A DNA stretch of 64,000 nucleotides, taken from Candidatus Saccharimonadota bacterium. Its GTDB lineage: Bacteria; Patescibacteriota; Saccharimonadia; Saccharimonadales; UBA4665. The notes beneath the pieces are model-generated. The model worked only from the letters and a program-made list of their open reading frames with translations, was not told where the DNA came from and ran no database searches. Of this stretch, positions 1 to 64,000 are shown piece after piece. Positions within the stretch are counted from its first letter, which is position 1, and each line of letters opens with the position of its first letter. A program made the position numbers and the translations under genes. The DNA lies in the NCBI GenBank assembly GCA_018062785.1, contig JAGORO010000002.1, positions 1-64,000 of the forward strand, in the 5' to 3' direction.

Positions 1-138
1 TGAGTTATAGTCCCAGTGTAGTTTTTGGCGTAACTGACCAGCACCTTTAATGGGTATATCTAAAGATGCTTCGTGTCGCTTCTTGTCGCTATCACTTGGC
101 TCAACTTTAGGGGGCTTCGGTTTGTTCGCTTTTTTCAT
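1..138 (-). CDS. Partial hypothetical protein running off the left edge
   Basis: Reading leftward from an ATG at 138, the frame stays open for all 46 codons to the window edge, so only the N-terminal part is seen. It begins MKKANKPKPPK, continues with a charged DSDKKRHE stretch and reaches QLRQKLHWDYNS at the edge. It overlaps the end of the next gene by 32 bases in another frame, and a purine-rich GAGAGAAG lies just upstream as a possible ribosome site. I do not recognise a family. As the last visible gene of the leftward restriction operon it is probably cotranscribed with it. A chance open frame of this length cannot be excluded. Confidence 0.45.
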   Translation of the reverse strand, partial: MKKANKPKPPKVEPSDSDKKRHEASLDIPIKGAGQLRQKLHWDYNS

Positions 139-298
139 CACGCTTCTCTCTGAGTATTTTATCTCTTGCAACATCTAGAGCTAACTTTGCCAGCTCGTGG
201 GTTTGCTCAACAAGCTCCTCAATTTGTTCATCAGTCATATCTTTAGCATCTTTACTAAGTAGCTTGCGAGCTTCTTTGACTGACATTATCGGCTTCAT
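107..298 (-). CDS. Small charged hypothetical protein
   Basis: A 63-residue, strongly charged and probably helical protein with no membrane segment. Its ATG overlaps the stop of the DUF2779 gene in an ATGA arrangement, so translation is probably coupled. A second possible start is Met5. No family is recognised. It sits at the promoter-distal end of the restriction operon, after Mod, Res and the DUF2779 nuclease, so it may be an accessory factor of that system. This is inference from position only. Confidence 0.6.
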   Translation of the reverse strand: MKPIMSVKEARKLLSKDAKDMTDEQIEELVEQTHELAKLALDVARDKILREKRDEKSEQTEAP

Positions 299-1776
299 AA
301 CTTTTTTAGGTACTCGTATATTTTTACCATTGCTAGCGTATCAAGGCAGCAATACTTGAGCAGTGCGGCAAACGTATGTTTTGCTTGCTCATCAGTCATA
401 TTACCAACAGCTGCGTCGTACCAGCGAATTGAGGCTGTTGCCCCATTCTGTATATCAAGTTCTTTGTAACTAAACTCAGGCACAAGCACGGGTAGCACAG
501 CTTTTATTGAGCTACTGCCGTTGAACTTATGATGCACAAAATGCTGCTTGCTAAACACTTCCATCAGGTCAAATACTCTGTTATTCACACCGTCAAGAAA
601 CTCAGCGTATTCAGGATATGCTTTTGCCATCTCGGTATTACGACCCATTTCAAAGACTTTGTACCAAACAATAACACTACCCGTATCGCCTATTTGTTGC
701 CGCATAGTCGCAAGTAGTTCAGGCATTGGTATTTCTTTACCGCTTTCGCTCAGATACTCGTAATGCTCAAGTTCGCCATCGGGCTGCTTCAAGACGTGCA
801 GCGAATATTGAAATGGTATCTGCTGAAACGGTGTACAGCCATCAAACAGCGGCAATGCCGTTGATACGGTTTCGTAATCCAAGAAGTACAGAGGATATTC
901 AAGCTCGTTCAGCAGCTCGTCAATACCCGCCTTACTGACTATAGGTTGCTGGCTTTTGGCTACCGTTACCTGATTACGCTGCGGTATGCTCAGTTTTATG
1001 TCATCAGACACTTCGTGTACGTGATGAACCTCGTTGTCTACTAGCAATTCAAGGCTCTTTTTACCAATCCTTGAAATGTTGAATACCGAATACTCTGGTA
1101 TATCGGGGTTGAGATAGTGAAAAGTCGGGCAATGCCCTGATTTTGTTTTGAGCCGACAACTGCAACCTTTTGGCTCGTCTGCTCGCTCAATCAATTCAAG
1201 TGCGTCATTTACTTGTTGCCGTATAGTCGGTAATATCTTCTCAGCCTTTTCGGTTATATCAGTTCGCACTAACAACTTGCTTGGCTCAAGCTCGCCCATA
1301 CGGACGTATTCCTTATTCAAGTGGATAACGCCAACATTGCCGATTTTATACCCCGCTTCTTCAAACGCTACACGCTGAAAAGCAGTATCGTAAATATGCT
1401 CAGGTTTGATTGAGTTTGTTGATTTTACCTCGTATAGCGTCCAAGTCTGTGTTACTTCATCAAAGGCAATAACGTCAGCCATAGCCAAAAGACCAGTGCC
1501 TGTAAATACCGTTGCCTGAAATATAGTTTTTACGCCGTCAGCAACGAGCTTTTCGGTTTCTTGCTTAGCTTGCTGTCCTTTGGTTTCAACAAGCACGGCA
1601 TTAGCAAACAGCTTACGAGCGTATCGTTCAACTTCATTACCTTGTTCAAGTCGCCGATTGATAGCTTCTTCTTCGTCAACAGGTACAACATCTTTTTTAT
1701 GTTTCCATAGCCACAAGTAGCTAGGACAGGTTTGATATTTTAGAAAGTCAGATTTTGAGAGGTAGCTCACGCTCAC
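295..1776 (-). CDS. DUF2779 protein with Cas4/RecB-like nuclease half
   Basis: A 493-residue protein. Its N-terminal half resembles the Cas4/RecB-like nucleases: an early cysteine in a YQTCPSYLWLW motif (Cys17) and a cluster CSCRLKTKSGHC near residue 210 give four cysteines, the pattern of an Fe-S-bound PD-(D/E)XK nuclease. The C-terminal half carries the DUF2779 signature YFLDYETV near residue 297, which recalls DEDD-type exonucleases, followed by a region rich in conserved aromatic residues. The start is a GTG four bases after the Res stop, so the gene follows Res in one operon. Proteins of this family are often found in mobile and defence regions. Nuclease activity and a role together with the type III system are inferred. 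Confidence 0.8.
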   Translation of the reverse strand: MSVSYLSKSDFLKYQTCPSYLWLWKHKKDVVPVDEEEAINRRLEQGNEVERYARKLFANAVLVETKGQQAKQETEKLVADGVKTIFQATVFTGTGLLAMADVIAFDEVTQTWTLYEVKSTNSIKPEHIYDTAFQRVAFEEAGYKIGNVGVIHLNKEYVRMGELEPSKLLVRTDITEKAEKILPTIRQQVNDALELIERADEPKGCSCRLKTKSGHCPTFHYLNPDIPEYSVFNISRIGKKSLELLVDNEVHHVHEVSDDIKLSIPQRNQVTVAKSQQPIVSKAGIDELLNELEYPLYFLDYETVSTALPLFDGCTPFQQIPFQYSLHVLKQPDGELEHYEYLSESGKEIPMPELLATMRQQIGDTGSVIVWYKVFEMGRNTEMAKAYPEYAEFLDGVNNRVFDLMEVFSKQHFVHHKFNGSSSIKAVLPVLVPEFSYKELDIQNGATASIRWYDAAVGNMTDEQAKHTFAALLKYCCLDTLAMVKIYEYLKKL

Positions 1777-1779
1777 TAC

Positions 1780-4089
1780 CTATACCGTAAACCGTTGCCA
1801 CTTGTCCAATTCAGGCGTGTATTTCGCACCAGTAAAGAGGTAAATGCCATCATTACGTTTATTCAATATACCGCCCGACAGGTTTGCACCACTACCGTTT
1901 TCTGCTGCTATATACGCTTGCAACGCATCTGATTTGTCGTGTGTTGCTTGCTCCGTAACGGTACGTCCAGCCTTAGTGTCATAAACACCGATACTGCCAT
2001 CTGTGTATCGCACGATATAGTCAGGATAGAAGTTAGCCAGCTTGGTCAGTTTAGTTTCTTCATCAACGGTTTGATAGCTGAGTGCAAAGTATTGTTGTTG
2101 AGCCTCGCCATTTTTGTACCACCACTCAACTTTGCTGCTATCTTCAAGTAATCGTTCTAAGTATTGCTCAGGCTCGGAACGGTCTTTGCGTAAGTAACAT
2201 TGCGTATAAGGATACTTCTTGGCTTCCATCAACTCATAGTTATCGCCGAACATATCTGTTTCAGGCAAACTAAAGGTACTGTGCGTCGTAGTTTTTTTGC
2301 TGGCAATTTCTGCTGGTTTGATTTTCTCGTACTTGAGCTTTGCGGTTTTCATTACTTCATCAAATACTGTCTGGTTCTTGTGAGAGCAAGCGATGATACG
2401 CTGTACCTCGTGCCATTTACTCTGGTCATAGCCAATGTAGCCAAACCACTTGTAAAACGCCGTCTTGACCTTTGAAAACGAGCGTACTGGGGCATACGGT
2501 AAGCACCAAGCCTTGAGTAGGTAATCAAACTCTTTTTGGATGTTTGCATCACTTACGTCTGCTTGGATTTTTTCAAGGTTAAGTGTCCCTATTTCATCTT
2601 GAACAGTATCAAGGTTATGTAACACTACATCTGCAAGTAGTGGCGTTTTCAGTTCATCGGCATCAAGCTCAAGTTCAACATCAGCCTTTTCATACGCTAC
2701 GTTGACCATATCAGTGTCTACTATGCCGAACCTCTCGTTAAGAGCATCAACGAGTATCTGACTAAAGCTAGCTGTAAGGTCGCCGTAATCCTGCCTGTGC
2801 AGGTACACGCTAGGTAATTGTAAGTCGCTTATACCATCTTTTTTATGGGCAAAGTGAGTTTTGAAAAAGTCTAAGTCTTCGGGCTTATTGTTAATGTTAA
2901 TACCCGAGATATTTGTATACACAAATGCTTTATTTAATTCTGCTATTTCGTAATGCTTAGCTTCTGGCATACGCAAAATACGCCCGACAGTTTGTATCTC
3001 AAATGTTAATGAGCGAATAGCTCGCAACATTACCAATACCTGTGCTCTCGGACAGTCCCAGCCAACCGCTACCGCTTCTTTGAAAATAAGCACTTCTGCT
3101 TCTGAGTTATTTTTCTCAATCAACTCTAGGTTCTGCTTATCGTCCGACAGCCAGACAGCGAGCTTACCATTTGCGTATGTTATACCGTGCTTAGCAAGTT
3201 GCTGCTCAACTTCTTCACGAACGCTCTTATCCAGTGCCGATGTTTTTTCGCTATCACTTGGTAATTGAACCAATATAAGTGGATTTACATCTAGCTCATT
3301 TTGTTCATAAAGCTCAGCCAACTCTGAACGTTTAGCTAATGCCGCCTCTACCACAAGCTCGTCAGCAGATACGGCAATGTCTACGTACTTACCAATTGCT
3401 TGGTTGATACTTGTTTCTTGTTTTATCAAACCAGAAGTTACAACCTCATCAAAAGGTACACTTACAAATCCAGCCTTTTTGCTTTGCATATCTTCTGCAT
3501 CTACTTTAAGTAGAGGCGTTGCGGATACTTCAATCGTTAACTTCGGCTTCACAGCCTCTGCAATAAAACGCTGCGAGTTTTCGGTCAGGTAATTCCGATG
3601 AGCTTCGTCAACTATTAAAATAATCTCTTGTCCAGCTTCACGGGTTTTTTCTAGTACGTCTATGATGCTTCTTCCGTCTTCACGGTCTTTAACAAAAACA
3701 TTAGACCACTCACGTTGGTTAGTCTCACTATTTTGTTTAGTTGTCGTTAGACTGTGCCAGTTAACAAAAAGGACACTATTCTCGCCCAATGCGTCTTGTG
3801 TAATCTCGTCAAGGCTAAGCAGATTGTATCTCGTGTCTTGCAGATAGCTTGCGAGTTTATCTTTACTTTGTGAGTGCAGGTCATAAAGGCTAGTCCAAAC
3901 GAATACGTACTTGTTAGGTAGTTCTTCGCTACTCAATCTCTGCAATAGCTCAGCCATCATTATTGTTTTGCCCGAGCCAGTAGGAGCTTTAAAAACACAC
4001 ACCTTTTCGCCCGAGCTGTTTAATAAACCTCTAAGTTGCTTTGTAAGTTCGTTGACCGCACTATGTTGATATTCTTTTAACTCAATCAT
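1780..4089 (-). CDS. res: Type III restriction enzyme, Res subunit
   Basis: The 769-residue restriction subunit of a type III system, an ATP-dependent translocase and endonuclease that acts in complex with Mod. Visible in order are Walker A APTGSGKT (residues 35-42), a DEAH box in ILIVDEAHRN, the SAT motif in VSATPLL, the helicase motif VI region QTVGRILRMPE, and near residue 700 a PD...YDTK motif, the PD-(D/E)XK endonuclease core. Its ATG follows the Mod stop by one base, with a ribosome site (AGGAG) inside the Mod C-terminus, so Mod and Res are translationally linked. All key motifs are present, so the enzyme looks intact. In the laboratory paradigm such enzymes cut DNA with two inversely oriented unmodified sites. 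Confidence 0.93.
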   Translation of the reverse strand: MIELKEYQHSAVNELTKQLRGLLNSSGEKVCVFKAPTGSGKTIMMAELLQRLSSEELPNKYVFVWTSLYDLHSQSKDKLASYLQDTRYNLLSLDEITQDALGENSVLFVNWHSLTTTKQNSETNQREWSNVFVKDREDGRSIIDVLEKTREAGQEIILIVDEAHRNYLTENSQRFIAEAVKPKLTIEVSATPLLKVDAEDMQSKKAGFVSVPFDEVVTSGLIKQETSINQAIGKYVDIAVSADELVVEAALAKRSELAELYEQNELDVNPLILVQLPSDSEKTSALDKSVREEVEQQLAKHGITYANGKLAVWLSDDKQNLELIEKNNSEAEVLIFKEAVAVGWDCPRAQVLVMLRAIRSLTFEIQTVGRILRMPEAKHYEIAELNKAFVYTNISGININNKPEDLDFFKTHFAHKKDGISDLQLPSVYLHRQDYGDLTASFSQILVDALNERFGIVDTDMVNVAYEKADVELELDADELKTPLLADVVLHNLDTVQDEIGTLNLEKIQADVSDANIQKEFDYLLKAWCLPYAPVRSFSKVKTAFYKWFGYIGYDQSKWHEVQRIIACSHKNQTVFDEVMKTAKLKYEKIKPAEIASKKTTTHSTFSLPETDMFGDNYELMEAKKYPYTQCYLRKDRSEPEQYLERLLEDSSKVEWWYKNGEAQQQYFALSYQTVDEETKLTKLANFYPDYIVRYTDGSIGVYDTKAGRTVTEQATHDKSDALQAYIAAENGSGANLSGGILNKRNDGIYLFTGAKYTPELDKWQRFTV

Positions 4090-4090
4090 C

Positions 4091-5818
4091 TTACGCTCCT
4101 AACCTTACATTTTGGTCTTTGTGTATACGTCTATAAACCTCAAGTATGCTTTCGGGTATTGGTCGCAGCTCGTGAGCACGCTCAAGGTCAGCAAAGTCGC
4201 TTTCGTATGTGTCATTACTTAAACTGAAAACATAGATGTGAATAGCTTTATCATCTTTTAGTTTAGCTAATGCGTCTTTAAGCAACACGATAGCTTCTGC
4301 TTCAAAGACAATTGCGGAATAGTGGTCGGCACTTCCGAATACTTTGAACATATTTGTATCAATAACTTTTTCAAAAGTATCTTCACGTAGACAAATCATA
4401 TCGGCACTTCGTGCAACCAACTCAATTCTTGTTTGGTCATCTGTCTGCTGCCGACTAACCAATGCGGTTTTAAAGTAGCGTACATTGGCTGGAATACCCT
4501 TAAAAGTGCCGTACCCGTCAATCACATTCTTAATACGAGGATACGTAACTTCTTCTGCAATTCCATTTTCGTTATTCGTACATAAGATAAAACGTCTACT
4601 ACCGCCATCGTCGTTCATCCTCATCACAGCCTCGCCAGTTGAGCCAGAGCCAGCAAAAAAGTCCATTATTAAAGCATCTTTTTTATCTGTTGCTATTTCA
4701 AAAAAATGACGCAAGAAAGCAATTGGTTTCTTTCCGTTCCTAAACTCTATGCCGCCCTCATAACCAACATTATTAAACGCTGCCTCAAAGTCAGCATAAT
4801 TCGGGTAGGGTACTTGCTTAATATCTTCTCTATTTACAGGTACACCCTGAAAGTAATGACCGTTCTTGCGTTTTTCTGATGCTGCCGCTTGGAAATATCT
4901 ATGGCTAAAAGCATCCCCGCCCATATTGGGTACTTTGTAAAGATAGCCATAATTATCCTTTAACTTATCCATATGAGCCATAAAGAACCTACCGCTACTG
5001 TTGCCCTCTTTGATTGAACCTCGTATGTTAATTTTCTTTAAGTTATTTGGCGATGCTTCTAGCTTTACGACTTTGTACTCGTCAGGAGCAAACACTTGAA
5101 CTTCTTTGTTGCCCATTACTACCGTCTTTGGTTCAGATGTAAGTTCTTCTATTTGATAAATATAATCATCATTAGAGGTGTTGTCTTTTTGGCGTTTAAT
5201 AGTTTTGAAACTACTACTCTTACGGTACATAAGCAGGTACTCAGTTACTTCGTGAAAGTCTTTGTCGCCTTTCAAAATCCTATCTTCGTGCCTTACTTTA
5301 ATCGTGAAACAGGTTAGATAATTGTCAGGATTAAATATTTCATCACAAAGCAACTTTAGATTAAACAACTCGTTTTCATTGATTGAAACCAGTATTACAC
5401 CACTATCATCCAAAAGTGTTTTAGCTAGTCTAAGCCTGTTGCCCATAAAAGAGAGCCACTTACTGTGTCTGTACGTATCTTCTTTATCAATATATTTATC
5501 GTTGTAACGAAAATCTTTACTTTCCGTATTGTAAGGCGGGTCTATGTAGATAACATCAGCCTTACCCAGATGCGTATAGTTTAATACTGATAGAGAGTGG
5601 TAATTATCGCCCTCAATGATGACGTTTGCAGGTGCATCATCAACCAAAGTGATTGCTCTATTTGTAATCTCTTCCAAGACTGGCAGCTCTGCTTCGCAAA
5701 GCTGTATAACTTCTTCTGGTTTTTCTTCCCATACAAGCCCGAACTTCTTGCGACGCTTCAAGCCCTTAATTATTTCTATAAGTTCTTCTTTTGAGTAATC
5801 ATTGAGGGTTTTTGACAT
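4091..5818 (-). CDS. mod: Type III DNA methyltransferase, Mod subunit
   Basis: The modification and specificity subunit of the type III system, expected to be an adenine-N6 methyltransferase. The catalytic motif IV, DPPYNTES, lies near residue 93 and the AdoMet-binding motif I, FFAGSGST, near residue 390, which is the beta-class order. The region between them is the target-recognition domain, so the recognised sequence cannot be read from here. I chose the ATG at 5818 because an AAGGA ribosome site precedes it at good spacing; an ATG at 5833 is also possible and would add five residues. The gene start overlaps the end of the upstream MerR-like gene, so the regulator, Mod, Res and DUF2779 genes form one leftward operon. 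Confidence 0.93.
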   Translation of the reverse strand: MSKTLNDYSKEELIEIIKGLKRRKKFGLVWEEKPEEVIQLCEAELPVLEEITNRAITLVDDAPANVIIEGDNYHSLSVLNYTHLGKADVIYIDPPYNTESKDFRYNDKYIDKEDTYRHSKWLSFMGNRLRLAKTLLDDSGVILVSINENELFNLKLLCDEIFNPDNYLTCFTIKVRHEDRILKGDKDFHEVTEYLLMYRKSSSFKTIKRQKDNTSNDDYIYQIEELTSEPKTVVMGNKEVQVFAPDEYKVVKLEASPNNLKKINIRGSIKEGNSSGRFFMAHMDKLKDNYGYLYKVPNMGGDAFSHRYFQAAASEKRKNGHYFQGVPVNREDIKQVPYPNYADFEAAFNNVGYEGGIEFRNGKKPIAFLRHFFEIATDKKDALIMDFFAGSGSTGEAVMRMNDDGGSRRFILCTNNENGIAEEVTYPRIKNVIDGYGTFKGIPANVRYFKTALVSRQQTDDQTRIELVARSADMICLREDTFEKVIDTNMFKVFGSADHYSAIVFEAEAIVLLKDALAKLKDDKAIHIYVFSLSNDTYESDFADLERAHELRPIPESILEVYRRIHKDQNVRLGA

Positions 5819-6008
5819 TTTTTTCCTTTTCAAGCATTTTCATCACATCTTCTTTTCGGTATCGTCTATCTCTGCGTATACCAAAACGCACAGCAACAAG
5901 ATAACCTTTCTCATCCCAAGCTCGCAGAGTATTTGGATGGCAGTTTAGTATCTCGCAAGCCTGTCTAAGAGTGAGTAGCTTTGGCTCTTTTTTCCCAGAT
6001 TGTGGCAT
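5799..6008 (-). CDS. MerR/excisionase-type helix-turn-helix protein
   Basis: A 69-residue DNA-binding protein with the winged-helix pattern of MerR and Xis families: LTLRQACEILNCHPNTLRAWDEKGYL, then R-rich wing residues and YRKEDVMKML. It lacks the long coiled coil and effector domain of full MerR regulators. I chose the ATG at 6008 because a -10 box sits only six bases upstream and there is no ribosome site, giving a leaderless start. It is the first gene of the restriction operon and lies divergent to the 397-residue unknown gene. It could control this shared region or act as a recombination directionality factor for the serine recombinase. Confidence 0.8.
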   Translation of the reverse strand: MPQSGKKEPKLLTLRQACEILNCHPNTLRAWDEKGYLVAVRFGIRRDRRYRKEDVMKMLEKEKNVKNPQ

Positions 6009-6014
6009 ACTATA

Positions 6015-6020
6015 ACTATA
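6015..6020 (-). promoter_or_regulatory. -10 box of the restriction operon
   Basis: Reading leftward, TATAGT lies six bases before the ATG at 6008, followed by a second TATAGT copy that touches the ATG. The transposase gene near 44740 has the same layout (TATAAC, TATAGT, ATG). No Shine-Dalgarno sequence is present, so the transcript is probably leaderless. Confidence 0.55.
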
Positions 6021-6052
6021 CACTACTTACCAGTGTGAATGGGAGTGATGTG

Positions 6053-7246
6053 ATGAAAAATGACGCAAAAGAAAAGTCCGATATACCAAAACCTGTAGTC
6101 ATTACGGTATCTACTGCTGATATTAAGAAACGTAAAAGTGGCTTAACACTTGGTGAGTATAAAGAACTAAGCAACAAAGACCGCTCAACTCTTACAGAAA
6201 GCCAGCAAAAACAGCTGGCTGAGGCTCATCAGCAATTACGCAAAATGACCGAGAGTATAGCCAGCCAATATGACTTTAGCGGAATGACTAAAGCCATAGA
6301 GGGTATTTACAAAATGTCCCCAGCCTTTCAAGCACTTCAAACAATAGACACTTCGCCAATGCTAAAAATAGCGGCTGATTTGCAAAAAACAACGCTTGCT
6401 ATGCAGCCAGCATTAGACAGAGCGTTCGGTATTCAGGCGTCCATAGCACCTGCATTAGAGGCAATTTACAAGAGTAGCTTATTTACGCAAAACCAATTTA
6501 CTGCACTTGCTGCTATACAAAAGTCATTGGTCGCTTTTCCAACAGAGAACATTATCGCCTCAATAAAAAGTATTCAAGATGCTTTTCAAGCACCTCTCAT
6601 AGCAAAAACGATGTTTGCCGATTTTCACACTGCACACGAACGCATACTGCGTAACCTAAGGTTTGATATTGGCTCGCTCACAGCAAGCATAGAGTTTAAC
6701 CGCCTTGAAACAGTAGACTTTGCTTTAGACGATGTTACTACAAGTAGTGATAGCCTTAGTGCCACAGCAACAGCCACGCAAACTAGCAATGCTGGAAATA
6801 TAACTATTACTGATAATGCTAGCTTGGTACTAGCCTTTAATGACCTAAGGCAAGAGGTACACGACTTACGACAGCAACTACTCACTCGTAATAATGAACA
6901 GGGTCAGCAGCTCATAGCCCCGTCAACGGTTAGCTTCAAACGCTCAACAACTTCACTGCAAATAGGGTCATTCAACGTGCGTGTTTCTATCAGCTCAAAA
7001 CAGACGCTACTCGCTCGCACGATACTAACTTCGCAAGACAATATCGCTAAGCGATGGGACGTTGACGATTTAATTTACGCAGCGTTTGGCGAGCGGATTG
7101 CTGATGATGAACTGGATTGGATTAAAAAGGTACGCAGCTACCTATTTCAGCTCAACCAAAAAGTAATGCTTGCCTCTAACGGCACAATGCCAAACTACTT
7201 TGTGCTTGAGGGCATTGAGGTTTTCGTAAACCCAGAATATATCTAA
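6053..7246 (+). CDS. Unknown protein with C-terminal winged-helix-like region
   Basis: A 397-residue protein, acidic to neutral, without signal peptide or membrane segment. Residues 1-200 are largely helical and repetitive in tone (repeated A-x-x-x-I/L patterns, several Q- and M-rich helices). There is a short Ser/Thr-rich linker, then a helix DLRQEVHDLRQQLLTRN likely to form a coiled coil. The last 80 residues (from LLARTILTSQDNIAKRW) look like a winged helix. I chose the ATG at 6053 because GGGAG precedes it; the open frame extends further upstream. It is divergent from the MerR-like gene and heads the element's rightward genes. I do not recognise the family; a regulatory or partition-type role is only a guess. 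Confidence 0.75.
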   Translation: MKNDAKEKSDIPKPVVITVSTADIKKRKSGLTLGEYKELSNKDRSTLTESQQKQLAEAHQQLRKMTESIASQYDFSGMTKAIEGIYKMSPAFQALQTIDTSPMLKIAADLQKTTLAMQPALDRAFGIQASIAPALEAIYKSSLFTQNQFTALAAIQKSLVAFPTENIIASIKSIQDAFQAPLIAKTMFADFHTAHERILRNLRFDIGSLTASIEFNRLETVDFALDDVTTSSDSLSATATATQTSNAGNITITDNASLVLAFNDLRQEVHDLRQQLLTRNNEQGQQLIAPSTVSFKRSTTSLQIGSFNVRVSISSKQTLLARTILTSQDNIAKRWDVDDLIYAAFGERIADDELDWIKKVRSYLFQLNQKVMLASNGTMPNYFVLEGIEVFVNPEYI

Positions 7247-7303
7247 TCTGTAAAACCCGACTTATACACAGATTTAAATAGATTAAATCAGCCATTCTTC
7301 TTA

Positions 7304-7510
7304 ATGGTTATTATGCAAAGACAGCAGAATAACCAGCAGATAAGGAAAGCTACGAAACCGCAGTCAGCGGAATTAAGCGAGCAAGCCATTCGTAACTTGG
7401 TCGGTTTCTTTGACGTGCTTATTCAGATGGACTTTGCACAAAAGCAACGTAATGAAAGGAACAATAAAGATGGTAATAATTTACAAGACGCTACAGATAA
7501 CACTGCGTAG
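7304..7510 (+). CDS. Small hypothetical protein
   Basis: A 68-residue, Gln- and Asn-rich protein (RQQNNQQIRK near the start, RNERNNKDGNN near the end) with one hydrophobic helix, IRNLVGFFDVLIQM, in the middle. No convincing ribosome site lies before the ATG, and an internal ATG three codons on is possible. It overlaps the next small gene in another frame. I do not recognise it. It belongs to a run of small genes between the 397-residue protein and the replication protein. Confidence 0.5.
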   Translation: MVIMQRQQNNQQIRKATKPQSAELSEQAIRNLVGFFDVLIQMDFAQKQRNERNNKDGNNLQDATDNTA

Positions 7511-7595
7511 ACTGATAGATTGGCTTATGACTTTTTGGCTCTGGGCAAACAAGCATCAGAAAGCTGCCGAGGAGCGTAAAAAATATGACCGTTAG
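7470..7595 (+). CDS. Small protein with hydrophobic helix
   Basis: A 41-residue frame whose ATG is preceded by AAAGGA at good distance. The middle (LRRLIDWLMTFWLWANK) is an amphipathic to hydrophobic, Trp-rich helix and could be a short membrane segment; the tail is charged (AAEERKKYDR). The end overlaps the start of the next gene by 11 bases, which suggests coupling. The function is unknown. Confidence 0.45.
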   Translation: MVIIYKTLQITLRRLIDWLMTFWLWANKHQKAAEERKKYDR

Positions 7596-7896
7596 TGAAG
7601 TGAACATCACGCCAGTCAAACCGACTGACGGGCTTGTAGCTTTTGCAAGCTGTGTAATTGACGGTCAGCTGTATATCGGCTCGCTCGGCGTACATCAAAG
7701 ACTTGATGGCAGTGGCTATCGGATAACGTATCCGACCAAGAAAATAGGCTCTCGCCAACTCAACTATTTCCATCCTGTAACCAAAGAGGCTGGCAAATTG
7801 ATTGAACAAGCGATTGTCGCAAAGTGTGTTGAGCTATTTGAAAGAAGTGATGAACATTATGATAGACACAGTAAAGCTACTCATACCCGTACATAA
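7585..7896 (+). CDS. Hypothetical protein next to the replication gene
   Basis: A 103-residue protein with a good ribosome site (GAGGAG) before the ATG at 7585. It contains beta-rich stretches such as GLVAFASCVIDGQLYIGSLGVH and a region TYPTKKIGSRQLNYFHPV that resembles SpoVG-like putative DNA-binding proteins, in which an exposed basic loop follows a strand. The resemblance is from memory of the fold pattern and is weak. It overlaps the start of the replication gene by 47 bases, so they are probably cotranscribed. Confidence 0.65.
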   Translation: MTVSEVNITPVKPTDGLVAFASCVIDGQLYIGSLGVHQRLDGSGYRITYPTKKIGSRQLNYFHPVTKEAGKLIEQAIVAKCVELFERSDEHYDRHSKATHTRT

Positions 7897-8980
7897 TCCG
7901 CTCGCATTTGATAATGGCAGGTTCTCACCAAGCCTTGAGCTGCTAGTAAACAGTCGGGGCTTTGGTAAGGCTATGCTCAACCCCTCTCGTACATACGCCA
8001 AGATGGGCAAATATATGCCACGCCTGACGATGTACAAGCGAGTACGAAAGACGGTTGAGTATCAACTGGCTGTTGAGTTTTCAGCACCGAAGATGTTGTT
8101 TGGTAATAACTTTGATGAGCTAGAAGAAAAGGACTTTGACGCACTACTAACAGCACTTCAAGGTGCGTTATATGAGCTAACTGGTCATCGGTTTTTCAAG
8201 CCACAGCTTGCCCACGCTGATATTGCGGCTTGGCATCCGTCCAAGAATATAGTGTTTCTTGACTACACCTCGTGCCAAACAATCCTCAATACGATGGGCA
8301 AGCTAGACGTGAGTAAAACGTACGACTTACAAAAAACCGATTTTCGTGATGGACACGTCGTACACATTCACGCCAACTCACTTGATATAGCCTTTTACGA
8401 CAAAATGGCTGACTTGCTAAAAGCAAAGAAAAGTAGCAAACGGGCATTTGAGAATGACAGCACCGTGCAGCTCAATCTGCTTGAGAGCCTGTCTGAATAC
8501 CGCCCAATGGAAGTATTCAGGTATGAGGTACGTTTTGTCGGTAGAGCCTCTATCAAGCGAGCCTATCCCGAACTTGAACAGTGGACGTTTGAAAACCTGT
8601 ACAAGAAAAAGTTGTGCCAAAACACCCTACTCAAACACTGGAACAAGCTCACAAGTTCAGTGGATATGCTCGCACTTGATGTAAAAGAACCGTACGAGCT
8701 ACTGCAAAACTACCTTGAGGCAAACGATGATGTAACGCCACAAGCAGCACTTGCAGCAGTTGCTGGACTGGTCATTACCAGTCAAGTCGGTGCTGTCGGG
8801 TTGCGTAACGTACTTGAGGCTCGCTATGGCAAGCAAGCGTGGTATCGCATCAAACCGCTACTAAAGCCGCCAGACGCATACCGCTTTACATCGTTTGTAC
8901 ATATTGACGAGGCGTTGCAGATGTTCACGCCAACACGTATGTCTGACTTTCTATCAAATCTTGAAAATACTGGTAAGTAA
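7850..8980 (+). CDS. Putative phage G2P-like replication initiator
   Basis: A 376-residue protein starting MNIMIDTVKLLIPVHN, the usual opening of the phage/plasmid G2P-type (gene II, Phage_CRI) replication initiators. Further family-like features are a basic first third, HADIAAWHP near residue 130, HVVHIHANSLDIAFYDKMADL near residue 190 (the FYDK-x-x-(E/D)L motif), and then RYEVRF. In this family the protein nicks one strand to start rolling-circle replication. I could not place the catalytic tyrosines with certainty. The start at 7850 has AAAGAAG upstream; an ATG at 7859 is an alternative. Next to a serine recombinase it suggests the excised element can replicate as a circle. Confidence 0.6.
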   Translation: MNIMIDTVKLLIPVHNPLAFDNGRFSPSLELLVNSRGFGKAMLNPSRTYAKMGKYMPRLTMYKRVRKTVEYQLAVEFSAPKMLFGNNFDELEEKDFDALLTALQGALYELTGHRFFKPQLAHADIAAWHPSKNIVFLDYTSCQTILNTMGKLDVSKTYDLQKTDFRDGHVVHIHANSLDIAFYDKMADLLKAKKSSKRAFENDSTVQLNLLESLSEYRPMEVFRYEVRFVGRASIKRAYPELEQWTFENLYKKKLCQNTLLKHWNKLTSSVDMLALDVKEPYELLQNYLEANDDVTPQAALAAVAGLVITSQVGAVGLRNVLEARYGKQAWYRIKPLLKPPDAYRFTSFVHIDEALQMFTPTRMSDFLSNLENTGK

Positions 8981-9007
8981 TGTTAAGTTAATAAGGAGTA
9001 AACAATT

Positions 9008-10561
9008 ATGGAAACTAAGCTAATCCTAATCGCAAGAGTATCAGATATTGAGCAGCGTAAAGCGTTGCCAGCTCAGAAGTTACGGCTTGAACGTTACGCC
9101 GAGCAAAAGCAGTTACCGTCTGAGTATCACGAGTTTGACGAGAGTGCTCATAAAGACGTACGACAAAAGTTCGGCAAGCTCGTTGAGCATATTCAAAAGC
9201 AAACTGGCTTGTGTCACGTAGTCTTTGACAAGATAGACCGTCTTACCCGTGATAGTAGCCAAGAAGAAGTAAAGGCGTTACAGCAACTGGTTAAGCAAGG
9301 TAAAATTGAGCTGCACTTCCCGAACGATAGTTTGTACATTGATAAAAACTCGTCAGCAGCTGATTGGTTTCGGCTTGGCATTGGTATGGCACTAGCAAAA
9401 TACTACTCGGATAGCATCCGAGATAACGTCAAGCGTCGGTTTGAGCAAATGCTGAGCGAAGGTATCTGGGTACATAGAGCACCGATTGGCTATAAGAATG
9501 TGCTGAAAGACGGCAGTACACCTCAAAAGCCCATCAAAGATATTGAGGTTGATGATGCAAAAGCACACTACATTGTAAAGGCATTTGAGATGCGAGCGAG
9601 AGGCGTGTCTTACGCTGTCATTGCTAAAGAACTTGGTGCTATGGGCTTTCGTAGCAATATCGCTGGTAGTAAAGCACCGAACAAAGCATTTCTTGAACGC
9701 ATTTTGAGCAATGAGTTTTATTGTGGTTTTATGGTACACGCTGGTAGACGCTATCCTCACAAGTACCCGCCACTCATCAGTCGTGGTTTATATAACCAAG
9801 TGCAACGTGTCCGTGATGAGCGTAAACACGAGAAGACTAAGTACGATAGCAAAGACTTTACTCTCAAAAAGATAGTAAAGTGTGGCAAGTGCGGACGTGC
9901 GGTATCGCCATTCAAGGCTCGCAACACCGTGTATCTGCGATGTGCTAACTCCAAATGCGACAACCCCAATACAGCCGTGAGCCTCGTGATAGATGGAATA
10001 GCGGCAGACATAGGATATATAGATGTACCAGAAGAATGGTTAGATAAGATTATTGCTGAGTTGCGTAATCGGCACGATGACCAGCAAACATACTTTACTC
10101 AGACCATTGAGCAGACCCGTGCTGAGTACGATAAGCTCAAGGACAAAATGCGTAAGGTTTACTATGATTTACTTGAGGGTCGTATTACACAGACATTCCA
10201 CGATGAAATTGCAACTGAGCTAGAAAAGAAACAGCAGGAACTGAATGACCGCCTAAAGTTGCTAACAAATGATAACAAGCAGTTCCAAGTAACCGCTTCC
10301 TACCTGTTAGACTTGGCTCAACGGGCTAACCAGCTGTTCAAAGAGAGCGATGAGGGGCTAAGACAGAAGTTGCTGGAATACGTGCTTTCAAACATTGAAT
10401 TAAAGGATAAAAAGCTGTCATATATACTAAACGACCCCTTTAAAACAATCGTTGAGACAAAGAAAAAGAGCCTTTCGGCTCATAATTCAAACATTTGGTG
10501 CGGGTCAGGGGACTCTAACCCCTGGCCTCGTCCTTGGCAAGGACGCGCTCTAAACAACTGA
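9008..10561 (+). CDS. Large serine recombinase (integrase)
   Basis: A 517-residue site-specific recombinase expected to integrate and excise the element. The N-terminal resolvase domain (about 1-145) holds the catalytic serine in ARVSD (Ser12) and DKIDRLTRD. A recombinase domain follows (about 160-260, PIGYKNV, then LERILSNEFYCGFM), then a zinc ribbon (CGKCG...CANSKC, about 297-320) and a long coiled coil (about 350-420). AAGGAG precedes the ATG. The last 20 or so residues (CGSGDSNPWPRPWQ) are translated antisense tRNA-Gly, and the codons before them cross the tRNA terminator. The natural protein in the free circle therefore probably has a different C-terminus. Confidence 0.93.
   Translation: METKLILIARVSDIEQRKALPAQKLRLERYAEQKQLPSEYHEFDESAHKDVRQKFGKLVEHIQKQTGLCHVVFDKIDRLTRDSSQEEVKALQQLVKQGKIELHFPNDSLYIDKNSSAADWFRLGIGMALAKYYSDSIRDNVKRRFEQMLSEGIWVHRAPIGYKNVLKDGSTPQKPIKDIEVDDAKAHYIVKAFEMRARGVSYAVIAKELGAMGFRSNIAGSKAPNKAFLERILSNEFYCGFMVHAGRRYPHKYPPLISRGLYNQVQRVRDERKHEKTKYDSKDFTLKKIVKCGKCGRAVSPFKARNTVYLRCANSKCDNPNTAVSLVIDGIAADIGYIDVPEEWLDKIIAELRNRHDDQQTYFTQTIEQTRAEYDKLKDKMRKVYYDLLEGRITQTFHDEIATELEKKQQELNDRLKLLTNDNKQFQVTASYLLDLAQRANQLFKESDEGLRQKLLEYVLSNIELKDKKLSYILNDPFKTIVETKKKSLSAHNSNIWCGSGDSNPWPRPWQGRALNN
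10454..10481 (-). terminator. Terminator downstream of tRNA-Gly(GCC)
   Basis: Reading leftward, GAGCC-GAAA-GGCTC is followed by TTTTTCTTT, a classic intrinsic terminator. It starts 15 bases after the tRNA CCA end and lies inside the recombinase coding region on the opposite strand. It is unlike the CCA-rooted hairpins of the other tRNA genes here. Confidence 0.8.
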
Positions 10562-10572
10562 GCTAGACCCGC
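10496..10572 (-). tRNA. tRNA-Gly (GCC), CCA encoded
   Basis: A full cloverleaf: acceptor GCGGGTC/GACCCGC, D-arm GCTC/GAGC, anticodon stem CGTCC/GGACG with loop TTGCCAA, and T-arm AGGGG/CCCCT. The CCA end is encoded. The D-loop is AGTTGTTTA, with U at position 19 in place of G, and the T-loop is TTAGAGT, with A at position 56 in place of C. The usual G19-C56 tertiary pair is therefore replaced by U19-A56. The last 66 bases of the recombinase gene overlap it on the other strand. Confidence 0.95.
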
Positions 10573-10585
10573 GTAACAGGAGTAG

Positions 10586-10591
10586 ATTATA
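10586..10591 (-). promoter_or_regulatory. -10 box of tRNA-Gly(GCC)
   Basis: TATAAT on the minus strand, 13 bases before the tRNA 5' end. The bases that follow (CTACTCCTGTTAC) match the start of the structured leader before tRNA-Arg, suggesting a shared initial transcribed sequence. Confidence 0.65.
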
Positions 10592-10652
10592 GTGACTCTT
10601 GGGGAATATCGCAAGTCCTTTGTGGGGAGGTGGCGGCTTTCTCGACCTTAAC

Positions 10653-10731
10653 TCCCAGACATCGCTCACTTCGTTCGCTCTTTGTCTTGGACATCAACTT
10701 TTCCCAGACATCGCTCACTTCGTTCGCTCTT
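10653..10731. repeat. 30-bp direct repeat between two tRNA genes
   Basis: A 30-base sequence starting TCCCAGACATCGCTCACTTC occurs at 10653-10682 and again at 10702-10731 without mismatch. It lies in the 320-base gap between tRNA-Gly and tRNA-Phe. No gene is visible in this gap; open frames here are antisense or low-complexity. Confidence 0.8.
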
Positions 10732-10741
10732 CCGCTCGCTC

Positions 10742-10776
10742 AGAAAAGAAAATGACCTACGGTCACTTTCTTTTCT
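10742..10776. repeat. Inverted repeat downstream of tRNA-Phe
   Basis: The arms AGAAAAGAAA and TTTCTTTTCT flank an inner stem TGACC-TAC-GGTCA. A related A/G-rich inverted repeat (AAAAAGAAA/TTTCTTTTT) lies downstream of tRNA-Pro at 27478-27503. The function is unknown. Confidence 0.6.
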
Positions 10777-10850
10777 TTCACTTGCTCCACCGAACTGGTG
10801 GTTCGCCCTAGCGGGCTCTCGCATCCAGTTCTTCATCTGGTCGGTACCAG

Positions 10851-10896
10851 CCAAGAAAAATACCCCAACCTACACGGCTTGGGGTATTTTTCTTGG
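10851..10896 (-). terminator. CCA-rooted terminator of tRNA-Phe
   Basis: An 18-bp perfect stem (10851-10868 with 10879-10896) around a 10-base loop. On the tRNA strand the 5' arm begins with the tRNA's own CCA, and the 3' arm contains TATTTTT before CTTGG. The symmetric A- and T-tracts would let it work in both directions. Confidence 0.85.
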
Positions 10897-10969
10897 TGGC
10901 TCCTCCCAGACTCGAACTGGGGACACAAGGCTCTTCAGGCCTCTGCTCTACCAACTGAGCTAAAGAGCC
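10894..10969 (-). tRNA. tRNA-Phe (GAA), CCA encoded
   Basis: Acceptor GGCTCTT/AGGAGCC, D-arm GCTC/GAGC with loop AGTTGGTA, anticodon stem GAGGC/GCCTT with loop CTGAAGA, T-arm CCCAG/CTGGG with loop TTCGAGT, then discriminator A and encoded CCA. The usual G18, G19 and C56 are present. Confidence 0.95.
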
Positions 10970-10979
10970 ACGCGATGGT

Positions 10980-10985
10980 ATTGTA
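10980..10985 (-). promoter_or_regulatory. -10 box of tRNA-Phe
   Basis: TACAAT on the minus strand ends ten bases before the tRNA 5' end. No clear -35 box is visible. Confidence 0.5.
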
Positions 10986-11266
10986 GCGATAAGACGAAGT
11001 TAATTGTAGCGTAACAGAGGGAATTTTACAATAAAACAAGCCATCTAAGGATTTATGCGGTTGCGAACAGTGAGCAGCGTATGGAATTTGTTATTTGGTT
11101 TGGTTTGCTATAGCATTAGCGCTTTTGTATTTATCGTGGATTCACTATGAACTCAAACTGATTCGTAAAGTACTTGCAAAAAGAAGCGTTGAGTTCCCCA
11201 GAGGTTAGAGTAATGTAAGCCCTTAGCGTACATTCGGCCGTCTTTGCTGAAAAGACAGGGTGATTT
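10986..11266. other. Intergenic region with possible small-ORF relic
   Basis: No convincing gene. Around 11075-11215 (+) two overlapping frames read MEFVIWFGLL and then, in another frame, a hydrophobic stretch IALALLYLSWIHYELKL ending RSVEFPRG. This looks like a small membrane protein broken by one frameshift, but no ribosome site supports it. Near 11240-11258 there is a weak hairpin (GTCTTT/AAAGAC) after the VIT gene. Confidence 0.3.
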
Positions 11267-11959
11267 TTAGCCGACGGCTACGCCGAATAGCCGGCCAATA
11301 CCGTATGTGATCACCATAGCTGCAATACCGCCCACAACCACTCTAGCAACGGCAACGCGTCGCGATGCGCCACCGACGGTCGCGCTGTAGTAACCCGTAA
11401 ACACCAAGGCTACGCCAACAGCAACAAGCGTTATGGGTATACGTAGGTGGTCGGGCGATAAGACTGCGCTCAAAAGTGGTACCAAAGCCCCACCGGTAAA
11501 CGAAAGTAAAGACGCAACTGCCGCGTGCACTGGATTGGTCAACTCCTCTTCGTTGATTCCAAGCTCGGCATCCAAATGTGCCTTCACCGGATCGATGGCT
11601 GTTAGCTCCTTGGCAACCAATGCAGCTGTCTTGGGCGACAGACCTTTGTCTTCATAGATCCCGGCCAGCTCTACCAGCTCTTCCTTCGGGTTATCTCGAA
11701 GTTCTTGACGCTCTTTTTCGATGTACGCTCGCTCTGTATCGCGCTGCGTACTGACTGATACATATTCGCCGACACCCATGCTAAATGCTCCAGCGAACAA
11801 TCCAGCCAACCCCGCAATTAATATCACTTTGCTATCATTGGTAGCACCAGCCACACCAAAAATCAGGCTCGCCGTGCTGACGATACCGTCGTTTGCTCCA
11901 AGTACAGCTGCCCGAAGTTTGTTGAGCATTACTGCGTTTGCTGGGTTTAAATCTGCCAT
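11267..11959 (-). CDS. VIT1/CCC1-family metal transporter
   Basis: A 230-residue membrane protein of the VIT/CCC1 family, which moves Fe2+ or Mn2+. The signature start LRAAVLGANDGIVSTASLIFGVAGA is clear, followed by GAFSMGVGEYVSVSTQRD, a charged cytoplasmic segment (about 75-135, rich in Glu, where family members bind metal), and three more hydrophobic segments. The length is normal. TAGGAG precedes the ATG at good spacing. It lies 15 bases behind a small zinc-finger-like gene and probably shares its promoter. Direction of transport and metal are not visible from sequence. Confidence 0.9.
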   Translation of the reverse strand: MADLNPANAVMLNKLRAAVLGANDGIVSTASLIFGVAGATNDSKVILIAGLAGLFAGAFSMGVGEYVSVSTQRDTERAYIEKERQELRDNPKEELVELAGIYEDKGLSPKTAALVAKELTAIDPVKAHLDAELGINEEELTNPVHAAVASLLSFTGGALVPLLSAVLSPDHLRIPITLVAVGVALVFTGYYSATVGGASRRVAVARVVVGGIAAMVITYGIGRLFGVAVG

Positions 11960-11974
11960 TTCTACTCCTATTAT

Positions 11975-12142
11975 TCATTCATGCTTTGTGGATGATAAGT
12001 GCCACAGCCGACAATGTTTACAGTGGTATACCGACAGCTGAGCCCCGTACCAATGTTTGCTCGTTATGGCTGTATCTTTGGCCTGACGCTCACTATCAAA
12101 CGCCATTTTCTCTGCACACGGCAATGCCTCATCCACATCCAT
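11975..12142 (-). CDS. Small zinc-finger-like protein, leaderless
   Basis: A 55-residue protein beginning MDVDEALPCAEKMAF and ending YHCKHCRLWHLSSTKHE. The CKHC pair with the following histidine in RLWHLSS resembles the small CxxC...WHL zinc-knuckle proteins found in many actinobacteria, phages and CPR bacteria; the upstream Cys9 and a His may complete the site. The ATG lies seven bases after a TATACT box and lacks a ribosome site, so the start is probably leaderless. The VIT transporter follows after 15 bases, suggesting an operon and possibly a metal-linked role. The function is unknown. Confidence 0.7.
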   Translation of the reverse strand: MDVDEALPCAEKMAFDSERQAKDTAITSKHWYGAQLSVYHCKHCRLWHLSSTKHE

Positions 12143-12149
12143 ACCAGAT

Positions 12150-12155
12150 AGTATA
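12150..12155 (-). promoter_or_regulatory. -10 box of the zinc-finger/VIT operon
   Basis: TATACT on the minus strand, seven bases before the ATG at 12142. It fits the leaderless pattern seen elsewhere in the window. Confidence 0.6.
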
Positions 12156-12160
12156 CGCGC

Positions 12161-13891
12161 CTACCGCGTAAGTTTGTATCCACCGCGAGGTCGAAAAAGG
12201 AACAGCATAGTCCCAAGCAGCACCACACCAACGCCATATGGAATGTACGAGCGAACCCCAAGTGCGTCAATCAAGCGTACCGAATCTGGCTGTACTGCTT
12301 TTGGAGCAATCGGCTGCACGACTGGCTTAACAGGCTCTATCTTCGTCTCGATTGGCTTTAGCTTTATCTCTTCCCCTATGAAGACTGGGTCCGCCAATGT
12401 AGCATTTACTAGACCGTCTTGATCATTCAGGCCACCATCGATAACAGAATACGTAACGAAGGTGTGGGAGGTATTATTGGTCTTTCGAGTATCGATAGTG
12501 GCTGTTGCCGTGATGTCCATAAGCGTACCATCGTGCTGCACCTTTATAACCTTTAGAGCCGAGCGATTCGTCACTTCCCTGCCCAAGTCCACACTGACCG
12601 TAGCGGACTTGCCACTCCTTGAACATACCGAGGCAAATTCAAACCCAACGATCACCTGCAAGTCCGTAAGCGTTGCTGGTGCAAGTGCACTTTTGCCAAC
12701 CAACTTATCGGTGCAGTCACCATACAAAGCAACGGTGCTTGTTTGACTCTGGCTATCTACATTGGGAGCCGTAAAGCTAACCGCAGGCTTGCGATCGGCC
12801 GAGTTAGCTACAGTTAGTAGTAGCGTCCGGCTGGTCTGCACATTACCCGATGTATCGTAGGCCTTGGCGGTGATCTTATACGTCGCATTCTCGACCGACA
12901 GCGTGTCCCAAGGGTAGCTGTATGGCGCACGAGTATCGGTAAATAGCAGTGTATTGTCGCGATAAAACTCGATTTTTGCGATACCCGCATCGTCCGTTGC
13001 AGTTGCCTGCACCGTTACTGTGTCTTTTACCTGCGACGTACCGTCCGAAACTTCAAGCTTTACCTCGGGTTTGATCGTATCTGCCTGACCCGCATCAATG
13101 AGTACGGTGGTGATGCTACTGGTGTTGACGTTACCTGTTACATCGTATGCCCGGGCCGTGATTTTCTCGACTCCACTCGACTTTGAGGCGTCCCAATCAA
13201 ACGAGTATGGCCTAGTGTCGTCCGTGCCGACTAGCGTAGTTCCTACATAAAATTCCACCTTAGCAATAGCACTAGGATCAGTCGCGTTGGCTCGCATGCT
13301 TACAATGCCTTTTACGAGCGATCCGTTTGCGGGCGACGTTACCGTGACGGTTGGAGCAGTTGTGTCTTTTTGCTTATTGAGTGTCGTGTAAGATAACTGT
13401 GCGCTTGCAACGTTCATTGCTGCGTCGTACGCCTTGGCCATCACAACATGACGAGCGTTGGTTTCGCCAGAAGTCGCCCAGTTATATTCATACGGCTGTG
13501 TTTCGTCTGTACCAACCAGCGAACCGTCGACATAAAATTCTACTTTAGCCACTTTAATGTTGTCGTTTGCCTGGACCTGCACAACCGCATCTCCACTCAA
13601 CGCTTGACGAACACTGGGTGCGACAATCTGGACGGTTGGAACTTGCGCATCCGGAATTGCCGTTACGTCCACGGCCTGCTCTGTTTCTTCGAGCTGCATC
13701 TTGGTGGCCCCTCCTTCGCTTCCGAGTGCGGCGTGGACGATTTGTCTAGCCGTATCATAGGCTTGTGTCTTTGGAACTATTACCGCACTTACGCCGGCAA
13801 GCATTAGTAAAGTGGCAATGACCCAGAAAGTTTTTTTCCAGCTACGGCGTGGTTTTTGACGAACGCCCAAGGCGTAAGATCGTGAACGCAT
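12161..13891 (-). CDS. Surface protein with three Ig-like repeats
   Basis: A 576-residue exported protein. An N-terminal basic segment and hydrophobic helix (about residues 20-42) act as a signal anchor. Three Ig-like repeats of about 95 residues follow, each with the pattern KVEFYVDG..LVGTD..PY.Y.W and ending in A(R/K)AYD..GNV. A different beta-rich domain with two cysteine-containing segments follows (about 375-510), then a Pro/Lys-rich linker, and a C-terminal helix YGVGVVLLGTMLFLF with a basic tail. AGGAAAAG precedes the ATG. The likely role is a cell-surface adhesin or structural protein; no enzymatic motif is seen. Surface attachment through the C-terminal membrane helix is inferred. 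Confidence 0.8.
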   Translation of the reverse strand: MRSRSYALGVRQKPRRSWKKTFWVIATLLMLAGVSAVIVPKTQAYDTARQIVHAALGSEGGATKMQLEETEQAVDVTAIPDAQVPTVQIVAPSVRQALSGDAVVQVQANDNIKVAKVEFYVDGSLVGTDETQPYEYNWATSGETNARHVVMAKAYDAAMNVASAQLSYTTLNKQKDTTAPTVTVTSPANGSLVKGIVSMRANATDPSAIAKVEFYVGTTLVGTDDTRPYSFDWDASKSSGVEKITARAYDVTGNVNTSSITTVLIDAGQADTIKPEVKLEVSDGTSQVKDTVTVQATATDDAGIAKIEFYRDNTLLFTDTRAPYSYPWDTLSVENATYKITAKAYDTSGNVQTSRTLLLTVANSADRKPAVSFTAPNVDSQSQTSTVALYGDCTDKLVGKSALAPATLTDLQVIVGFEFASVCSRSGKSATVSVDLGREVTNRSALKVIKVQHDGTLMDITATATIDTRKTNNTSHTFVTYSVIDGGLNDQDGLVNATLADPVFIGEEIKLKPIETKIEPVKPVVQPIAPKAVQPDSVRLIDALGVRSYIPYGVGVVLLGTMLFLFRPRGGYKLTR

Positions 13892-14113
13892 GAGAGAGAC
13901 TTTTCCTGTTTGTTAGTTTTGTTTTGATTGAATCAAAACGTTGTTTTTATGTCTACTTTTGTTATCTGTTTTGCTAGTAGATACCGACAGAATATCACGC
14001 CTAAACTGCTTGTGTCAATCGACACGCATAACGTACCGGACCCCTGTTGTCACAAAAATGGAAATGAAACAACAGAGACGAAACCCGCAAATGCACATGA
14101 AAACTTGGAAAAC

Positions 14114-15418
14114 TTAGTCAATATATTCTTGGCAGAATCGCTCGAATACGGCGTTTGTCCAGCCAAAGCCCGTTTGACTCGGGTACACGCCTTTTTGAGG
14201 TGGCTTGCTTGGATTGACGACGTTGTATTTTTCTAGAAACACCCCGTTGTTTGTAAACCAGTCGAGGTTTGTACGCACCCATTTTTTGGCAATTCGAGCG
14301 GCATCCTCATGGTAGCCGTAGCGCTCAAGCGCTTGGACAGCAATGAGGTGTAGCGGAGCCCACCCATTCGGATATGCCCACTGTACAGGCAGTGCGCCAG
14401 GTACGTATTGGTTGATCGGTAACGCATCCGTCGTCGCTAGGCCTCCACGATGCTCAAATTTCCTGATTAACTTAGCCACTTTTGCAGCTTGCTGATCGTC
14501 TAGCATGCCCGCCCACATCGGGAAAAAGGTCGCAAGGCTAAGCACCGTACTCCGCTTGCCCTTCACGTAATCATAGTCGTAGTAGGCATTACGAAGCTTG
14601 TCCCACATTAGTTGCTCCATCGTATGCTTTCGTTGGCCCATCTTTTTGTGCCACTCTTCGGCATCAGCACTCGCGCCGCACTTCTCTGCGAACCATGCAA
14701 AGTCGGCTTCGTATTTGTAGAGCAAAGCGTTTAGGTCCACCGGCAAAAAATCTAACGCTCGGCGTCCAAACCTAGGCGTCATGTCCCAACCGCTCTCTGC
14801 CTCGGCCAAATCATGTAAATAGTTTACGTCGTAGTACCGGCTAAGTCCCCTGTGCACAAGTCTGTCGTTAGGCTTTGAGACCCCGAGCCAAACCGCTTCA
14901 TACTCCTGTTGCGCAACCTCCATAGCCCTGCGCAGCCACTCCTCGTCCATATCGTAAGCCTCATAGACCTCACGTATAAACGATGTCAGAAACGGCGGCT
15001 GTGACCGACCCGTTAGATATGTTCGTGACGCATTTGGGATACTCCGGAATCGTCGAAATAACGCAAATAAATTCTCCAGAATACCAACAACGAGCGTCTT
15101 TGTCTCGGGCGACGTATCGGCCAACATCCCTTGGACCATAAAGTAGCTATCCCAGTAGTACATCTCGTTGAAATCGAACTGCGAGCGCTCATCGTAGCTC
15201 GGCACCAAATATTTATTTGGTAGGCCCAAAAGGCTGTCGTCGTCGTTGGGGTGTGAACGCTCAAGGTGTACCCAGAAATCCCGGATGTATTGGCGCGCTC
15301 CAATCGTAGATTCTAAGGTGAGCGGCTCGGAAGGCTTTAAGAATATCTGGTCGATCGCTACGATCGCGACAGCTCGCTTGGCCTGTCCCGTGGCTCGCTT
15401 TACATGTCTAAGAACCAT
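14114..15418 (-). CDS. GH37 trehalase-like glycosidase
   Basis: A 434-residue protein of the trehalase family (glycoside hydrolase 37), which splits trehalose to two glucoses. Both family signatures are present in recognisable form: FDFNEMYYWDSYF near residue 70 and QWAYPNGWAPLHLIA near residue 350. ESGWDMTPRF supplies the expected catalytic Asp, in the place of ESGWDFSSR in classical enzymes. There is no signal peptide, so it acts in the cytoplasm. I chose the ATG at 15418 because AAAGG lies eight bases before it; a GTG nine bases upstream is possible. It follows the XRE-DUF3467 gene in the same direction, which may regulate it. Confidence 0.88.
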   Translation of the reverse strand: MVLRHVKRATGQAKRAVAIVAIDQIFLKPSEPLTLESTIGARQYIRDFWVHLERSHPNDDDSLLGLPNKYLVPSYDERSQFDFNEMYYWDSYFMVQGMLADTSPETKTLVVGILENLFALFRRFRSIPNASRTYLTGRSQPPFLTSFIREVYEAYDMDEEWLRRAMEVAQQEYEAVWLGVSKPNDRLVHRGLSRYYDVNYLHDLAEAESGWDMTPRFGRRALDFLPVDLNALLYKYEADFAWFAEKCGASADAEEWHKKMGQRKHTMEQLMWDKLRNAYYDYDYVKGKRSTVLSLATFFPMWAGMLDDQQAAKVAKLIRKFEHRGGLATTDALPINQYVPGALPVQWAYPNGWAPLHLIAVQALERYGYHEDAARIAKKWVRTNLDWFTNNGVFLEKYNVVNPSKPPQKGVYPSQTGFGWTNAVFERFCQEYID

Positions 15419-15436
15419 GTCAGCCACCTTTCGTCA

Positions 15437-15997
15437 TTATGAATTCGAGCCATCTCCAAGTCGCTTGTCGACGGGGGGATTATCCATGTCGTACAGGACC
15501 TTGTGGATCAGGCCCATGAATGTTCGGGCCTGCTCGCGGCTCATCCCGATCCGCGACACAACAAGGGGCTGCCCAGAGACGCCGATACGTTGATGGAAGT
15601 TCATAACTACCCCCTCGTTGGAGGCAAATACTTCTATGCCATCGCTGTACATCACCCGTGGATCGAGCATCACCATCATGGTCTGCTGGGCGCGACGTTC
15701 AAACGATTCGTCGTCATGCGGCGCTCTTCCTTCTTGGTCTTGCGATGTAGATTCATAGCCTGCAATGTCCCACAGCTCTTCGGCACGATCATCCTGAACG
15801 CCAAAGTGGTTCATAAGCAGCAGCAATATATCTTCGCTCGGTCGTTTTTGACCCTTTTCGTAATCGGCGATGACGGCTTCGTCCATCTCCACAGCACCAG
15901 ACACGTCAGCCAACGACTCCTTTTTTCCTTCTCGAAGTTTCTTTAGGAGGGCGCCTAAAATCTCATATGGGTACTTTGCGTGATTCGACTCTGCCAT
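15437..15997 (-). CDS. XRE-family regulator with DUF3467 domain
   Basis: A 186-residue protein. Residues 12-70 form a Cro/CI-type helix-turn-helix (LKKLREGKKESLADVSGAVEMDEAVIADYEKGQKRPSEDIL). Residues 95-175 match DUF3467 (MMVMLDPRVMYSDGIEVF, then SREQARTFMGLIHKVLYD), a small beta domain of unknown role. GGAG precedes the ATG at 15997. It lies 18 bases upstream of the trehalase gene and is divergent from murB, so it may control trehalose use, itself, or both directions. This is inferred from position. Confidence 0.85.
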   Translation of the reverse strand: MAESNHAKYPYEILGALLKKLREGKKESLADVSGAVEMDEAVIADYEKGQKRPSEDILLLLMNHFGVQDDRAEELWDIAGYESTSQDQEGRAPHDDESFERRAQQTMMVMLDPRVMYSDGIEVFASNEGVVMNFHQRIGVSGQPLVVSRIGMSREQARTFMGLIHKVLYDMDNPPVDKRLGDGSNS

Positions 15998-16070
15998 GAT
16001 TGCTCCATTTTACCGTATCTTGGCAACTCATCAAAACGAAGCAAAAGCTCTGCTTCGATCCTGAAAGGTA

Positions 16071-16076
16071 TATACT
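16071..16076 (+). promoter_or_regulatory. -10 box of murB, leaderless
   Basis: TATACT ends seven bases before the ATG at 16084 with no ribosome site between them. Confidence 0.65.
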
Positions 16077-16083
16077 AGTACTG

Positions 16084-17136
16084 ATGAACATCCAGAAAAA
16101 CGTCCCACTTTCACAGCACTCCACTATGCGCTTGGGGGGCGAAGCAGCATTCCTCGTTACTATCACCACCCGTAGCGAACTCAAGGAGGCCGTGCAGTGG
16201 GCACGCGAAAACCAAAAACCACTTATGGTCATAGGTGATGGCAGTAACATCGTTTGGCAAGACGAAGGTTTTGACGGCCTCATTATCGTCAACAAAATCA
16301 CTCGGTTCGAGACCTATGTAGAAGATGCACGGAGTCACTATATTACGGTTGGCGCGGGCGAAAATTGGGACTCTGTCGTACGGCGAAGTGTCGAAGCTGG
16401 TCTTACTGGTATCGAAGCACTCAGTTTGATTCCAGGCACCGCCGGCGCTACTCCCGTCCAAAATGTCGGAGCATATGGCCAAGAAGTTTCGCAGTCGATT
16501 ATGAGTGTCGAGGTCTACGACTGTCAGACCGATCAATTTGCGAATGTTCCGAGTGAATTGTGCGGTTTTGCATACCGCAAAAGCAACTTTCAGACCGAAT
16601 TTAGAGGACGGTACATCATCAGTGCCGTCACGTTCCATCTATGGGCAGACAATCCAAAGCCGCCATTCTATCGTGCAGTTCAGCAATATCTCGACGAAAA
16701 CCAGTTCGCAGGCATTGTAACCCCCAAGGTTATCAGAGAAGCAGTTATCAAAATTCGGCAAAGCAAACTTCCCGACCCAGCAAAAGTGGCAAACTGTGGC
16801 TCTTTCTTTGGAAACCCAATTGTGACCAGTATCGAACTCTCGGATCTACGCGCAAACTTTCCGGAAATGCCTTGTTGGCCACTCGACGATGGCGGCGCAA
16901 AAATACCGGCTGCCTGGCTTATCGAACACGCTGGTTACAAAGATTTTCACGATCAAGCAACCGGCATGGCCACTTGGGCAAAGCAACCACTTGTTCTAGT
17001 CAATGAACGCGCTCGCTCGACCGCAGACTTACTCGCCTTCAAAACACAGCTTGTAGGCGCCGTTCGCTCCAAATTTGGCATCACCCTTACGCAAGAGCCC
17101 GAGCTCCTTCCGCACATCGACCAGCCTAGCGCTTGA
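16084..17136 (+). CDS. murB: UDP-N-acetylenolpyruvoylglucosamine reductase MurB
   Basis: A 350-residue FAD enzyme of peptidoglycan synthesis that reduces UDP-GlcNAc-enolpyruvate to UDP-MurNAc with NADPH. The FAD-binding half contains VIGDGSNIVW and SLIPGTAGATPVQNVGAYGQE; the C-terminal half carries YRKSNFQ, CGSFFGNP with the proton-donating Ser, and AAWLIEHAG. The final conserved Glu is in TQEPELL. The order and length fit a type I-like MurB. The start at 16084 is preferred because the -10 box lies just upstream. The cell therefore makes its own wall precursor, in line with the MurA-like gene near 19244. Confidence 0.95.
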   Translation: MNIQKNVPLSQHSTMRLGGEAAFLVTITTRSELKEAVQWARENQKPLMVIGDGSNIVWQDEGFDGLIIVNKITRFETYVEDARSHYITVGAGENWDSVVRRSVEAGLTGIEALSLIPGTAGATPVQNVGAYGQEVSQSIMSVEVYDCQTDQFANVPSELCGFAYRKSNFQTEFRGRYIISAVTFHLWADNPKPPFYRAVQQYLDENQFAGIVTPKVIREAVIKIRQSKLPDPAKVANCGSFFGNPIVTSIELSDLRANFPEMPCWPLDDGGAKIPAAWLIEHAGYKDFHDQATGMATWAKQPLVLVNERARSTADLLAFKTQLVGAVRSKFGITLTQEPELLPHIDQPSA

Positions 17137-17168
17137 CTCTTATCGTAAAAACACTTTACTATTCCTTA

Positions 17169-17783
17169 ATGAGTAGTACGCCCTCTCCTGAGTTTGATCC
17201 CACGATGTTTGGGCCAGAGAACCCCGCATCCGCGGTCGAAGCCACTGTCGGTACTTTTGATGCCAGCGAACGATATTTTTTCGCTGCCTGTGGTGATTTT
17301 TTCGCATCGCCAACCAAAAGCAATACTCGACAGCTTGAGAATGCTACATCAGAGTACTGCTCAGACTTTGCTGATTGTGTAGTGGTTTTAGGTAGCGAAA
17401 GTTCGCTCGAACAACTAACACCAGTCTATAGTGGCCTTATTCGCACCACATACAAACGTCGAGCAGACTACCTAAATATCATCACGGACAAATCAATCAT
17501 TGAACCAGTCGGGGATGAATTCAGCATTTACCTAGCCGATGGAGATGGCGACCCAATTACCACAACAGACCCCGCCAGTATCGAGGCGTACGTAGGATAC
17601 GTCACGAGTGTCAATACGCAGTTTGTCGCGGAAGATGTCGTAACCTTCGTAGGCACCGCACTCGAATCTACCAGAGCTAGGCAGCTGCAGTCATTACGTG
17701 CGGCGAAGTCCCATGGTATAGAAATTGCCAAGTTTGCAGCCGGCGCATTCATAGGCACTTGGCTTGCACGAAAACTAAGCTAA
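17169..17783 (+). CDS. Hypothetical protein with C-terminal hydrophobic helix
   Basis: A 204-residue acidic protein (MSSTPSPEFDPTMFGPENPAS start). The middle is mixed helix and strand with no recognised motif; the last 20 residues (AKFAAGAFIGTWLARKLS) could form a short membrane anchor or amphipathic helix. The open frame extends 36 bases further upstream and overlaps murB. The ATG at 17169 was chosen because it lies after a TTTACTATT -10-like stretch, though a cotranscribed start is equally possible. The function is unknown. Confidence 0.65.
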   Translation: MSSTPSPEFDPTMFGPENPASAVEATVGTFDASERYFFAACGDFFASPTKSNTRQLENATSEYCSDFADCVVVLGSESSLEQLTPVYSGLIRTTYKRRADYLNIITDKSIIEPVGDEFSIYLADGDGDPITTTDPASIEAYVGYVTSVNTQFVAEDVVTFVGTALESTRARQLQSLRAAKSHGIEIAKFAAGAFIGTWLARKLS

Positions 17784-17841
17784 CTCTCATTTAGCTTTTT
17801 TACAGAGGTGAATTTTATCTCATTTATACATTCAACCGTCG

Positions 17842-19125
17842 CTACTTGTCGCTGGGCAACGGGAATTGCAAAGCGAAGTCCTTGACTTCTTGGCGCAATT
17901 CGGCCAGCTTGGTATCGTCTTCGCGAGCATCGATTGCCTGCTTCATCCAGTCGGCAACGCGCACCATATCTTCCTCTTTGAGACCACGCGTCGTGATAGC
18001 CGGCGTACCGAGTCGGATCCCGCTCGGACGGAATGGAGGCAACGGATCATCGGCCACCGAGTTTTTATTAAGATTGAGGCCGATTTTATCGAGTGCTTCT
18101 TCGGCTACCTTGCCGTCGATGCCGAAACTTTCATTGACGTCTGCCAGAATAAGGTGATTGCTTGTACCGCCACTAATCAGTACGAAGCCGCGTTTCTTGA
18201 GTTCGTCGGCGAGCACAGTTGCGTTGCGTAGAATCGCTTTGGCATATGTCTTGAACTCTGGTTGCATTGCCTCTCGAAACGCTACAGCCTTGGCGGCAAT
18301 AGTATGCATGTGAGGGCCGCCTTGCGTGCCTGGGAATATCGCCCGATCGATGAGTGTTGGGATGTTTTGCAGCGTTTTCTCGGGTGCTTTAAGCGGGTTA
18401 CCCACGGTACCCTTGCTAAGAATCAGTCCGCCACGCGGACCGCGAAGTGTTTTGTGCGTCGTGGTAGTAATAACGTGGAACCCGTAGTCAAACGGGTTCT
18501 TGGCTTCGCCGACGACAATCAGCCCAGCAATGTGCGCCATATCGGCCATTAGCAAGCACTCGCCTTCGACTTGCTTTGCCGCTTCGGCAAACTTGGCATA
18601 GTCTAGCTCGCGAGGGTAGCCGCTAAATCCAGCCAAGATTAGCTTTGGCTGATGTTTTTTGGCTAATGCAATGAGCGCTTCGTAGTCAATTTCACCGGTT
18701 GTTCGATCTTTCATTTTGTATGGCACAAAATTGTAGATGTGCGCCGAGCGTGTCATGGGATTCCCGTGCGTTAGGTGACCACCGTGGCCGAGGTCCATTG
18801 CCAGCACGGTATCGCCCGGTTCGAGCCACGCATAGTAAACGGCCTCGTTGGCTGGCGCACCAGAATGCGGCTGCACGTTGGCATGGTCGGCCTTGAAGAG
18901 TGTTTTCGCTCGGTCAATCGCTAGCTCCTCGAGCGGATCGGTACAGTCTTGGCCGCCATAATATCGCCTACCTGGGTAGCCCTCGCTGTATTTATTCGTA
19001 AAGATACTACCCATCGCTTCGAGGACATCACTACTGACGTAATTTTCACTTGGGATTAGCTCTAGCCCCTCACGTTGCCGCTGCTCTTCGGCCTCAATTA
19101 ATTTAGCCACATCACTGTCATGCAT
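17842..19125 (-). CDS. glyA: Serine hydroxymethyltransferase
   Basis: A 427-residue PLP enzyme that converts serine and tetrahydrofolate to glycine and methylene-tetrahydrofolate in the cytoplasm. Visible family motifs are LIPSENYVSSDVLEAMGS, YPGRRYYGGQDCTDPLEELA, QPHSGAPANEAVY and the PLP-lysine motif TTTTHKTLRGPRGG. The length is typical. The ATG at 19125 has a strong AAGGAGG site six bases upstream; a GTG directly before it is less likely. It is a single-gene unit between oppositely oriented genes. Confidence 0.97.
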   Translation of the reverse strand: MHDSDVAKLIEAEEQRQREGLELIPSENYVSSDVLEAMGSIFTNKYSEGYPGRRYYGGQDCTDPLEELAIDRAKTLFKADHANVQPHSGAPANEAVYYAWLEPGDTVLAMDLGHGGHLTHGNPMTRSAHIYNFVPYKMKDRTTGEIDYEALIALAKKHQPKLILAGFSGYPRELDYAKFAEAAKQVEGECLLMADMAHIAGLIVVGEAKNPFDYGFHVITTTTHKTLRGPRGGLILSKGTVGNPLKAPEKTLQNIPTLIDRAIFPGTQGGPHMHTIAAKAVAFREAMQPEFKTYAKAILRNATVLADELKKRGFVLISGGTSNHLILADVNESFGIDGKVAEEALDKIGLNLNKNSVADDPLPPFRPSGIRLGTPAITTRGLKEEDMVRVADWMKQAIDAREDDTKLAELRQEVKDFALQFPLPSDK

Positions 19126-19243
19126 CACTGACCTCCTTCACACCATTTTGATCTTATTTTACGCGCAATTACCGTAATAGTCTGTAGTAATTTTGTGTTT
19201 CATGAGTAGAGTTTTTATACTGTTTATGATATATTGTATGTTC

Positions 19244-20770
19244 ATGGAAGCATCTACAAATGAAAAGATTGGTTTTTTAATATCTAGGATGCGGCAAGAG
19301 CGCGGCATGACCCAAGCCGAGTTCGCGGCCCTACTCAAGACAAGCCAGTCAGCGATCAATCGCATCGAAAAAGGCAAGCAAAACCTTAGCCTCGAAACGC
19401 TTGGCAAGTTAAGTCAGGCCCTTAATACCGACATTATCCAAGTTGGCAGCGGCTCAGTAAACTTACGTATCGAAGGTGGCCACGAACTGAGTGGCGAGAT
19501 CACGCTCAAAACGAGCAAAAATGCTGCCGTCGCCCTGCTCTGCGCAAGCTTGCTTAACAAGGGTGTTACGAAGTTCAAAAACTTTCCCCGCATCGAGGAA
19601 GTCTACCGAATTATCGAAGTACTCGAGAGTATCGATGTGGCCGTTCGCTGGTTGCCTGGCAATGACCTCGAAATTCGTGTGCCCGAAGTTATTAACCTCG
19701 CCAAAATGAACAAAGAAGCTGCTCGCAAAACGCGAACAGTTATTATGATGATCGGCGCCCTCATCCACGACCAAAATGATTTCCGAATTCCCTATGCGGG
19801 TGGGTGTAAACTCGGCGCACGCACCGTAGCTCCGCATCTATTTGCACTTGAAGAATTTGGCGTTTCCATTCAGTCCAAAACTGGCGCCTATCATGTTCAG
19901 GTAGCAAAGCGCGCGCCAGAACGAGTCGTGCTGTACGAATCGGGCGATACTGTCACCGAAAATGCACTCATGGCGGCAGCTTGTAGCGGCGGAGAGACCA
20001 TCTTCCAGTTTGCGAGTGCCAACTATATGGTGCAAGAAATGTGTTTCTTCCTACAAAAACTCGGCGTACAGATCGAAGGCATCGGCACAAGTACACTGCG
20101 TGTCCGTGGTGTCTCCGGAGAAATCCGCAAAAACGTTACCTATGCCCCAAGCGAAGACCCCATCGAAGCAATGTTCTTCGTTTCGACTGCCGTTACCACT
20201 AACTCACAGATCACGATTCGCCGCGTACCCATCGACTTCATGTCACTCGAACTACTCAAGCTCAAGCACATGGGCGTCAGCTACAATCAAACCGATCGCT
20301 ACAAGGCGGCCAATGGCCAAACCGACCTTGTCGACCTCATCATCTACAAACACAACGGCACCCTCAAGGCCCTCACAGAAAAAATTCATGCCAACGTCTA
20401 CCCCGGGCTCAACCAAGACAACCTACCGTACTTCGTGCCAATCGCTGCTATCTGCAAAGGTCGGACGCTCATACACGATTGGACCTACGAAAATCGCGCC
20501 ATTTACTACACCGAAATGACAAAAATTGGTGCCAATATCGAGCTGGCCGACCCACATCGTGTATTCATTATTGGCCCAGCTAATTTTTCGCGTGCTGATG
20601 TTGTCTGTCCGCCAGCCCTACGCCCTGCCTCACTACTTCTTATTGGCATGCTGGCCGCAGAAGGCACCAGTACGCTGCGCAACATCTACACCATCCAGCG
20701 TGGCTACGAAGACCTCGCCGAACGCCTCAACCAACTTGGTGCCCACATCACCGTCTTTCAAGATTTGTAG
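19244..20770 (+). CDS. XRE helix-turn-helix fused to MurA-like enolpyruvyl transferase
   Basis: A 508-residue fusion. Residues 5-65 are an XRE DNA-binding domain (MRQERGMTQAEFAALLKTSQ, INRIEKGKQNLSLETLGKLSQAL). Residues 75-508 are an EPSP-synthase/MurA fold: SKNAAVALLCASLL keeps the MurA KN pair, and GGCKLGARTVAPH keeps the loop Cys and Arg that act on phosphoenolpyruvate. MurA makes the first committed peptidoglycan precursor, so it would feed MurB. The start is the ATG at 19244; a TATACT box lies at 19216-19221. Either an enzyme that senses or controls its own synthesis, or a regulator that uses the MurA fold as a sensor, would fit. Confidence 0.88.
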   Translation: MEASTNEKIGFLISRMRQERGMTQAEFAALLKTSQSAINRIEKGKQNLSLETLGKLSQALNTDIIQVGSGSVNLRIEGGHELSGEITLKTSKNAAVALLCASLLNKGVTKFKNFPRIEEVYRIIEVLESIDVAVRWLPGNDLEIRVPEVINLAKMNKEAARKTRTVIMMIGALIHDQNDFRIPYAGGCKLGARTVAPHLFALEEFGVSIQSKTGAYHVQVAKRAPERVVLYESGDTVTENALMAAACSGGETIFQFASANYMVQEMCFFLQKLGVQIEGIGTSTLRVRGVSGEIRKNVTYAPSEDPIEAMFFVSTAVTTNSQITIRRVPIDFMSLELLKLKHMGVSYNQTDRYKAANGQTDLVDLIIYKHNGTLKALTEKIHANVYPGLNQDNLPYFVPIAAICKGRTLIHDWTYENRAIYYTEMTKIGANIELADPHRVFIIGPANFSRADVVCPPALRPASLLLIGMLAAEGTSTLRNIYTIQRGYEDLAERLNQLGAHITVFQDL

Positions 20771-20778
20771 CTTTTCCA

Positions 20779-20816
20779 CCATAACAAAACCGCCCCTTCG
20801 GACGGTCTTGTTATGG
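20779..20816 (-). terminator. CCA-rooted bidirectional terminator between murA-like gene and tRNA-Gly(TCC)
   Basis: A long inverted repeat in which CCATAACAAGACCGTCC, starting at the tRNA CCA end on the minus strand, pairs with GGGCGGTTTTGTTATGG with a few G-U pairs. It can also end the XRE-MurA transcript coming from the other side. Confidence 0.8.
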
Positions 20817-20888
20817 TGCGGGTGCGGGGAATCGAACCCCGATCTCGAGTTTGGAAAACTCGCATACTAACCGCTGTACTACACCCGC
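20814..20888 (-). tRNA. tRNA-Gly (TCC), CCA encoded
   Basis: Acceptor GCGGGTG/CACCCGC, D-arm GTAC/GTAT, anticodon stem CGAGT/ACTCG with loop TTTCCAA, T-arm CGGGG/CCCCG with loop TTCGATT, discriminator A and encoded CCA. It has normal G19 and C56, unlike tRNA-Gly(GCC). Confidence 0.94.
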
Positions 20889-20903
20889 ACGTTAGCACAA
20901 CAA

Positions 20904-20909
20904 ATTATA
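20904..20909 (-). promoter_or_regulatory. -10 box of tRNA-Gly(TCC)
   Basis: TATAAT on the minus strand, 15 bases before the tRNA 5' end. It is divergent from the tRNA-Arg leader promoter. Confidence 0.6.
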
Positions 20910-20933
20910 TCCTAACTCTTAGCCCTTGTCATC

Positions 20934-20942
20934 TGTTATAAT
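20934..20942 (+). promoter_or_regulatory. Extended -10 promoter of leader RNA A and tRNA-Arg
   Basis: TGTTATAAT, an extended -10 box. No good -35 hexamer lies 17 bases upstream. Transcription is expected to begin near 20949, inside CTCCTGTTAC. Confidence 0.65.
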
Positions 20943-20948
20943 TCTCCT

Positions 20949-21076
20949 GTTACTTAACAAATTTCTAATCCAAGGAGCGAAAGCGACTGAATAGAAATTT
21001 GAGAGGAGGAACATAGGCCTAAGCCAAAGCTTTTGCTGAATAGGCAAAACGAGGTAAGGCCGTCGGTTCCGACGAT
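20949..21076 (+). ncRNA. Structured tRNA-leader RNA, copy A (before tRNA-Arg)
   Basis: A sequence of about 128 bases that ends exactly at the tRNA-Arg 5' end and shares motifs and structure with two other copies in the window. P1 pairs 20958-20970 with 20989-21001 (one A-A mismatch) and is capped by CAAGGAGCGAAAGCGACT with a GC-GAAA-GC mini-hairpin. The purine-rich joiner GAGAGGAGGAACATAG follows. P2 pairs GCC (21017-21019) with GGC (21058-21060) around an inner GCC/GGC stem (21023-21025 with 21043-21045). P3 is the hairpin CGTCG-GTTC-CGACG just before the tRNA. Helices are kept in the other copies with changed bases. No known RNA class is recognised. Confidence 0.75.
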
Positions 21077-21152
21077 GCCCCGGTAGCTCAACGGATAGAG
21101 CAAGTGGGTTCTAACCATTAGGTTGGGGGTTCGATTCCCTCCCGGGGTACCA
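21077..21152 (+). tRNA. tRNA-Arg (TCT), CCA encoded
   Basis: Acceptor GCCCCGG/CCGGGGT (G1-U72 wobble at the end), D-arm GCTC/GAGC, anticodon stem AGTGG/CCATT with loop GTTCTAA, T-arm GGGGG/CCCTC with loop TTCGATT, discriminator A and encoded CCA. Confidence 0.94.
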
Positions 21153-21189
21153 AATAAAAAATCCGTGATTGCACGGATTTTTTATTTGG
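21150..21189 (+). terminator. CCA-rooted terminator of tRNA-Arg
   Basis: An 18-bp perfect stem (21150-21167 with 21172-21189) with loop ATTG. The 5' arm begins with the tRNA CCA and has six A residues that pair with six T residues in the 3' arm, which ends ATTTGG. Confidence 0.88.
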
Positions 21190-21229
21190 CTCAAGAGGTG
21201 TCTGTCCAAGTTCGTATCTTCTCATCTGG

Positions 21230-21235
21230 TATACT
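21230..21235 (+). promoter_or_regulatory. -10 box of the BrkB-family gene, leaderless
   Basis: TATACT, ten bases before the ATG at 21246, with no ribosome site. Confidence 0.6.
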
Positions 21236-21245
21236 AGAGGCACTA

Positions 21246-22202
21246 ATGAAACAAAAGCAAAATGTGTTTGATCGGTTTGTTGGCTGGCTTAATACTGTTC
21301 AACAAAAAAATCGTTTTTTCGCTTTCTCATATGCAGTCATGAAGAAATATGACGATGATAAGAGCAACTACCTCGCTGCCCTCATCGCATATTTCGGTTT
21401 TTTATCTTTATTCCCGCTGCTTATTGTCCTTACGGCAGTCTTGCAAAAAATCGCCACCAATAATCTTGAGTTTCAGACCCAGATCATAAACAGCGTCACT
21501 AGCTTCTTCCCTGCTCTCGGTAGTAGTATTGCCGAGAGTATACAGTCGCCGAGCAAAGCTGGTTTGGCTTTGATTGTTGGACTCTTGGTCATGCTGTATG
21601 GCGCTCGTGGCGTCACCGACGCAGTCCAAAACGCACTCAATCACGCTTGGATGGTCGAGCGGCACCGACGCTCAGGATTCCCAAAGTCTACGATCAAAAG
21701 CTTTGGCATGATGTTTGCCGGTGGTCTCTGCCTGCTTGCGGCCGCCACAGCGACAGGCCTTGCAACCGCAAAAGATCAACTTTTACTGCCACGTATAGGG
21801 TACGGCGTTGTGGGCTTACTGTTGCTGTATGTAGTCTTTTGGGGACTATTTACCTTTGGGTCATCGGCACGGCATACCTTGCGTTCAAATATCGATGGCG
21901 CCTTGTTTGCGACCATTGGTTTTCTTGGCCTACAATTACTCGGAAGTTACATTATAAACCACCAACTTCGCACCCAAACAGGACTTAATGCCCAATTGGC
22001 AACGATTATCGCACTCCTTTTTTGGCTATACCTGCAGGCTCGCGTTTTTCTATACGCGGTCCAAATAAATGCGGTTCGCTACTACAAGCTACATCCACGT
22101 AGCATACAGAACAAACCACCAACCAAGGCAGACTTACGCGCATACGACCTATACAAAAACCGTGAGACGTTTTTAGACCCAGAAGTACTCAAGCATAGCT
22201 AG
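21246..22202 (+). CDS. YihY/BrkB-family inner-membrane protein
   Basis: A 318-residue membrane protein of the YihY/virulence factor BrkB family, formerly mislabelled RNase BN. The N-terminal region has the family motif KKYDDDKSNYLAALIAYFGFLSLFPLLIVLTAVL, followed by five more hydrophobic segments (for example LALIVGLLVMLYGARGVTDAVQNALNHAW and IALLFWLYLQARVFLYAVQINAV). The C-terminus is cytoplasmic and charged. The molecular function of this family is not well established; transport roles have been proposed. The leaderless ATG at 21246 is preferred over the longer upstream frame, which would run into the tRNA terminator. Confidence 0.9.
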   Translation: MKQKQNVFDRFVGWLNTVQQKNRFFAFSYAVMKKYDDDKSNYLAALIAYFGFLSLFPLLIVLTAVLQKIATNNLEFQTQIINSVTSFFPALGSSIAESIQSPSKAGLALIVGLLVMLYGARGVTDAVQNALNHAWMVERHRRSGFPKSTIKSFGMMFAGGLCLLAAATATGLATAKDQLLLPRIGYGVVGLLLLYVVFWGLFTFGSSARHTLRSNIDGALFATIGFLGLQLLGSYIINHQLRTQTGLNAQLATIIALLFWLYLQARVFLYAVQINAVRYYKLHPRSIQNKPPTKADLRAYDLYKNRETFLDPEVLKHS

Positions 22203-22385
22203 GTTAAGCCCATCTATCGCATGACACTACTCGTCATACACTGGGACAAATAAGGATACTATCGCCTATGGCCCCTCCGCTCTGAAAGGGGCATAAGTAA
22301 ACTTCCGCTTCGTTTTTCCGCTTCGCGAACTCCCGACCTCCTGCGTCGACTTTGTCGCTACGGTCGAGAGTTCACCTACCACATT
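22203..22385. other. Intergenic region with tRNA-His T-arm echo
   Basis: No gene is seen. A GCCCCT/AGGGGC hairpin lies at about 22269-22290. The 17-base sequence GAACTCCCGACCTCCTG at 22327-22343 is identical to the variable-loop and T-stem part of the nearby tRNA-His. It forms a long imperfect hairpin with GGTCGAGAGTTC just to its right. Confidence 0.6.
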
Positions 22386-22427
22386 CCAAGTTAAAACCCC
22401 AAGATTTCACTTGGGGGTTTAACTTGG
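22386..22427 (-). terminator. CCA-rooted terminator of tRNA-His
   Basis: On the tRNA strand CCAAGTTAAACCCCCAAG, starting with the CCA end, pairs with CTTGGGGTTTTAACTTGG around TGAAAT, with one bulge. Confidence 0.85.
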
Positions 22428-22502
22428 GGCGAATGAGGAGAATTGAACTCCCGACCTCCTGGACCACAATCAGGCGCTCTAACCAACTGAGCTACATCCG
22501 CC
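22425..22502 (-). tRNA. tRNA-His (GTG), CCA encoded
   Basis: An extra 5' G (position -1) pairs with C73, the identity feature of tRNA-His. Acceptor GCGGATG/CATTCGC, D-arm GCTC/GAGC with loop AGTTGGTTA, anticodon stem CCTGA/CCAGG region with anticodon GTG, T-arm CGGGAG/CTCC region with loop TTCAATT, and encoded CCA. Fragments of the same tRNA lie on both sides. Confidence 0.95.
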
Positions 22503-22594
22503 GTACTGCCACGGCACTTGGCAAAGTGTATCATATGAAGCTTGCGGTCAGTTGGTTAAGGTGCAAATACGCACATACCTTTTTGGCCGCGGGT

Positions 22595-22617
22595 GCTCCA
22601 ACCGAGCTACATCCGCC
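22595..22617 (-). pseudogene. 5' fragment of a tRNA-His
   Basis: On the minus strand GGCGGATGTAGCTCGGTTGG followed by AGC repeats the acceptor and D-arm of tRNA-His with few changes, then diverges. It sits directly after leader RNA copy B at the point where the other copies join their tRNA, so it looks like the relic of the tRNA this leader once served. The 90 bases between it and the intact tRNA hold another long hairpin (GCGGCC with GGCCGC-like arms). Confidence 0.65.
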
Positions 22618-22768
22618 TCGTCGAAACCGACGCCTAAGCTTCGCTTCTGATTACATCAGAAAGACTTCAGCCTATGGCTATGTTCCTCCTCTCAAAATTC
22701 TATTCAGTCGCCTTTGGCTCCTTGGATTAAAATTTTGGAATGGTTGCAATGGAAACTGCAAATGAACA
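22618..22768 (-). ncRNA. Structured tRNA-leader RNA, copy B (before tRNA-His relic)
   Basis: About 150 bases on the minus strand. P1 pairs CAAAATTTTAATC with GAATAGAATTTTG and is capped by CAAGGAGCCAAAGGCGACT, with a GCC-AAA-GGC mini-hairpin. GAGAGGAGGAACATAG follows. P2 has an outer GCC/GGC and inner GCT/AGC, enclosing a TTCTGAT-GTA-ATCAGAA hairpin that copy A lacks. P3 is CGTCG-GTTT-CGACG, then A, then the tRNA-like sequence. A 5' extension of about 45 bases before P1 contains TTGCA/TGCAA arms. Confidence 0.7.
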
Positions 22769-22774
22769 GGGGTA

Positions 22775-22803
22775 AGTATAGTGGATCACCCTCATTTTTT
22801 CAA
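22775..22803 (-). promoter_or_regulatory. Promoter of leader RNA B
   Basis: On the minus strand TTGAAA-N17-TATACT, with the -10 box at 22775-22780. This is one of the best sigma-70-type promoters in the window. Confidence 0.7.
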
Positions 22804-22813
22804 GGCAGTAAAG

Positions 22814-22841
22814 GTGCGTCACATGCTAGGACGCACTTTTT
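22814..22841 (-). terminator. Hairpin after the 1229-residue surface protein gene
   Basis: GTGCGTC at 22814-22820 pairs with GACGCAC at 22830-22836. A T-tract follows on the plus strand and an A-tract precedes it on the minus strand. It lies between the surface-protein stop and the leader B promoter and may insulate both. Confidence 0.55.
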
Positions 22842-22871
22842 ACATCTGTTGCCTTCTTCCTGTCTACCAAA

Positions 22872-25800
22872 TTAAGGCAAGATGAATGGCTGTGTAAGAT
22901 TTCTTTTTGCTGTTCGTACAATTGCATTTCGCTGTTTGTCGAAGAACGCTAGCAATGCTGCGCTAAATGTCAGCAACGCTGCGATTGATGGCGCAACAAT
23001 AGCACTGCCCGTATCCTGTAGTTGCGGCGTAGTCTTGGTGACCGCTACACTTAATACCTGAGGTGTATACACGATTGTGGTATGTGAATCCGCCGCACAG
23101 ACATCAATCTCTAGGTCATCAGTTGCACATACTTCGACAGTGTTTGTCACCCGACCATCGGTAGTCATACGCTTGCTAGCGGTGTATACCCATGTTTCCT
23201 TCATGTCGAGCATGCCATCACCGTTTGTATCTCCGGATTGGTACAGACCTAATCCTGCAACGTCGTCGATCACGCTACCTACCTTGAGAGGGGTGTCGCC
23301 TGTGTTCGTTACTGTAAAGGTATAGGTGGCTACTTCGCCATTCTGAATGTTTACAGGACCAGACTTAACTACTTGCAAAGCTGGGTGCAGTATATCAAGC
23401 GTGTGGTCATCGGTATCACACAACTTCTGCTCGGCTTCAGTGTCGCCTGTGTTTGCTTGGTAGTAACCACAAACTTCCATAGTATTTATGACGTCGTCGT
23501 CCTGCCCCTCTGGGATTACGTACTCTAGGTTAAAGGTAAATGTCTCGCCTGGGTCAAGCACATCATTATCATTCTCATCGCCAGAAACATATTGTGGGTA
23601 GTACTCTGTTACATCGCCATCAAACATATCTATAACGCTACCGCTCGTAAACGGAACATTGCCGGTGTTTGTAGCCTCGTATGTATAGGTTACGGTGTCA
23701 CCTTCGTGTGCAGCTTCTGGACCAGATTTGACTACCACAATACCTGGATGCTGAATGGCGGTATTTGTGACTGTGCAGGTTTTGGAAACTGCAGGCTCCA
23801 TGGTGCCATTACAGTCAGCCGAGTATGTAACCGCGTATGCTGCATCTGGTGTCTCGGTAACGCTGTAGGTGCCCGCCTTCAGACTAACTGTTGTGCCCAA
23901 TGTGCTGCCAGAGAACGTAGCTTCACTCGGCATATTACCACTTACGTTCATCTGGAAGTCTTCGGCACCTTTCGTCAGATTAGTGCCTGCGTTATTTACT
24001 ATCTTCACAACGGTAAGCTTGCCAGTGTCTATGTTGCCAAAGTTCTGGCCGTCGACAGACTGACCCGACGTATCAACCGTTACTGCATGGCAAGCTGGAG
24101 CCGTACTTGTGCCCGGATGGGTTTGCGCCCAGCCTGTTTGCATTTCTTCACACACCTGGTAGTTGCCTGGTGCAACATTTACGATTGTGTAGCTTCCATC
24201 GCTACCTGTTACTGCGCTAGCAAGCACCGTACCAGCAGCGTTCTTTAGTTGGATAGTCCAACCCGCAAGTCCTATTTCGGTGAGTGGGTTCCATTTGCCA
24301 TTGCCATCTAGATCGTTCCACTTACTACCACTTATAGCATTATTCTTAAAGTTGCCGAAATCGAATGCACTGTCCATACCATCATCGTGGTTGCCCACTA
24401 CATCACCCATCGCCAGTGCAATCGTACTCGGCGCTGAACTTTCAGTATTGCCAAACAGTTGTGTCCATGCACCAAACACCTTGCCGGTAATGGTCTCGAA
24501 TACACGGTACGTCCCTGCTACAAGATTTGGGAATTCAAAGTTACCATCGACGTCCGTGAGCGCGGTTGCAATGTCTCCCCAGACGTTTGTAGCCGTATTG
24601 AGCTGCTGAAGTTGAATGACCCAGTCAGCTGCACCCGACTGATCGTCGGCAAGACCCAAGTTACTATTCACAATAAACTTTGTCCCCTTAATTGACGCAG
24701 GGGAGTCAATGTTCGTGATCGTACATGTCTCGTTTTCGCCATTCGCAACATCTACGTCCGTGCAATTACTGTATGTTGTGGTGTACCTGTCTTGGTTTGC
24801 TTCTGCTTCTATAATCGAATATTTTCCGGCATTTACGCTTAATACGTTTGTGCCGTCATCTTCAAATGCAGTGGAGTTTTGGCCATTAACCAAGAAATGA
24901 AAATCGCTATATTTCTTTGTGCCGCCCCATGGCTGATTGAGGACCTTGCGTATCGTCAGTGTTCCGGGCTGATCATCGTTTGTGATCGTGCACGTTACAT
25001 GCTGGCCGAGGGCAAGTCGCACTGGTTCGGACACAGTCGCTTGCGTCATGTCATCTGTACAAGCCCAGGTTCCGTTTGTATAACCTGTCACCGTCCCTTC
25101 TGCGAGATCATAGCTGGCATTCGCAAATACAGTTGGAGTGGCCGTGTATGTAGTAGTTGTATCGGTTGTAGCTACACCTGCACCAAAACTGAGGGTACTG
25201 CCATTGGCCGTAATTGCGAAGGCCCCTACAGTAGCCTTACCATTATTATCATTCACGATACTTTTCACAACTTTAAGCCCAGGAGCGACATCATCATTCA
25301 CGATCGTGCAAGTATTACCGTTTTCCGTAACTGTTAGATTTGCACAATTACTCTCGTCCGTACTGTATCCACGGCTGTTGGCTTCAGGCTCTGTGAATGT
25401 ATAGGTAGCGCCAATCGGCAAGCCCGTAAACACATACTTGCCATCATCACCTGTAGTCGCCACGAATGGTGCACTCGTCGCATTAGCGTCCTTCGAGACA
25501 CTGAAGTTTGCGGCTGTTAATGTACCTCCGTTATCGTTCCGAACGTCCTTTAGTACAGTCACACTCGCTGTTTTACGCGTGTTGGTAAAAGTACAAACTA
25601 CGGCATCGCCGTTGGCGACTGCCACTACAATTGAACGAGTAGTCCCTGTGACATCCGTAGCTGAAGCAACCTCTTGAATGCCCTTTTTGCAACTGATGTT
25701 TGTCGTGTAGCTCGCCAAATCAGTTCCAGGGCCAGCCGTCTCCGAAACTGTTACGTCCAAAGTGCCGCTGTTTGGTGGCGTTACGTTTACAGGACCGGTC

Positions 25801-26558
25801 TGGGTACCATCACCACCAGCTATCGAGCTAGTACTACCTACCGCCATTACAAACGTGCCAGTATCAGTGGCTGGTAGGAGTGATTTTACTGCATTAACCG
25901 TAGCACTCGGTGTATTACCCGTCGGGGTGATTACACAGTCAGAAGGACTTGAAGGTCGCGAACTAGATGGATATGAACAAACATCCTTCAGGGCAGCTAA
26001 ACTGCCGCCTACATCACTTAGAACGACCGTACACAGAACATAGGTGTCGGTATTGATGCTAGAAAACGGGTTTATAGAGGCTGAAAGCATGCAAGTCGTT
26101 GAGGTATTAACGACCGTTGTGGCACTTACGCAATTGTATGATGAAGAGTCATCGCACGAATATACAAAGGGGCTGCCTGTCACCTGTGCAGCTGGACTAC
26201 CTTTTATTGTTACACATACGGCATAGTTTGCCTTGCCATCTGCGTCCGTATCAAATAGCGCACAGGCATCTCCAGAATTGTTGCCGGAAAAAGCTGTTTC
26301 GTCCCATGCCCAACCGACCGTCAGCTGACCTGCTTGGTCGTCTGTGTATGGACAAAACATGGTGAGGTCTTTTTGGCCTGGCTGGTCATCGGCTCCCTGC
26401 TGATCTTTGGTACATGACCCAATCGTTGCGGCTGACGCAGTTTTTGTGGCGATAAACGGTGAGACTACCCCAATAGTATAGGCGGTCAAAAACAAGAGGG
26501 CAAAAAGCCCATTTGTAGCTCTAGTACGAGCAACTTTTATACGGCGGAACATTTTCAT
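22872..26558 (-). CDS. Large surface protein with Cna-B/SdrD-like and DUF11-like repeats
   Basis: A 1228-1229-residue exported protein. A basic N-terminus and hydrophobic helix (about 12-45, ending in ATKTASAA) form a signal peptide. Many beta-domain repeats follow; segments like CTFTNTRK..SVTVLKDVRND and CTITNDDQPGTLTIRKVL mark a prealbumin/Cna-B-like series. An SdrD-B-like stretch follows (GSKWNDLDGNGKWNPLTEIGLAGWTIQL), then two DUF11-like repeats (VVKSGPEAAHEGDTVTYTYEATNTGN). The C-terminus has PQLQDTGSAI, a hydrophobic helix and a basic tail, like a sortase-type signal. I chose the ATG at 26558 because GAGGTG lies eight bases upstream. A role in host contact is likely but unproven. Confidence 0.85.
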   Translation of the reverse strand: MKMFRRIKVARTRATNGLFALLFLTAYTIGVVSPFIATKTASAATIGSCTKDQQGADDQPGQKDLTMFCPYTDDQAGQLTVGWAWDETAFSGNNSGDACALFDTDADGKANYAVCVTIKGSPAAQVTGSPFVYSCDDSSSYNCVSATTVVNTSTTCMLSASINPFSSINTDTYVLCTVVLSDVGGSLAALKDVCSYPSSSRPSSPSDCVITPTGNTPSATVNAVKSLLPATDTGTFVMAVGSTSSIAGGDGTQTGPVNVTPPNSGTLDVTVSETAGPGTDLASYTTNISCKKGIQEVASATDVTGTTRSIVVAVANGDAVVCTFTNTRKTASVTVLKDVRNDNGGTLTAANFSVSKDANATSAPFVATTGDDGKYVFTGLPIGATYTFTEPEANSRGYSTDESNCANLTVTENGNTCTIVNDDVAPGLKVVKSIVNDNNGKATVGAFAITANGSTLSFGAGVATTDTTTTYTATPTVFANASYDLAEGTVTGYTNGTWACTDDMTQATVSEPVRLALGQHVTCTITNDDQPGTLTIRKVLNQPWGGTKKYSDFHFLVNGQNSTAFEDDGTNVLSVNAGKYSIIEAEANQDRYTTTYSNCTDVDVANGENETCTITNIDSPASIKGTKFIVNSNLGLADDQSGAADWVIQLQQLNTATNVWGDIATALTDVDGNFEFPNLVAGTYRVFETITGKVFGAWTQLFGNTESSAPSTIALAMGDVVGNHDDGMDSAFDFGNFKNNAISGSKWNDLDGNGKWNPLTEIGLAGWTIQLKNAAGTVLASAVTGSDGSYTIVNVAPGNYQVCEEMQTGWAQTHPGTSTAPACHAVTVDTSGQSVDGQNFGNIDTGKLTVVKIVNNAGTNLTKGAEDFQMNVSGNMPSEATFSGSTLGTTVSLKAGTYSVTETPDAAYAVTYSADCNGTMEPAVSKTCTVTNTAIQHPGIVVVKSGPEAAHEGDTVTYTYEATNTGNVPFTSGSVIDMFDGDVTEYYPQYVSGDENDNDVLDPGETFTFNLEYVIPEGQDDDVINTMEVCGYYQANTGDTEAEQKLCDTDDHTLDILHPALQVVKSGPVNIQNGEVATYTFTVTNTGDTPLKVGSVIDDVAGLGLYQSGDTNGDGMLDMKETWVYTASKRMTTDGRVTNTVEVCATDDLEIDVCAADSHTTIVYTPQVLSVAVTKTTPQLQDTGSAIVAPSIAALLTFSAALLAFFDKQRNAIVRTAKRNLTQPFILP

Positions 26559-26678
26559 TTCGGAGCACCTCACAACTTAGCTTAATACTGTCAGCTCAAT
26601 CGACTCCCCGTCGACTAACATTTTCCCGCACCCAAAATATTTGCTTTGACTATATTGAACTACTATTGTGTAAATAAA

Positions 26679-26698
26679 ATTGTAAAATATCTTACAAT
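26679..26698. promoter_or_regulatory. AT-rich inverted repeat upstream of the surface protein gene
   Basis: ATTGTAA-N6-TTACAAT, a perfect 7-bp inverted repeat; with flanking bases the arms extend to about 10 bp (AAAATTGTAA). A half site (TTACATTGTAA) lies 16 bases further right. It could be an operator for the surface gene, whose ATG is about 120 bases downstream, or the terminator of the kinase-like gene behind it. Sequence alone does not decide. Confidence 0.45.
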
Positions 26699-26740
26699 TT
26701 TTAAATTGTGTTACATTGTAAGGTGTAATATTGTTGCTTT

Positions 26741-27379
26741 TTATGCAACTATCTGAAGCATTAGCCCTATAGTTATCGGCACGGCTAGGTTATCAAACCC
26801 ATACGAAACAAGGTTTTCTAGTGCGGTTGCACCGATACTACCGAGTAAAATGTACTGCCAAGCTAGGCCATTGTCAGATACGTGACTATAGCCGATTAAA
26901 ATGGTGATCGAAATGATGAAGAAAGTAAGTGTTCCGACAATACTCTTTGTTTTGCCGATCACCTCATACTGCGTACTTTTGCCGAGCCACTTACCGATCA
27001 CAGCGGCAAAACCGTCCGCTAATGCCATCTGTAAAATTGCTGCCGCATAAATGCCTTTTGAATTCGTAAGCACAGCCAAAAGCCCAACACTCAGAGCAAA
27101 CAACACTTCGCCGTACGTCGGCCTCTGATAGGTACTGACTGCTCGGAATAGTCCCAAGCGAAAAGCAATGATAACCCCGAAGAAGAACGCCAAACTCAGT
27201 ACAATCACTTCCGTCCAGCCTACAATGTACGGCCAAAATGCCACAAAGGTGCCGACGGTAATGTGAACGAATTTACGCCCAAACTCATTTCGTAGCCAGC
27301 CCATGCGCCAACCAGCTTCGCTCACGAGCAGTAGCCCGAGCACTCCGAGACAAATATACGCCATTCCGAGCCAATTCAT
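26741..27379 (-). CDS. Dolichol/phytol/diacylglycerol kinase-family membrane protein
   Basis: A 212-residue protein with about seven membrane segments, of the CTP-dependent polyprenol/phytol/diacylglycerol kinase family. The family motif [10 protein letters not shown] lies after the first helix (residues 34-43), and [15 protein letters not shown] and [14 protein letters not shown] match the CDP-alcohol-binding helices. The substrate is not evident: undecaprenol, dolichol-like lipid or diacylglycerol are all possible. For an organism that probably takes lipids from a host, lipid phosphorylation would be a salvage step (inference). It stands alone between the surface gene and tRNA-Pro. Confidence 0.8.
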
Positions 27380-27556
27380 TACCCCTTATTGTACGCCTCA
27401 GGTGACGCTTGCGCCAAAAATGTTTTCTGTTGGCTAGACAGGATTATCGGCTTCGCCTCCTCCCTGCGGTACTCGCCAAAAAGAAATGTAAACGTTTCTT
27501 TTTACTCCGTTCCTCGTACGCGAACCTGCGACCGCACATTCCGCACCGCCTCACAC
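27380..27556. other. Intergenic region with tRNA-Pro T-arm echo and inverted repeat
   Basis: No gene is seen. An AAAAAGAAA/TTTCTTTTT inverted repeat lies at 27478-27503. GAACCTGCGACC at 27522-27533 is identical to the variable-loop and T-stem part of tRNA-Pro next door. The layout resembles the region beyond tRNA-Phe. Confidence 0.55.
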
Positions 27557-27600
27557 GACCACACAAAAAGCCCACCAAAAGGTGGGCTTTTTGTGTGGTC
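27557..27600 (-). terminator. CCA-rooted terminator of tRNA-Pro
   Basis: A 20-bp perfect stem (27557-27576 with 27581-27600) around a four-base loop. The arm on the tRNA side starts at base 72, discriminator and CCA, so the tRNA 3' end is fully inside the hairpin. The other arm holds CTTTTTGTGTGG. Confidence 0.88.
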
Positions 27601-27672
27601 GGGGAGACAGGATTTGAACCTGCGACCCCGCGGTCCCAAACCGCGTGCGCTACCAGACTGCGCCACTCCCCG
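27596..27672 (-). tRNA. tRNA-Pro (TGG), CCA encoded
   Basis: Acceptor CGGGGAG/CTCCCCG, D-arm GCGC/GCGC with loop AGTCTGGTA, anticodon stem CGCGG/CCGCG with loop TTTGGGA, T-arm GCAGG/CCTGT with loop TTCAAAT, discriminator A and encoded CCA. Confidence 0.95.
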
Positions 27673-27822
27673 TCGTCAAAACTGACGCCTATGCCTAGCT
27701 CTTCTTTACAGAAGAAGCTTCGGCCTATGGCTATGTTTCTCCTCTCAAAAGTCCAAACAGTCGACTTTGCTCCTTAGCTTGGCCATTTGGTACAGGAAAT
27801 TTACATTGCCAGTTAAACAACA
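27673..27822 (-). ncRNA. Structured tRNA-leader RNA, copy C (before tRNA-Pro)
   Basis: About 150 bases on the minus strand ending at the tRNA-Pro 5' end. P1 pairs CAAATGGCCAAGC with GTTTGGACTTTTG (11 of 13 positions). Most of its pairs differ from copies A and B, so the helix is kept by paired changes. The cap TAAGGAGCAAAGTCGACT and joiner GAGAGGAGAAACATAG are conserved. P2 has outer GCC/GGC and inner GCC/GGC enclosing a CTTCTTC/GAAGAG stem. P3 is CGTCA-GTTT-TGACG, then A. It starts CTCTGTTGTTTAAC, similar to copy A. Confidence 0.75.
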
Positions 27823-27828
27823 GAGGTG

Positions 27829-27834
27829 ATTATA
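27829..27834 (-). promoter_or_regulatory. -10 box of leader RNA C and tRNA-Pro
   Basis: TATAAT on the minus strand, about seven bases before the expected start. It lies just after the ymdB stop codon. The -35 region is weak (TGGTAA). Confidence 0.6.
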
Positions 27835-27851
27835 GCGTATGCTGGGTGATT

Positions 27852-28646
27852 TTACCAGACTTTTCGAACGAATTCGGCAGAAAGTGCCCTGCCCGTCTTT
27901 TCATCTATCTCGACGAGTAGGGCATTAAATTGCATTGAACCTTCGGTTTCGAGCTTGTTTTTTGTCTGCACACCATCGCGCCAGCGTGGAATTATGGCCT
28001 CCGTTTTGACGCCAAGGCTCGAATCGAGCGCACCGCACATGCCAACATCCGTCATATGAGCCGTACCCTTTGGCAGTATGCGCACATCTGCAGTCGGTAC
28101 ATGCCAGTGATCCCCCACCGCAATACTCACTCGGCCATCAACATAAAAGCCAAAAACTACCTTTTCGCTGCTAAAATCACCGTGTAGGTTCACGACTGAT
28201 GCAGTATAGGCATCTCGAGGAACTGCGATCAAAATTTCGTCGATTTTCTTGAGCGGATTTTCTGTGGGAGTTTCGGCTTGTTTGCCAACAATACTACCAA
28301 GCAGACTCACGACCAAGACCTTGCCTCTTGGAGAATCGACTAGCTTGTATCCCGGTCCAGGGCATAGCTCCATATTTGCCGGACCGACAACAGGGATGGC
28401 CTTATCCTCGAGCAGACTATATGTCTCTGCGCTACTCGGCGTATGGTTTCCGCCCGAAAAAGCGTCTACGCCCAGCTTCCTTAGCTGTTCATAATCCGGG
28501 ATGCTTAAGCCCTTACCATTCGTGACGTTCTCGCTCTGCGCAACAACAAAATCTATCTTTTGTTGCTCGCGTAGTGAGGACAAAACTTCTTTAATCGCCT
28601 CAACACCACGTTCGGCCATAACATCGCCGATGTACAGGATCTTCAT
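27852..28646 (-). CDS. ymdB: YmdB-family metallophosphoesterase
   Basis: A 264-residue enzyme of the YmdB family (TIGR00282), a dinuclear-metal phosphodiesterase that in Bacillus affects RNase Y and biofilm formation. Family motifs are MKILYIGDVMAERG at the start (metal Asp), VVAQSENVTNGKGL, DAFSGGNHT, VNLHGDFSSEKVVFGFYVDGRVSIAVGDHWHVPTADVRIL and GTAHMTDVGMCGALDSSLG. All metal ligands seem present. It follows the 178-residue gene after six bases. RNase Y lies 6.4 kb upstream on the same strand; in Bacillus the two genes are adjacent, here a giant surface gene lies between them. Confidence 0.93.
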   Translation of the reverse strand: MKILYIGDVMAERGVEAIKEVLSSLREQQKIDFVVAQSENVTNGKGLSIPDYEQLRKLGVDAFSGGNHTPSSAETYSLLEDKAIPVVGPANMELCPGPGYKLVDSPRGKVLVVSLLGSIVGKQAETPTENPLKKIDEILIAVPRDAYTASVVNLHGDFSSEKVVFGFYVDGRVSIAVGDHWHVPTADVRILPKGTAHMTDVGMCGALDSSLGVKTEAIIPRWRDGVQTKNKLETEGSMQFNALLVEIDEKTGRALSAEFVRKVW

Positions 28647-28652
28647 TATGCC

Positions 28653-29189
28653 TTATTGCCTATTGCTAGCAGCTGGCGTCGCTGTCGGTTGCGTAGTTGG
28701 GTTACCTGCAGCTGGTTTAGTCGCTTTGTCTGCAGTCGTGCCAGTATTGATAATTGGCGCAATATTGATGATTTGGTCTACGCTGTCACGGTATATGACC
28801 GCTCGCTTTGGGAAGATGACGAGGTAGTCACCCTTCTCCACATTTTTGTAGAATTCCGCGTTGGCTTTCTTAAGTTTTGTAGGGTCTTCGACTCGTGCAA
28901 CCGTAGGAGCCTGTGTTTCATCTACGCGCAAAACCTTCTTTAGCTTGGTCAGTACTCGCTGCGTTTCCGCGCTGTTTTGTGCCTTTTGCGCAGAGGTAGG
29001 GTCAGTTTTGACGGATTGGTATTTTTTGTAGAAAACTGCTGTCCCCAGAAGGCCAAGGAGCGCCAAGACGACCGCAACAATAGCGACAACCTTATTTACT
29101 CCAGCTTTGTCTCGTGGTGCGTTTTTCACAGAGGTGTCTTCATCCTTATTTTGTACAGTAACCTTATTGCTTGGCTTTACGTCTTGCAT
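28653..29189 (-). CDS. Single-pass membrane protein of unknown function
   Basis: A 178-residue protein: a cytoplasmic charged tail (1-32), one membrane helix KVVAIVAVVLALLGLLGTAVFY (about 33-54), then an extracellular part. That part has a helical stretch, a compact segment NVEKGDYLVIFPKRAVIYRDSVDQIINIAPI (about 120-150) and a Pro/Thr/Ala-rich tail. GAGGGA precedes the ATG and a TATACT box lies further upstream (about 29214-29219). The layout recurs in Saccharibacteria, but I know no function. It is probably cotranscribed with ymdB. Confidence 0.75.
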   Translation of the reverse strand: MQDVKPSNKVTVQNKDEDTSVKNAPRDKAGVNKVVAIVAVVLALLGLLGTAVFYKKYQSVKTDPTSAQKAQNSAETQRVLTKLKKVLRVDETQAPTVARVEDPTKLKKANAEFYKNVEKGDYLVIFPKRAVIYRDSVDQIINIAPIINTGTTADKATKPAAGNPTTQPTATPAASNRQ

Positions 29190-29227
29190 TTTCCCTCACT
29201 TTTTTATGCTTACCAGTATACCACGGA

Positions 29228-32200
29228 CTACGGACCGATAGCCTCAACGATAAGCTGTCTGAGCGTAATATTATTTGTGGCATTGGCGGTACCAAATTGG
29301 GCACTAATTGCAAGTGTCGAAGCGCTCGTGTTGGCAATGGTTACGGGTGCAGTGTTTGACATTTCCCATTGCACTGCCGCGGTCGCAGAAGTCGATCGCC
29401 TAAAACCACCTGCCATCTCGACTTGTGTTGTGCTGTTACAGATCACGTCTGCGCTTAGCTCCCACTGTCTGTTCGCCATTCTAGCGCTAGTCGCATTATT
29501 GCCCGTCGAATCAAGAACCGTCGCATCCCATTTCATTCTGATATTTAATGTTGGCGCCGTAGTGGTTGTACTGTACACACCTCGCGCCGTGACACGGTAA
29601 ACACGGCCTGCCACACAATCACCTGCCGGCACCGTATATGTGCTTGCAAAATTTGTCTCAGTTACAGTGTTTGCAATAGTATCACCAGCTGGTACAGAAG
29701 TATTGGCATACGCCATGTCTTTACAATCATGCCACGCAGACGAATAGCAACGGAAACGGCCTGATGTTGCATTGTAGTACATCGCTCCAGCAACCCCAGT
29801 CGGGTCGGTCGTTATGTTATCCAGCACTAGGAGCGACCCAGTCGCAATTGCCGAGGCTGGATCGCCAATGTAGACACCACCTGTATCGGTGACCGTAAAC
29901 GAAGTAACCCCAGAATCTTGGACCACAAAGTCTCCCGTCCCGTCCAAGTTCACCGCGAGGTTATTTGCTCCAGCTGCAATAGTAGTGGTTGCATCGAGAG
30001 TCATCGAGTCTTTGAACTCGGTGAAGTCCAGTGAATCGGCGGCCATATCGGCGGCAACAATAGTACCGTCGGTAATTTCGCTACTCTCGATTGACGAGCC
30101 GAGTTTGGTAACATTCGAACTCAGTGCGCTATCCGAGACCGAACTTGTCGCGCCAACAGTCAGTGTATCGCTAATATTTGTATCTGTAAGTACACCGGTG
30201 TAGCTTAGGGAGCCGAGCGCCAGAGTACCACTACTGAGAGTGCCGGTGTTGTCGGCGTCGAAGATATAGGCTTCGATAGCGGCCTCACTTGGCTGGGTGT
30301 CGGTATCGATATCGTTTGCACAGGCCCAAACATCGCTCGTTTCATTCCATTTGAGGATCTGTGCATCACTACACCCTTGTAGCATCGTAACTCCCGTCGG
30401 AAGTACTTCGAGACCCGAGCCACTCGATGTTGTCGATGATAGGCCATCAGCGCTGCCGATTGCTTTTGCGGTTACCTTGCCAGACACCAATGTGACGCCA
30501 TCGCCCACAGCCACCCCAAGTGTATACGGAGATGCTCCCGTACCACTACCGCTTCGTGTCAAGCCGCCATTGGTTGTTGCATCGGTAACCTCGTTGCCGA
30601 CAACTCCGTCTGACTCGGTAAAGCTCGTCAGGTAGCCGTTGTTGTTTGCATAGGCATCGACTTGCGCTTCTGTGAGCTGGGTGTCGACATCCGTACCACA
30701 AACCCACGCAGTCGAAGCCGTCGACCATTTGATAACTTGGTTGTTAGAACAGCCGTTTTGACCAAGGTCTACGAATGCCACAGTACCATCTGTAATCTCA
30801 CCACTATCGATGCTCGCACCAAAATCATTGGCAAGATTGAGCGTCACAGAGCTGCCCAAGCTCACGCTGCCACCACCGCTGAGACCTGTACCAGCAGTGA
30901 CTGTCACTGCTGAATTGGCCAGTTTGACGTTACTGACGGTGCCGTTAGCAATATCTGCATTCACAATGGTGCCATCGACGATTTCGGCACTGGTGATGTC
31001 GCTGCCCAAGGTTGCTGCAATTGTAATTGTATCGGTCGTGCCGTCTCCCGTAACCGTAACGCCACTGCCACCCGAAAGGGTTAGTGTATCGGTAGAGCTA
31101 TCGGCCACAGGGCTTGTGCCCGCAGAGGTGCTGATCGTTTCAAATGAGTTGACAGTGCCTCCGGTTGCATCCGCTGCGCAACCCCAGTCTGTTCCATTCC
31201 ATTTCATAATCTGGTTGGTAGTGCAGCCATTTTGAGCGATGTTACTAAACAGGATAGTTGCGCTCGCAAGATCGGTACCGGTTACCGTACCGTTGGTAAT
31301 TTCGCTGGATTCAATTGTCTGGCCGAGTTTGGTAACAGTGCTGCTTAGTGCGCCGTCGGCAACAGTACCACTACTAGAGATAGTGAGCGCGTCGGATATA
31401 TTGCTATCGCCCAGCGTACCCGTGTAACTTAGAGAGCCGAGAGCTAATGTGCCGCTGCTGAGAGTACCGGTGTTATCCGCATCAAAGATCATCGCCTCGA
31501 TGCTTGCTTCTGTGTATGTAGTGTCGCTATCTGCCGCACAAACCCAAGCAGAGCCATTGAATTTCATAATCTGATTGTTTGTACAGCTGTTGGAAGCAAT
31601 TTTTGCGAGCGTAATGGAGGCGTCTGCGAGATCACCCGTAGCAATCGTACCATCGGTGATTTCAGAAGAGTCAATGGACGTGCCCAGTGTCGTAGCAATA
31701 ACATTACTGCCGTCGATACTGACTCCCGTTCCGGCCGAATAGGTAGTGTTTGTGTCGGTGTCGACATCACTGCCACAAGCCCACCCGCTCGCAGTTGTAT
31801 ATTTGAGTATCTGGCCGTCGCTCGAGCAGCTAGCTAGCTTACTTGCTGTGACTGTACCATTGGCGAGATCAGCTGCAACTATAGTGCCGTCGGTAATCTC
31901 CCCAGACTCAATTGTCTGGCCGAGTTTGGTAACAGTGCTACTTAGTGCGCCGTCGGCAACCGTACTGCTCGCACCAATTGTTAGTGTGTCGCTAACATTT
32001 GTATCCGCCAAACTTCCGGTGTAACTCAAGCTTCCTAGAGCTAGTGTGCCCGAACTCAGCGTTCCGGTATTATCGGCGTCAAATATCATGGCTTCGACCT
32101 GAGCCTCAGTTACCGTATTGTCTGTCGCACAGACCCAGGCCGATGAGGCCGTCGACCATTTGATGACTTGTGTATCTGTACAAGAATTTTGACCAAGTTT

Positions 32201-34789
32201 CGCAAGCGTGATAGTACCGTCTGCGATATCGGCGGCCGCAATGGTGCCATCAGTAATCTCGCTCGAATCTATTGAAGTACCGAGGGCCGTAGAGATAACG
32301 TTACTACCGTTGATGCTTATACCAGTACCGGCCGAATAGGTGGTGTTTGTGTCGGTGTCGACATCACTGCCACAAGCCCACCCGCTCGCAGTTGTATATT
32401 TGAGTATCTGGCCGTCGCTCGAGCAGCTAGCTAACTTACTTGCTGTGACCGCACCGTCTGCAATATCTACGGTAGCGATTGTGCCGTTTGTGATCTCCGA
32501 AGAGTCTATGCTATTGCCAAAATCATTGGCAAGATTTAACGTCACGCTACCACCCAGACTAACGCTACCTCCGCCCGACAAACCCGTACCCGCCGTAATA
32601 GTAAGAGACGATGTTGCAAGCTTGGCATTCGTAATAGTGCCATTGGCAATGTCTGCAGCAGTAATAGTACCGTCGACAATCTCTGCCGATGCGATGTCGG
32701 TACCTAACACCGAAGAAACAACATTAGACCCGTCAATCAAAACACCCGCACCAGCAGAATACGTGGTGTTCACATCATCGCCACATGCCCATACACCACT
32801 GATACGCTTGACAATTTTGCCATCTACACAACTTAGGGCCGCAAGAGCGTCGGTATTGTCTAGATAGCCCGCCAAATTTATTTGGGTTGGTGTACCAAGA
32901 CCAGTGATTGTCAGCACATTACTACTAAGACTCAAGTCTTGTAGCTCGTTCGAGATCGAACCATCTACCTCTGTAAAGCTTGTTAGGTAGCCGTTGTTGT
33001 TTGCATAGGCATCGACCTGTGCCTCGGTGAGTTGGGTGTCTATATCATTGGCGCATTGCCATGCCGACCCCGAGCTATTCCACTTGGCAACTTGGCTATT
33101 CGTACAACTCAGACTGGCAAGGATATCGGTGTTATCAAGGTATCCAGAGAGATCAACACTCGTACTGTCACCTGAAAGGCTCAAGGTATTGCCGCTCTTC
33201 GATAAATCCTGAATTTCGTTGGTGGTACTACCGTCTACTTCCGTGAAGCTTGTCAGGTAGCCGTTGTTATTGGCGTATGCATCGACTTGTGCCTCGGTGA
33301 GTTGGGTGTCTATATCATTCGAACATACCCAAGCCGAGGACGTGTTCGACCATTTTACAACTTGACCATCGCTACAGGCGTTTTGCCCGAGCTTCGCAAG
33401 CGTAAGGGTGCCGTTGGCAATATCGCCAGCTACAATCGTACCGTCGGTGATTTCGGAGGAGTCAATGGACGTACCCAAAGTAGATGCGATCGTAATCGTA
33501 TCTGTAGCACCATCGCTCGTTATGCTGATGCCCGCTCCGTTAGCTAGGGTCAGTATGTCGGTTTGGCCATCTGCTGCTGGATTATTACCATCAGGGGTAG
33601 CAACTGTTAAGAATAGATTTTGCAGCTCGTTTGTAGTTGAGCCATCTACCTCTGTAAAGCTTGTTAGGTAGCCGTTGTTGTTTGCATAGGCATCGACCTG
33701 TGCCTCGGTGAGTTGGGTGTCTACATCATTGGCGCATGCCCACGCGCCACTAACCCACTTTGCGACTTGGTTGGCGCTGCAGCTCAAGCTCGCCAGTGTA
33801 TCGGCATTGACGTATGGAGATAGGTCGACGGTGGATGAGCTACCAGATATCGAAATTGTGTTACCGCTGCGTGATATGCTCTGCGTATCCGTGTTATCGA
33901 GCAGTGCTGATAGATTTACTGTGGCCGCAGAGCCCGAAATACTCAAAACGTGAGTGCCTGTATTATAAGAAAGCTCTTGCGCATCGGTGTTATCGAGGTA
34001 TCCGGCAAGTGAAACACTGTTACCATTCAAGATGCTTAAGCTATCGGCAGACAGGCTGAGCGTCTGTGAGTCCGATGAAGCCGCAGGCGAAGCACACACC
34101 CACGCGCCCCCATCCCACTGCAATATTTGGCCAACACTACAACTTAGAGTCGCCAACATATCGGTATTGATACTAGCAAGATCGAGTGTGTTGCCGCTAC
34201 TAATGGCGATTGTGGACCCAGTAAGCGAGAGTGTCTGGCTATCTGTGTTAATTGGTGCAAGATTTATTGCGTTGCCACCCGTAATCGTCAAGATAGAACC
34301 GCTCAAAGACATGGTTTGTCCGTCGGTGTTATCGAGGTACGACGCAAGATCAACATTCGTACCACTGCCTGTTATGGTCAAGCTATTGCCATTTTTTGCC
34401 AGCGTCTGAGTCATTGTTCCGTAGACCATGCCTTGTGCAAAGCCGGCCAAATTGACCGTGTTGCCACCCGTAATCGTCAACGCCTTGGTACTCGCATCCC
34501 ACTGTAGTTGCTGCGCGGTACCACCAGTCATCGGGAAGTATCTGTCGAGGCCACCTCCACTCTGTAGTGCCGCGAGGCCAGAGGCAAGCTCTGCGGCGGT
34601 CGCTGCTTTTTGCTGTGCGTTATTACGATTGTCGCCCCCTAGGCCACGAAGGTTGCTAACAGGGTTGCCAAACTTTGGAAAAAAGCTAAATAGCAGCAAG
34701 AAGACCACGATGGCCGTAGGCACCATCCGAGTCAGTACCATTTTTGCAGTGTACCAAAACGAATCTTTACTGTTTTCCCCTGTTTGCAT
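29228..34789 (-). CDS. Giant repeat surface protein, tail-fibre-like
   Basis: A 1853-residue protein. A signal-anchor helix VPTAIVVFLLLFSFFP lies at residues 23-38. The rest is short beta-strand repeats in the style of phage tail fibres, with recurring units such as LTEAQVDAYANNNGYLTSF (four times), SIDSSEITDGTI, LGSLSYTG and CS..Q(I/V)(M/L)KW....WVC. Each CSxxQ...WxC unit brings two cysteines that may form a disulfide. The C-terminal 200 residues differ (GDPASAIATGSLLVLDNITTDPTGVAGAMYYN) and resemble the end domain of CPR and phage fibre proteins. No ribosome site is seen before the ATG at 34789. The likely role is attachment to a host cell. Confidence 0.82.
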   Translation of the reverse strand: MQTGENSKDSFWYTAKMVLTRMVPTAIVVFLLLFSFFPKFGNPVSNLRGLGGDNRNNAQQKAATAAELASGLAALQSGGGLDRYFPMTGGTAQQLQWDASTKALTITGGNTVNLAGFAQGMVYGTMTQTLAKNGNSLTITGSGTNVDLASYLDNTDGQTMSLSGSILTITGGNAINLAPINTDSQTLSLTGSTIAISSGNTLDLASINTDMLATLSCSVGQILQWDGGAWVCASPAASSDSQTLSLSADSLSILNGNSVSLAGYLDNTDAQELSYNTGTHVLSISGSAATVNLSALLDNTDTQSISRSGNTISISGSSSTVDLSPYVNADTLASLSCSANQVAKWVSGAWACANDVDTQLTEAQVDAYANNNGYLTSFTEVDGSTTNELQNLFLTVATPDGNNPAADGQTDILTLANGAGISITSDGATDTITIASTLGTSIDSSEITDGTIVAGDIANGTLTLAKLGQNACSDGQVVKWSNTSSAWVCSNDIDTQLTEAQVDAYANNNGYLTSFTEVDGSTTNEIQDLSKSGNTLSLSGDSTSVDLSGYLDNTDILASLSCTNSQVAKWNSSGSAWQCANDIDTQLTEAQVDAYANNNGYLTSFTEVDGSISNELQDLSLSSNVLTITGLGTPTQINLAGYLDNTDALAALSCVDGKIVKRISGVWACGDDVNTTYSAGAGVLIDGSNVVSSVLGTDIASAEIVDGTITAADIANGTITNAKLATSSLTITAGTGLSGGGSVSLGGSVTLNLANDFGNSIDSSEITNGTIATVDIADGAVTASKLASCSSDGQILKYTTASGWACGSDVDTDTNTTYSAGTGISINGSNVISTALGTSIDSSEITDGTIAAADIADGTITLAKLGQNSCTDTQVIKWSTASSAWVCATDNTVTEAQVEAMIFDADNTGTLSSGTLALGSLSYTGSLADTNVSDTLTIGASSTVADGALSSTVTKLGQTIESGEITDGTIVAADLANGTVTASKLASCSSDGQILKYTTASGWACGSDVDTDTNTTYSAGTGVSIDGSNVIATTLGTSIDSSEITDGTIATGDLADASITLAKIASNSCTNNQIMKFNGSAWVCAADSDTTYTEASIEAMIFDADNTGTLSSGTLALGSLSYTGTLGDSNISDALTISSSGTVADGALSSTVTKLGQTIESSEITNGTVTGTDLASATILFSNIAQNGCTTNQIMKWNGTDWGCAADATGGTVNSFETISTSAGTSPVADSSTDTLTLSGGSGVTVTGDGTTDTITIAATLGSDITSAEIVDGTIVNADIANGTVSNVKLANSAVTVTAGTGLSGGGSVSLGSSVTLNLANDFGASIDSGEITDGTVAFVDLGQNGCSNNQVIKWSTASTAWVCGTDVDTQLTEAQVDAYANNNGYLTSFTESDGVVGNEVTDATTNGGLTRSGSGTGASPYTLGVAVGDGVTLVSGKVTAKAIGSADGLSSTTSSGSGLEVLPTGVTMLQGCSDAQILKWNETSDVWACANDIDTDTQPSEAAIEAYIFDADNTGTLSSGTLALGSLSYTGVLTDTNISDTLTVGATSSVSDSALSSNVTKLGSSIESSEITDGTIVAADMAADSLDFTEFKDSMTLDATTTIAAGANNLAVNLDGTGDFVVQDSGVTSFTVTDTGGVYIGDPASAIATGSLLVLDNITTDPTGVAGAMYYNATSGRFRCYSSAWHDCKDMAYANTSVPAGDTIANTVTETNFASTYTVPAGDCVAGRVYRVTARGVYSTTTTAPTLNIRMKWDATVLDSTGNNATSARMANRQWELSADVICNSTTQVEMAGGFRRSTSATAAVQWEMSNTAPVTIANTSASTLAISAQFGTANATNNITLRQLIVEAIGP

Positions 34790-34842
34790 TTGTCGTATCT
34801 CGAAGAACCGCTATGTCTTTGTTCTCAAAGACTTCAGAGGTA

Positions 34843-34870
34843 ATTATACCGCATATGGTTGTGGTGACAA
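34843..34870 (-). promoter_or_regulatory. Promoter of the giant surface protein gene
   Basis: On the minus strand TTGTCA-N16-TATAAT (-10 at 34843-34848). The 5' untranslated region of about 45 bases holds a GTCTTTG-AGAA-CAAAGAC hairpin. Confidence 0.7.
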
Positions 34871-35014
34871 AGAAAAAATCGAGCTTAACGCACGTCTTCA
34901 ATTTACTCTGAAAAAGATCGTTGCTTCTTTTGCCTTGGATTACAATCTGAAGCATGTCGATAGAGGCAAGCTCTGACAGATAGTACCGAGCCGTCCTGCT
35001 AGGTTCTTACGTAT

Positions 35015-36529
35015 CTACTTGGCGAACTCGATGGCACGAGTTTCGCGGATAACGTTCACCTTGATGGTACCAGGGTAGTTCATACTGCTCTCGATCTTGG
35101 TGGCTATGTCACGAGCTACGCGGATGGCGCTGAGGTCATCAACTTGCTCTGGTCGCACAAATACACGTACTTCACGCCCAGCGCTAATGGCGTACGACTT
35201 CTCTATACCCTTGAAGCTATTGGCGATATTTTCGAGCTCTTTCATGCGCTCAGCAAAGTTCTCGGCAGAGATATTTCGGGCACCTGGACGAGCGGCGGAA
35301 ATGGCATCACACACACGAACGATAACCGCCTCGACACTCGTTGCTTCGACATCGTCATGGTGCTGTTCGGCAGCCTGAGCAACTTCTTCTGGAGCACCGT
35401 ATTTGCGTAACATTTCGCCCGAGATATGGTGGTGCTTGCCTTCCATTTTGTGGGTCAGGGCTTTGCCTAAATCGTGCATAAGTGTAGCGTACTTGGTGGT
35501 CTTTACATCTGCACCAAGCTCTTCGGCTAACATACCTGCCATATGCGCCATTTCAGTGCTGTGTTTAAGGACATTTTGCCCGTAACTCGTACGGTACTTT
35601 AGCTCGCCGAGCATATGTAGCAGCTCTTTTGGTATACCGAGCACACCGACTTCACGGGCAGCATCCTCACCGGCACGGACGACATCTTTTTCGACGTTCT
35701 TTTGTGCTTTCTCAACGACTTCTTCGATGCGTCCAGGGTGCACACGACCATCCTTAAGAAGGAGTTCGAGTGCCTGGCGTGCTACTTCTCGTCGCACAGG
35801 ATCAAAGCTACTGAGCACGATGTAGCCGGGGGTATCATCAACCATAATGTCGACGCCGGTTGCCCGCTGTAACGCTTGGATATTCCGACCCTCTTTGCCG
35901 ATAATTCGACCCTTCATTTCTTCGTCTTCGAGCTTGACGCTCGTAAGCGTACGCTCGGCAGTCACTTCACTCGCCATTCGCTCCATAGCGGTAGCAATCA
36001 GTACGCCTGCAGCTTCTTCGGCATTCTCTTTAGCCTCAGTTTGCAGCTTGGCGACAAGCCCCGTTAGATCGTTACGTATGTCGCGCTCGGTCATTTGCAT
36101 TAGCTTATCGGCTGCGTCAGCTTTGGTCAGCTTGGCGATTTTTTCTAACTTTTCCTGCTGGCGAACACGAATATCACGAATCTCATTTTTGAGCGATTCT
36201 ACTTCGTCTTCACCGGCACGTAGCTTCTCGGTTCGTTTGTCGAGATCATCGAGTTTTTTATCAAGCGTGCTTTCGCGGTCTACCAAACGGTTTTCGAGAT
36301 CTTTTAGTTCATTGCGACGCTTCTGCTCTTCTTTGCGCATATCGTCCATAACCTTGCGAGCTTCTTCGCGGGCCTCATCAGCAACCTTTGTTGCTTCCTT
36401 CCTAGCTTTCTCCAGCTCTCTTTCGGCCTTGTCTTCTGCCGCTGTGCCTTTTCGTTTTTGTATAACAGTATTCGCGCCAAAGCCAAGGCCAAGCCCAGCT
36501 ACCGCGAGCAATATGGATATTGGTTCCAT
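35015..36529 (-). CDS. rny: Ribonuclease Y
   Basis: A 504-residue membrane-anchored endoribonuclease that starts decay and processing of many RNAs. In order: an N-terminal membrane helix (about 4-22), a long Arg/Lys/Glu coiled coil (about 30-190), a KH domain (VDIMVDDTPGYIVLSSFDPVRREVARQALELLL) and an HD domain with ATLMHDLGKALTH and AEQHHDDVEA. The length and order match known RNase Y. I chose the ATG at 36529, six bases behind GGGAGG; the ATG at 36535 touches that site. A likely promoter on the minus strand (TTGTCC-N18-TATGAT) lies about 60-95 bases upstream. Confidence 0.96.
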   Translation of the reverse strand: MEPISILLAVAGLGLGFGANTVIQKRKGTAAEDKAERELEKARKEATKVADEAREEARKVMDDMRKEEQKRRNELKDLENRLVDRESTLDKKLDDLDKRTEKLRAGEDEVESLKNEIRDIRVRQQEKLEKIAKLTKADAADKLMQMTERDIRNDLTGLVAKLQTEAKENAEEAAGVLIATAMERMASEVTAERTLTSVKLEDEEMKGRIIGKEGRNIQALQRATGVDIMVDDTPGYIVLSSFDPVRREVARQALELLLKDGRVHPGRIEEVVEKAQKNVEKDVVRAGEDAAREVGVLGIPKELLHMLGELKYRTSYGQNVLKHSTEMAHMAGMLAEELGADVKTTKYATLMHDLGKALTHKMEGKHHHISGEMLRKYGAPEEVAQAAEQHHDDVEATSVEAVIVRVCDAISAARPGARNISAENFAERMKELENIANSFKGIEKSYAISAGREVRVFVRPEQVDDLSAIRVARDIATKIESSMNYPGTIKVNVIRETRAIEFAK

Positions 36530-36703
36530 GCTCATCCTCCCTTATATGGGGCCCTTGTTTTGCAACATCGCTTTCACTTCTCTAGTTGCGTACAAAAACC
36601 ACCCATGTTCAAAAAATATCATAGCGATTGACCTCACATACGGACAACCTTGTTACTAACTATACGCCCTCGGAAAGATCAACGCAACGCGACACCACCG
36701 CTC

Positions 36704-37330
36704 CTAAGTCGCGATTCGGATCGAGTTCGTGACTCGATATGAATTTTGCTCTGATTCTCTTACTCTTTCACGTACTCCCTTTAAGAATGCGGGCAAAATT
36801 AGCAGCGTCAAGAACAGTCCTATTGCCGCCACACATATGCCGCCAATGGCCAGTCCATGGCCATTCTGCTTCTTAAGTGCGAGAGTACCTAAAACGATTG
36901 CAATAATATCTAGGATAACTCCGATTAGAAAAATCCCTGTTAAGAAGCCTAAAATACTAAGCACCAAGGCTGCAACTGCCAAACCATTTGTGGTTTTTGA
37001 GGTGGCTGGTGCTGTATACGGACTCGTGTTTGGAGTCCTAGGAGCTAAAACCGGTTCTGGAGTCGATGTCTGGCCGACATTCGTGGTTGTCTGTGTGATT
37101 TCTGACTCGACGACCAAGCCGCTGTTTTCCGGAGTAGTCACAGATGTTGCCATACTAGGAGCGGCTACTGAAGACGCTTCTGGCACTGCGGTAGGAGAGG
37201 TTGTTGTTGCAGGTTCATGCTGAGGAGCACCGTTTGCTACAGGGGCAACCAAGCCTTCGACCTTCTCACCACAGTTGCCACAAAATAGCGCGCCGGTATC
37301 TACTAGTTGATTGCATTGTTTACAGGTCAT
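36704..37330 (-). CDS. DUF4190-type membrane protein with N-terminal zinc ribbon
   Basis: A 208-residue protein. The start MTCKQCNQLVDTGALFCGNCGE is a zinc ribbon with two CxxC pairs. A long Thr/Pro/Ala-rich low-complexity linker follows (about 30-110). Then two membrane helices with the DUF4190 pattern, LAVAALVLSILGFLTGIFLIGVILDIIAIVLGTLAL and NGHGLAIGGICVAAIGLFLTLL, and a short charged tail. AAGGA precedes the ATG at 37330. It follows the PrsW-like gene by 35 bases in the same direction; both carry a zinc ribbon. The function is unknown. Confidence 0.82.
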   Translation of the reverse strand: MTCKQCNQLVDTGALFCGNCGEKVEGLVAPVANGAPQHEPATTTSPTAVPEASSVAAPSMATSVTTPENSGLVVESEITQTTTNVGQTSTPEPVLAPRTPNTSPYTAPATSKTTNGLAVAALVLSILGFLTGIFLIGVILDIIAIVLGTLALKKQNGHGLAIGGICVAAIGLFLTLLILPAFLKGVRERVRESEQNSYRVTNSIRIAT

Positions 37331-37365
37331 TTCCATTCCTTCTTGTGCTTTATCGTTCGGATAAG

Positions 37366-38133
37366 TTAAGCATGTTTGCCGCACTGACTGCAATACAATC
37401 TTTTGTGTGGATTTGGGTAACCACATTGGCGACAAAAACGATTCGTGCCAACAACACTCAAGCCTAGGGCCTCGTCATCCTCACGAGCGACCGTCACATA
37501 GTAAAATAGCGCGCCGGAAAGACCTGCGGTAATACCCAGCGAAAGTAGCGCAAGCGACGCTTTTCCGGATAGCAATCCAAAATCATACAAGCCATGAGCT
37601 AAAATCATTACACCGAGGGCGAGTGCTGGGCCGGCAAAAGAACGTTTTTCTACTTTTGTTCGGGCCAGATAATATCCGATGAGTGCCGTTGTTGCCGCAT
37701 GGAAAACAGGTGTCAAAAAAAGTCTCACTACTCCCGTACCTGCGCCATTTCCGAGCGTGTAGAGAATATTCTCTGGCAGGCCGAAGCCAATACCCGCAGT
37801 TGCAAAATACAAAATTCCGTCAGTATGTTCATTAAAGTAGCCCTTTTTGTAAATAAACAAAGCCAGTGGCAAAAACTTAGCCAACTCTTCGATAACCCCA
37901 ACCCCGAGCGACACCATCGCGAGATGGTTAATTGGTGCAGTTCGAAGTGATTCTATCGAATCTATCCCAAGCTGTCCCTCTCCCAACGATGCAATCGGGA
38001 GTGCTAAGATTCCGAATCCAAATGCCGCCCAAATAATTGGACGGGGCTCGGTCTGGCCCTTGTCTCTAGAAAGCAGGTAAAGTATTAGGCCAACGCTGAT
38101 GGCGATAAACAGCTGAATGATTGATAAAAGCAT
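37366..38133 (-). CDS. PrsW-family intramembrane metalloprotease with C-terminal zinc ribbon
   Basis: A 255-residue multi-pass membrane protein. It has the PrsW catalytic motifs: GVIEELAKFLPLALF (EExxK), GFGLPENILYTLGN (ExxxY) and FHAATTALIGYYLA with a metal-binding His, plus LAHGLYDF. In Bacillus, PrsW cuts an anti-sigma factor. Unusually, the C-terminus ends in a zinc ribbon (FCRQCGYPNPHKRLYCSQCG). A TATACT box lies six bases before the ATG, so the gene is probably leaderless and heads the pair with the DUF4190 gene. The substrate is unknown. Confidence 0.88.
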   Translation of the reverse strand: MLLSIIQLFIAISVGLILYLLSRDKGQTEPRPIIWAAFGFGILALPIASLGEGQLGIDSIESLRTAPINHLAMVSLGVGVIEELAKFLPLALFIYKKGYFNEHTDGILYFATAGIGFGLPENILYTLGNGAGTGVVRLFLTPVFHAATTALIGYYLARTKVEKRSFAGPALALGVMILAHGLYDFGLLSGKASLALLSLGITAGLSGALFYYVTVAREDDEALGLSVVGTNRFCRQCGYPNPHKRLYCSQCGKHA

Positions 38134-38139
38134 ATCTGC

Positions 38140-38145
38140 AGTATA
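38140..38145 (-). promoter_or_regulatory. -10 box of the PrsW-like gene, leaderless
   Basis: TATACT on the minus strand, six bases before the ATG at 38133. Confidence 0.65.
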
Positions 38146-38186
38146 CGATCAGATACGTTGCCTACCAACAATTCGGTTCTTTTTAG

Positions 38187-38579
38187 CTATTTTTTCTGCG
38201 CCGTGATATGAACCGGTGCGCCGTAGTGGGGCACCACGACCCGATCGTTTTCGCCTCGAAGCAGGCGCTGAATACCATCGTCCTGCCACGAATCACCGCT
38301 ACTAGCAACGACTGGAATGCCAAGGCCTTCGGCAAGCGCATTGCCAACAGTCAGGCCTATTCGCAAACCGGTGAAAGAACCCGGCCCTTCAAAACAGAGT
38401 ACCCCCTCGATATCATGAATGGTTATGCCTTGTTTTTTCATACTATCGTCGACGGTTACATGTATTGTTTCGGCCAATTGGCGATGTGCTTGCCACCGCG
38501 TATATTGTACCTGCGTCAGGCCATCGTAGAGGCCAATTTCTGCCTCTGGCTTATCAGTCCGAATCGTCAAAATTATCAT
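38187..38579 (-). CDS. tsaB: TsaB, single-domain form
   Basis: A 130-residue version of TsaB, the scaffold of the TsaBDE complex that makes t6A37 on tRNAs reading ANN codons. The core motif CFEGPGSFTGLRIGLTVGNALAEGLGIPVV is clear. The usual bacterial protein has about 220-230 residues in two ASKHA domains; here the second domain is missing and the protein ends soon after the first. The gene overlaps the end of tsaE by four bases. Such short forms occur in CPR genomes. TsaD and TsaC are not in this window. Confidence 0.85.
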   Translation of the reverse strand: MIILTIRTDKPEAEIGLYDGLTQVQYTRWQAHRQLAETIHVTVDDSMKKQGITIHDIEGVLCFEGPGSFTGLRIGLTVGNALAEGLGIPVVASSGDSWQDDGIQRLLRGENDRVVVPHYGAPVHITAQKK

Positions 38580-39073
38580 GTAGGCATCCCCTCTACTAGA
38601 TAACTCATTTCTTCTGGGATGGTGAGCATAACACCTCTCGGCTCATCCCCATCTGCATTTCCGTTAGTAATGGTTGCGATTCTTTTAAACTCAATTTGCA
38701 ATCTTTTTTCTGGTAAGACACCGCCAACGATATCCGACCATTCAATCACAATAACGGCGTGCGGATCGCTCATAGATTCGGCTAGTTCTAGGCGCATAAT
38801 ACCCGCATCATCCAGTCGATAAAAATCATAGTGAAAAATCTTAACGTTAGGTGTGTCGTACTCTTTGCTCACTGTAAATGTTGGGCTAGACACCCTGTCC
38901 TGACTGCCTGCGCCACGCGCCAAGCCACGCGTAAAGGTCGTCTTGCCACCGCCAACATCACTCGAAAGCTCAAGTATTTCACCGCCACGAAGCTTGGAGC
39001 CAATCTGCTCACCAAGCTTCTCAGTGTCTGCGGAATTTTGCGACGTAATTTGCAATGTCTTTACGGTACTCAT
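38576..39073 (-). CDS. tsaE: tRNA threonylcarbamoyladenosine biosynthesis ATPase TsaE
   Basis: A 165-residue P-loop ATPase of the t6A pathway that drives the TsaBD complex. The variant Walker A GGGKTTFTRGLARG, the switch SSPTFTVSKEY and FHYDFYRLDD are family features, and VIEWSDIVGGVLPEKRLQIEF closes the domain. I chose the ATG at 39073 because of the purine-rich GGAGGG just before it; that spacing is short, and an ATG nine bases upstream is possible. The start overlaps the end of the lamin-tail gene. It is translationally coupled to tsaB. Confidence 0.9.
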   Translation of the reverse strand: MSTVKTLQITSQNSADTEKLGEQIGSKLRGGEILELSSDVGGGKTTFTRGLARGAGSQDRVSSPTFTVSKEYDTPNVKIFHYDFYRLDDAGIMRLELAESMSDPHAVIVIEWSDIVGGVLPEKRLQIEFKRIATITNGNADGDEPRGVMLTIPEEMSYLVEGMPT

Positions 39074-40556
39074 ACCCTCCATATGCTAGCGCAGCTACCG
39101 CAACTACCGCAAGGGCACCGACGTGTAACGAGACTGGCTTTTCGGCTGCACTCGGCATGCTCGATCGCTTGGCCGTCTTTGCAACCTTGCTTTTCTTTGC
39201 TTTTTTTGGCTTCTTGGCTTTGGCAACTTTGGGCTTCTTGGGAGTTGTTGCCTTTGGTTTTTTAGTCGCTACGCCCTTTACCTTTGCACTTGTGGTGCCT
39301 TTGGCCGCCAAGGCAAGCAACGACGTCGTTTTGTCGGTAATGACGTTGGCTAATTCGGGTGTCACAGTATCGGTCCACAGCCACTTTCCGTCCGACGAAC
39401 GGGCCCATGCCCATGCCTCCTTGGCGGCACCATATACTTCCGTCTCATCCACGAGTTGCTTGGCTGGATTAAGCAACCGAGCACGTCCCCCAGAGTTTGA
39501 TAAGGCAAGCTTCGTATCTGCGTAGCGCAGTACAGTATATGATTCGGCCGGTATAAGCGTATCCGAAGTAATCACAAAACTGTGGACAGATGAAGTGCCA
39601 GTTTGCAGCTCGTAGCCCCTGAGGTTGAATGGCTCATCATTGGGGTTATATAGTTCAACATACTCGTCACTTTCGTCGCTACTTGGATTGGGTAGTAGCT
39701 CAGTGAAGTAGGGCATGCTTAAGCCGTCATTTGTAGTCGATGTCGTGTCGACGGGTGCTGGGTCGGTTGGCGTAGGACTGTCATGGGAGCCATCGCCTGG
39801 CCCTGGCTGTTCAGGCTCTGGGGTGGTCTCGACTTCCCAGGTTGCCTTTGGTGACATTTGCGCCGCTACCCACGACTCTAGGAGATTATCTGCATCAACG
39901 TATCGATCTTCTGTATTTGTCATTCGCTGTAATGTCTGAATGCTAGTAGGCGGCATATATACATACTCACGAGATGTCGGCAAAACCCCTACTGTAGCCC
40001 ACACCAAGCGATCGTGTACGATGGTTCTTGAAGTCGATGTAGTCAAAGCCTCTACGGACACAAGCTGTAAAGCACCGCCATCACTCGCCATCCCAAGCGA
40101 AACCGACAGATCAGATTCGACGCTCCCAGGCGAAAACCCTGCCGTCGAGGCAACAAAATAACTATGAGCGGGCACAACGCCGCTCAATGCAATCACTTTA
40201 GTAGGAGAACTAGCTACGCCATCGTGAGTATTCCAGCCACCAGCGTCTGCCATACCGGCAACCAAACTTGGGAGCTTGGCTTTAGAAAAATACTGCAACT
40301 TCCACTGTGCCTTACCGCCGTTCGCTATGTCGGCCAGATCGATATCATGGCCTGTATCGTTGTATAGCTCTACAAACTCTTCCGAACCACTGGCCGCCGA
40401 GCCAGTCATCACCTCTGTCATGTATACCGTTGGTTGTTCTGCGAAGTCGTACGTTGTGCTTACCGCGGCTACTACTGCCGACGCAGCCGACGCGCATAAA
40501 AACGTAGCGCATACTAGGCTTGCTCCCACCCGCTGTATCAAAACGCGGACTCTCAT
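39021..40556 (-). CDS. Surface protein with two lamin-tail domains
   Basis: A 511-residue exported protein. A signal peptide covers residues 1-30. The first lamin-tail domain (about 42-165) has VYMTEVMTGSAASGSEEFVELYND, the second (about 283-390) has YFTELLPNPSSDESDEYVELYNP. A Pro/Thr linker separates them. The C-terminal region is very Lys-rich (KKPKVAKAKKPKKAKKSK) and is followed by a membrane helix (VGALAVVAVAALAYGGY) and a basic tail. Lamin-tail domains occur in bacterial surface proteins and nucleases; no nuclease motif is seen here. The Lys-rich stretch just outside the membrane could bind DNA or wall polymers (inference), which is worth noting beside a competence system. Confidence 0.82.
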   Translation of the reverse strand: MRVRVLIQRVGASLVCATFLCASAASAVVAAVSTTYDFAEQPTVYMTEVMTGSAASGSEEFVELYNDTGHDIDLADIANGGKAQWKLQYFSKAKLPSLVAGMADAGGWNTHDGVASSPTKVIALSGVVPAHSYFVASTAGFSPGSVESDLSVSLGMASDGGALQLVSVEALTTSTSRTIVHDRLVWATVGVLPTSREYVYMPPTSIQTLQRMTNTEDRYVDADNLLESWVAAQMSPKATWEVETTPEPEQPGPGDGSHDSPTPTDPAPVDTTSTTNDGLSMPYFTELLPNPSSDESDEYVELYNPNDEPFNLRGYELQTGTSSVHSFVITSDTLIPAESYTVLRYADTKLALSNSGGRARLLNPAKQLVDETEVYGAAKEAWAWARSSDGKWLWTDTVTPELANVITDKTTSLLALAAKGTTSAKVKGVATKKPKATTPKKPKVAKAKKPKKAKKSKVAKTAKRSSMPSAAEKPVSLHVGALAVVAVAALAYGGYEYRKDIANYVAKFRRH

Positions 40557-40662
40557 ATCGATGAATGTATGCTCGAACTAAACGGAACGCAAGCACTAGC
40601 ATAAAATTTTTTATTATTTTACAACAAGCGTACCCTGCCAAAACCAAAGCTGTCGAGGCTGC

Positions 40663-40668
40663 TATACT
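40663..40668 (+). promoter_or_regulatory. -10 box of the PRC-barrel gene, leaderless
   Basis: TATACT, ten bases before the ATG at 40679. No ribosome site is visible. Confidence 0.6.
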
Positions 40669-40678
40669 ACATAGCAGT

Positions 40679-41194
40679 ATGCTATGTTTGAGCGAAAGAT
40701 TACTAAATAGACCGGTTATGAGTCTGCGGACTGGGCAGGCGATCGCTACGACCACCCAAGCCATAATTAACCCAGACAACCTCAAAATCGAGGGCTTCTA
40801 CTGCACCGATCGCTTCGACAAGTCAACCCTAGTACTACTGTATCAGGATATTCGTGATGTTGTTGCGCAAGGGATTGTTGTTAACGACCATGATGCACTA
40901 ACAGACCCCAAAGATCTCGTGCGCCTTAAGCACATCTTCGAGATCGACTACGAAGTGATTGGCAAACGGGTCGTTAGTACCTCTGGCACAAGACTCGGCA
41001 AGGTATCGGACTATGCAGTCGAGGCAGAAACAATGTATATTCAAAAACTGTATGTCTCACGGAGTATCCTCAAAGATTTTGCCGGCGGCGGGCTAGGTAT
41101 TGCGCGCGATCAAGTCCAAGAAATGACCGATAAAAAAATCATCGTCTCAGATCCACTCGAGAGTGGAACCGTCCAAGCAGGCGCAGTCGCATAA
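40679..41194 (+). CDS. PRC-barrel domain protein
   Basis: A 171-residue cytoplasmic protein with two PRC-barrel-like halves: LNRPVMSLRTGQAIATTTQAIINPDNLKIEGFYC (about 8-42) and GKRVVSTSGTRLGKVSDYAVEAETMYIQKLYV (about 98-130). PRC-barrels occur in RimM and in photosynthetic reaction centres, and as stand-alone proteins of unclear function. The ATG at 40679 fits the -10 box position; the longer upstream frame lacks support. It may be in one transcript with the FBP-type gene six bases downstream. Confidence 0.82.
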   Translation: MLCLSERLLNRPVMSLRTGQAIATTTQAIINPDNLKIEGFYCTDRFDKSTLVLLYQDIRDVVAQGIVVNDHDALTDPKDLVRLKHIFEIDYEVIGKRVVSTSGTRLGKVSDYAVEAETMYIQKLYVSRSILKDFAGGGLGIARDQVQEMTDKKIIVSDPLESGTVQAGAVA

Positions 41195-41200
41195 ACGCCC

Positions 41201-41725
41201 ATGAGAACTCTAACAAATGATGATTTTTTGGAACTAACGCAATATGTACCGATGCTAGGTAAGCTGCGCCGTGAGCTCCGATTCCAGAAAAGTATCGAAG
41301 CTATTGATAGGTGGGACGAAAACGAGCTAGTGGCCATATTTACTCGCAGTGGCAATGAGGGCGTCATGTTTATTTGCACGTCATCTAATGCCGTTCGTTG
41401 CATACCGTTTTTCTTGACAAAGGGGTTCAAAGACTCTACTTCGGGTCGAACCAAACCGGTGATATGTGACTTCTGCAAGACTTGGCAAAGCGGTCAAAAG
41501 GCCGCACGCATCAGCTTTAGACCAAACTATAGATCGCAGGACTCGTTCGCACATATCATCTGTGCCGATATGCGGTGCAGCGACCACGCTAGGGGCAAAT
41601 CACCCGAAAGCAACTACTCTAGAACGCAAATTCGTGAAGACATAACACCAGAAGACCGTATACTTCGATTAAACAAATCGCTGGAGAACCTTACTATACA
41701 GTTCGATTCGTACCATAAAAAATAA
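41201..41725 (+). CDS. FBP-type treble-clef zinc-finger protein
   Basis: A 174-residue protein. The C-terminal half matches the treble-clef zinc finger found at the end of fibronectin-binding-like (FBP) proteins related to EF-G-binding proteins: CDFCKTWQSG, then ICADMRCSDHARGKSP. The N-terminal half is helical and charged. Family members such as FusB bind EF-G, so a link to translation is possible but not shown here. It follows the PRC-barrel gene closely. Confidence 0.78.
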   Translation: MRTLTNDDFLELTQYVPMLGKLRRELRFQKSIEAIDRWDENELVAIFTRSGNEGVMFICTSSNAVRCIPFFLTKGFKDSTSGRTKPVICDFCKTWQSGQKAARISFRPNYRSQDSFAHIICADMRCSDHARGKSPESNYSRTQIREDITPEDRILRLNKSLENLTIQFDSYHKK

Positions 41726-41740
41726 CTATCCCACTACGTA

Positions 41741-42352
41741 CTACTCGTCATCTACACGGCGCTGGAAAGCAGATTTTATTTCGCCATAGTCAAAGCCCTG
41801 ACGCGCCAAATACGCAATAAGTTTTTGGTCGTCTTGGTAGCGAGTTTGCTTACGTTTTTTGGCGATAAGCTCTTGCAACATGTCGTGCTCGTCGGTCGGA
41901 TCATCTACTAGAACCACCCGAACAATCTCGTCCGGAATATGCTTTTGTCGTAGCTCGAGACGTAACTTTTTGGTGCTAGTATTCTTGAGTAGCCGGCGAT
42001 TTTCGACCCATTTGCGCGCGAACTCTACGTCATCCACCAACCCCAGTCGCCGCAACTTCGGGAGAACAGTCCTCCCAAAATCATCGGTATAGCCTTTGCG
42101 CCGAAAATAATCCTGTAGCTCACCCTCACTTCGCATTCGCCGAGCAATATACACTAACGTTAAGTTGTATGCCTTATCATCTTGGGATGCCTTTTTATAC
42201 GCTGTTAGCTCATCCTTGGAAAGCTCTTGGCCCTGAACTAGTCCACTATCCAACAGCGCATCGGCACTCAAGCTAAACGCATACTTCTCGTCCACAAACA
42301 GACTGTACCTAGTCGGGTTCTTAACCTGTAGCGCAATCGCGGTTATCCTCAT
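41741..42352 (-). CDS. recX: RecX-family regulator of RecA
   Basis: A 203-residue protein made of three-helix repeats typical of RecX, which limits RecA filament growth. Recognisable parts are YSLFVDEKYAFSLSADALL (N-terminal domain found in Gram-positive forms), IARRMRSEGELQDYFRRKGY, GLVDDVEFARKWVENRRLLK and YLARQGFDYGEIKSAF. The start overlaps the end of the hydrolase gene by four bases. The recA-hydrolase-recX order puts the regulator in the same operon as its target. Confidence 0.9.
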   Translation of the reverse strand: MRITAIALQVKNPTRYSLFVDEKYAFSLSADALLDSGLVQGQELSKDELTAYKKASQDDKAYNLTLVYIARRMRSEGELQDYFRRKGYTDDFGRTVLPKLRRLGLVDDVEFARKWVENRRLLKNTSTKKLRLELRQKHIPDEIVRVVLVDDPTDEHDMLQELIAKKRKQTRYQDDQKLIAYLARQGFDYGEIKSAFQRRVDDE

Positions 42353-42930
42353 ATCAAAATGTTATCCTCACGTAATTTTTTTATCAGCTCTGGGAGAGCA
42401 GTAACAGTCGACGACTTGCCCAGATGACCAGCATTTGGAATGGAAATGAACGTGCCTCCCAATTTTTTGCACAATACTTTCGCTTCGTTGAAGTCGCAGT
42501 ACGGATCATCATCGCCATGCACAAAGTAAAATGCTTTGGCTCCCGACTTTATGTTTTCAATTTCAAATGTTTCCGCAAAAAGTGCATCGAACTGACCGCG
42601 TACGTACCACGAGGCATTTTTAAGCAAACGTTCGTTTAAAAATGTCCCGACAAATACTGCTGCCTTACTGCGCGGAAACCACGCTTGTTGCAATAGATGC
42701 AGTAACGCAGTTGCTCCCGAAGAATGTCCAATGATCAAATTATCTTCGAAATTCCAACCTGAGTTTTTAAAAAAAGCATCGTATGTTTTTAGGTTCGGTT
42801 TGTCGCAATCGGGTAGCTGCGGAAACCAGACACCATAGCCAACCTGTTCGAGTTGTTTCTTTATCCAATTGGTCCACTGCAACTCTGCAGGGCTACCATT
42901 GGTTCCATGCAAAATCACTGCTTTTGGCAT
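42349..42930 (-). CDS. RBBP9/YdeN-family alpha/beta hydrolase
   Basis: A 193-residue protein with the RBBP9/YdeN serine-hydrolase pattern: MPKAVILHGTNGSPAELQWTNWIKKQL at the start, the nucleophile elbow IIGHSSGATALL (Ser in GHSSG), YFVHGDDDPYCDFNEA (Asp) and PNAGHLGKSSTVTALPEL (His). The catalytic triad looks complete. The substrate is unknown. It is inserted between recA and recX with very short spacing. Confidence 0.88.
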   Translation of the reverse strand: MPKAVILHGTNGSPAELQWTNWIKKQLEQVGYGVWFPQLPDCDKPNLKTYDAFFKNSGWNFEDNLIIGHSSGATALLHLLQQAWFPRSKAAVFVGTFLNERLLKNASWYVRGQFDALFAETFEIENIKSGAKAFYFVHGDDDPYCDFNEAKVLCKKLGGTFISIPNAGHLGKSSTVTALPELIKKLREDNILI

Positions 42931-42935
42931 ATTGC

Positions 42936-43973
42936 TTATTCGCTCTTTGCAGCTTCGCGGACTTTTTTGGCAACTTCTTCTTGTACTTTCGGATTTTGCT
43001 CTAGGTATGCCTTGGCGGCCTCACGGCCTTGGCCAATCTTCTCGTTGCCGTAGCTAAACCACGCACCTGCCTTCTCAACAATATTTCGCTGAACCGCAAG
43101 GTCGAGAATGTCACCCGCCTTACTAATACCTTGGTTGTACATAATATCGAACTCGGCCTCACGGAACGGCGGTGCAATCTTGTTCTTGACCACCTTCACC
43201 CTTGCACGATTGCCAACAACACTATCCCCAGCCTTGATCTGGCTAATACGACGTATGTCCATGCGTACACTTGCGTAGAATTTGAGTGCGTTGCCACCAG
43301 TGGTGGTTTCTGGATTACCAAACATAACGCCGATCTTCATACGAATTTGGTTAATGAAAATAACGGTCGTTTTGCTGCGATTAATCACACCGGTAAGTTT
43401 TCGGAGTGCCTGACTCATCAAGCGAGCCTGCAAGCCCATGTGGCTATCGCCCATGTCACCCTCGATTTCGGCACGAGGCACAAGTGCTGCAACCGAGTCG
43501 ACTACGATCAGATCGACCGCGTTACTACGAACAAGTGTCTCGACAATCTCGAGTGCCTGCTCGCCGTTATCTGGCTGGCTGAGCAGTAAATTCTCTACAT
43601 CAACGCCTATTCGTTTAGCGTACGCTGGGTCGAGTGCATGCTCAGCATCGATAAATGCAGCCGTACCGCCTGCGCGTTGCACTTCCGCAATGGCGTGAAG
43701 CGTAAGAGTGGTCTTACCGCTCGATTCCGGACCATAAACTTCCACGATACGGCCTTTTGGAATCCCGCCACCAAGAGCCAAGTCTAGGCTAATGCTACCA
43801 GTAGGAGTCGTTTCGACGTCCACCTCGTGGGCCTCACCCAACTTCATAATAGAGCCTTTGCCAAATTGCTTTTCGATAGTCTCAAGCGCTAAGCCAAGAG
43901 CTTTTGTCTTGCCACTAGCCTCTCCTGTTTTTATGTTTGTAGTATCTGCATCGGTAGTCTTTGCTTTTGCCAT
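42936..43973 (-). CDS. recA: Recombinase RecA
   Basis: A 345-residue RecA, the strand-exchange ATPase of homologous recombination. The Walker A motif GPESSGKTT, the L1/L2 region motifs ([54 protein letters not shown]) and the C-terminal [20 protein letters not shown] are all typical. An AAGGAAGG site precedes the ATG. With the pilus and ComEC genes it can integrate imported DNA. Confidence 0.98.
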
Positions 43974-44075
43974 GATCGCTACCCTTCCTTTCGTCTACGG
44001 ACGCCTCGCCGGCGACCTGAATCAAATAATGTTGTACTCCAAACGTTACGCCCCAAAAAATCAAAAAGCAAACTC

Positions 44076-44114
44076 AATCTTCAATCTAAGGGTTTAACCC
44101 TTAGATTGAAGATT
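44076..44114. repeat. REP-like 19-bp perfect palindrome beside the transposase
   Basis: AATCTTCAATCTAAGGGTT (44076-44094), one T, then its exact complement (44096-44114). The transposase stop codon overlaps its right end. It probably serves as recognition site for the transposase and as its terminator. Confidence 0.8.
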
Positions 44115-44736
44115 AGACTTCATTTCCGTTTGCTAATTCTAGTTTCAAAATGTCTATTAACTCCTTGTTCTGCTCGTAGTCGTGCATAAATTCTTCGTAT
44201 TCTTGAGGGCTTGAAAAGTCATTCATCACTGGGCTTGGGTCGATCCAGTCATCCGTGATGCGCTGTAAATAATACGGCAAACTAGAGTAATCGTACGTCT
44301 GCCATTCTCGAGGGTTAAGATGAATGTACCTAGATATATGCTGAAAGTACGCATCATCTAAAATTATCGATGCCTTAAAGGTAGACTCATACAGTGGCCC
44401 CGTGCGTTTATATTTCCTATTGAAGTACATGCTATAGCTTGTCAGAAGGCTTTTCATAAACTCGGTCAGGTCTCTTTGGTTGTGCTGGTACACAAACAAA
44501 TGCACATGATTCGGCATAAGGCAAAAGGCAATGACATCAACACGATTGTGGTAATTGGGATAGGAGATTCCAGCTGAATTTTTGCTCTCTTTGAGGGAAA
44601 GATATCTACTAAAGAGCTTCAGCATATACTCGTAATCACTTGGTTCACGGAAAATACGAGAGCGATTACCACCACGAAAATATACGTGATAGTAATGTTC
44701 ACTTGCGTCATTTTTTATGACATTTCTTCTTGGCAT
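44113..44736 (-). CDS. REP-associated tyrosine transposase (IS200-like Y1)
   Basis: A 207-residue Y1 transposase-like protein of the RAYT group, which cut single-stranded REP hairpins. Family motifs are HYYHVYFRGGNRSRIF, VDVIAFCLMPNHVHLFVYQ (HUH motif HVH) and LTEFMKSLLTSYSMYFNRKYKRTGPLYES with the catalytic Tyr region, then HISRYIHLNP. I chose the ATG at 44736 because a -10 box lies six bases upstream and no ribosome site exists. A perfect palindrome follows the stop and a partial inverted copy precedes the gene, the layout of domesticated or REP-linked transposases. Confidence 0.92.
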   Translation of the reverse strand: MPRRNVIKNDASEHYYHVYFRGGNRSRIFREPSDYEYMLKLFSRYLSLKESKNSAGISYPNYHNRVDVIAFCLMPNHVHLFVYQHNQRDLTEFMKSLLTSYSMYFNRKYKRTGPLYESTFKASIILDDAYFQHISRYIHLNPREWQTYDYSSLPYYLQRITDDWIDPSPVMNDFSSPQEYEEFMHDYEQNKELIDILKLELANGNEV

Positions 44737-44742
44737 ACTATA

Positions 44743-44748
44743 GTTATA
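44743..44748 (-). promoter_or_regulatory. -10 box of the REP-associated transposase, leaderless
   Basis: TATAAC on the minus strand, then TATAGT, then the ATG at 44736 (gap six bases). Confidence 0.55.
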
Positions 44749-44759
44749 CAATAATATTA

Positions 44760-44777
44760 GAATCTAAGGGTTAAACC
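44760..44777. repeat. Partial inverted copy of the REP palindrome
   Basis: AATCTAAGGGTTAAACCT matches the centre of the 44076-44114 palindrome read from the opposite strand, so the transposase gene is flanked by inverted REP-like sequences. Confidence 0.6.
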
Positions 44778-44829
44778 TCACAAAATTACAACGGATGAAC
44801 AAGGGGTATTGCGGTTGTGTTTTTTGAGG

Positions 44830-44835
44830 TATACT
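44830..44835 (+). promoter_or_regulatory. -10 box of pilB, leaderless
   Basis: TATACT, ten bases before the ATG at 44846, with no ribosome site. Confidence 0.65.
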
Positions 44836-44845
44836 TTTACCATAT

Positions 44846-46666
44846 ATGCGCGTCTCAGATAACTTGGTGGAGAAGTTGCTGACTGCAACTGGAAATTTCA
44901 GTTACGAACAACTGGTTGGTCTTCGAGAACAAGAAAAAAGCGAGAACCGGCCACTTCAAGATATCGTCGTATCAAATAACATTATGAGCGAAAAGGAGCT
45001 TACGAAGCTCTACGCTAAGGAGATCGATGTGCCCTTTGTGGAAATATCTCCTCGCGATCTCCCAAAAGAAGTACTCGAACTCATTTCTGAACGAACCGCC
45101 AAGCAATCGCGGGCTATCGCGTTTGAGATAACTGAGGACGGCGTCATCTTGGTCGCTATGGAAGACCCCGATGATGTTCCGGCGATCGGACTTCTCCAGA
45201 AGCAACTTGATAAGCCAATCCGCGTACATATCGCCACCGCAAGTAACATACAATCAATTCTGGACTTATATGAGGGCGACTCGGTGAGTGTTTCGACACA
45301 AATCGAAAAAGTTGTTGCCATACAAGAAAAGGAAGAAGAGGAGACGGTCGACAAAGCAGAGGTGGCCGAGGACTCTCCAATCGCACAGACCGTTAACCTT
45401 ATTATTGACTACGGCGTGAAACACAGTGCGAGCGATATTCACATTGAGCCACGAGAAAACTTCGTACTTATTCGGTACCGCGTAGACGGTATTCTGCGCG
45501 AAGTAAACAAACTCCCGCGCAAGGTTCTCGGGGCGCTCGTGTCACGTATTAAAATTTTATCGAACCTCAAAATAGATGAGCATCGTGCGCCCCAAGATGG
45601 CCGTTTCAAGATATCGGTCAATAACCATATTTATGCCCTGCGTGTCTCGACCCTACCGATCATTGATGGAGAGAAGGTAGTAATGCGTATTTTAGATGAA
45701 TCAAGCCGCCCCGCTACTCTTGAGGAGCTTGGTTACTGGGGCCAATCTCTCGATGCCGTACAGCGTGCTATCGTTCAGCCTCACGGTATGGTGCTTGTTA
45801 CCGGTCCGACTGGGTCAGGTAAGTCAACGAGTTTGTTTAGCGTGCTGAGCATGCTAAATACACCGGGGGTAAATATCAGTACTGTCGAAGATCCCATAGA
45901 ATATCACGTCAAAGGCGCAAACCAGACGCAGGTAAATCCTGTTGCCGGCATGACCTTTGCGAGTGGTCTGCGTGCGCTACTCCGCCAGGACCCAAATATC
46001 ATCATGGTAGGAGAAATCCGAGACGGCGAAACAGCAGATCTTGGCGTTCAGGCCGCCCTAACTGGGCACCTCGTTTTTAGCACGCTGCACACCAACAATG
46101 CAGCAACCTGCCTACCCCGACTCCTTGACATGAATATCGAGCCGTTCCTGATTGCTAGCACCATTCGTATTATCATTGGCCAGCGGCTCGTTCGACGGCT
46201 TTGTCCTGACTGTCGCACCAGCTATACGCCAGAGGTGAGCGAGTTGCAGCATATTGCAAAGGTGTTTGGTATCGGTGCCAACACTCCGATTGGCAAACTG
46301 CATGAACTTGAAAAACTTGCCCTAGAGGGTGGCGTGGGGGCCAAAAACTCAAATAACGCCAACGGCTCCGATGTCACAGTTTTGTCGTCGAATGATACTA
46401 CGATTTCTCAGTTGTGGAGGGCAAATGATGATGGTTGCGAGACCTGCAACCACACTGGATACAAGGGACGGATGGGTATTTACGAGGTGCTGCCAAACAC
46501 TGATAAGGTGCAGCAACTGATTGTCACGAACTCAACTAGCGAAAAGATCGAAAAGCAAGCCATCGAAGATGGGATGGTCACCATGCAAATCGACGGCTTG
46601 GTAAAAGCACTGAGAGGTCAAACTACTATAGAAGAAATCTTGCGCGTAACCGCGGAAAGCTCGTAA
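44846..46666 (+). CDS. pilB: Type IV pilus extension ATPase PilB
   Basis: A 606-residue hexameric ATPase that powers pilus extension at the inner membrane. The N-terminal GspE/MshEN domain covers about 1-150, an acidic linker follows, and the ATPase domain has Walker A GPTGSGKSTSL, Asp box and Walker B IIMVGEIRDGETADLGVQAALTGHLVFSTLHTNNA. A zinc site of two CxxC pairs is split over CPDC and CETC near residues 455 and 535, with an insertion of about 50 residues between them rich in Asn/Ser. It heads the rightward run pilB-pilC-pilA. PilT is not seen in this window. Confidence 0.96.
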   Translation: MRVSDNLVEKLLTATGNFSYEQLVGLREQEKSENRPLQDIVVSNNIMSEKELTKLYAKEIDVPFVEISPRDLPKEVLELISERTAKQSRAIAFEITEDGVILVAMEDPDDVPAIGLLQKQLDKPIRVHIATASNIQSILDLYEGDSVSVSTQIEKVVAIQEKEEEETVDKAEVAEDSPIAQTVNLIIDYGVKHSASDIHIEPRENFVLIRYRVDGILREVNKLPRKVLGALVSRIKILSNLKIDEHRAPQDGRFKISVNNHIYALRVSTLPIIDGEKVVMRILDESSRPATLEELGYWGQSLDAVQRAIVQPHGMVLVTGPTGSGKSTSLFSVLSMLNTPGVNISTVEDPIEYHVKGANQTQVNPVAGMTFASGLRALLRQDPNIIMVGEIRDGETADLGVQAALTGHLVFSTLHTNNAATCLPRLLDMNIEPFLIASTIRIIIGQRLVRRLCPDCRTSYTPEVSELQHIAKVFGIGANTPIGKLHELEKLALEGGVGAKNSNNANGSDVTVLSSNDTTISQLWRANDDGCETCNHTGYKGRMGIYEVLPNTDKVQQLIVTNSTSEKIEKQAIEDGMVTMQIDGLVKALRGQTTIEEILRVTAESS

Positions 46667-46674
46667 GGAATTCG

Positions 46675-47898
46675 ATGGCCATATACACATATAAAGCGCT
46701 TAAAAAAGATGGCTCAGCCGTTGAAGGAACTATTGAGGCCAGCGATCGCAAAGCTGCACTGACATCGCTCCACCAGCAGGGGGTCCATCCACTCGTCGTC
46801 GGCGAGCAAAGCAAGCTAAATGGCGGCCTCAATATAGCCCTCTTCAATAAGGTGCCTAGTGCTGACATGGTAGTCTTTACCCGTCAGTTATCGACAATGA
46901 TATCTGCTGGCGTACCGCTCGCACGCGGGCTTACAACTCTTAAAGATACCCCGACATCTAAGTATTTCCAAGAGGTCTTGAGCAAAGTCTGCAAAGATAT
47001 CGAATCGGGTACCTCATTGGCCGATGCCTTTGCTAAATTCCCGAATGTATTTGATGATGTGTATGTCAATATGGTCAAAGCTGGTGAAGAGGGCGGTATT
47101 TTGGATGACATCCTTAAACGACTTGCCACTCAGGTTGAGCTTAATGCAAGCATCAAAAAGAAGGTCAAAAGTGCCATGACGTACCCAGTAGTTATTCTGT
47201 CTCTTACTATTGGCGCATTTTTTGGCATTATGTTCATCCTGATGCCAAAGATCAAAAAGATCCTGTTCGACCTCGGAGGACCAGAGGCAAAGCTACCTGT
47301 CTACACCCAGGCCCTTATCGACGCTAGTGAGTTTAGCCGCAAGTACGCCCTCATCCTGATCCCTGCTATGGTTATTATTACTTGGGCGATCCTCCACTAC
47401 ATACGGACACCAAAGGGAAAATATCAGTACCATGCACTCATGCTGCGTGCTCCTATCGTTAAGGTTATCATTACCAAAGTTGCGATTGCGCGGTTCTCAA
47501 GAACATTTGCTTCCCTAATGTCGGCTGGTGTTGGCGTGCTTGATGCACTTGAGGTTACAGGGGGAGCCATCGGCAATAAAGTAATCGAAAAAGAGCTTGC
47601 GTTTGCAGCTGAACAGGTGAAGAACGGCCGGCAGCTTTCTGATGTTATTGCCGAAAGCAAGCACTTTCCTAAGATCGTGTCCCAGATGTTGGCGGTCGGC
47701 GAAGAAACAGGCACCACCGACACGGTCCTTATTAAGGTAGCCGATTTTTATGAGGAGGAGGTTGCTAACGCAATCGACAGCCTAGCGTCAATTATCGAAC
47801 CGGTGATGATTGTATTTTTGGGCTCAGGAGTTGGGCTTATCGCTGCGAGCGTGATGGGGCCAATCGCGAGCATGGGTAATAACGTCAGTGCCGACTAG
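46675..47898 (+). CDS. pilC: Type IV pilus platform protein PilC
   Basis: A 407-residue inner-membrane platform protein of the GspF/PilC family that binds PilB and the pilin rod. Two homologous halves are visible (FTRQLSTMISAGVPLARGLTTL, then FSRTFASLMSAGVGVLDALEVTGGAIGN), with membrane helices at about 170-190, 220-245 and 375-400. The spacing to pilB is eight bases and AAGGA sits before the ATG, so the two are cotranscribed. Confidence 0.96.
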   Translation: MAIYTYKALKKDGSAVEGTIEASDRKAALTSLHQQGVHPLVVGEQSKLNGGLNIALFNKVPSADMVVFTRQLSTMISAGVPLARGLTTLKDTPTSKYFQEVLSKVCKDIESGTSLADAFAKFPNVFDDVYVNMVKAGEEGGILDDILKRLATQVELNASIKKKVKSAMTYPVVILSLTIGAFFGIMFILMPKIKKILFDLGGPEAKLPVYTQALIDASEFSRKYALILIPAMVIITWAILHYIRTPKGKYQYHALMLRAPIVKVIITKVAIARFSRTFASLMSAGVGVLDALEVTGGAIGNKVIEKELAFAAEQVKNGRQLSDVIAESKHFPKIVSQMLAVGEETGTTDTVLIKVADFYEEEVANAIDSLASIIEPVMIVFLGSGVGLIAASVMGPIASMGNNVSAD

Positions 47899-47908
47899 TT
47901 ATTCTCTA

Positions 47909-47936
47909 TTGACCTGACAGCGGTAATGGTTATAAT
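47909..47936 (+). promoter_or_regulatory. Promoter of the major pilin gene
   Basis: TTGACC-N16-TATAAT, followed by an untranslated region of about 55 bases and an AGGAGG site before the ATG at 47998. This allows stronger pilin expression than the upstream pilB/pilC genes. Confidence 0.75.
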
Positions 47937-47997
47937 TAAGCTTATGACGAGCGGTACGTCCGTCGGTAAAGTAATTAAAACAGGAGGGTGGGCCCCT

Positions 47998-48450
47998 ATG
48001 GTTTCATCGCAAAAAAACAAGAGCAAAGGTTTTACTATCGTAGAACTTTTGATCGTAATCATCGTTATTGGTATCTTGGCAACACTAGTTATTGCCCTGT
48101 TTACCAGTGCAAAAAAGAAGGCTCGTGACAGCCAACGACAAACAGATGTTGTGGCCCTACAAGGCTATATCGAAGGTTTCTACGCCGAGGAAGGCAAGTA
48201 CCCAACACTTGCGAATATCAATGACTCTACATGGCGCGGTACACACATGGAAGGCCTAGACCCTGCTGCTCTTGCCGATCCAAAGAACGCAACAAGCCAG
48301 TCACTTGTTGGAGTAGCAACCGCAAATAGCTACCTATACACAACCACACCTGCTGATTGTGACAATGGTAGTGGCGGCGACTGCACAGGCTACTCGTTGA
48401 CGGCTACCCTTGAGGGTAACCCAGGTACATTTAAGAAGTCTAGCAATTAG
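47998..48450 (+). CDS. pilA: Type IV pilin (major pilin candidate)
   Basis: A 150-residue prepilin. The short basic leader ends at G before FTIVELLIVIIVIGILATLVIALF, the standard prepilin peptidase site with Glu5. A helix continues (KKARDSQRQTDVVALQGYIEGFYAEEGKYP), and a globular C-terminal domain holds a Cys pair (DCDNGSGGDC). AGGAGG precedes the ATG at 47998; the open frame extends further upstream, without support. It has its own promoter and terminator, as expected for the main subunit. Confidence 0.92.
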   Translation: MVSSQKNKSKGFTIVELLIVIIVIGILATLVIALFTSAKKKARDSQRQTDVVALQGYIEGFYAEEGKYPTLANINDSTWRGTHMEGLDPAALADPKNATSQSLVGVATANSYLYTTTPADCDNGSGGDCTGYSLTATLEGNPGTFKKSSN

Positions 48451-48468
48451 CATTTACGCTTTTGCTCC

Positions 48469-48498
48469 AAAAAATGGGGATGAAAATCCCCATTTTTT
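48469..48498 (+). terminator. Terminator after the pilin gene
   Basis: AAAAAATGGGGA pairs with TCCCCATTTTTT around TGAAAA, followed by more T residues. Confidence 0.9.
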
Positions 48499-48612
48499 TA
48501 TTACCCACCCTCCACGACTTACTTCAAAACATTGCTCAAGCCCAATATTGGCACAGTGGGATCAATACCGTCGGCGCATTCGAACGCTCTGTTCTGAAAT
48601 GAATGAGGTTAC

Positions 48613-48738
48613 CTATGCGTAAGGCATTTCTACATCCCTGTCGTGGGTATGTGCCTTTTTATACATAGCCTTCATTCTGGTTGCTTGGTTGTTGTCGAGA
48701 TAGAACATCTTGTTATACCCAAAAAGCACCTGGGCCAC
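48613..48738 (-). CDS. Possible small protein between pilin and minor pilins
   Basis: A 41-residue frame from GTG (48738), or 31 residues from ATG (48708). It contains GYNKMFYLDNNQATRMKAM and ends MPYA. The composition looks protein-like (aromatic start, charged amphipathic helix), but there is no clear ribosome site; GGGTATAAC just before the ATG could be a -10 box. The rest of the 360-base gap 48499-48812 holds no other gene that I can support. Confidence 0.35.
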   Translation of the reverse strand: MAQVLFGYNKMFYLDNNQATRMKAMYKKAHTHDRDVEMPYA

Positions 48739-48812
48739 CTAACTGCACCATACGTATACACAACACTGGCGTAAAAACTTATACCTCGGCATATAGTCCG
48801 CTCTAGACAGTC

Positions 48813-50363
48813 TTATGGCCTAGTGAGTACTTCGCGCCAGCCCAGTATGTTGTAGGTGCCGGTTACTGGGTAGCTTGGTGGTGGTGCGTACAGCAAGTTG
48901 TAGTCATAGTTTGTAGCCGTACGCATAACACCAGAGACATACCATCCAGAAATTGGATCACGTACGTTGTATCCACATGCCCCACGACTATAGTTCCAGG
49001 TCCAGTTGAGCCTCGTGGCTACCGAGCCATAAAATACAAAATTCTGATTTGAGTCTTTCCATCCCCGAGTACAACTGCTTGTGCCTTCGTAATATTCTGC
49101 CCATTTTACCGAACCACTCTGAGCCAAAGCAGCAGCATCAACTTCAAACGTAAAAGCACCACTCAATGGTGGAGCATATGGTGCGATAATAACATCCTTT
49201 TCAGCTACAAGACCAATGGCATCACTGCCATTTTTTGTTCCATATTTTATATTATCTACGATAGTAATATTTGTACTATATGTTGTTGCCAACCTTCCAG
49301 ATGCAATTGTCACACGCCCACTGAATGTCGGATTTGAGCGCACCCATACATTATCTTCCACAAAGATAACTCCGTGTGATGGCACGGCAATATTACTCGC
49401 GACAAGCGTTTTCGAAATAGCCGATGTGTACGTAGATGCGGTATCATTTTCGCCGCTTACTCGATATAGGTTGTAGCTTCCGCCAGCATTAAGCTCAACT
49501 AAATACCCTTGATTAACACTGTAGCTTCCGCTTGAACTATATTGCGGTATATAAGCATTTGTACGCGTGGTGGGCGTGGTACTGCACGCCGTGGCATTCT
49601 GGGTGTTCAGGGCGATCTTCTTCATGCTGCAAAGTGCATTTGATATCTGGTTAAAGTCCACCGATGGTTTTGGAAAAAGCCAGTTGCTTTTATCTCGTGT
49701 ATTACAATTTGGTGACGTAACACGGCTATCACACCATACGCCGTTTTGCGTACCAGATACACCCCCGTTGTAGCTACTGCCTGGCAAATACGTGGCGTTC
49801 GCAGCACCAACCGTATCACTACTTGGTCCATCCATATGAATACCTCGATTGGAAAAGACTGGTCCGTTAGCAGACTCAGAATTCCCAAACCAAAACTCCT
49901 GGTCGGACACGAGGCCAAAACTTGCGAACGAAGCTGCACCAATTTGAGCTTCGATGGTCCGAGTTTTGTTAGAGCCATGTACTTTGCCTATCGAACGAAC
50001 AGTCGCGATCGTCGAACCGTTGCCCTGTGGCTTAATCCAGAGTGTGTAAGTGCCCGTATTTGTGGTGTCGATATCCTTATAGTCGTGTGTGTACGGACCG
50101 TACCCGAGCTTTGGGTCTGGAGTCGCCGGTGTATCCTGACCATCTTTGTAATCGTTACCGTTGTGTGCCATGTGCCATAAGTAGTAATTAATGCCCGCCT
50201 CGGCAATATTAAATGCCTGCTGGCTCCGTACGTTATTACCCACAACAAAGAAGTTATTTACCGTAACCATGAGTAAGACCGTAGAAAACATACCGATGAG
50301 TATGATGAACGCAAGAACTGAAGGCATGATATAGCCCTTTTCAGTATTCGGACTCGTCATCAT
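48813..50363 (-). CDS. PilX-like minor pilin-associated protein
   Basis: A 516-residue protein that starts with a short cytoplasmic tail and a membrane helix MPSVLAFIILIGMFSTVLLMVTVNNFF, followed by RSQQAFNIAEAGINYYLWHM, the pattern of PilX N-terminal domains (helix with AEAG). The remaining 440 residues are beta-rich, with several cysteines and aromatic repeats (for example WAEYYEGTSSCTRGWKDSNQNFVFYGS), and are probably extracellular. In this class PilX-type proteins prime pilus assembly and adhesion. Its start overlaps the end of the pilW-like gene by four bases. Confidence 0.85.
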   Translation of the reverse strand: MMTSPNTEKGYIMPSVLAFIILIGMFSTVLLMVTVNNFFVVGNNVRSQQAFNIAEAGINYYLWHMAHNGNDYKDGQDTPATPDPKLGYGPYTHDYKDIDTTNTGTYTLWIKPQGNGSTIATVRSIGKVHGSNKTRTIEAQIGAASFASFGLVSDQEFWFGNSESANGPVFSNRGIHMDGPSSDTVGAANATYLPGSSYNGGVSGTQNGVWCDSRVTSPNCNTRDKSNWLFPKPSVDFNQISNALCSMKKIALNTQNATACSTTPTTRTNAYIPQYSSSGSYSVNQGYLVELNAGGSYNLYRVSGENDTASTYTSAISKTLVASNIAVPSHGVIFVEDNVWVRSNPTFSGRVTIASGRLATTYSTNITIVDNIKYGTKNGSDAIGLVAEKDVIIAPYAPPLSGAFTFEVDAAALAQSGSVKWAEYYEGTSSCTRGWKDSNQNFVFYGSVATRLNWTWNYSRGACGYNVRDPISGWYVSGVMRTATNYDYNLLYAPPPSYPVTGTYNILGWREVLTRP

Positions 50364-50980
50364 AGATTTGTCTTTCTATTGCGCAATGTTACCTGTACAT
50401 TCTGCTGTTGATATGAGCCGCTGTAGGCATTTGATGAAAGCGTGACCTTGATACCCTTGATCGCTTGCAAATCGGAGACTGGTAGTGCCAAGGGCGTTCC
50501 GTTGGCACTCATATACGTGAAGAGGTCTGTGCCTGACACTTGGTGGTAATTCTCGATAATCACAAATGTTCGCTTTGAGGCGGTAAGGGGCGTTCCTGTC
50601 GGTGGGTTAGCCGACATTGGCGTAAGATCGGCGACCAGTTGTGTCGTGCCATTACTTGTACGCAAGTAATAGTGCAGTAACGATACGTAACTATCCGATG
50701 GATAAAAATATGAATATACCACCAGGTCATTGGCACTTGCACTAGTGATATCAGTAGCGCCGCGTAGCACCATGCCGATACGATTTGCCTGTGAATTCAG
50801 TGTTACCGCTGTCGTACCATTGGTTTGAAGGCGCAGAAAGCTAAACAAGGTTGAGCGAAATAATACCATAAATGTCGTAGCTGCGAGCGCGACAAGAATA
50901 GTAGTAATGAGCATCTCAAGGAGCGTAAAGCCAGCCTGCTTGGTCTCGTTTTGGCTCGGATGCACGCTACGGAGCAACAT
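50360..50980 (-). CDS. PilW/GspJ-like minor prepilin
   Basis: A 206-residue prepilin. The leader ends in QAG before FTLLEMLITTILVALAATTFMVLF (class III signal with Glu5). The rest is the beta-rich GspJ/PilW-type domain (NSQANRIGMVLRGATDIT, then SDLQAIKGIKVTLSSNAYSGSYQQQNVQVTLRNRK), typical for minor pilins at the tip. It sits between the pilV-like and pilX-like genes with overlaps on both sides, so all three are one operon. Confidence 0.88.
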   Translation of the reverse strand: MLLRSVHPSQNETKQAGFTLLEMLITTILVALAATTFMVLFRSTLFSFLRLQTNGTTAVTLNSQANRIGMVLRGATDITSASANDLVVYSYFYPSDSYVSLLHYYLRTSNGTTQLVADLTPMSANPPTGTPLTASKRTFVIIENYHQVSGTDLFTYMSANGTPLALPVSDLQAIKGIKVTLSSNAYSGSYQQQNVQVTLRNRKTNL

Positions 50981-52493
50981 TAAAGCCTCCGAGTGGCGTC
51001 GTAGGTAGCGTTAGGCTACCAGAGCCATTACTGACAGTTAGTTGCATGGTACCGACCGTGGCTCCAGTTAGATCAAACATACACTTGATTTGGGTCGCGT
51101 CAGAGGTGCAGGCTGTGCCGTTATACGAGGCTGCGCCCTTTGTTAGAGCAAGTGATGCACCCGAAAGGTTTGTTCCTTTCAGCGTTAGCGAAACAGCAGA
51201 TATATTTGGCGTTGAAGCCAACCCAATCTCATAGGGGCTCATCGTAAATACCCTCGGAAAACTTGCGTTCGTGGTCATAATGAGACGAACTTTTTGTATA
51301 TAATTCGTGCCGTTGTGACTATATGGTGCCGGCGCAGGACTTCCAGTCGGAGAAGTTGGTACTGCAATTGGCAGCAGCGAGTTCACGCCACTATACGGTA
51401 CGGCCGCGGCTAGGTAATACCCCCCACAGCTCGAAGCACCAGTATCTCCACAAAATATATACCCGCCGACTGGCACAAGATTTGAAAATGCTGCCAAGCC
51501 CTGCGCATCGGTCGTTGGCCGTGTATCACTGGGTGTAAGGTTATCAAAATAGTAAGCTGAGTCATTTGTATCGGTATATTTCTTGTACCCCCCTTTTGCA
51601 TACACCTTAACACCTGCTATGGGGCTCCCTGCTGTGTCGACCGTCTCAGTAAGCAGGCTATTGCTCGTCATTGGAGCAATGCGAAGCGTCACGGAAGATG
51701 GCTGTTGCGATAGTATTTTTTGGCTTTGATACACTGGCTGAAGCGACCCGCTAACACCGATCGTCTGTAACGACGAGAAGCCCGGCTTCGTGGCAGAAAC
51801 GACGTAGTCATTTCCCGAGTCGGGTGGCAGGTTGTAGAATATCGCCACACCATTACCATCGGTACTATCACTTAGGTTTGCCTGAGGCACAATGGTCGTG
51901 TTCGTAACAGCTACCGATGCGCCGCTAACGGGTGCGCCGCTTTCGTCGATAACAGTCACAAATAATGCCCCTGTTGCACTTGCAGATTCAGCTACACGAG
52001 CTGTGATTTGCGTATCAACATTTGCTAAGCGTCGGCCATTACGATCAGTAGTCTTGACGTGGGCAACTTTGTAATCAGCTGGGTTTTGATCTGTTGCCGG
52101 CGCGCTCGTAGGTGCCGGATAGTTTCGGCAATACGTCTGCTTTGCTGCCAGGTTTGGATAGTTACCACACCCGTCATATGCATCATCGATGTAGCTAATT
52201 CTAGTTGTCGTGGTGTATGTTACGCCATTAATTTTATCCGTGCGTGTACTAGGCAGTAAATTGGTCGCATAAATATCGCCCCCTTGCACCGCTAAGCTAT
52301 CGTACGGCAAGGAGCGCAAGTACTCAAGCTGGGCGGTCGCGAGGTTTAGCGCGACGGCTCTCCGCCGGCTAATAACCATGCTGTTTGTTAGTGCATGAAA
52401 CAGCGTAAATAGGCTAACCGCGATCATTCCTATCACAAAGAGCGCGACCAGCAGCTCGATAATCGTCACCCCACCCTGTTTTTTGCCGTCCAT
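50967..52493 (-). CDS. PilV-like large minor prepilin with carboxypeptidase-like domains
   Basis: A 508-residue prepilin, far longer than ordinary PilV or GspI proteins. The leader MDGKKQGG precedes VTIIELLVALFVIGMIAVSLF, and AVALNLATAQLEYLRSLPYDSL is typical of PilV. After residue 160 come two carboxypeptidase-regulatory-like beta domains (GALFVTVIDESGAPVSGASVAVTN, then VDTAGSPIAGVKVYAKGG) and a C-terminal IPT/TIG-like domain (from FTMSPYEIGLAS). The long exposed part may be a tip adhesin. A TATACT box lies 11 bases before the ATG. It heads the leftward minor pilin operon. Confidence 0.86.
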   Translation of the reverse strand: MDGKKQGGVTIIELLVALFVIGMIAVSLFTLFHALTNSMVISRRRAVALNLATAQLEYLRSLPYDSLAVQGGDIYATNLLPSTRTDKINGVTYTTTTRISYIDDAYDGCGNYPNLAAKQTYCRNYPAPTSAPATDQNPADYKVAHVKTTDRNGRRLANVDTQITARVAESASATGALFVTVIDESGAPVSGASVAVTNTTIVPQANLSDSTDGNGVAIFYNLPPDSGNDYVVSATKPGFSSLQTIGVSGSLQPVYQSQKILSQQPSSVTLRIAPMTSNSLLTETVDTAGSPIAGVKVYAKGGYKKYTDTNDSAYYFDNLTPSDTRPTTDAQGLAAFSNLVPVGGYIFCGDTGASSCGGYYLAAAVPYSGVNSLLPIAVPTSPTGSPAPAPYSHNGTNYIQKVRLIMTTNASFPRVFTMSPYEIGLASTPNISAVSLTLKGTNLSGASLALTKGAASYNGTACTSDATQIKCMFDLTGATVGTMQLTVSNGSGSLTLPTTPLGGFNVAP

Positions 52494-52504
52494 ATCTGTT
52501 GTTT

Positions 52505-52510
52505 AGTATA
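52505..52510 (-). promoter_or_regulatory. -10 box of the minor pilin operon
   Basis: TATACT on the minus strand, 11 bases before the ATG at 52493. It is divergent from the pilM promoter. Confidence 0.6.
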
Positions 52511-52542
52511 CTATAAAACGCTTATATTTACTCCTTTCGTGC

Positions 52543-52548
52543 TATAAT
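52543..52548 (+). promoter_or_regulatory. -10 box of the pilMNO operon
   Basis: TATAAT, about 40 bases before the proposed pilM start. No clear -35 hexamer is seen. Confidence 0.6.
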
Positions 52549-52589
52549 CTACCTAGTGTTAGTTATGCTTAGATGGGCAGCATGAACCA

Positions 52590-53669
52590 GTGAAACAGAC
52601 AAACGAACTTACTTACTTTTTTGAAGATAAACCACTCTTTGCTATCGATATCGGCAGCTCGACGATACGTCTTGTGCAGCTCCTGCCAAAAAAAGGAGGT
52701 AAGTGGCGTGTCGTTGGATATGGTCAAACCAAATTTGATCCCGAAGCCATCGTCGAAGGTGCCGTCGTAAAACATGAAGAAATTGCTCAAGCAATTAAGA
52801 CGCTGTTCGAGACAGAGCTAGTTGGCGAAATCACAACCGACCGAGTCGCCATGTCACTTCCAGTTGCACGGGCGTTTACTCGTATTATCGAAATGCCCCA
52901 GATGACCAAAGCAGAATTTGACGAAGCCGTCCAAAACGAAGCCGAGCAATACATTCCAGCCTCACTCGATTCGCTACATATCGACTATACCGTGATATCC
53001 GGCACCGATAACCGAAAGATCGTTCAGATAGTTGCCATCCCTAAACGCATCGTAGAGTCATACATGATACTGGCAGAATTACTCGGACTAACCCCTGTTC
53101 TTCTCCAGACTACGAATACCGCCGATGCCCACATCTTTTCCAAAGATTCTCAAAGCGACCTGCCTAGTGTTTTGGTAGACTTCGGTAGCGATAGTACAGA
53201 TATTACTGTTTACGACAAAGGTCCTATCGTTAGTGGTACGGTGCCGAGTGGCGGCGAACAGTTGACAGAGTTCATCCAGAAGGCTCTCGACCTAACACCA
53301 CGAGAGGCGATGATCGTCAAAGCCCGCTATGGGCTTTCGTACAGCAAAAAGCAGCGCCAACTAGATACCGCCTTATCACCAACACTTTCACTCATCACGC
53401 GCGAAATAAAACGAACTATGCGCTATTACGAAGAGCGTTCTACGGAAAAGCAAACCATTTCGCAGATAGTTATCTTAGGTGGTGGAGCAAACATGCCGGG
53501 GCTCCCCGAGTACTATACAAACTCTCTAAGATTGCCTGTACGCGCATTTGACCCAAGCATATTTTTGGACTTTGGGCACTTGCAACCCTTCCCTGAAAAT
53601 GATCGCATGTCATATGTAACATGCGTAGGCCTAGCTATGCACAATCCGGAGGAAATATTCAATGATTAA
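52590..53669 (+). CDS. pilM: Type IV pilus assembly protein PilM
   Basis: A 359-residue actin-like cytoplasmic ATPase that binds the PilN N-terminus. Family motifs are FAIDIGSSTIRLVQL (phosphate 1), SLPVARAFTRIIEMPQM, SVLVDFGSDSTDITVYDKGPIV (phosphate 2) and IVILGGGANMPGLPEYY (adenosine). The start is taken as the GTG at 52590, which keeps the usual short N-terminus; no strong ribosome site is seen, so this is uncertain. It overlaps pilN by eight bases. Confidence 0.94.
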   Translation: MKQTNELTYFFEDKPLFAIDIGSSTIRLVQLLPKKGGKWRVVGYGQTKFDPEAIVEGAVVKHEEIAQAIKTLFETELVGEITTDRVAMSLPVARAFTRIIEMPQMTKAEFDEAVQNEAEQYIPASLDSLHIDYTVISGTDNRKIVQIVAIPKRIVESYMILAELLGLTPVLLQTTNTADAHIFSKDSQSDLPSVLVDFGSDSTDITVYDKGPIVSGTVPSGGEQLTEFIQKALDLTPREAMIVKARYGLSYSKKQRQLDTALSPTLSLITREIKRTMRYYEERSTEKQTISQIVILGGGANMPGLPEYYTNSLRLPVRAFDPSIFLDFGHLQPFPENDRMSYVTCVGLAMHNPEEIFND

Positions 53670-54276
53670 CCTCCTGCCAAAGCCAATCCGACACAGCTAC
53701 AGTTACGCTAGGCGCAACCGACACATTCTTCGTTGGGTTGTCGTACTTTTAGCCGGAATTTTAGGTGCTATACTGCTCACTGCATTTGGGTATCTCTACC
53801 TACACCAACTTAGTAACAACTACGCACGCCAGGTGGAGACTACAAAGAAGCAGCTCGAGAAGCAAGACCTCAAGAAAGTAAATGCCAAGATAAAAGATAT
53901 GTCTAACAATCTTGAGCTTGCCACTCAAGTACTCTCGAAACAAATACTATTCTCTGAGCTTTTAGAAAAACTAGGGAGCAGGCTGCCACCAAACACAGTT
54001 CTTTCTGGATTATCTGTCTCTGAGGCACAAGGTGCCTTGGATATATCTGCCAAGACCAAGGACTATGATGATGCCACACAAATATTAGTAAATCTTCGTT
54101 CGAAAGATAATGGCATCTTTAGTGCTGTTGATATTGTCAGCACATCATGTACAACGAGCTCCGATAACTACCCCTGTACCGTGACACTTCGCGCTCTCTT
54201 TGCCCCTGATAGCAAATTTGCCCTATCCAACAAGGCAGCTACTCCTAGTAAAGCTACCAAGGACTCCAAGCCATGA
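53662..54276 (+). CDS. pilN: Type IV pilus assembly protein PilN
   Basis: A 204-residue inner-membrane protein. It starts with the family signature MINLLPKPIR, which binds PilM, then a membrane helix WVVVLLAGILGAILLTAFGYLYL (about 25-47), a coiled coil (about 50-95) and a small alpha/beta domain (NTVLSGLSVSEAQGALDISAKTKDYDDATQILVNLRS). It overlaps pilM and pilO at its ends. Confidence 0.93.
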   Translation: MINLLPKPIRHSYSYARRNRHILRWVVVLLAGILGAILLTAFGYLYLHQLSNNYARQVETTKKQLEKQDLKKVNAKIKDMSNNLELATQVLSKQILFSELLEKLGSRLPPNTVLSGLSVSEAQGALDISAKTKDYDDATQILVNLRSKDNGIFSAVDIVSTSCTTSSDNYPCTVTLRALFAPDSKFALSNKAATPSKATKDSKP

Positions 54277-54881
54277 CGCCACGCAAGCTCTACTACATCT
54301 TGGTAGCGGTATTGTTCCTATCGGGGCTTGGACTCCTTTTCGTCGGGCACTTTGCAAATAAGATACTCACCTCCAAAGCGACTACCTTAAGCAGACTAAA
54401 GGCCGAGGCCGAGAACCAGAATCAGCTACAAGTTTCCCTCTCGCGAAACAAACGAGAGCTGCGAAAATACGATGAACTCAATAAGATCGCTCTCGCAATT
54501 GTTCCACAGGAAAAGGACCAAGCTGCCACCATTAGTGAGATAAATCGCTTGGCGAGTCAAAGTGGCATACCAAAACTTAGTTCCATCACCTTCCCTGCAT
54601 CTTCTCTTGGTGGGGCCAGCGCAACCACAAGCACCGTGAGTTCGAACAGGCTCTCCCAAGTTACTCCTGTAAAAGGTCTGAGCGGTGTGTATCTACTGCC
54701 AATCACCGTAACCCTAAACAGCTCCGACCCCGTTTCTTACGATCAGTTCATTTCCTTTCTTCGCAAGCTTGAGCAGAATCGCCGAACCGCCCAAGTTAGT
54801 AGCGTCACCATCCAGCCAAACCAAAGCGACCCCAACAAATTATCCTTCACAGTAATCATAAACAAGTACGTAAAGCTATAA
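54273..54881 (+). CDS. pilO: Type IV pilus assembly protein PilO-like
   Basis: A 202-residue protein with an N-terminal membrane helix (LYYILVAVLFLSGLGLLFVGHFA), a coiled coil (about 28-75) and an alpha/beta domain with INRLASQSGIPKLSSITFP and PVSYDQFISFLRKLEQNRRTAQVSSVTIQP, the typical PilO layout. It partners PilN in the alignment complex. The gene overlaps pilN by four bases. Confidence 0.88.
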   Translation: MTPRKLYYILVAVLFLSGLGLLFVGHFANKILTSKATTLSRLKAEAENQNQLQVSLSRNKRELRKYDELNKIALAIVPQEKDQAATISEINRLASQSGIPKLSSITFPASSLGGASATTSTVSSNRLSQVTPVKGLSGVYLLPITVTLNSSDPVSYDQFISFLRKLEQNRRTAQVSSVTIQPNQSDPNKLSFTVIINKYVKL

Positions 54882-54883
54882 CT

Positions 54884-55189
54884 ATGAATCTATCTCTCGA
54901 CCAAGAATCCATCCGCAAACAACTTCGACAACTCGAAGCTATTTTCAATACGTATAAAGCCATTCTGCTATTTTTAGCTCTCGCATTGCTCTATGGGTTT
55001 ATCACCTTGCGCATTAGTCTCCTGAGTAATATCCAGCCTTCTCAGACAGAGATAGCAAATGTTCAGAAAGCAGCAAAGCCAAAGGTCATCCCTCCAAAAA
55101 CAATCGAGAAGCTAAAAGCCCTCGAGGGCAGTAATGATCGTACGCAATCAATCTTTAACGAAGCACGCAGCAACCCGTTCAAGGAATAG
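54884..55189 (+). CDS. Small pilus-operon membrane protein in the PilP position
   Basis: A 101-residue protein: cytoplasmic helix (1-22), membrane helix AILLFLALALLYGFITLRISLL (about 26-47) and a short outer tail ending SIFNEARSNPFKE. It follows pilO by two bases. In Gram-negative bacteria this place is held by PilP, a lipoprotein that contacts the outer-membrane secretin. Here there is no lipobox and the protein is shorter, in line with a single-membrane cell. The role is inferred from position. Confidence 0.75.
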   Translation: MNLSLDQESIRKQLRQLEAIFNTYKAILLFLALALLYGFITLRISLLSNIQPSQTEIANVQKAAKPKVIPPKTIEKLKALEGSNDRTQSIFNEARSNPFKE

Positions 55190-55225
55190 TCTCTACTCTA
55201 AAACCCATACGAGAATACGGGTGTC

Positions 55226-55948
55226 TTACTTTTCTCGCGGCACTTGCTGCTGGTACTGCTCTTTTGCTCGTTTGAACTCTAGAAACTCTTGGTACTCTTC
55301 TGGGGTAATTGTCTGTGTGTTTGGGGGTGTTTGTGGCGCATACTGTGTTACCTGCCCCCCGACATACTGGTGAGACTGGTTCCCTATGTTTGATGGCAAT
55401 CGCCCAGCCTCAAGTGCCGCAATAAAGTTTTCATGCGCCTCGATGATCACCTTGGTGACGTGGTCTGGGTTTGAAACTGACGGAAACGTGTAATTTTTTT
55501 GCTCGCCGGGTGTTTCGACTGTAATCTGCCCGAACCCTAAAATACTTCCGAAAAAATCTTTGCGTACCGTCACATCAGCCACATGCTGCAAGCTTAGCTG
55601 CGATAACTTGCTTCCAAATGGACTAGGCTGCAAAATTTGCATAAGCGATTCATTCGTCACCACCATCTGCTCTTGCATGCGTAGCCAAACAGGCACAAAG
55701 GTAACCACTAGTACTAAGGTGCTGATCGCCACGCCACCGGCTACAAATGATGCCCGCGCAGCATCGCTCGCTCCCGATGCGTACATAACGGTCAGGGCCA
55801 GTACAATCAGAATAACGACAAACCCTACGAACCAAATCTTAAAATACGTAAACCAGTGGTGTCGATACACACCAAGAACCGTCTCATCGTCGTTGATAGG
55901 CAATCGCTTGTGAAATTCTGCCTGTTGCTGTGGTGTTAGGTTCTCCAT
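55226..55948 (-). CDS. Membrane protein with bacterial PH domain
   Basis: A 240-residue protein with two membrane helices (about 38-58, IWFVGFVVILIVLALTVMY, and 68-90) followed by a bacterial PH-like domain (VTNESLMQILQPSPFGSKLSQLSLQHVADVTVRKDFFGSILGFGQITVETPGEQKNYTFPSV). A Gln/Pro-rich tail follows. Related YdbS/YdbT-type proteins are of unclear function. It lies 11 bases behind ruvB and is probably cotranscribed. Confidence 0.82.
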   Translation of the reverse strand: MENLTPQQQAEFHKRLPINDDETVLGVYRHHWFTYFKIWFVGFVVILIVLALTVMYASGASDAARASFVAGGVAISTLVLVVTFVPVWLRMQEQMVVTNESLMQILQPSPFGSKLSQLSLQHVADVTVRKDFFGSILGFGQITVETPGEQKNYTFPSVSNPDHVTKVIIEAHENFIAALEAGRLPSNIGNQSHQYVGGQVTQYAPQTPPNTQTITPEEYQEFLEFKRAKEQYQQQVPREK

Positions 55949-55959
55949 GGTTGTTGGTA

Positions 55960-56994
55960 TTATACCAGCTTCGCCTGCCCGTCATCATGCTTCGGTGAAT
56001 CTCGCCTTAGGTGCCTGTACGCTTTCGGGAGCACTCGACGACCTCGAGGTGTTCGCTCGATAAACCCAAGTTGGAGCAGATACGGCTCGTAAAAATCTTC
56101 GATTGTCGTCGCTTCATCCCCAGTCAGTGCCGCAATCGTCATGAGCCCTACCGGCCGATCTCCATACGTGTCGATGATGCTACTCAACAAGTTCCTATCG
56201 GCCGGATCGAGGCCAAGCTCATCGATCTCCAGCAGTTCTAACGCACTATGCGTCACAGCCGTATCGATGATACCATCGCCATTTACATCCGCGTAATCTC
56301 GAACTCGCTTGAGTAAACGGTTGGCGATCCGTGGTGTCAAGCGTGCACGCGTAGCCAATGAACTCGCCGAATTTTCATCAATTTTGGCTTCTAGTATGGC
56401 CGCCGACCGACGAATAATCGCCGCAATTTCTTCTGGAGTATAAAATTCCAGTCGGTAAATATGCCCGAATCTATCACGCAGTGGTGCGGCCAAACTACCC
56501 GTCCGCGTCGTTGCTCCAATCACAGTAAACTTGGGTAGATCAAGCCGCACACTACGTGCAGCCGGCCCCTTACCAATTACAATGTCTAGTTTGTAATCCT
56601 CCATGGCACTATACAAAATCTCTTCGACAGCGCGGCTCAGGCGATGAATCTCATCAATAAACAGAATGTCACCATCGGCGAGGTTTGTGAGTATACTTGC
56701 CAAATCACCAGCCCGCTCTATGGCCGGTCCGGAAGTGATTCGGATGTTTTTGCCCATTTCGTTGGCGATAACCGTTGCCATGGTTGTCTTGCCTAGTCCC
56801 GGCGGACCATACAAAAGCACATGATCAATAGGCTCGCTGCGTTTTTTGGCTGCATCAATAGCAAGCTGCAAATTTTTCTTGAGCCGCTCCTGGCCAATGT
56901 ACTCCCCAAAGCTTTGCGGCCGCAGCGTAACCTCAATGACCTGCTCTTCGCTATCATCATCCGGACTCGTATCGACAATTCGCTCTATAGCCAT
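55960..56994 (-). CDS. ruvB: Holliday junction helicase RuvB
   Basis: A 344-residue AAA+ motor of branch migration. The order is typical: [22 protein letters not shown], Walker [12 protein letters not shown], Walker [11 protein letters not shown], sensor 1 [10 protein letters not shown], arginine finger region APLRDRFG, and the C-terminal winged helix with [24 protein letters not shown]. The length is normal. RuvA and RuvC are encoded within 4 kb on the same strand. Confidence 0.97.
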
Positions 56995-57014
56995 ATGGAT
57001 ACATTATGCCACAG

Positions 57015-57556
57015 TTACAGTTTTCGTATGCCCTCTTCATGTGGGATTCCTAAGTCTTTTGCGTGCTGTATGGCCGTTACGGCCCCAATCCCAACGGCGA
57101 GCAGCCCGGTAAACTTTGTGGCTTTTTGGTTGCCCGTGGCTGCAACTACTGCAAAGAGTGCGGAGCTAAGATTTGCAGCACGTTGCCAATTTTGCCTTTT
57201 GGTTACCTCGCCTGTACGCAGTAGGTGCGTTGCATTCATCGCCCCGACGATACCTGCCCGCGCCGATAATGCGAGGATATATCGTATCGTTTGCGGATAT
57301 GATTTTGCAATTTGGTTCATAAGACAAAACTGCGATGCATGATCAATAATGCCGTCGGCTACTCTTCGTACGGAAGTCTCTTCGCCCCCCCCCCTATATG
57401 GCGCATAATCATACCATCAGCTACGTCTGCGGCTATAAACATACTCATGGGTAGCAGTATAGATTCTTGTTTTTTAACACGCTCGGCCATCTCCATAGCC
57501 AACAGATATCTGGGCGTAGTGATGGCTAGCCCAAGTAACTCATGTTCATAGCTCAT
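57015..57556 (-). pseudogene. CDP-alcohol phosphatidyltransferase-like gene, out of frame at a poly-G tract
   Basis: Two frames join into one sensible protein of about 180 residues if a G10 tract (57385-57394 on the minus strand) has 11 or 8 G residues. The first part starts MSYEHELLGL at 57556 and runs to DVADGMIMRHIGGG; the second continues GEETSVRRVADGIIDHA into the 101-residue frame that ends at 57015. The joined sequence resembles the CDP-alcohol phosphatidyltransferase motif D-x2-DG-x2-xR ... D-x3-D, in a divergent form, with about four membrane helices. As sequenced the gene stops soon after the tract. This can be a phase-variable OFF state, a true pseudogene or a sequencing error. Confidence 0.6.
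57385..57394. repeat. Homopolymer C10/G10 tract inside a coding region
   Basis: Ten C residues on the plus strand, ten G on the coding strand. A change to 11 or 8 restores one frame across 57015-57556. Such tracts are typical contingency sites and also typical sites of sequencing error. Confidence 0.9.
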
Positions 57557-57672
57557 AGCTCATAGCTCATAGCTCATAGCTCATAGCTCATAGCTCATAG
57601 CTCATAGCTCATAGCTCATAGCTCATAGCTCATAGCTCATAGCTCATAGCTCATAGCTCATAGCTCATAGCT
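57547..57672. repeat. Tandem heptamer array, 18 copies of CATAGCT
   Basis: A perfect array of 18 units of seven bases, at the 5' end of the CDP-alcohol phosphatidyltransferase-like gene. On the coding strand every unit has an ATG (ATGAGCT), and the proposed start codon lies at the array edge. Copy-number changes would alter promoter spacing and reading frame. Confidence 0.95.
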
Positions 57673-57738
57673 GTGAGTGTATCGTGCGGTGAATTTTTGT
57701 GCAAGCACAAGCAGCATGCTATATGTTGTCGTAGCGCC

Positions 57739-58572
57739 CTAGGGCACGAGGGTGGGGTCCCAACAGGTTCGAAGGTCGCGATTTAGCGTTGCGAGTTTCT
57801 GCATGTCTTCATTATCTAATTCGAAGTTAAAGAGTTCTATGTTCTCTTTGATTCGCTCTGGCGTGACAGACTTTGGCAAAACTACAAGGCCCTTCTGCAC
57901 GCACCAACGCAGCATAATCTGCGCGTATGATTTCTTGTGCTTTACCGCAATATCCGCCACTACTGGATCATCCATAGCCTTGCCATGCGCCAATGGGCTA
58001 TACGCTTCCAGCACAATTCCCTCTTCCCAGCAGTATTCCTGTAGTTCCGGCTGCTGTAAAAATACATGCATCTCCACCTGGTTTACGGCAGGCATAACGC
58101 TAGCATACGACTTCATTTCTTCGAGGTGTTTGATGGTGTAGTTACTTACACCGATCGATTTGGCCTTACCTGAATATTTCGCTTCTTCGAGTGCCCTCCA
58201 GGAACTTTTGCGAAGTCTCGTTACCGGAAAATGCAGTAGGAGTAAATCGATATAATCTGTCTGCAAATCTTGAAGCGACCTATCAATACTTTTGGCTGTC
58301 CTTTTTGCTCCAAAATTTGAAAGTTTTATCTTGGTTGTGATAAATAACTCTTCTCGGCTTAGCCCCATTTGCTTCCAGGCATCTCCAAGTAAGCCTTCGT
58401 TTTGATAAAACTGCGCACTATCAAAATGTCTATACCCCGCACGCCATGCCGCCTCAAAAGCTTGTCGAAACCGTGTATCATCCGTAACTTGCCACAACCC
58501 CAACCCCACCTGCGGGATCTCATTCCCATCGTTCATTTTTAAGCTATGCGATACTGCGTCCGTACTCTTCAT
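57739..58572 (-). CDS. Aldo/keto reductase
   Basis: A 277-residue NADPH-dependent oxidoreductase of the AKR family. The motifs are GLGLWQVTDDTRFRQAFEAAWRAGYRHFDSAQFYQNEGLLGDA (catalytic Asp and Tyr), ITTKIKLSN (Lys), LLLLHFPV (His), VNQVEMH and LPKSVTPERIKENIELFNFEL. The tetrad is complete. The substrate is not deducible. It lies four bases behind ruvA and seems to be in the same transcript. Confidence 0.94.
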   Translation of the reverse strand: MKSTDAVSHSLKMNDGNEIPQVGLGLWQVTDDTRFRQAFEAAWRAGYRHFDSAQFYQNEGLLGDAWKQMGLSREELFITTKIKLSNFGAKRTAKSIDRSLQDLQTDYIDLLLLHFPVTRLRKSSWRALEEAKYSGKAKSIGVSNYTIKHLEEMKSYASVMPAVNQVEMHVFLQQPELQEYCWEEGIVLEAYSPLAHGKAMDDPVVADIAVKHKKSYAQIMLRWCVQKGLVVLPKSVTPERIKENIELFNFELDNEDMQKLATLNRDLRTCWDPTLVP

Positions 58573-58575
58573 TAA

Positions 58576-59148
58576 CTAGCCTTTTAGTGCTTTGGTTATA
58601 CGGTCTTCAAGAGGTAAAGTAGGGTCGATAGTGGCGAGTGCTTTTGCCGCATCGGCGGCAGTGTAGCCAAGGGCCATCAGTGCTTCGACGGCATCATCAC
58701 CCGTGTTTACGCCCGGACGCAACACCACGTCTTCGGCACTCATACTCGAGACCAAGCCGACTTTGTCTCGCAATTCAACTACAATTTGCTCGGCGGCACG
58801 CTTGCCGACGCCCTTGGCACTTTGCAGCATCTTGACGTCGCCACTCGCAATGGCGCCGCGAACAGCCGCAGCAGGACCAATGTCGAGCACAGCCATGGCC
58901 ACCTTGGGCCCAACGTTTTTGACTCCCAAAAGCTGCTCAAACAAGTGCTTTGTATCTGGCGCAGAGAATCCGAATAAGTCGTAGCTTTGCTCGCGAATAT
59001 GCTCGTAGATATATAGCTTGGCCTCTTTGCCGTCAACTAGCTGGCCATAGTCTTCGGCCGATACACTGACTCCATAGCCAATACCGCCGACATCCAGAAC
59101 GACACCCTGTAGTGACTTCTCTACCACTCCACGCAAACTTACAATCAT
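58576..59148 (-). CDS. ruvA: Holliday junction binding protein RuvA
   Basis: A 190-residue protein that binds four-way junctions and recruits RuvB. Domain I is the OB fold (MIVSLRGVVEKSLQGVVLDVGGIGYGVSVSAED), domain II has the helix-hairpin-helix motifs (LLGVKNVGPKVAMAVLD and LQSAKGVGKRAAEQIVVELRDKVG), and domain III is the short C-terminal UBA-like part (AVEALMALGYTAADAAKALATI). A TATACT box sits six bases before the ATG, so the mRNA is probably leaderless. Confidence 0.97.
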   Translation of the reverse strand: MIVSLRGVVEKSLQGVVLDVGGIGYGVSVSAEDYGQLVDGKEAKLYIYEHIREQSYDLFGFSAPDTKHLFEQLLGVKNVGPKVAMAVLDIGPAAAVRGAIASGDVKMLQSAKGVGKRAAEQIVVELRDKVGLVSSMSAEDVVLRPGVNTGDDAVEALMALGYTAADAAKALATIDPTLPLEDRITKALKG

Positions 59149-59154
59149 ACCCCC

Positions 59155-59160
59155 AGTATA
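59155..59160 (-). promoter_or_regulatory. -10 box of ruvA, leaderless
   Basis: TATACT on the minus strand, six bases (GGGGGT) before the ATG at 59148. Confidence 0.65.
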
Positions 59161-59189
59161 CCCTTAAAGCTACCGAGCGCCACTGTTGT

Positions 59190-59218
59190 AAAATTGGGAG
59201 GAAGGTCCTCCCAATTTT
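59190..59218. repeat. 13-bp perfect inverted repeat between divergent genes
   Basis: AAAATTGGGAGGA-AGG-TCCTCCCAATTTT. It looks like a terminator, but no gene points into it from either side: ruvA and the DUF4234 gene both read away. It could end a small RNA or act as an operator. Confidence 0.75.
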
Positions 59219-59269
59219 AGTCCTCTTAACTAACCATTGTTTATTAGACCGATACATAGTACGCTTCCC

Positions 59270-59298
59270 TTGCTTCATAAACAAACTGGAGATAGAAT
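59270..59298 (+). promoter_or_regulatory. Promoter of the DUF4234 gene
   Basis: TTGCTT-N17-TAGAAT. The leader holds a CTCCG/CGGAG hairpin and an AAGGAG site before the ATG at 59349. Confidence 0.65.
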
Positions 59299-59348
59299 TG
59301 CGTCGCTCCGGCGCTTCGGAGTACACTGGACCTAAGGAGATACGCAAT

Positions 59349-59951
59349 ATGAAGCAACGCTCAGTCACTTCCGTGGTCTTGCTCACAATATTTACTCTAG
59401 GAATTTATAGTCTTTTTTGGCTGTACTACACCAAGAAGGACCTGACTAGGCTGGGATACAAAATACCCAGTATGTGGATGTTGTTTGCGCCAATGCTCAC
59501 AATTTTTGCTCTGTTTCTCATTGCCGGTGCTGTTGGCGCATTCGATACCTCTTTTACAAGCGCATCAAACTATTCGGCGGTGTATGCCGTATTGATGCTC
59601 TGTGTCATTCCCCTGTACTTTTTTGCAACCTTTTACCCTCTTTACTGGTACTACCAGTACTGCAAGGCAGCTAGCCTAGCCACCCAAGGCCGTGCAGCGC
59701 TAGACAATGGCTACGCGCTCTACCTCGCAAGCTGGCTCCTAGGAATTATATTGCCGTGGTGGGTTGGCTATATGCAAGATGCATACAACAAGACTGCTAC
59801 TGGACAAGGAGGTTCACCCTCCACAAATCGTGTCGGCAGTTGGACAAATCCACATACCTCAGGGCCCCAAACAACGTATACTACCACTCAGCACTCTGGG
59901 CCAATCGAAATCAAAGCATCAAAACATCCCAAAAATAGCTCGCGAGGGTAG
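59349..59951 (+). CDS. DUF4234-type membrane protein
   Basis: A 200-residue membrane protein. It begins MKQRSVTSVVLLTIFTLGIYSLFWLYYTKKDL, the DUF4234 signature (helix, GIY-x-LFW, then charged residues), followed by helices at about 40-62, 78-100 and 125-145, and a Thr/Ser-rich C-terminal tail outside the membrane region. AAGGAG lies before the ATG; the longer upstream frame crosses the promoter. The function is unknown. Confidence 0.82.
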   Translation: MKQRSVTSVVLLTIFTLGIYSLFWLYYTKKDLTRLGYKIPSMWMLFAPMLTIFALFLIAGAVGAFDTSFTSASNYSAVYAVLMLCVIPLYFFATFYPLYWYYQYCKAASLATQGRAALDNGYALYLASWLLGIILPWWVGYMQDAYNKTATGQGGSPSTNRVGSWTNPHTSGPQTTYTTTQHSGPIEIKASKHPKNSSRG

Positions 59952-59955
59952 TGTT

Positions 59956-60432
59956 TTAGCTCACACGAGTCATGTGGTAGTGAGTGATAGCAGTGGCCAG
60001 AGCATCGGCGCAATCATCTGGCTTGGGAGCTTCGCGTAAGCTTAGCTGCAAACGGACCATTTCTTGCATCTGCTTCTTATCCGCTCGGCCGTAGCCCGTC
60101 AGTGTCTGCTTGATTTGTAGCGGTGTATACTCAAACACCGGCATTTTGGCTCTCCGCCCAGTCAGCATCGCAACGCCACGCGCATGGGCAACACTTATCG
60201 CCGTCGTAACATTCTGAGCAAAGAAGAGTTTTTCTATGCTCATTACATCAGGTTTGGTGTCACTGATTATTTCTGTCAGACTGTCGAAAATATCTTCGAG
60301 TCGCTCGTCGAGTGGCGTATGTGGAGGTGTCTTCACCACGCCGGCATCTACCAGCTTTATCTTGCCGTTACGCACGTCAATAACGCCAAAGCCCAAAATA
60401 CCCGTTCCGGGGTCTATACCGATTATTCTCAC
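59956..60432 (-). CDS. ruvC: Holliday junction resolvase RuvC
   Basis: A 158-residue endonuclease that cuts Holliday junctions. The acidic catalytic residues are all visible: IGIDPGTGILGFGVI (Asp near 7), MSIEKLFFAQN (Glu), and PDDCADALATAITH (two Asp). The start codon is a GTG at 60432. It follows the small membrane protein gene by three bases and is probably translated by coupling. Confidence 0.97.
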   Translation of the reverse strand: MRIIGIDPGTGILGFGVIDVRNGKIKLVDAGVVKTPPHTPLDERLEDIFDSLTEIISDTKPDVMSIEKLFFAQNVTTAISVAHARGVAMLTGRRAKMPVFEYTPLQIKQTLTGYGRADKKQMQEMVRLQLSLREAPKPDDCADALATAITHYHMTRVS

Positions 60433-60435
60433 AGA

Positions 60436-60861
60436 CTATTTCGCCTCGTTTGTCGGTTTTGCCTCTGGTGGCTTCGTTTCATTTGATGTATCTGTCGGCT
60501 TTTCTGCTTTTTTCTTTGGCCGAAAAAATATTGCCACCGGAGATAGTACCGCTACGAGTAGACTCATCCAAAACACGACATTAACGGCCAGAAGCCACAA
60601 GCCAAACGGCTTGCTTTCGTAACTTCCCTTCGCACCAGATTGCAATGCGACTGTTTGGGTTTCTTTATATGTAGACGGGAAGCCGTACCGCTTAACAGTA
60701 TACATCCCAGGTTCTTCGGTGAGTTTCTGTGTTGCAGGAGGACCGTAGGCAAAATTATCTGGCACCTCAAAGCTTTGCGACGTCTGTATACCAGCTCCTA
60801 GCCCAAGTGCTATGAAAAATGACAAACCAAGACTTGCTAACAATCGCTTTAGTGTTTTCAT
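60436..60861 (-). CDS. Small exported or membrane protein upstream of ruvC
   Basis: A 141-residue protein. A signal-like helix (LKRLLASLGLSFFIALGLGAGI) starts at residue 3, a short extracellular beta region follows (MYTVKRYGFPSTYKETQTVALQSG), then a second membrane helix LWLLAVNVVFWMSLLVAVLSPVAIFF and a Lys/Pro/Glu-rich cytoplasmic tail. The ATG at 60861 was chosen because the upstream part of the frame is polar and the helix follows directly. The function is unknown; it lies between yebC and ruvC. Confidence 0.75.
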   Translation of the reverse strand: MKTLKRLLASLGLSFFIALGLGAGIQTSQSFEVPDNFAYGPPATQKLTEEPGMYTVKRYGFPSTYKETQTVALQSGAKGSYESKPFGLWLLAVNVVFWMSLLVAVLSPVAIFFRPKKKAEKPTDTSNETKPPEAKPTNEAK

Positions 60862-60912
60862 ATGAGCATAGTAGCACAATGCAGGGTCGTCGAATACTAC
60901 TCTTGTAGGACG

Positions 60913-61641
60913 CTACTGTGAGAGGAGTTTTTCGTCGATGTCGAAATTGACGTGAGTATTACTAACATCGTCGAGATCTTCAAGCGCATCCATGAGTCTC
61001 ATGATTTTACCGGCCGTTGCTTCGTCTGTTATTTCGATGGTAGTATTGGGCACATAGGTAAGCTCCGCTTCGGTGATCTCAAGATCTTGTGCTTTGAGTG
61101 CATCTCGTACTTTCGCTAAGTCTGTCGCAGCAGTGTATACCACTGATTCTTGGCCATCATCTTGGACATCTTCGGCACCAGCATCAAGTGCTTGGAGCAT
61201 AAATTCATCACCACTTGCACCCACTCGAATCATGCCTTTGTGGTCAAATTGAAACACCACTGCACCCTTTTCGGCGATATTACCCCCGTGTTTCGAAAAG
61301 GCAAGTTTGACCATTGGATACGTACGATTAATGTTGTCGGTCGCAACCTCTACTAGTATAGCGACACCATCAGGGCCATAGCCTTCATAGAGCACTTCTT
61401 GTAACTGAGCTGCGTCTTTATCCTTTGCCCTGTCTAAAGCGCGCTGAATGTTGGCAGACGGCATATTTGCAGCTTTAGCTTTGTCTACGGCTAGACGCAA
61501 CGCAAAATTAGTCTCTGGATCGGCACCACTTCGGGCTGCGATGGCAATCGCGTTACCGAGCTTGGTAAAAACCGCACCACGCGCTGCATCTTTTGCACCC
61601 TTTTGGCGTTTGATGGTACTCCATTTACTATGTCCGCTCAT
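60913..61641 (-). CDS. yebC: YebC/PmpR-family protein
   Basis: A 242-residue protein with the classic start MSGHSKWSTIKRQKGAKDAARG and LYEGYGPDGVAILVEVATDNINRTYPMVKLAFSKHGGNIAEKGAVVFQF. YebC proteins were long listed as transcription regulators; recent work links them to translation of proline-rich stretches. The neighbouring ruvC-ruvA-ruvB genes are the common context. The length is typical. Confidence 0.95.
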   Translation of the reverse strand: MSGHSKWSTIKRQKGAKDAARGAVFTKLGNAIAIAARSGADPETNFALRLAVDKAKAANMPSANIQRALDRAKDKDAAQLQEVLYEGYGPDGVAILVEVATDNINRTYPMVKLAFSKHGGNIAEKGAVVFQFDHKGMIRVGASGDEFMLQALDAGAEDVQDDGQESVVYTAATDLAKVRDALKAQDLEITEAELTYVPNTTIEITDEATAGKIMRLMDALEDLDDVSNTHVNFDIDEKLLSQ

Positions 61642-61749
61642 ACAAGCCTCCTGTATCCTTCTTGCGCCTGTGCGTGTAGATTTGTCGCGGGCAGCAATAA
61701 ACCACTTTGTATCTATGATAATTATTTTACCACCTTTTATAGTAGCTGG

Positions 61750-62430
61750 CTATTCGAAGGAGACGTTCTGGAATTCGTCCGAACCCATTGCCCGAACAAG
61801 CTTCTGCACATCTACGTAGTAGGTAAACTTCTGGTAGTCTATAAAGCCTTTTTTCTTGAACTTATGTAGTTCGACAGCTGTCGTTTCGCGCGTGATACCG
61901 ACCATCTCGGCTATATCTTGGTGGCTAAGCCGTAAGTTGATCTTATGCATGCCACTTGGTTGCTCTTCACCAAAACGGGCAACAAGATACTGCAAAATAT
62001 AGTTTAGTTTGTCTTGGGCATGGCTCTGTTCTAGGGCGTAGATATGCATGGTTGCGGTAATGTAGTGGCTAACGTACGTGTGATAGATTGTCTCAAGCAC
62101 TTCACTGTGCTCACTCAAAACTCTATCGTATTCTTTATGGTCAATCGTGTAGATCGCACAGTCGGTGATGGCTTCGTAGTAGTACATCGCGGCACTCGAC
62201 TTGCCATGCGCCCAAGACATAGGGAACACGTCGCCGACCGACAAAAGCGTGATTGTGCGCTGGTCGCCACTATTCGTGATGCCATACACTTTTACAATCC
62301 CAGACTCAATAATGTGTACGCTACGAGGCACCTCACCTTGAAACAGTATCGTACGACGCTTGCTAAAACTGCGCCGAGAACTCACTTGGAAAAGTGGAGT
62401 ATATTTTTTTAGGCTTTCCGTCTGCTGCAT
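61750..62430 (-). CDS. Crp/Fnr-family transcription regulator
   Basis: A 226-residue regulator. A cyclic-nucleotide-binding-like beta roll covers about 15-120 (KRRTILFQGEVPRSVHIIESGIVKVYGITNSGDQRTITLLSVGDVFPM), then a dimer helix and a winged helix with LRLSHQDIAEMVGITRETTAVELHKFKKKGFIDYQ. The four Cys of Fnr are absent, and the usual cAMP-binding Arg/Ser pattern is not evident, so the ligand is unknown. A TATAAC box lies eight bases before the ATG. It precedes nothing obvious in its own operon. Confidence 0.88.
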   Translation of the reverse strand: MQQTESLKKYTPLFQVSSRRSFSKRRTILFQGEVPRSVHIIESGIVKVYGITNSGDQRTITLLSVGDVFPMSWAHGKSSAAMYYYEAITDCAIYTIDHKEYDRVLSEHSEVLETIYHTYVSHYITATMHIYALEQSHAQDKLNYILQYLVARFGEEQPSGMHKINLRLSHQDIAEMVGITRETTAVELHKFKKKGFIDYQKFTYYVDVQKLVRAMGSDEFQNVSFE

Positions 62431-62439
62431 AATCTTACG

Positions 62440-63921
62440 TTATAGTATACCCTTTTCTGGTTCTGGCGTGTAAAAATTGTACCAAACCGCGTGCCAAGCC
62501 TTGCGCCTCGACAATACAAAAACGATAAAGAACACTGCGCCATACACCGTAAGCATCGTGTACACGTGTATATACACTCCGGAAGTAAAAGCGTGGGGTA
62601 GCCTGCTCAAAAATTGTGCTACATCGAGCATATATGTCAGTAAGATCTGAGCTGGCCAGCCAATCCAACCCGATATAACAGGCACGAACCAACCGGCAAC
62701 CCCAGCTACAAACGTCAACAACATCACAACTGGTATGAACCCAACTACAAGAAGATTAGCAATAAGTCCTACACTAGAAATCTGCCCAAAAATGTACAGC
62801 ACGAGTGGTATGGTCATGATTTCTGCGCACAGTGTTTCGACAATGATAGCCCTTATGGCACTTGGCTGTTTTTGTCTCCAAATCCTATCAATTACTAAGG
62901 GTGCAATAATGAGAATTCCGTAAAATGCCAGAAACGATAGGTACCAGCCAATGTCGGACCATAGGTATACCGGATACACTCCTGCAGTCATGGCCGCTGT
63001 CAGCAAAATGAGCAGCATCGGGCGTACACGTCTGCCAACATACCATGCCAGTAGCCCCAGTCCGCTGACAATCGAGGCGCGCACGATACTGGCGCTCATG
63101 CCGGTACAGACTAAGAAGCTGAGCATCATGCCCACGGCCACCATGATTGTGAGTCGCTTCGATATTTTTTCGCATGCCCGCTTAGCAAAATTGATAATGA
63201 TTGTCAGATTGTAGCCGCTCACCGCCACAATATGCATAAGCCCGACCATCTTAAGACTGTCGATATTCTCTTGTGGCAAAGTGGTTCGCTGTCCTACCAG
63301 TAGCCCCATGCCGAACGAGGCTGCAGGTTCGGCGATCGCAGTTTGCACACCGGCCGTGAACCGCCTCAGAGTTTCAAAAAGTATGTTCGTCGAGCCACCT
63401 ATGCGCGAAAATTGCGCAAAATACACCCCCGCCTGATTTGAGCCGAGGGTTTTATGCAACGTCCCCTCTACGCGCACTCTATCGCCTCGGAATACGGCCA
63501 ACTCACCAAAGCCATTTATGCGTATCATCCCAGGGGGAGTCGCATGAAATGGCTTAGTGAACTCTATGTCACGGACCGTAAAACTGAGTTGCCCTTGCTT
63601 ACCGTACACTCCATCGCTGGCAACACTCGCCGAGAATGTTACCTTCTGGCCATCTGCCCAAGCATACGGTTGCATGTAGGCCTCATACGTACCACCCCTC
63701 CACATGCCCAAAAAGAGCAACCCCAGCATCGTTATTGCAATATACATAGGTCTGTTTTTCCGGCGCAATAATATGCCAAATAAAGCTAGGCCAATACCGA
63801 TCCAGAGTGGCGGCGCATTGTGGATACGCGCAAGGGCAAGGCCAGCTAGAAACGCACTGCACCACAAGACTCCCACCATACTTTGCGATACCACCAGCCT
63901 AGACCACCTAGTGCGCTTCAT
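62440..63921 (-). CDS. comEC: ComEC/Rec2-family DNA-uptake channel protein
   Basis: A 493-residue multi-pass membrane protein that should carry single-stranded DNA across the membrane in competence. The family core is clear: GLLVGQRTTLPQENIDSLKMVGLMHIVAVSGYNLTIIINF, then FLVCTGMSASIVRASIVSGLGLLAWYVGRR and SFLAFYGILIIAPLV. An N-terminal OB-like domain follows the first helices. It lacks the C-terminal metallo-beta-lactamase domain of the longer ComEC form. The ATG at 63921 is preferred because a TATACT box at 63962-63967 overlaps the longer start at 63960. Confidence 0.92.
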   Translation of the reverse strand: MKRTRWSRLVVSQSMVGVLWCSAFLAGLALARIHNAPPLWIGIGLALFGILLRRKNRPMYIAITMLGLLFLGMWRGGTYEAYMQPYAWADGQKVTFSASVASDGVYGKQGQLSFTVRDIEFTKPFHATPPGMIRINGFGELAVFRGDRVRVEGTLHKTLGSNQAGVYFAQFSRIGGSTNILFETLRRFTAGVQTAIAEPAASFGMGLLVGQRTTLPQENIDSLKMVGLMHIVAVSGYNLTIIINFAKRACEKISKRLTIMVAVGMMLSFLVCTGMSASIVRASIVSGLGLLAWYVGRRVRPMLLILLTAAMTAGVYPVYLWSDIGWYLSFLAFYGILIIAPLVIDRIWRQKQPSAIRAIIVETLCAEIMTIPLVLYIFGQISSVGLIANLLVVGFIPVVMLLTFVAGVAGWFVPVISGWIGWPAQILLTYMLDVAQFLSRLPHAFTSGVYIHVYTMLTVYGAVFFIVFVLSRRKAWHAVWYNFYTPEPEKGIL

Positions 63922-63961
63922 TCTAGTGTGTACTCTACCAAAGTTTACCGAGCTAACCATG

Positions 63962-63967
63962 AGTATA
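63962..63967 (-). promoter_or_regulatory. -10 box of comEC
   Basis: TATACT on the minus strand. An ATG lies one base after it, too close to be used; transcription should start just inside that frame, which favours the ATG at 63921. The last bases of the window hold nothing else. Confidence 0.55.
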
Positions 63968-64000
63968 ATAGCAATGTAAAACTCGCTTGGAGCTAATTTA

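Follow-up and report, generated by a model that had tools for sequence, protein, structure and literature searches.

The window analysed here (the whole stretch of DNA, 64,000 nt long, from an ultra-small Saccharibacteria-type genome with 862,455 bases in 22 contigs) contains what is probably a contingency, or phase-variable, locus for an accessory CDP-alcohol phosphatidyltransferase, in the OFF state in the assembly. Two repeats occur within this one 0.66-kb locus: a run of ten G residues at which the gene is split between two frames, and a perfect heptamer array at its 5′ end. The sequence-only reading had already placed both repeats and the gene together, and the shared locus stands; the extents have been redrawn (Table 1), with the array now ending in the start region of the gene.

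The encoded enzyme would be a small integral membrane protein that furnishes a CDP-lipid with an alcohol head group, and a membrane lipid may be what is switched. Replication slippage in the G tract would gain or lose single Gs, the full enzyme being made only from run lengths of 2 modulo 3; the assembled 10-G allele would be OFF, ending just past helix 2 and ahead of the catalytic aspartates of helix 3. Extra glycines in the loop between these two helices may be tolerable, so that ON alleles of various lengths could all function. The array, changing in 7-bp steps, could tune the amount of product without setting the frame, whether by sequestration of the start codon in a long AGCU hairpin, by its effect on spacing from the upstream gene, or by initiation at multiple AUGs. 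We infer that the tract varies between cells and that switching is selected, and likewise what the array does, which substrate is used and how the cell benefits.

Table 1. Features of the locus, its neighbours and related repeats (positions are those of the window unless a locus is named)
Feature	Position	Strand	Basis or remark
Split CDP-alcohol phosphatidyltransferase-like gene	57015..57556	-	ORF reading and alignment with relatives
First-frame part of split gene	57359-57556	-	65 aa
Second-frame part of split gene, past the G tract	open down to stop 57015-57017	-	
Start codon of split gene, most likely	57554..57556	-	within last array units; N-terminus of about the length of the relatives'
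G10 tract	57385..57394	-	codons of the loop joining both halves of the CDP-AP motif; frame break here
Perfect heptamer array, 18.1 x GAGCTAT (TCATAGC on +)	57546..57672	-	TRF
Candidate 19-codon leader ORF (MLLVLAQKFTARYTHSYEL)	57658..57717	-	enters array, stop at ATGA overlap; putative function
Aldo/keto reductase-like gene, upstream neighbour	57739..58572	-	neighbour kept in many relatives
ruvB, downstream neighbour	55960..56994	-	
ruvA	58576..59148	-	
Glycosyltransferase gene with 4.9-copy heptamer array	L163 10456-11670	-	contig C11
G7 run of the G275 member	L127 about 1794-1800	reverse strand of locus	
G6 run of the G230 member	L122 about 1939-1944	reverse strand of locus	

A putative accessory membrane enzyme

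Searched by itself, the window protein has no useful Pfam or NCBIfam match (weak TLC and EccD matches were dismissed as noise), and it was therefore placed in a family through its relatives. A single-sequence scan of genome contigs found no relative of it, and an alignment scan of public MAGs found nothing beyond two members already known; the family was found by a profile grown stepwise over several hundred related genomes. It has only a handful of members (in G000, G066, G024, G322, G311, G202, G441, G227, G446, G275, and G230). The G024 member is truncated, G481 has a distant partial match only, and most of the related genomes do not have the gene. Same-genus relatives are among those without it, so its loss is tolerated.

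The resemblance to CDP-alcohol phosphatidyltransferases (CDP-AP enzymes) proposed in the sequence-only reading is borne out by these relatives. Among the seven intact members, five exceed the gathering score of PF01066 (22.3–38.1 bits against 22); one other scores 20.4, and the G227 member has no match. A model of the G066 member, built from a 4-row alignment (pLDDT 82, pTM 0.71), has the six helices of the CDP-AP fold, and its top matches among solved structures are all CDP-AP enzymes (probability 1.00, though with E of just 0.01–0.04; TM 0.60–0.68 by query length). In the motif D-x2-D-G-x2-A-R-x8-G-x3-D-x3-D, the four aspartates and the first G are invariant, and the spacing is kept in most members; most members have another residue in place of the A of AR, and the second G is R in all of them. 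The family has six helices and the D-x2-D-G...D-x3-D motif in common with PgsA1 (6h53), phosphatidylglycerol phosphate synthase (7drj), and AF IPCT-DIPPS (4mnd), but differs in these two residues and has just 14–16% identity to solved structures. On the Pfam matches and the modeled fold of its relatives, the gene is a putative rare accessory CDP-alcohol phosphatidyltransferase. The same genome has two other PF01066 genes with stronger matches, making the split gene an extra.

The ruvC-ruvA-ruvB neighbourhood is a frequent location for genes of this family. Between ruvB and either ruvA or the aldo/keto reductase gene, content is variable (loci L079–L118, family f1): the ruvB-side interval holds unrelated ORFs in G003, G002, and G073, and in G001 a large surface-type protein is encoded ahead of ruvB. 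At the site corresponding to that of the split gene, G003, the closest relative, has an unrelated 175-aa ORF (ruvB synteny survey). The interval before ruvB looks like an insertion-tolerant site.

The G tract and recurrent frame breaks

From the ATG at 57556 the first frame ends after 65 aa, in agreement with the earlier claim that the gene is out of frame at G10; the accompanying claim, that 8 or 11 Gs would open the frame, also proved right (179 and 180 aa, respectively). Run lengths of 5 or 2 keep the frame open as well, the general rule being 2 modulo 3, and the G run thus has one property expected of SSR contingency loci, an effect of repeat number on frame or expression. A second, tract length far beyond chance, is found in both the G run and the heptamer array. 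A whole-genome pattern search identified the G10 tract as the sole G/C run of at least 8 in the 862-kb genome, where geometric extrapolation from shorter runs gives an expectation of about 0.035 runs of at least 10 per genome. That it shares one locus with the strongest array sampled is unlikely to be due to chance.

The tract aligns exactly to the loop that connects helix 2 (D-x2-D-G) with helix 3 (D-x3-D); in the G066 model this loop is residues 66–69, a gap between helices. With 11 Gs, the window protein would have three additional residues in this loop, which are absent from other aligned members. The 10-G product, ending before helix 3, would be inactive.

A third expected property, constraint beyond the tract, is found as well. 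Identity to the intact relatives is 0.44–0.49 before the tract vs. 0.48–0.51 after it, and third codon positions are the most divergent on both sides; the post-tract part therefore evolved as coding sequence. By this pattern, its translation was kept up through most of its evolution; the large distances speak to long-term history only, and are compatible with recent loss.

Two distant relatives also have frame-broken copies. The G275 member, located between ruvA and ruvB, loses its frame within the VGG-N motif of helix 4, at a G7 run, and the G230 member close to the last helix, at a G6 run; in each, one added G restores the full-length frame, and there is no further lesion. Three of the ten alignable members are thus broken, each exactly at its own longest G run (G10, G7, and G6) and at three different sites, while the longest G runs of the seven intact members are of 3–5. 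The coincidence of breaks with G runs of at least 6 (3/3 vs. 0/7) has a Fisher p of about 0.008, calculated from few cases and with kinship ignored. The broken copies show no grouping on the tree, which is mostly unresolved, with mostly weak branches. As read from these sequences, the recurrence of G-run breaks in relatives speaks for recurrent poly-G phase variation rather than ordinary decay. Every tract-bearing copy seen is OFF, with no ON allele among them (one genome per species).

The sequence-only reading had also proposed that relatives with the gene but with neither repeat would count against switching, and taken to the letter there are such relatives, the seven with intact copies. 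We do not accept this as a refutation, because slippage tracts of this kind are often lineage-specific and because two other relatives have breaks at their own G runs.

Homopolymer slippage is also the first step in the breaking of dispensable genes, and the main rival to a contingency locus is early decay with unstable repeats: a dispensable accessory gene, broken again and again, and irreversibly, by slippage in G runs, with the array an unselected by-product of relaxed constraint. The family's distribution is what decay would produce (the gene is missing from most related genomes, truncated in G024, and broken in three others), as is the OFF state of every tract-bearing copy. Decay does not, however, predict a single lesion per broken copy or undiminished conservation past the tract; it would require several slippage steps to reach G10 where the relatives have no comparable G run, and it leaves the coincidence with the strongest sampled tandem array unexplained. 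We consider it unlikely, but still deserving of real weight.

Two other explanations would leave the gene functional as it stands. The full enzyme might be made anyway, through a -1 shift of the ribosome on G GGG GGG or through slippage of RNA polymerase on the run, in which case OFF would mean low rather than zero expression. Each of the three broken copies would regain its frame by a -1 shift at its G run, and low-level frameshifting in the decoding of G runs has been described (reviewed in PMC5009743); the sites differ among the three copies, however, unlike a conserved recoding site, and a shared direction in all three has a chance probability of about 1/4. Such recoding seems improbable here. 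Slightly more doubtful again is that the run length is an assembly miscall, the gene being intact with another run length and only the array being real. Each of the three broken copies lacks just one G for an open frame, as under-called homopolymers would, but two of these runs are of 6 and 7, which short reads call reliably. Furthermore, other genes of the genus keep their frame across internal G8 runs, and RuvB is free of internal stops in every one of the 87 genomes with a match, so that gross assembly error is not general; the window itself is 95% ORF-covered, with no other obviously split gene noticed. Runs of at least 9 G are found in 17 of 92 family genomes, those inspected being mostly intergenic or in frame. 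G005 has a G13 run (L068 1501–1513, contig C10) whose nearby ORF looks unlike a gene; this stretch of the MAG may be a contaminant or rich in repeats.

The heptamer array

The count of 18 perfect heptamer copies given in the sequence-only reading was reproduced by TRF (18.1 copies of TCATAGC, 100% match, score 254), which found no other array scoring >50 in the window. The wider repeat survey consisted of whole-genome pattern searches and a 299-kb sample of the genome. Three or more tandem units of this heptamer are found nowhere else in the genome; in the 299-kb sample, which covers 35% of the genome, the runner-up among short-unit arrays has 4.9 copies, and the best perfect heptamer array in the relatives has 8.1 (745 kb sampled).

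In the same genome, 4.9 perfect, stop-free heptamer copies make up part of the first codons of a glycosyltransferase gene (MKSPTSNVQRPTSKQPKVAIVHDWL...; L163 11558–11591, contig C11). The copies of this gene in five genus relatives have different, repeat-free N-termini. The layout is that of a classical frame switch, in the ON frame, and the gene is a further candidate for a contingency locus. G003, the closest relative, has CTTAACT in 8.1 perfect copies where a UmuD-like gene meets a UmuC-like one (L177 15488–15544). Heptamers therefore recur as repeats in the genus, as these two arrays show. There are also 4.1 copies of TGGATGT in an open frame resembling tsaD (L157 7663–7691, contig C5 of the same genome), and a related GTTGGAT triplet in a tilS-like gene of G006 (L193).

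Each unit of the window array contains an ATGA and the palindrome AGCT. Sixteen of its 18 ATGs open a 5-codon ORF (MSYEL*), one is the gene start, and the last opens a 7-codon ORF. The ATG of the gene is the second-last, fixed at the 3′ end of the array, and each of those upstream of it opens MSYEL* only. Tandem GAGCTAT repeats have a TGA every 21 nt in all three frames. The earlier suggestion that heptamer number might switch the translation frame has therefore been dropped: with all frames closed and the start at the fixed 3′ end, copy number is unable to shift the frame of the gene. To judge from its sequence, the array would be able to act only via initiation, spacing, transcription, or RNA structure.

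Scans for sigma-70 promoters and terminators around the array found no excess over shuffled sequences, and no convincing sigma-70 promoter adjoining it. The array RNA is predicted to fold as a single long hairpin whose rungs are AGCU and whose internal loops hold AUG (-61.5 kcal/mol over 178 nt, for the native sequence only), so that copy number could plausibly alter start-codon access or spacing.

A more elaborate possibility is a two-layer switch, in which the G tract would permit completion of the enzyme and array parity would permit arrival of the ribosome. The array would then be a ladder of overlapping five-codon ORFs, the stop of each overlapping the ATG two units on (ATGA); ribosomes coming from the candidate leader ORF would hop 14 nt per step, and would reach the ATG of the gene at one copy-number parity only. 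By sequence arithmetic, the leader's ORF chain at the present copy number ends on 57549, not 57556, so that in this proposal both layers would be OFF. We think it very improbable that the locus works in this way.

Significance and comparison with known systems

Saccharibacteria-type epibionts are thought to be without membrane lipid synthesis and dependent on a bacterial host (PMC10939385). Among the open-access papers searched, none connected Saccharibacteria or other cells of the candidate phyla radiation with phase variation of a lipid gene through repeats. If the split gene is indeed a randomly switched head-group enzyme, this would suggest host contact, phage, or host defence as forces selecting variable membranes. 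With G-run breaks in three lineages of one rare family, the idea of switching is directly testable from existing read sets.

For the G tract, the Helicobacter pylori pldA gene provides a parallel: it too encodes a lipid-active membrane enzyme that is turned ON and OFF when a homopolymer tract in its coding sequence slips (PMC3490997). It differs in that its product is an outer membrane phospholipase A, its tract is conserved across strains, and most clinical isolates are ON; variation has been shown among isolates of H. pylori (PMC3490997), while the window locus is known from one assembly.

For the array, one parallel is with the Haemophilus influenzae hmw1A and hmw2A genes, which likewise have long 7-bp arrays (13–38 copies) just upstream; these act on expression level, not frame (PMC2651432). 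They are in adhesin promoters, however, with the array about 70–105 bp upstream (PMC2651432), whereas the window array runs into the start codon, has an ATG and a TGA in each unit, and is accompanied by a second repeat in the gene. The TAACTGA arrays of marine Beggiatoaceae are also found just upstream of start codons and have stops in their forward frames, and a post-transcriptional action has been suggested for them (PMC4679880). There, one unit occurs at many loci (PMC4679880); the tandem unit in the window, by contrast, is unique in its genome and partly self-complementary (AGCT).
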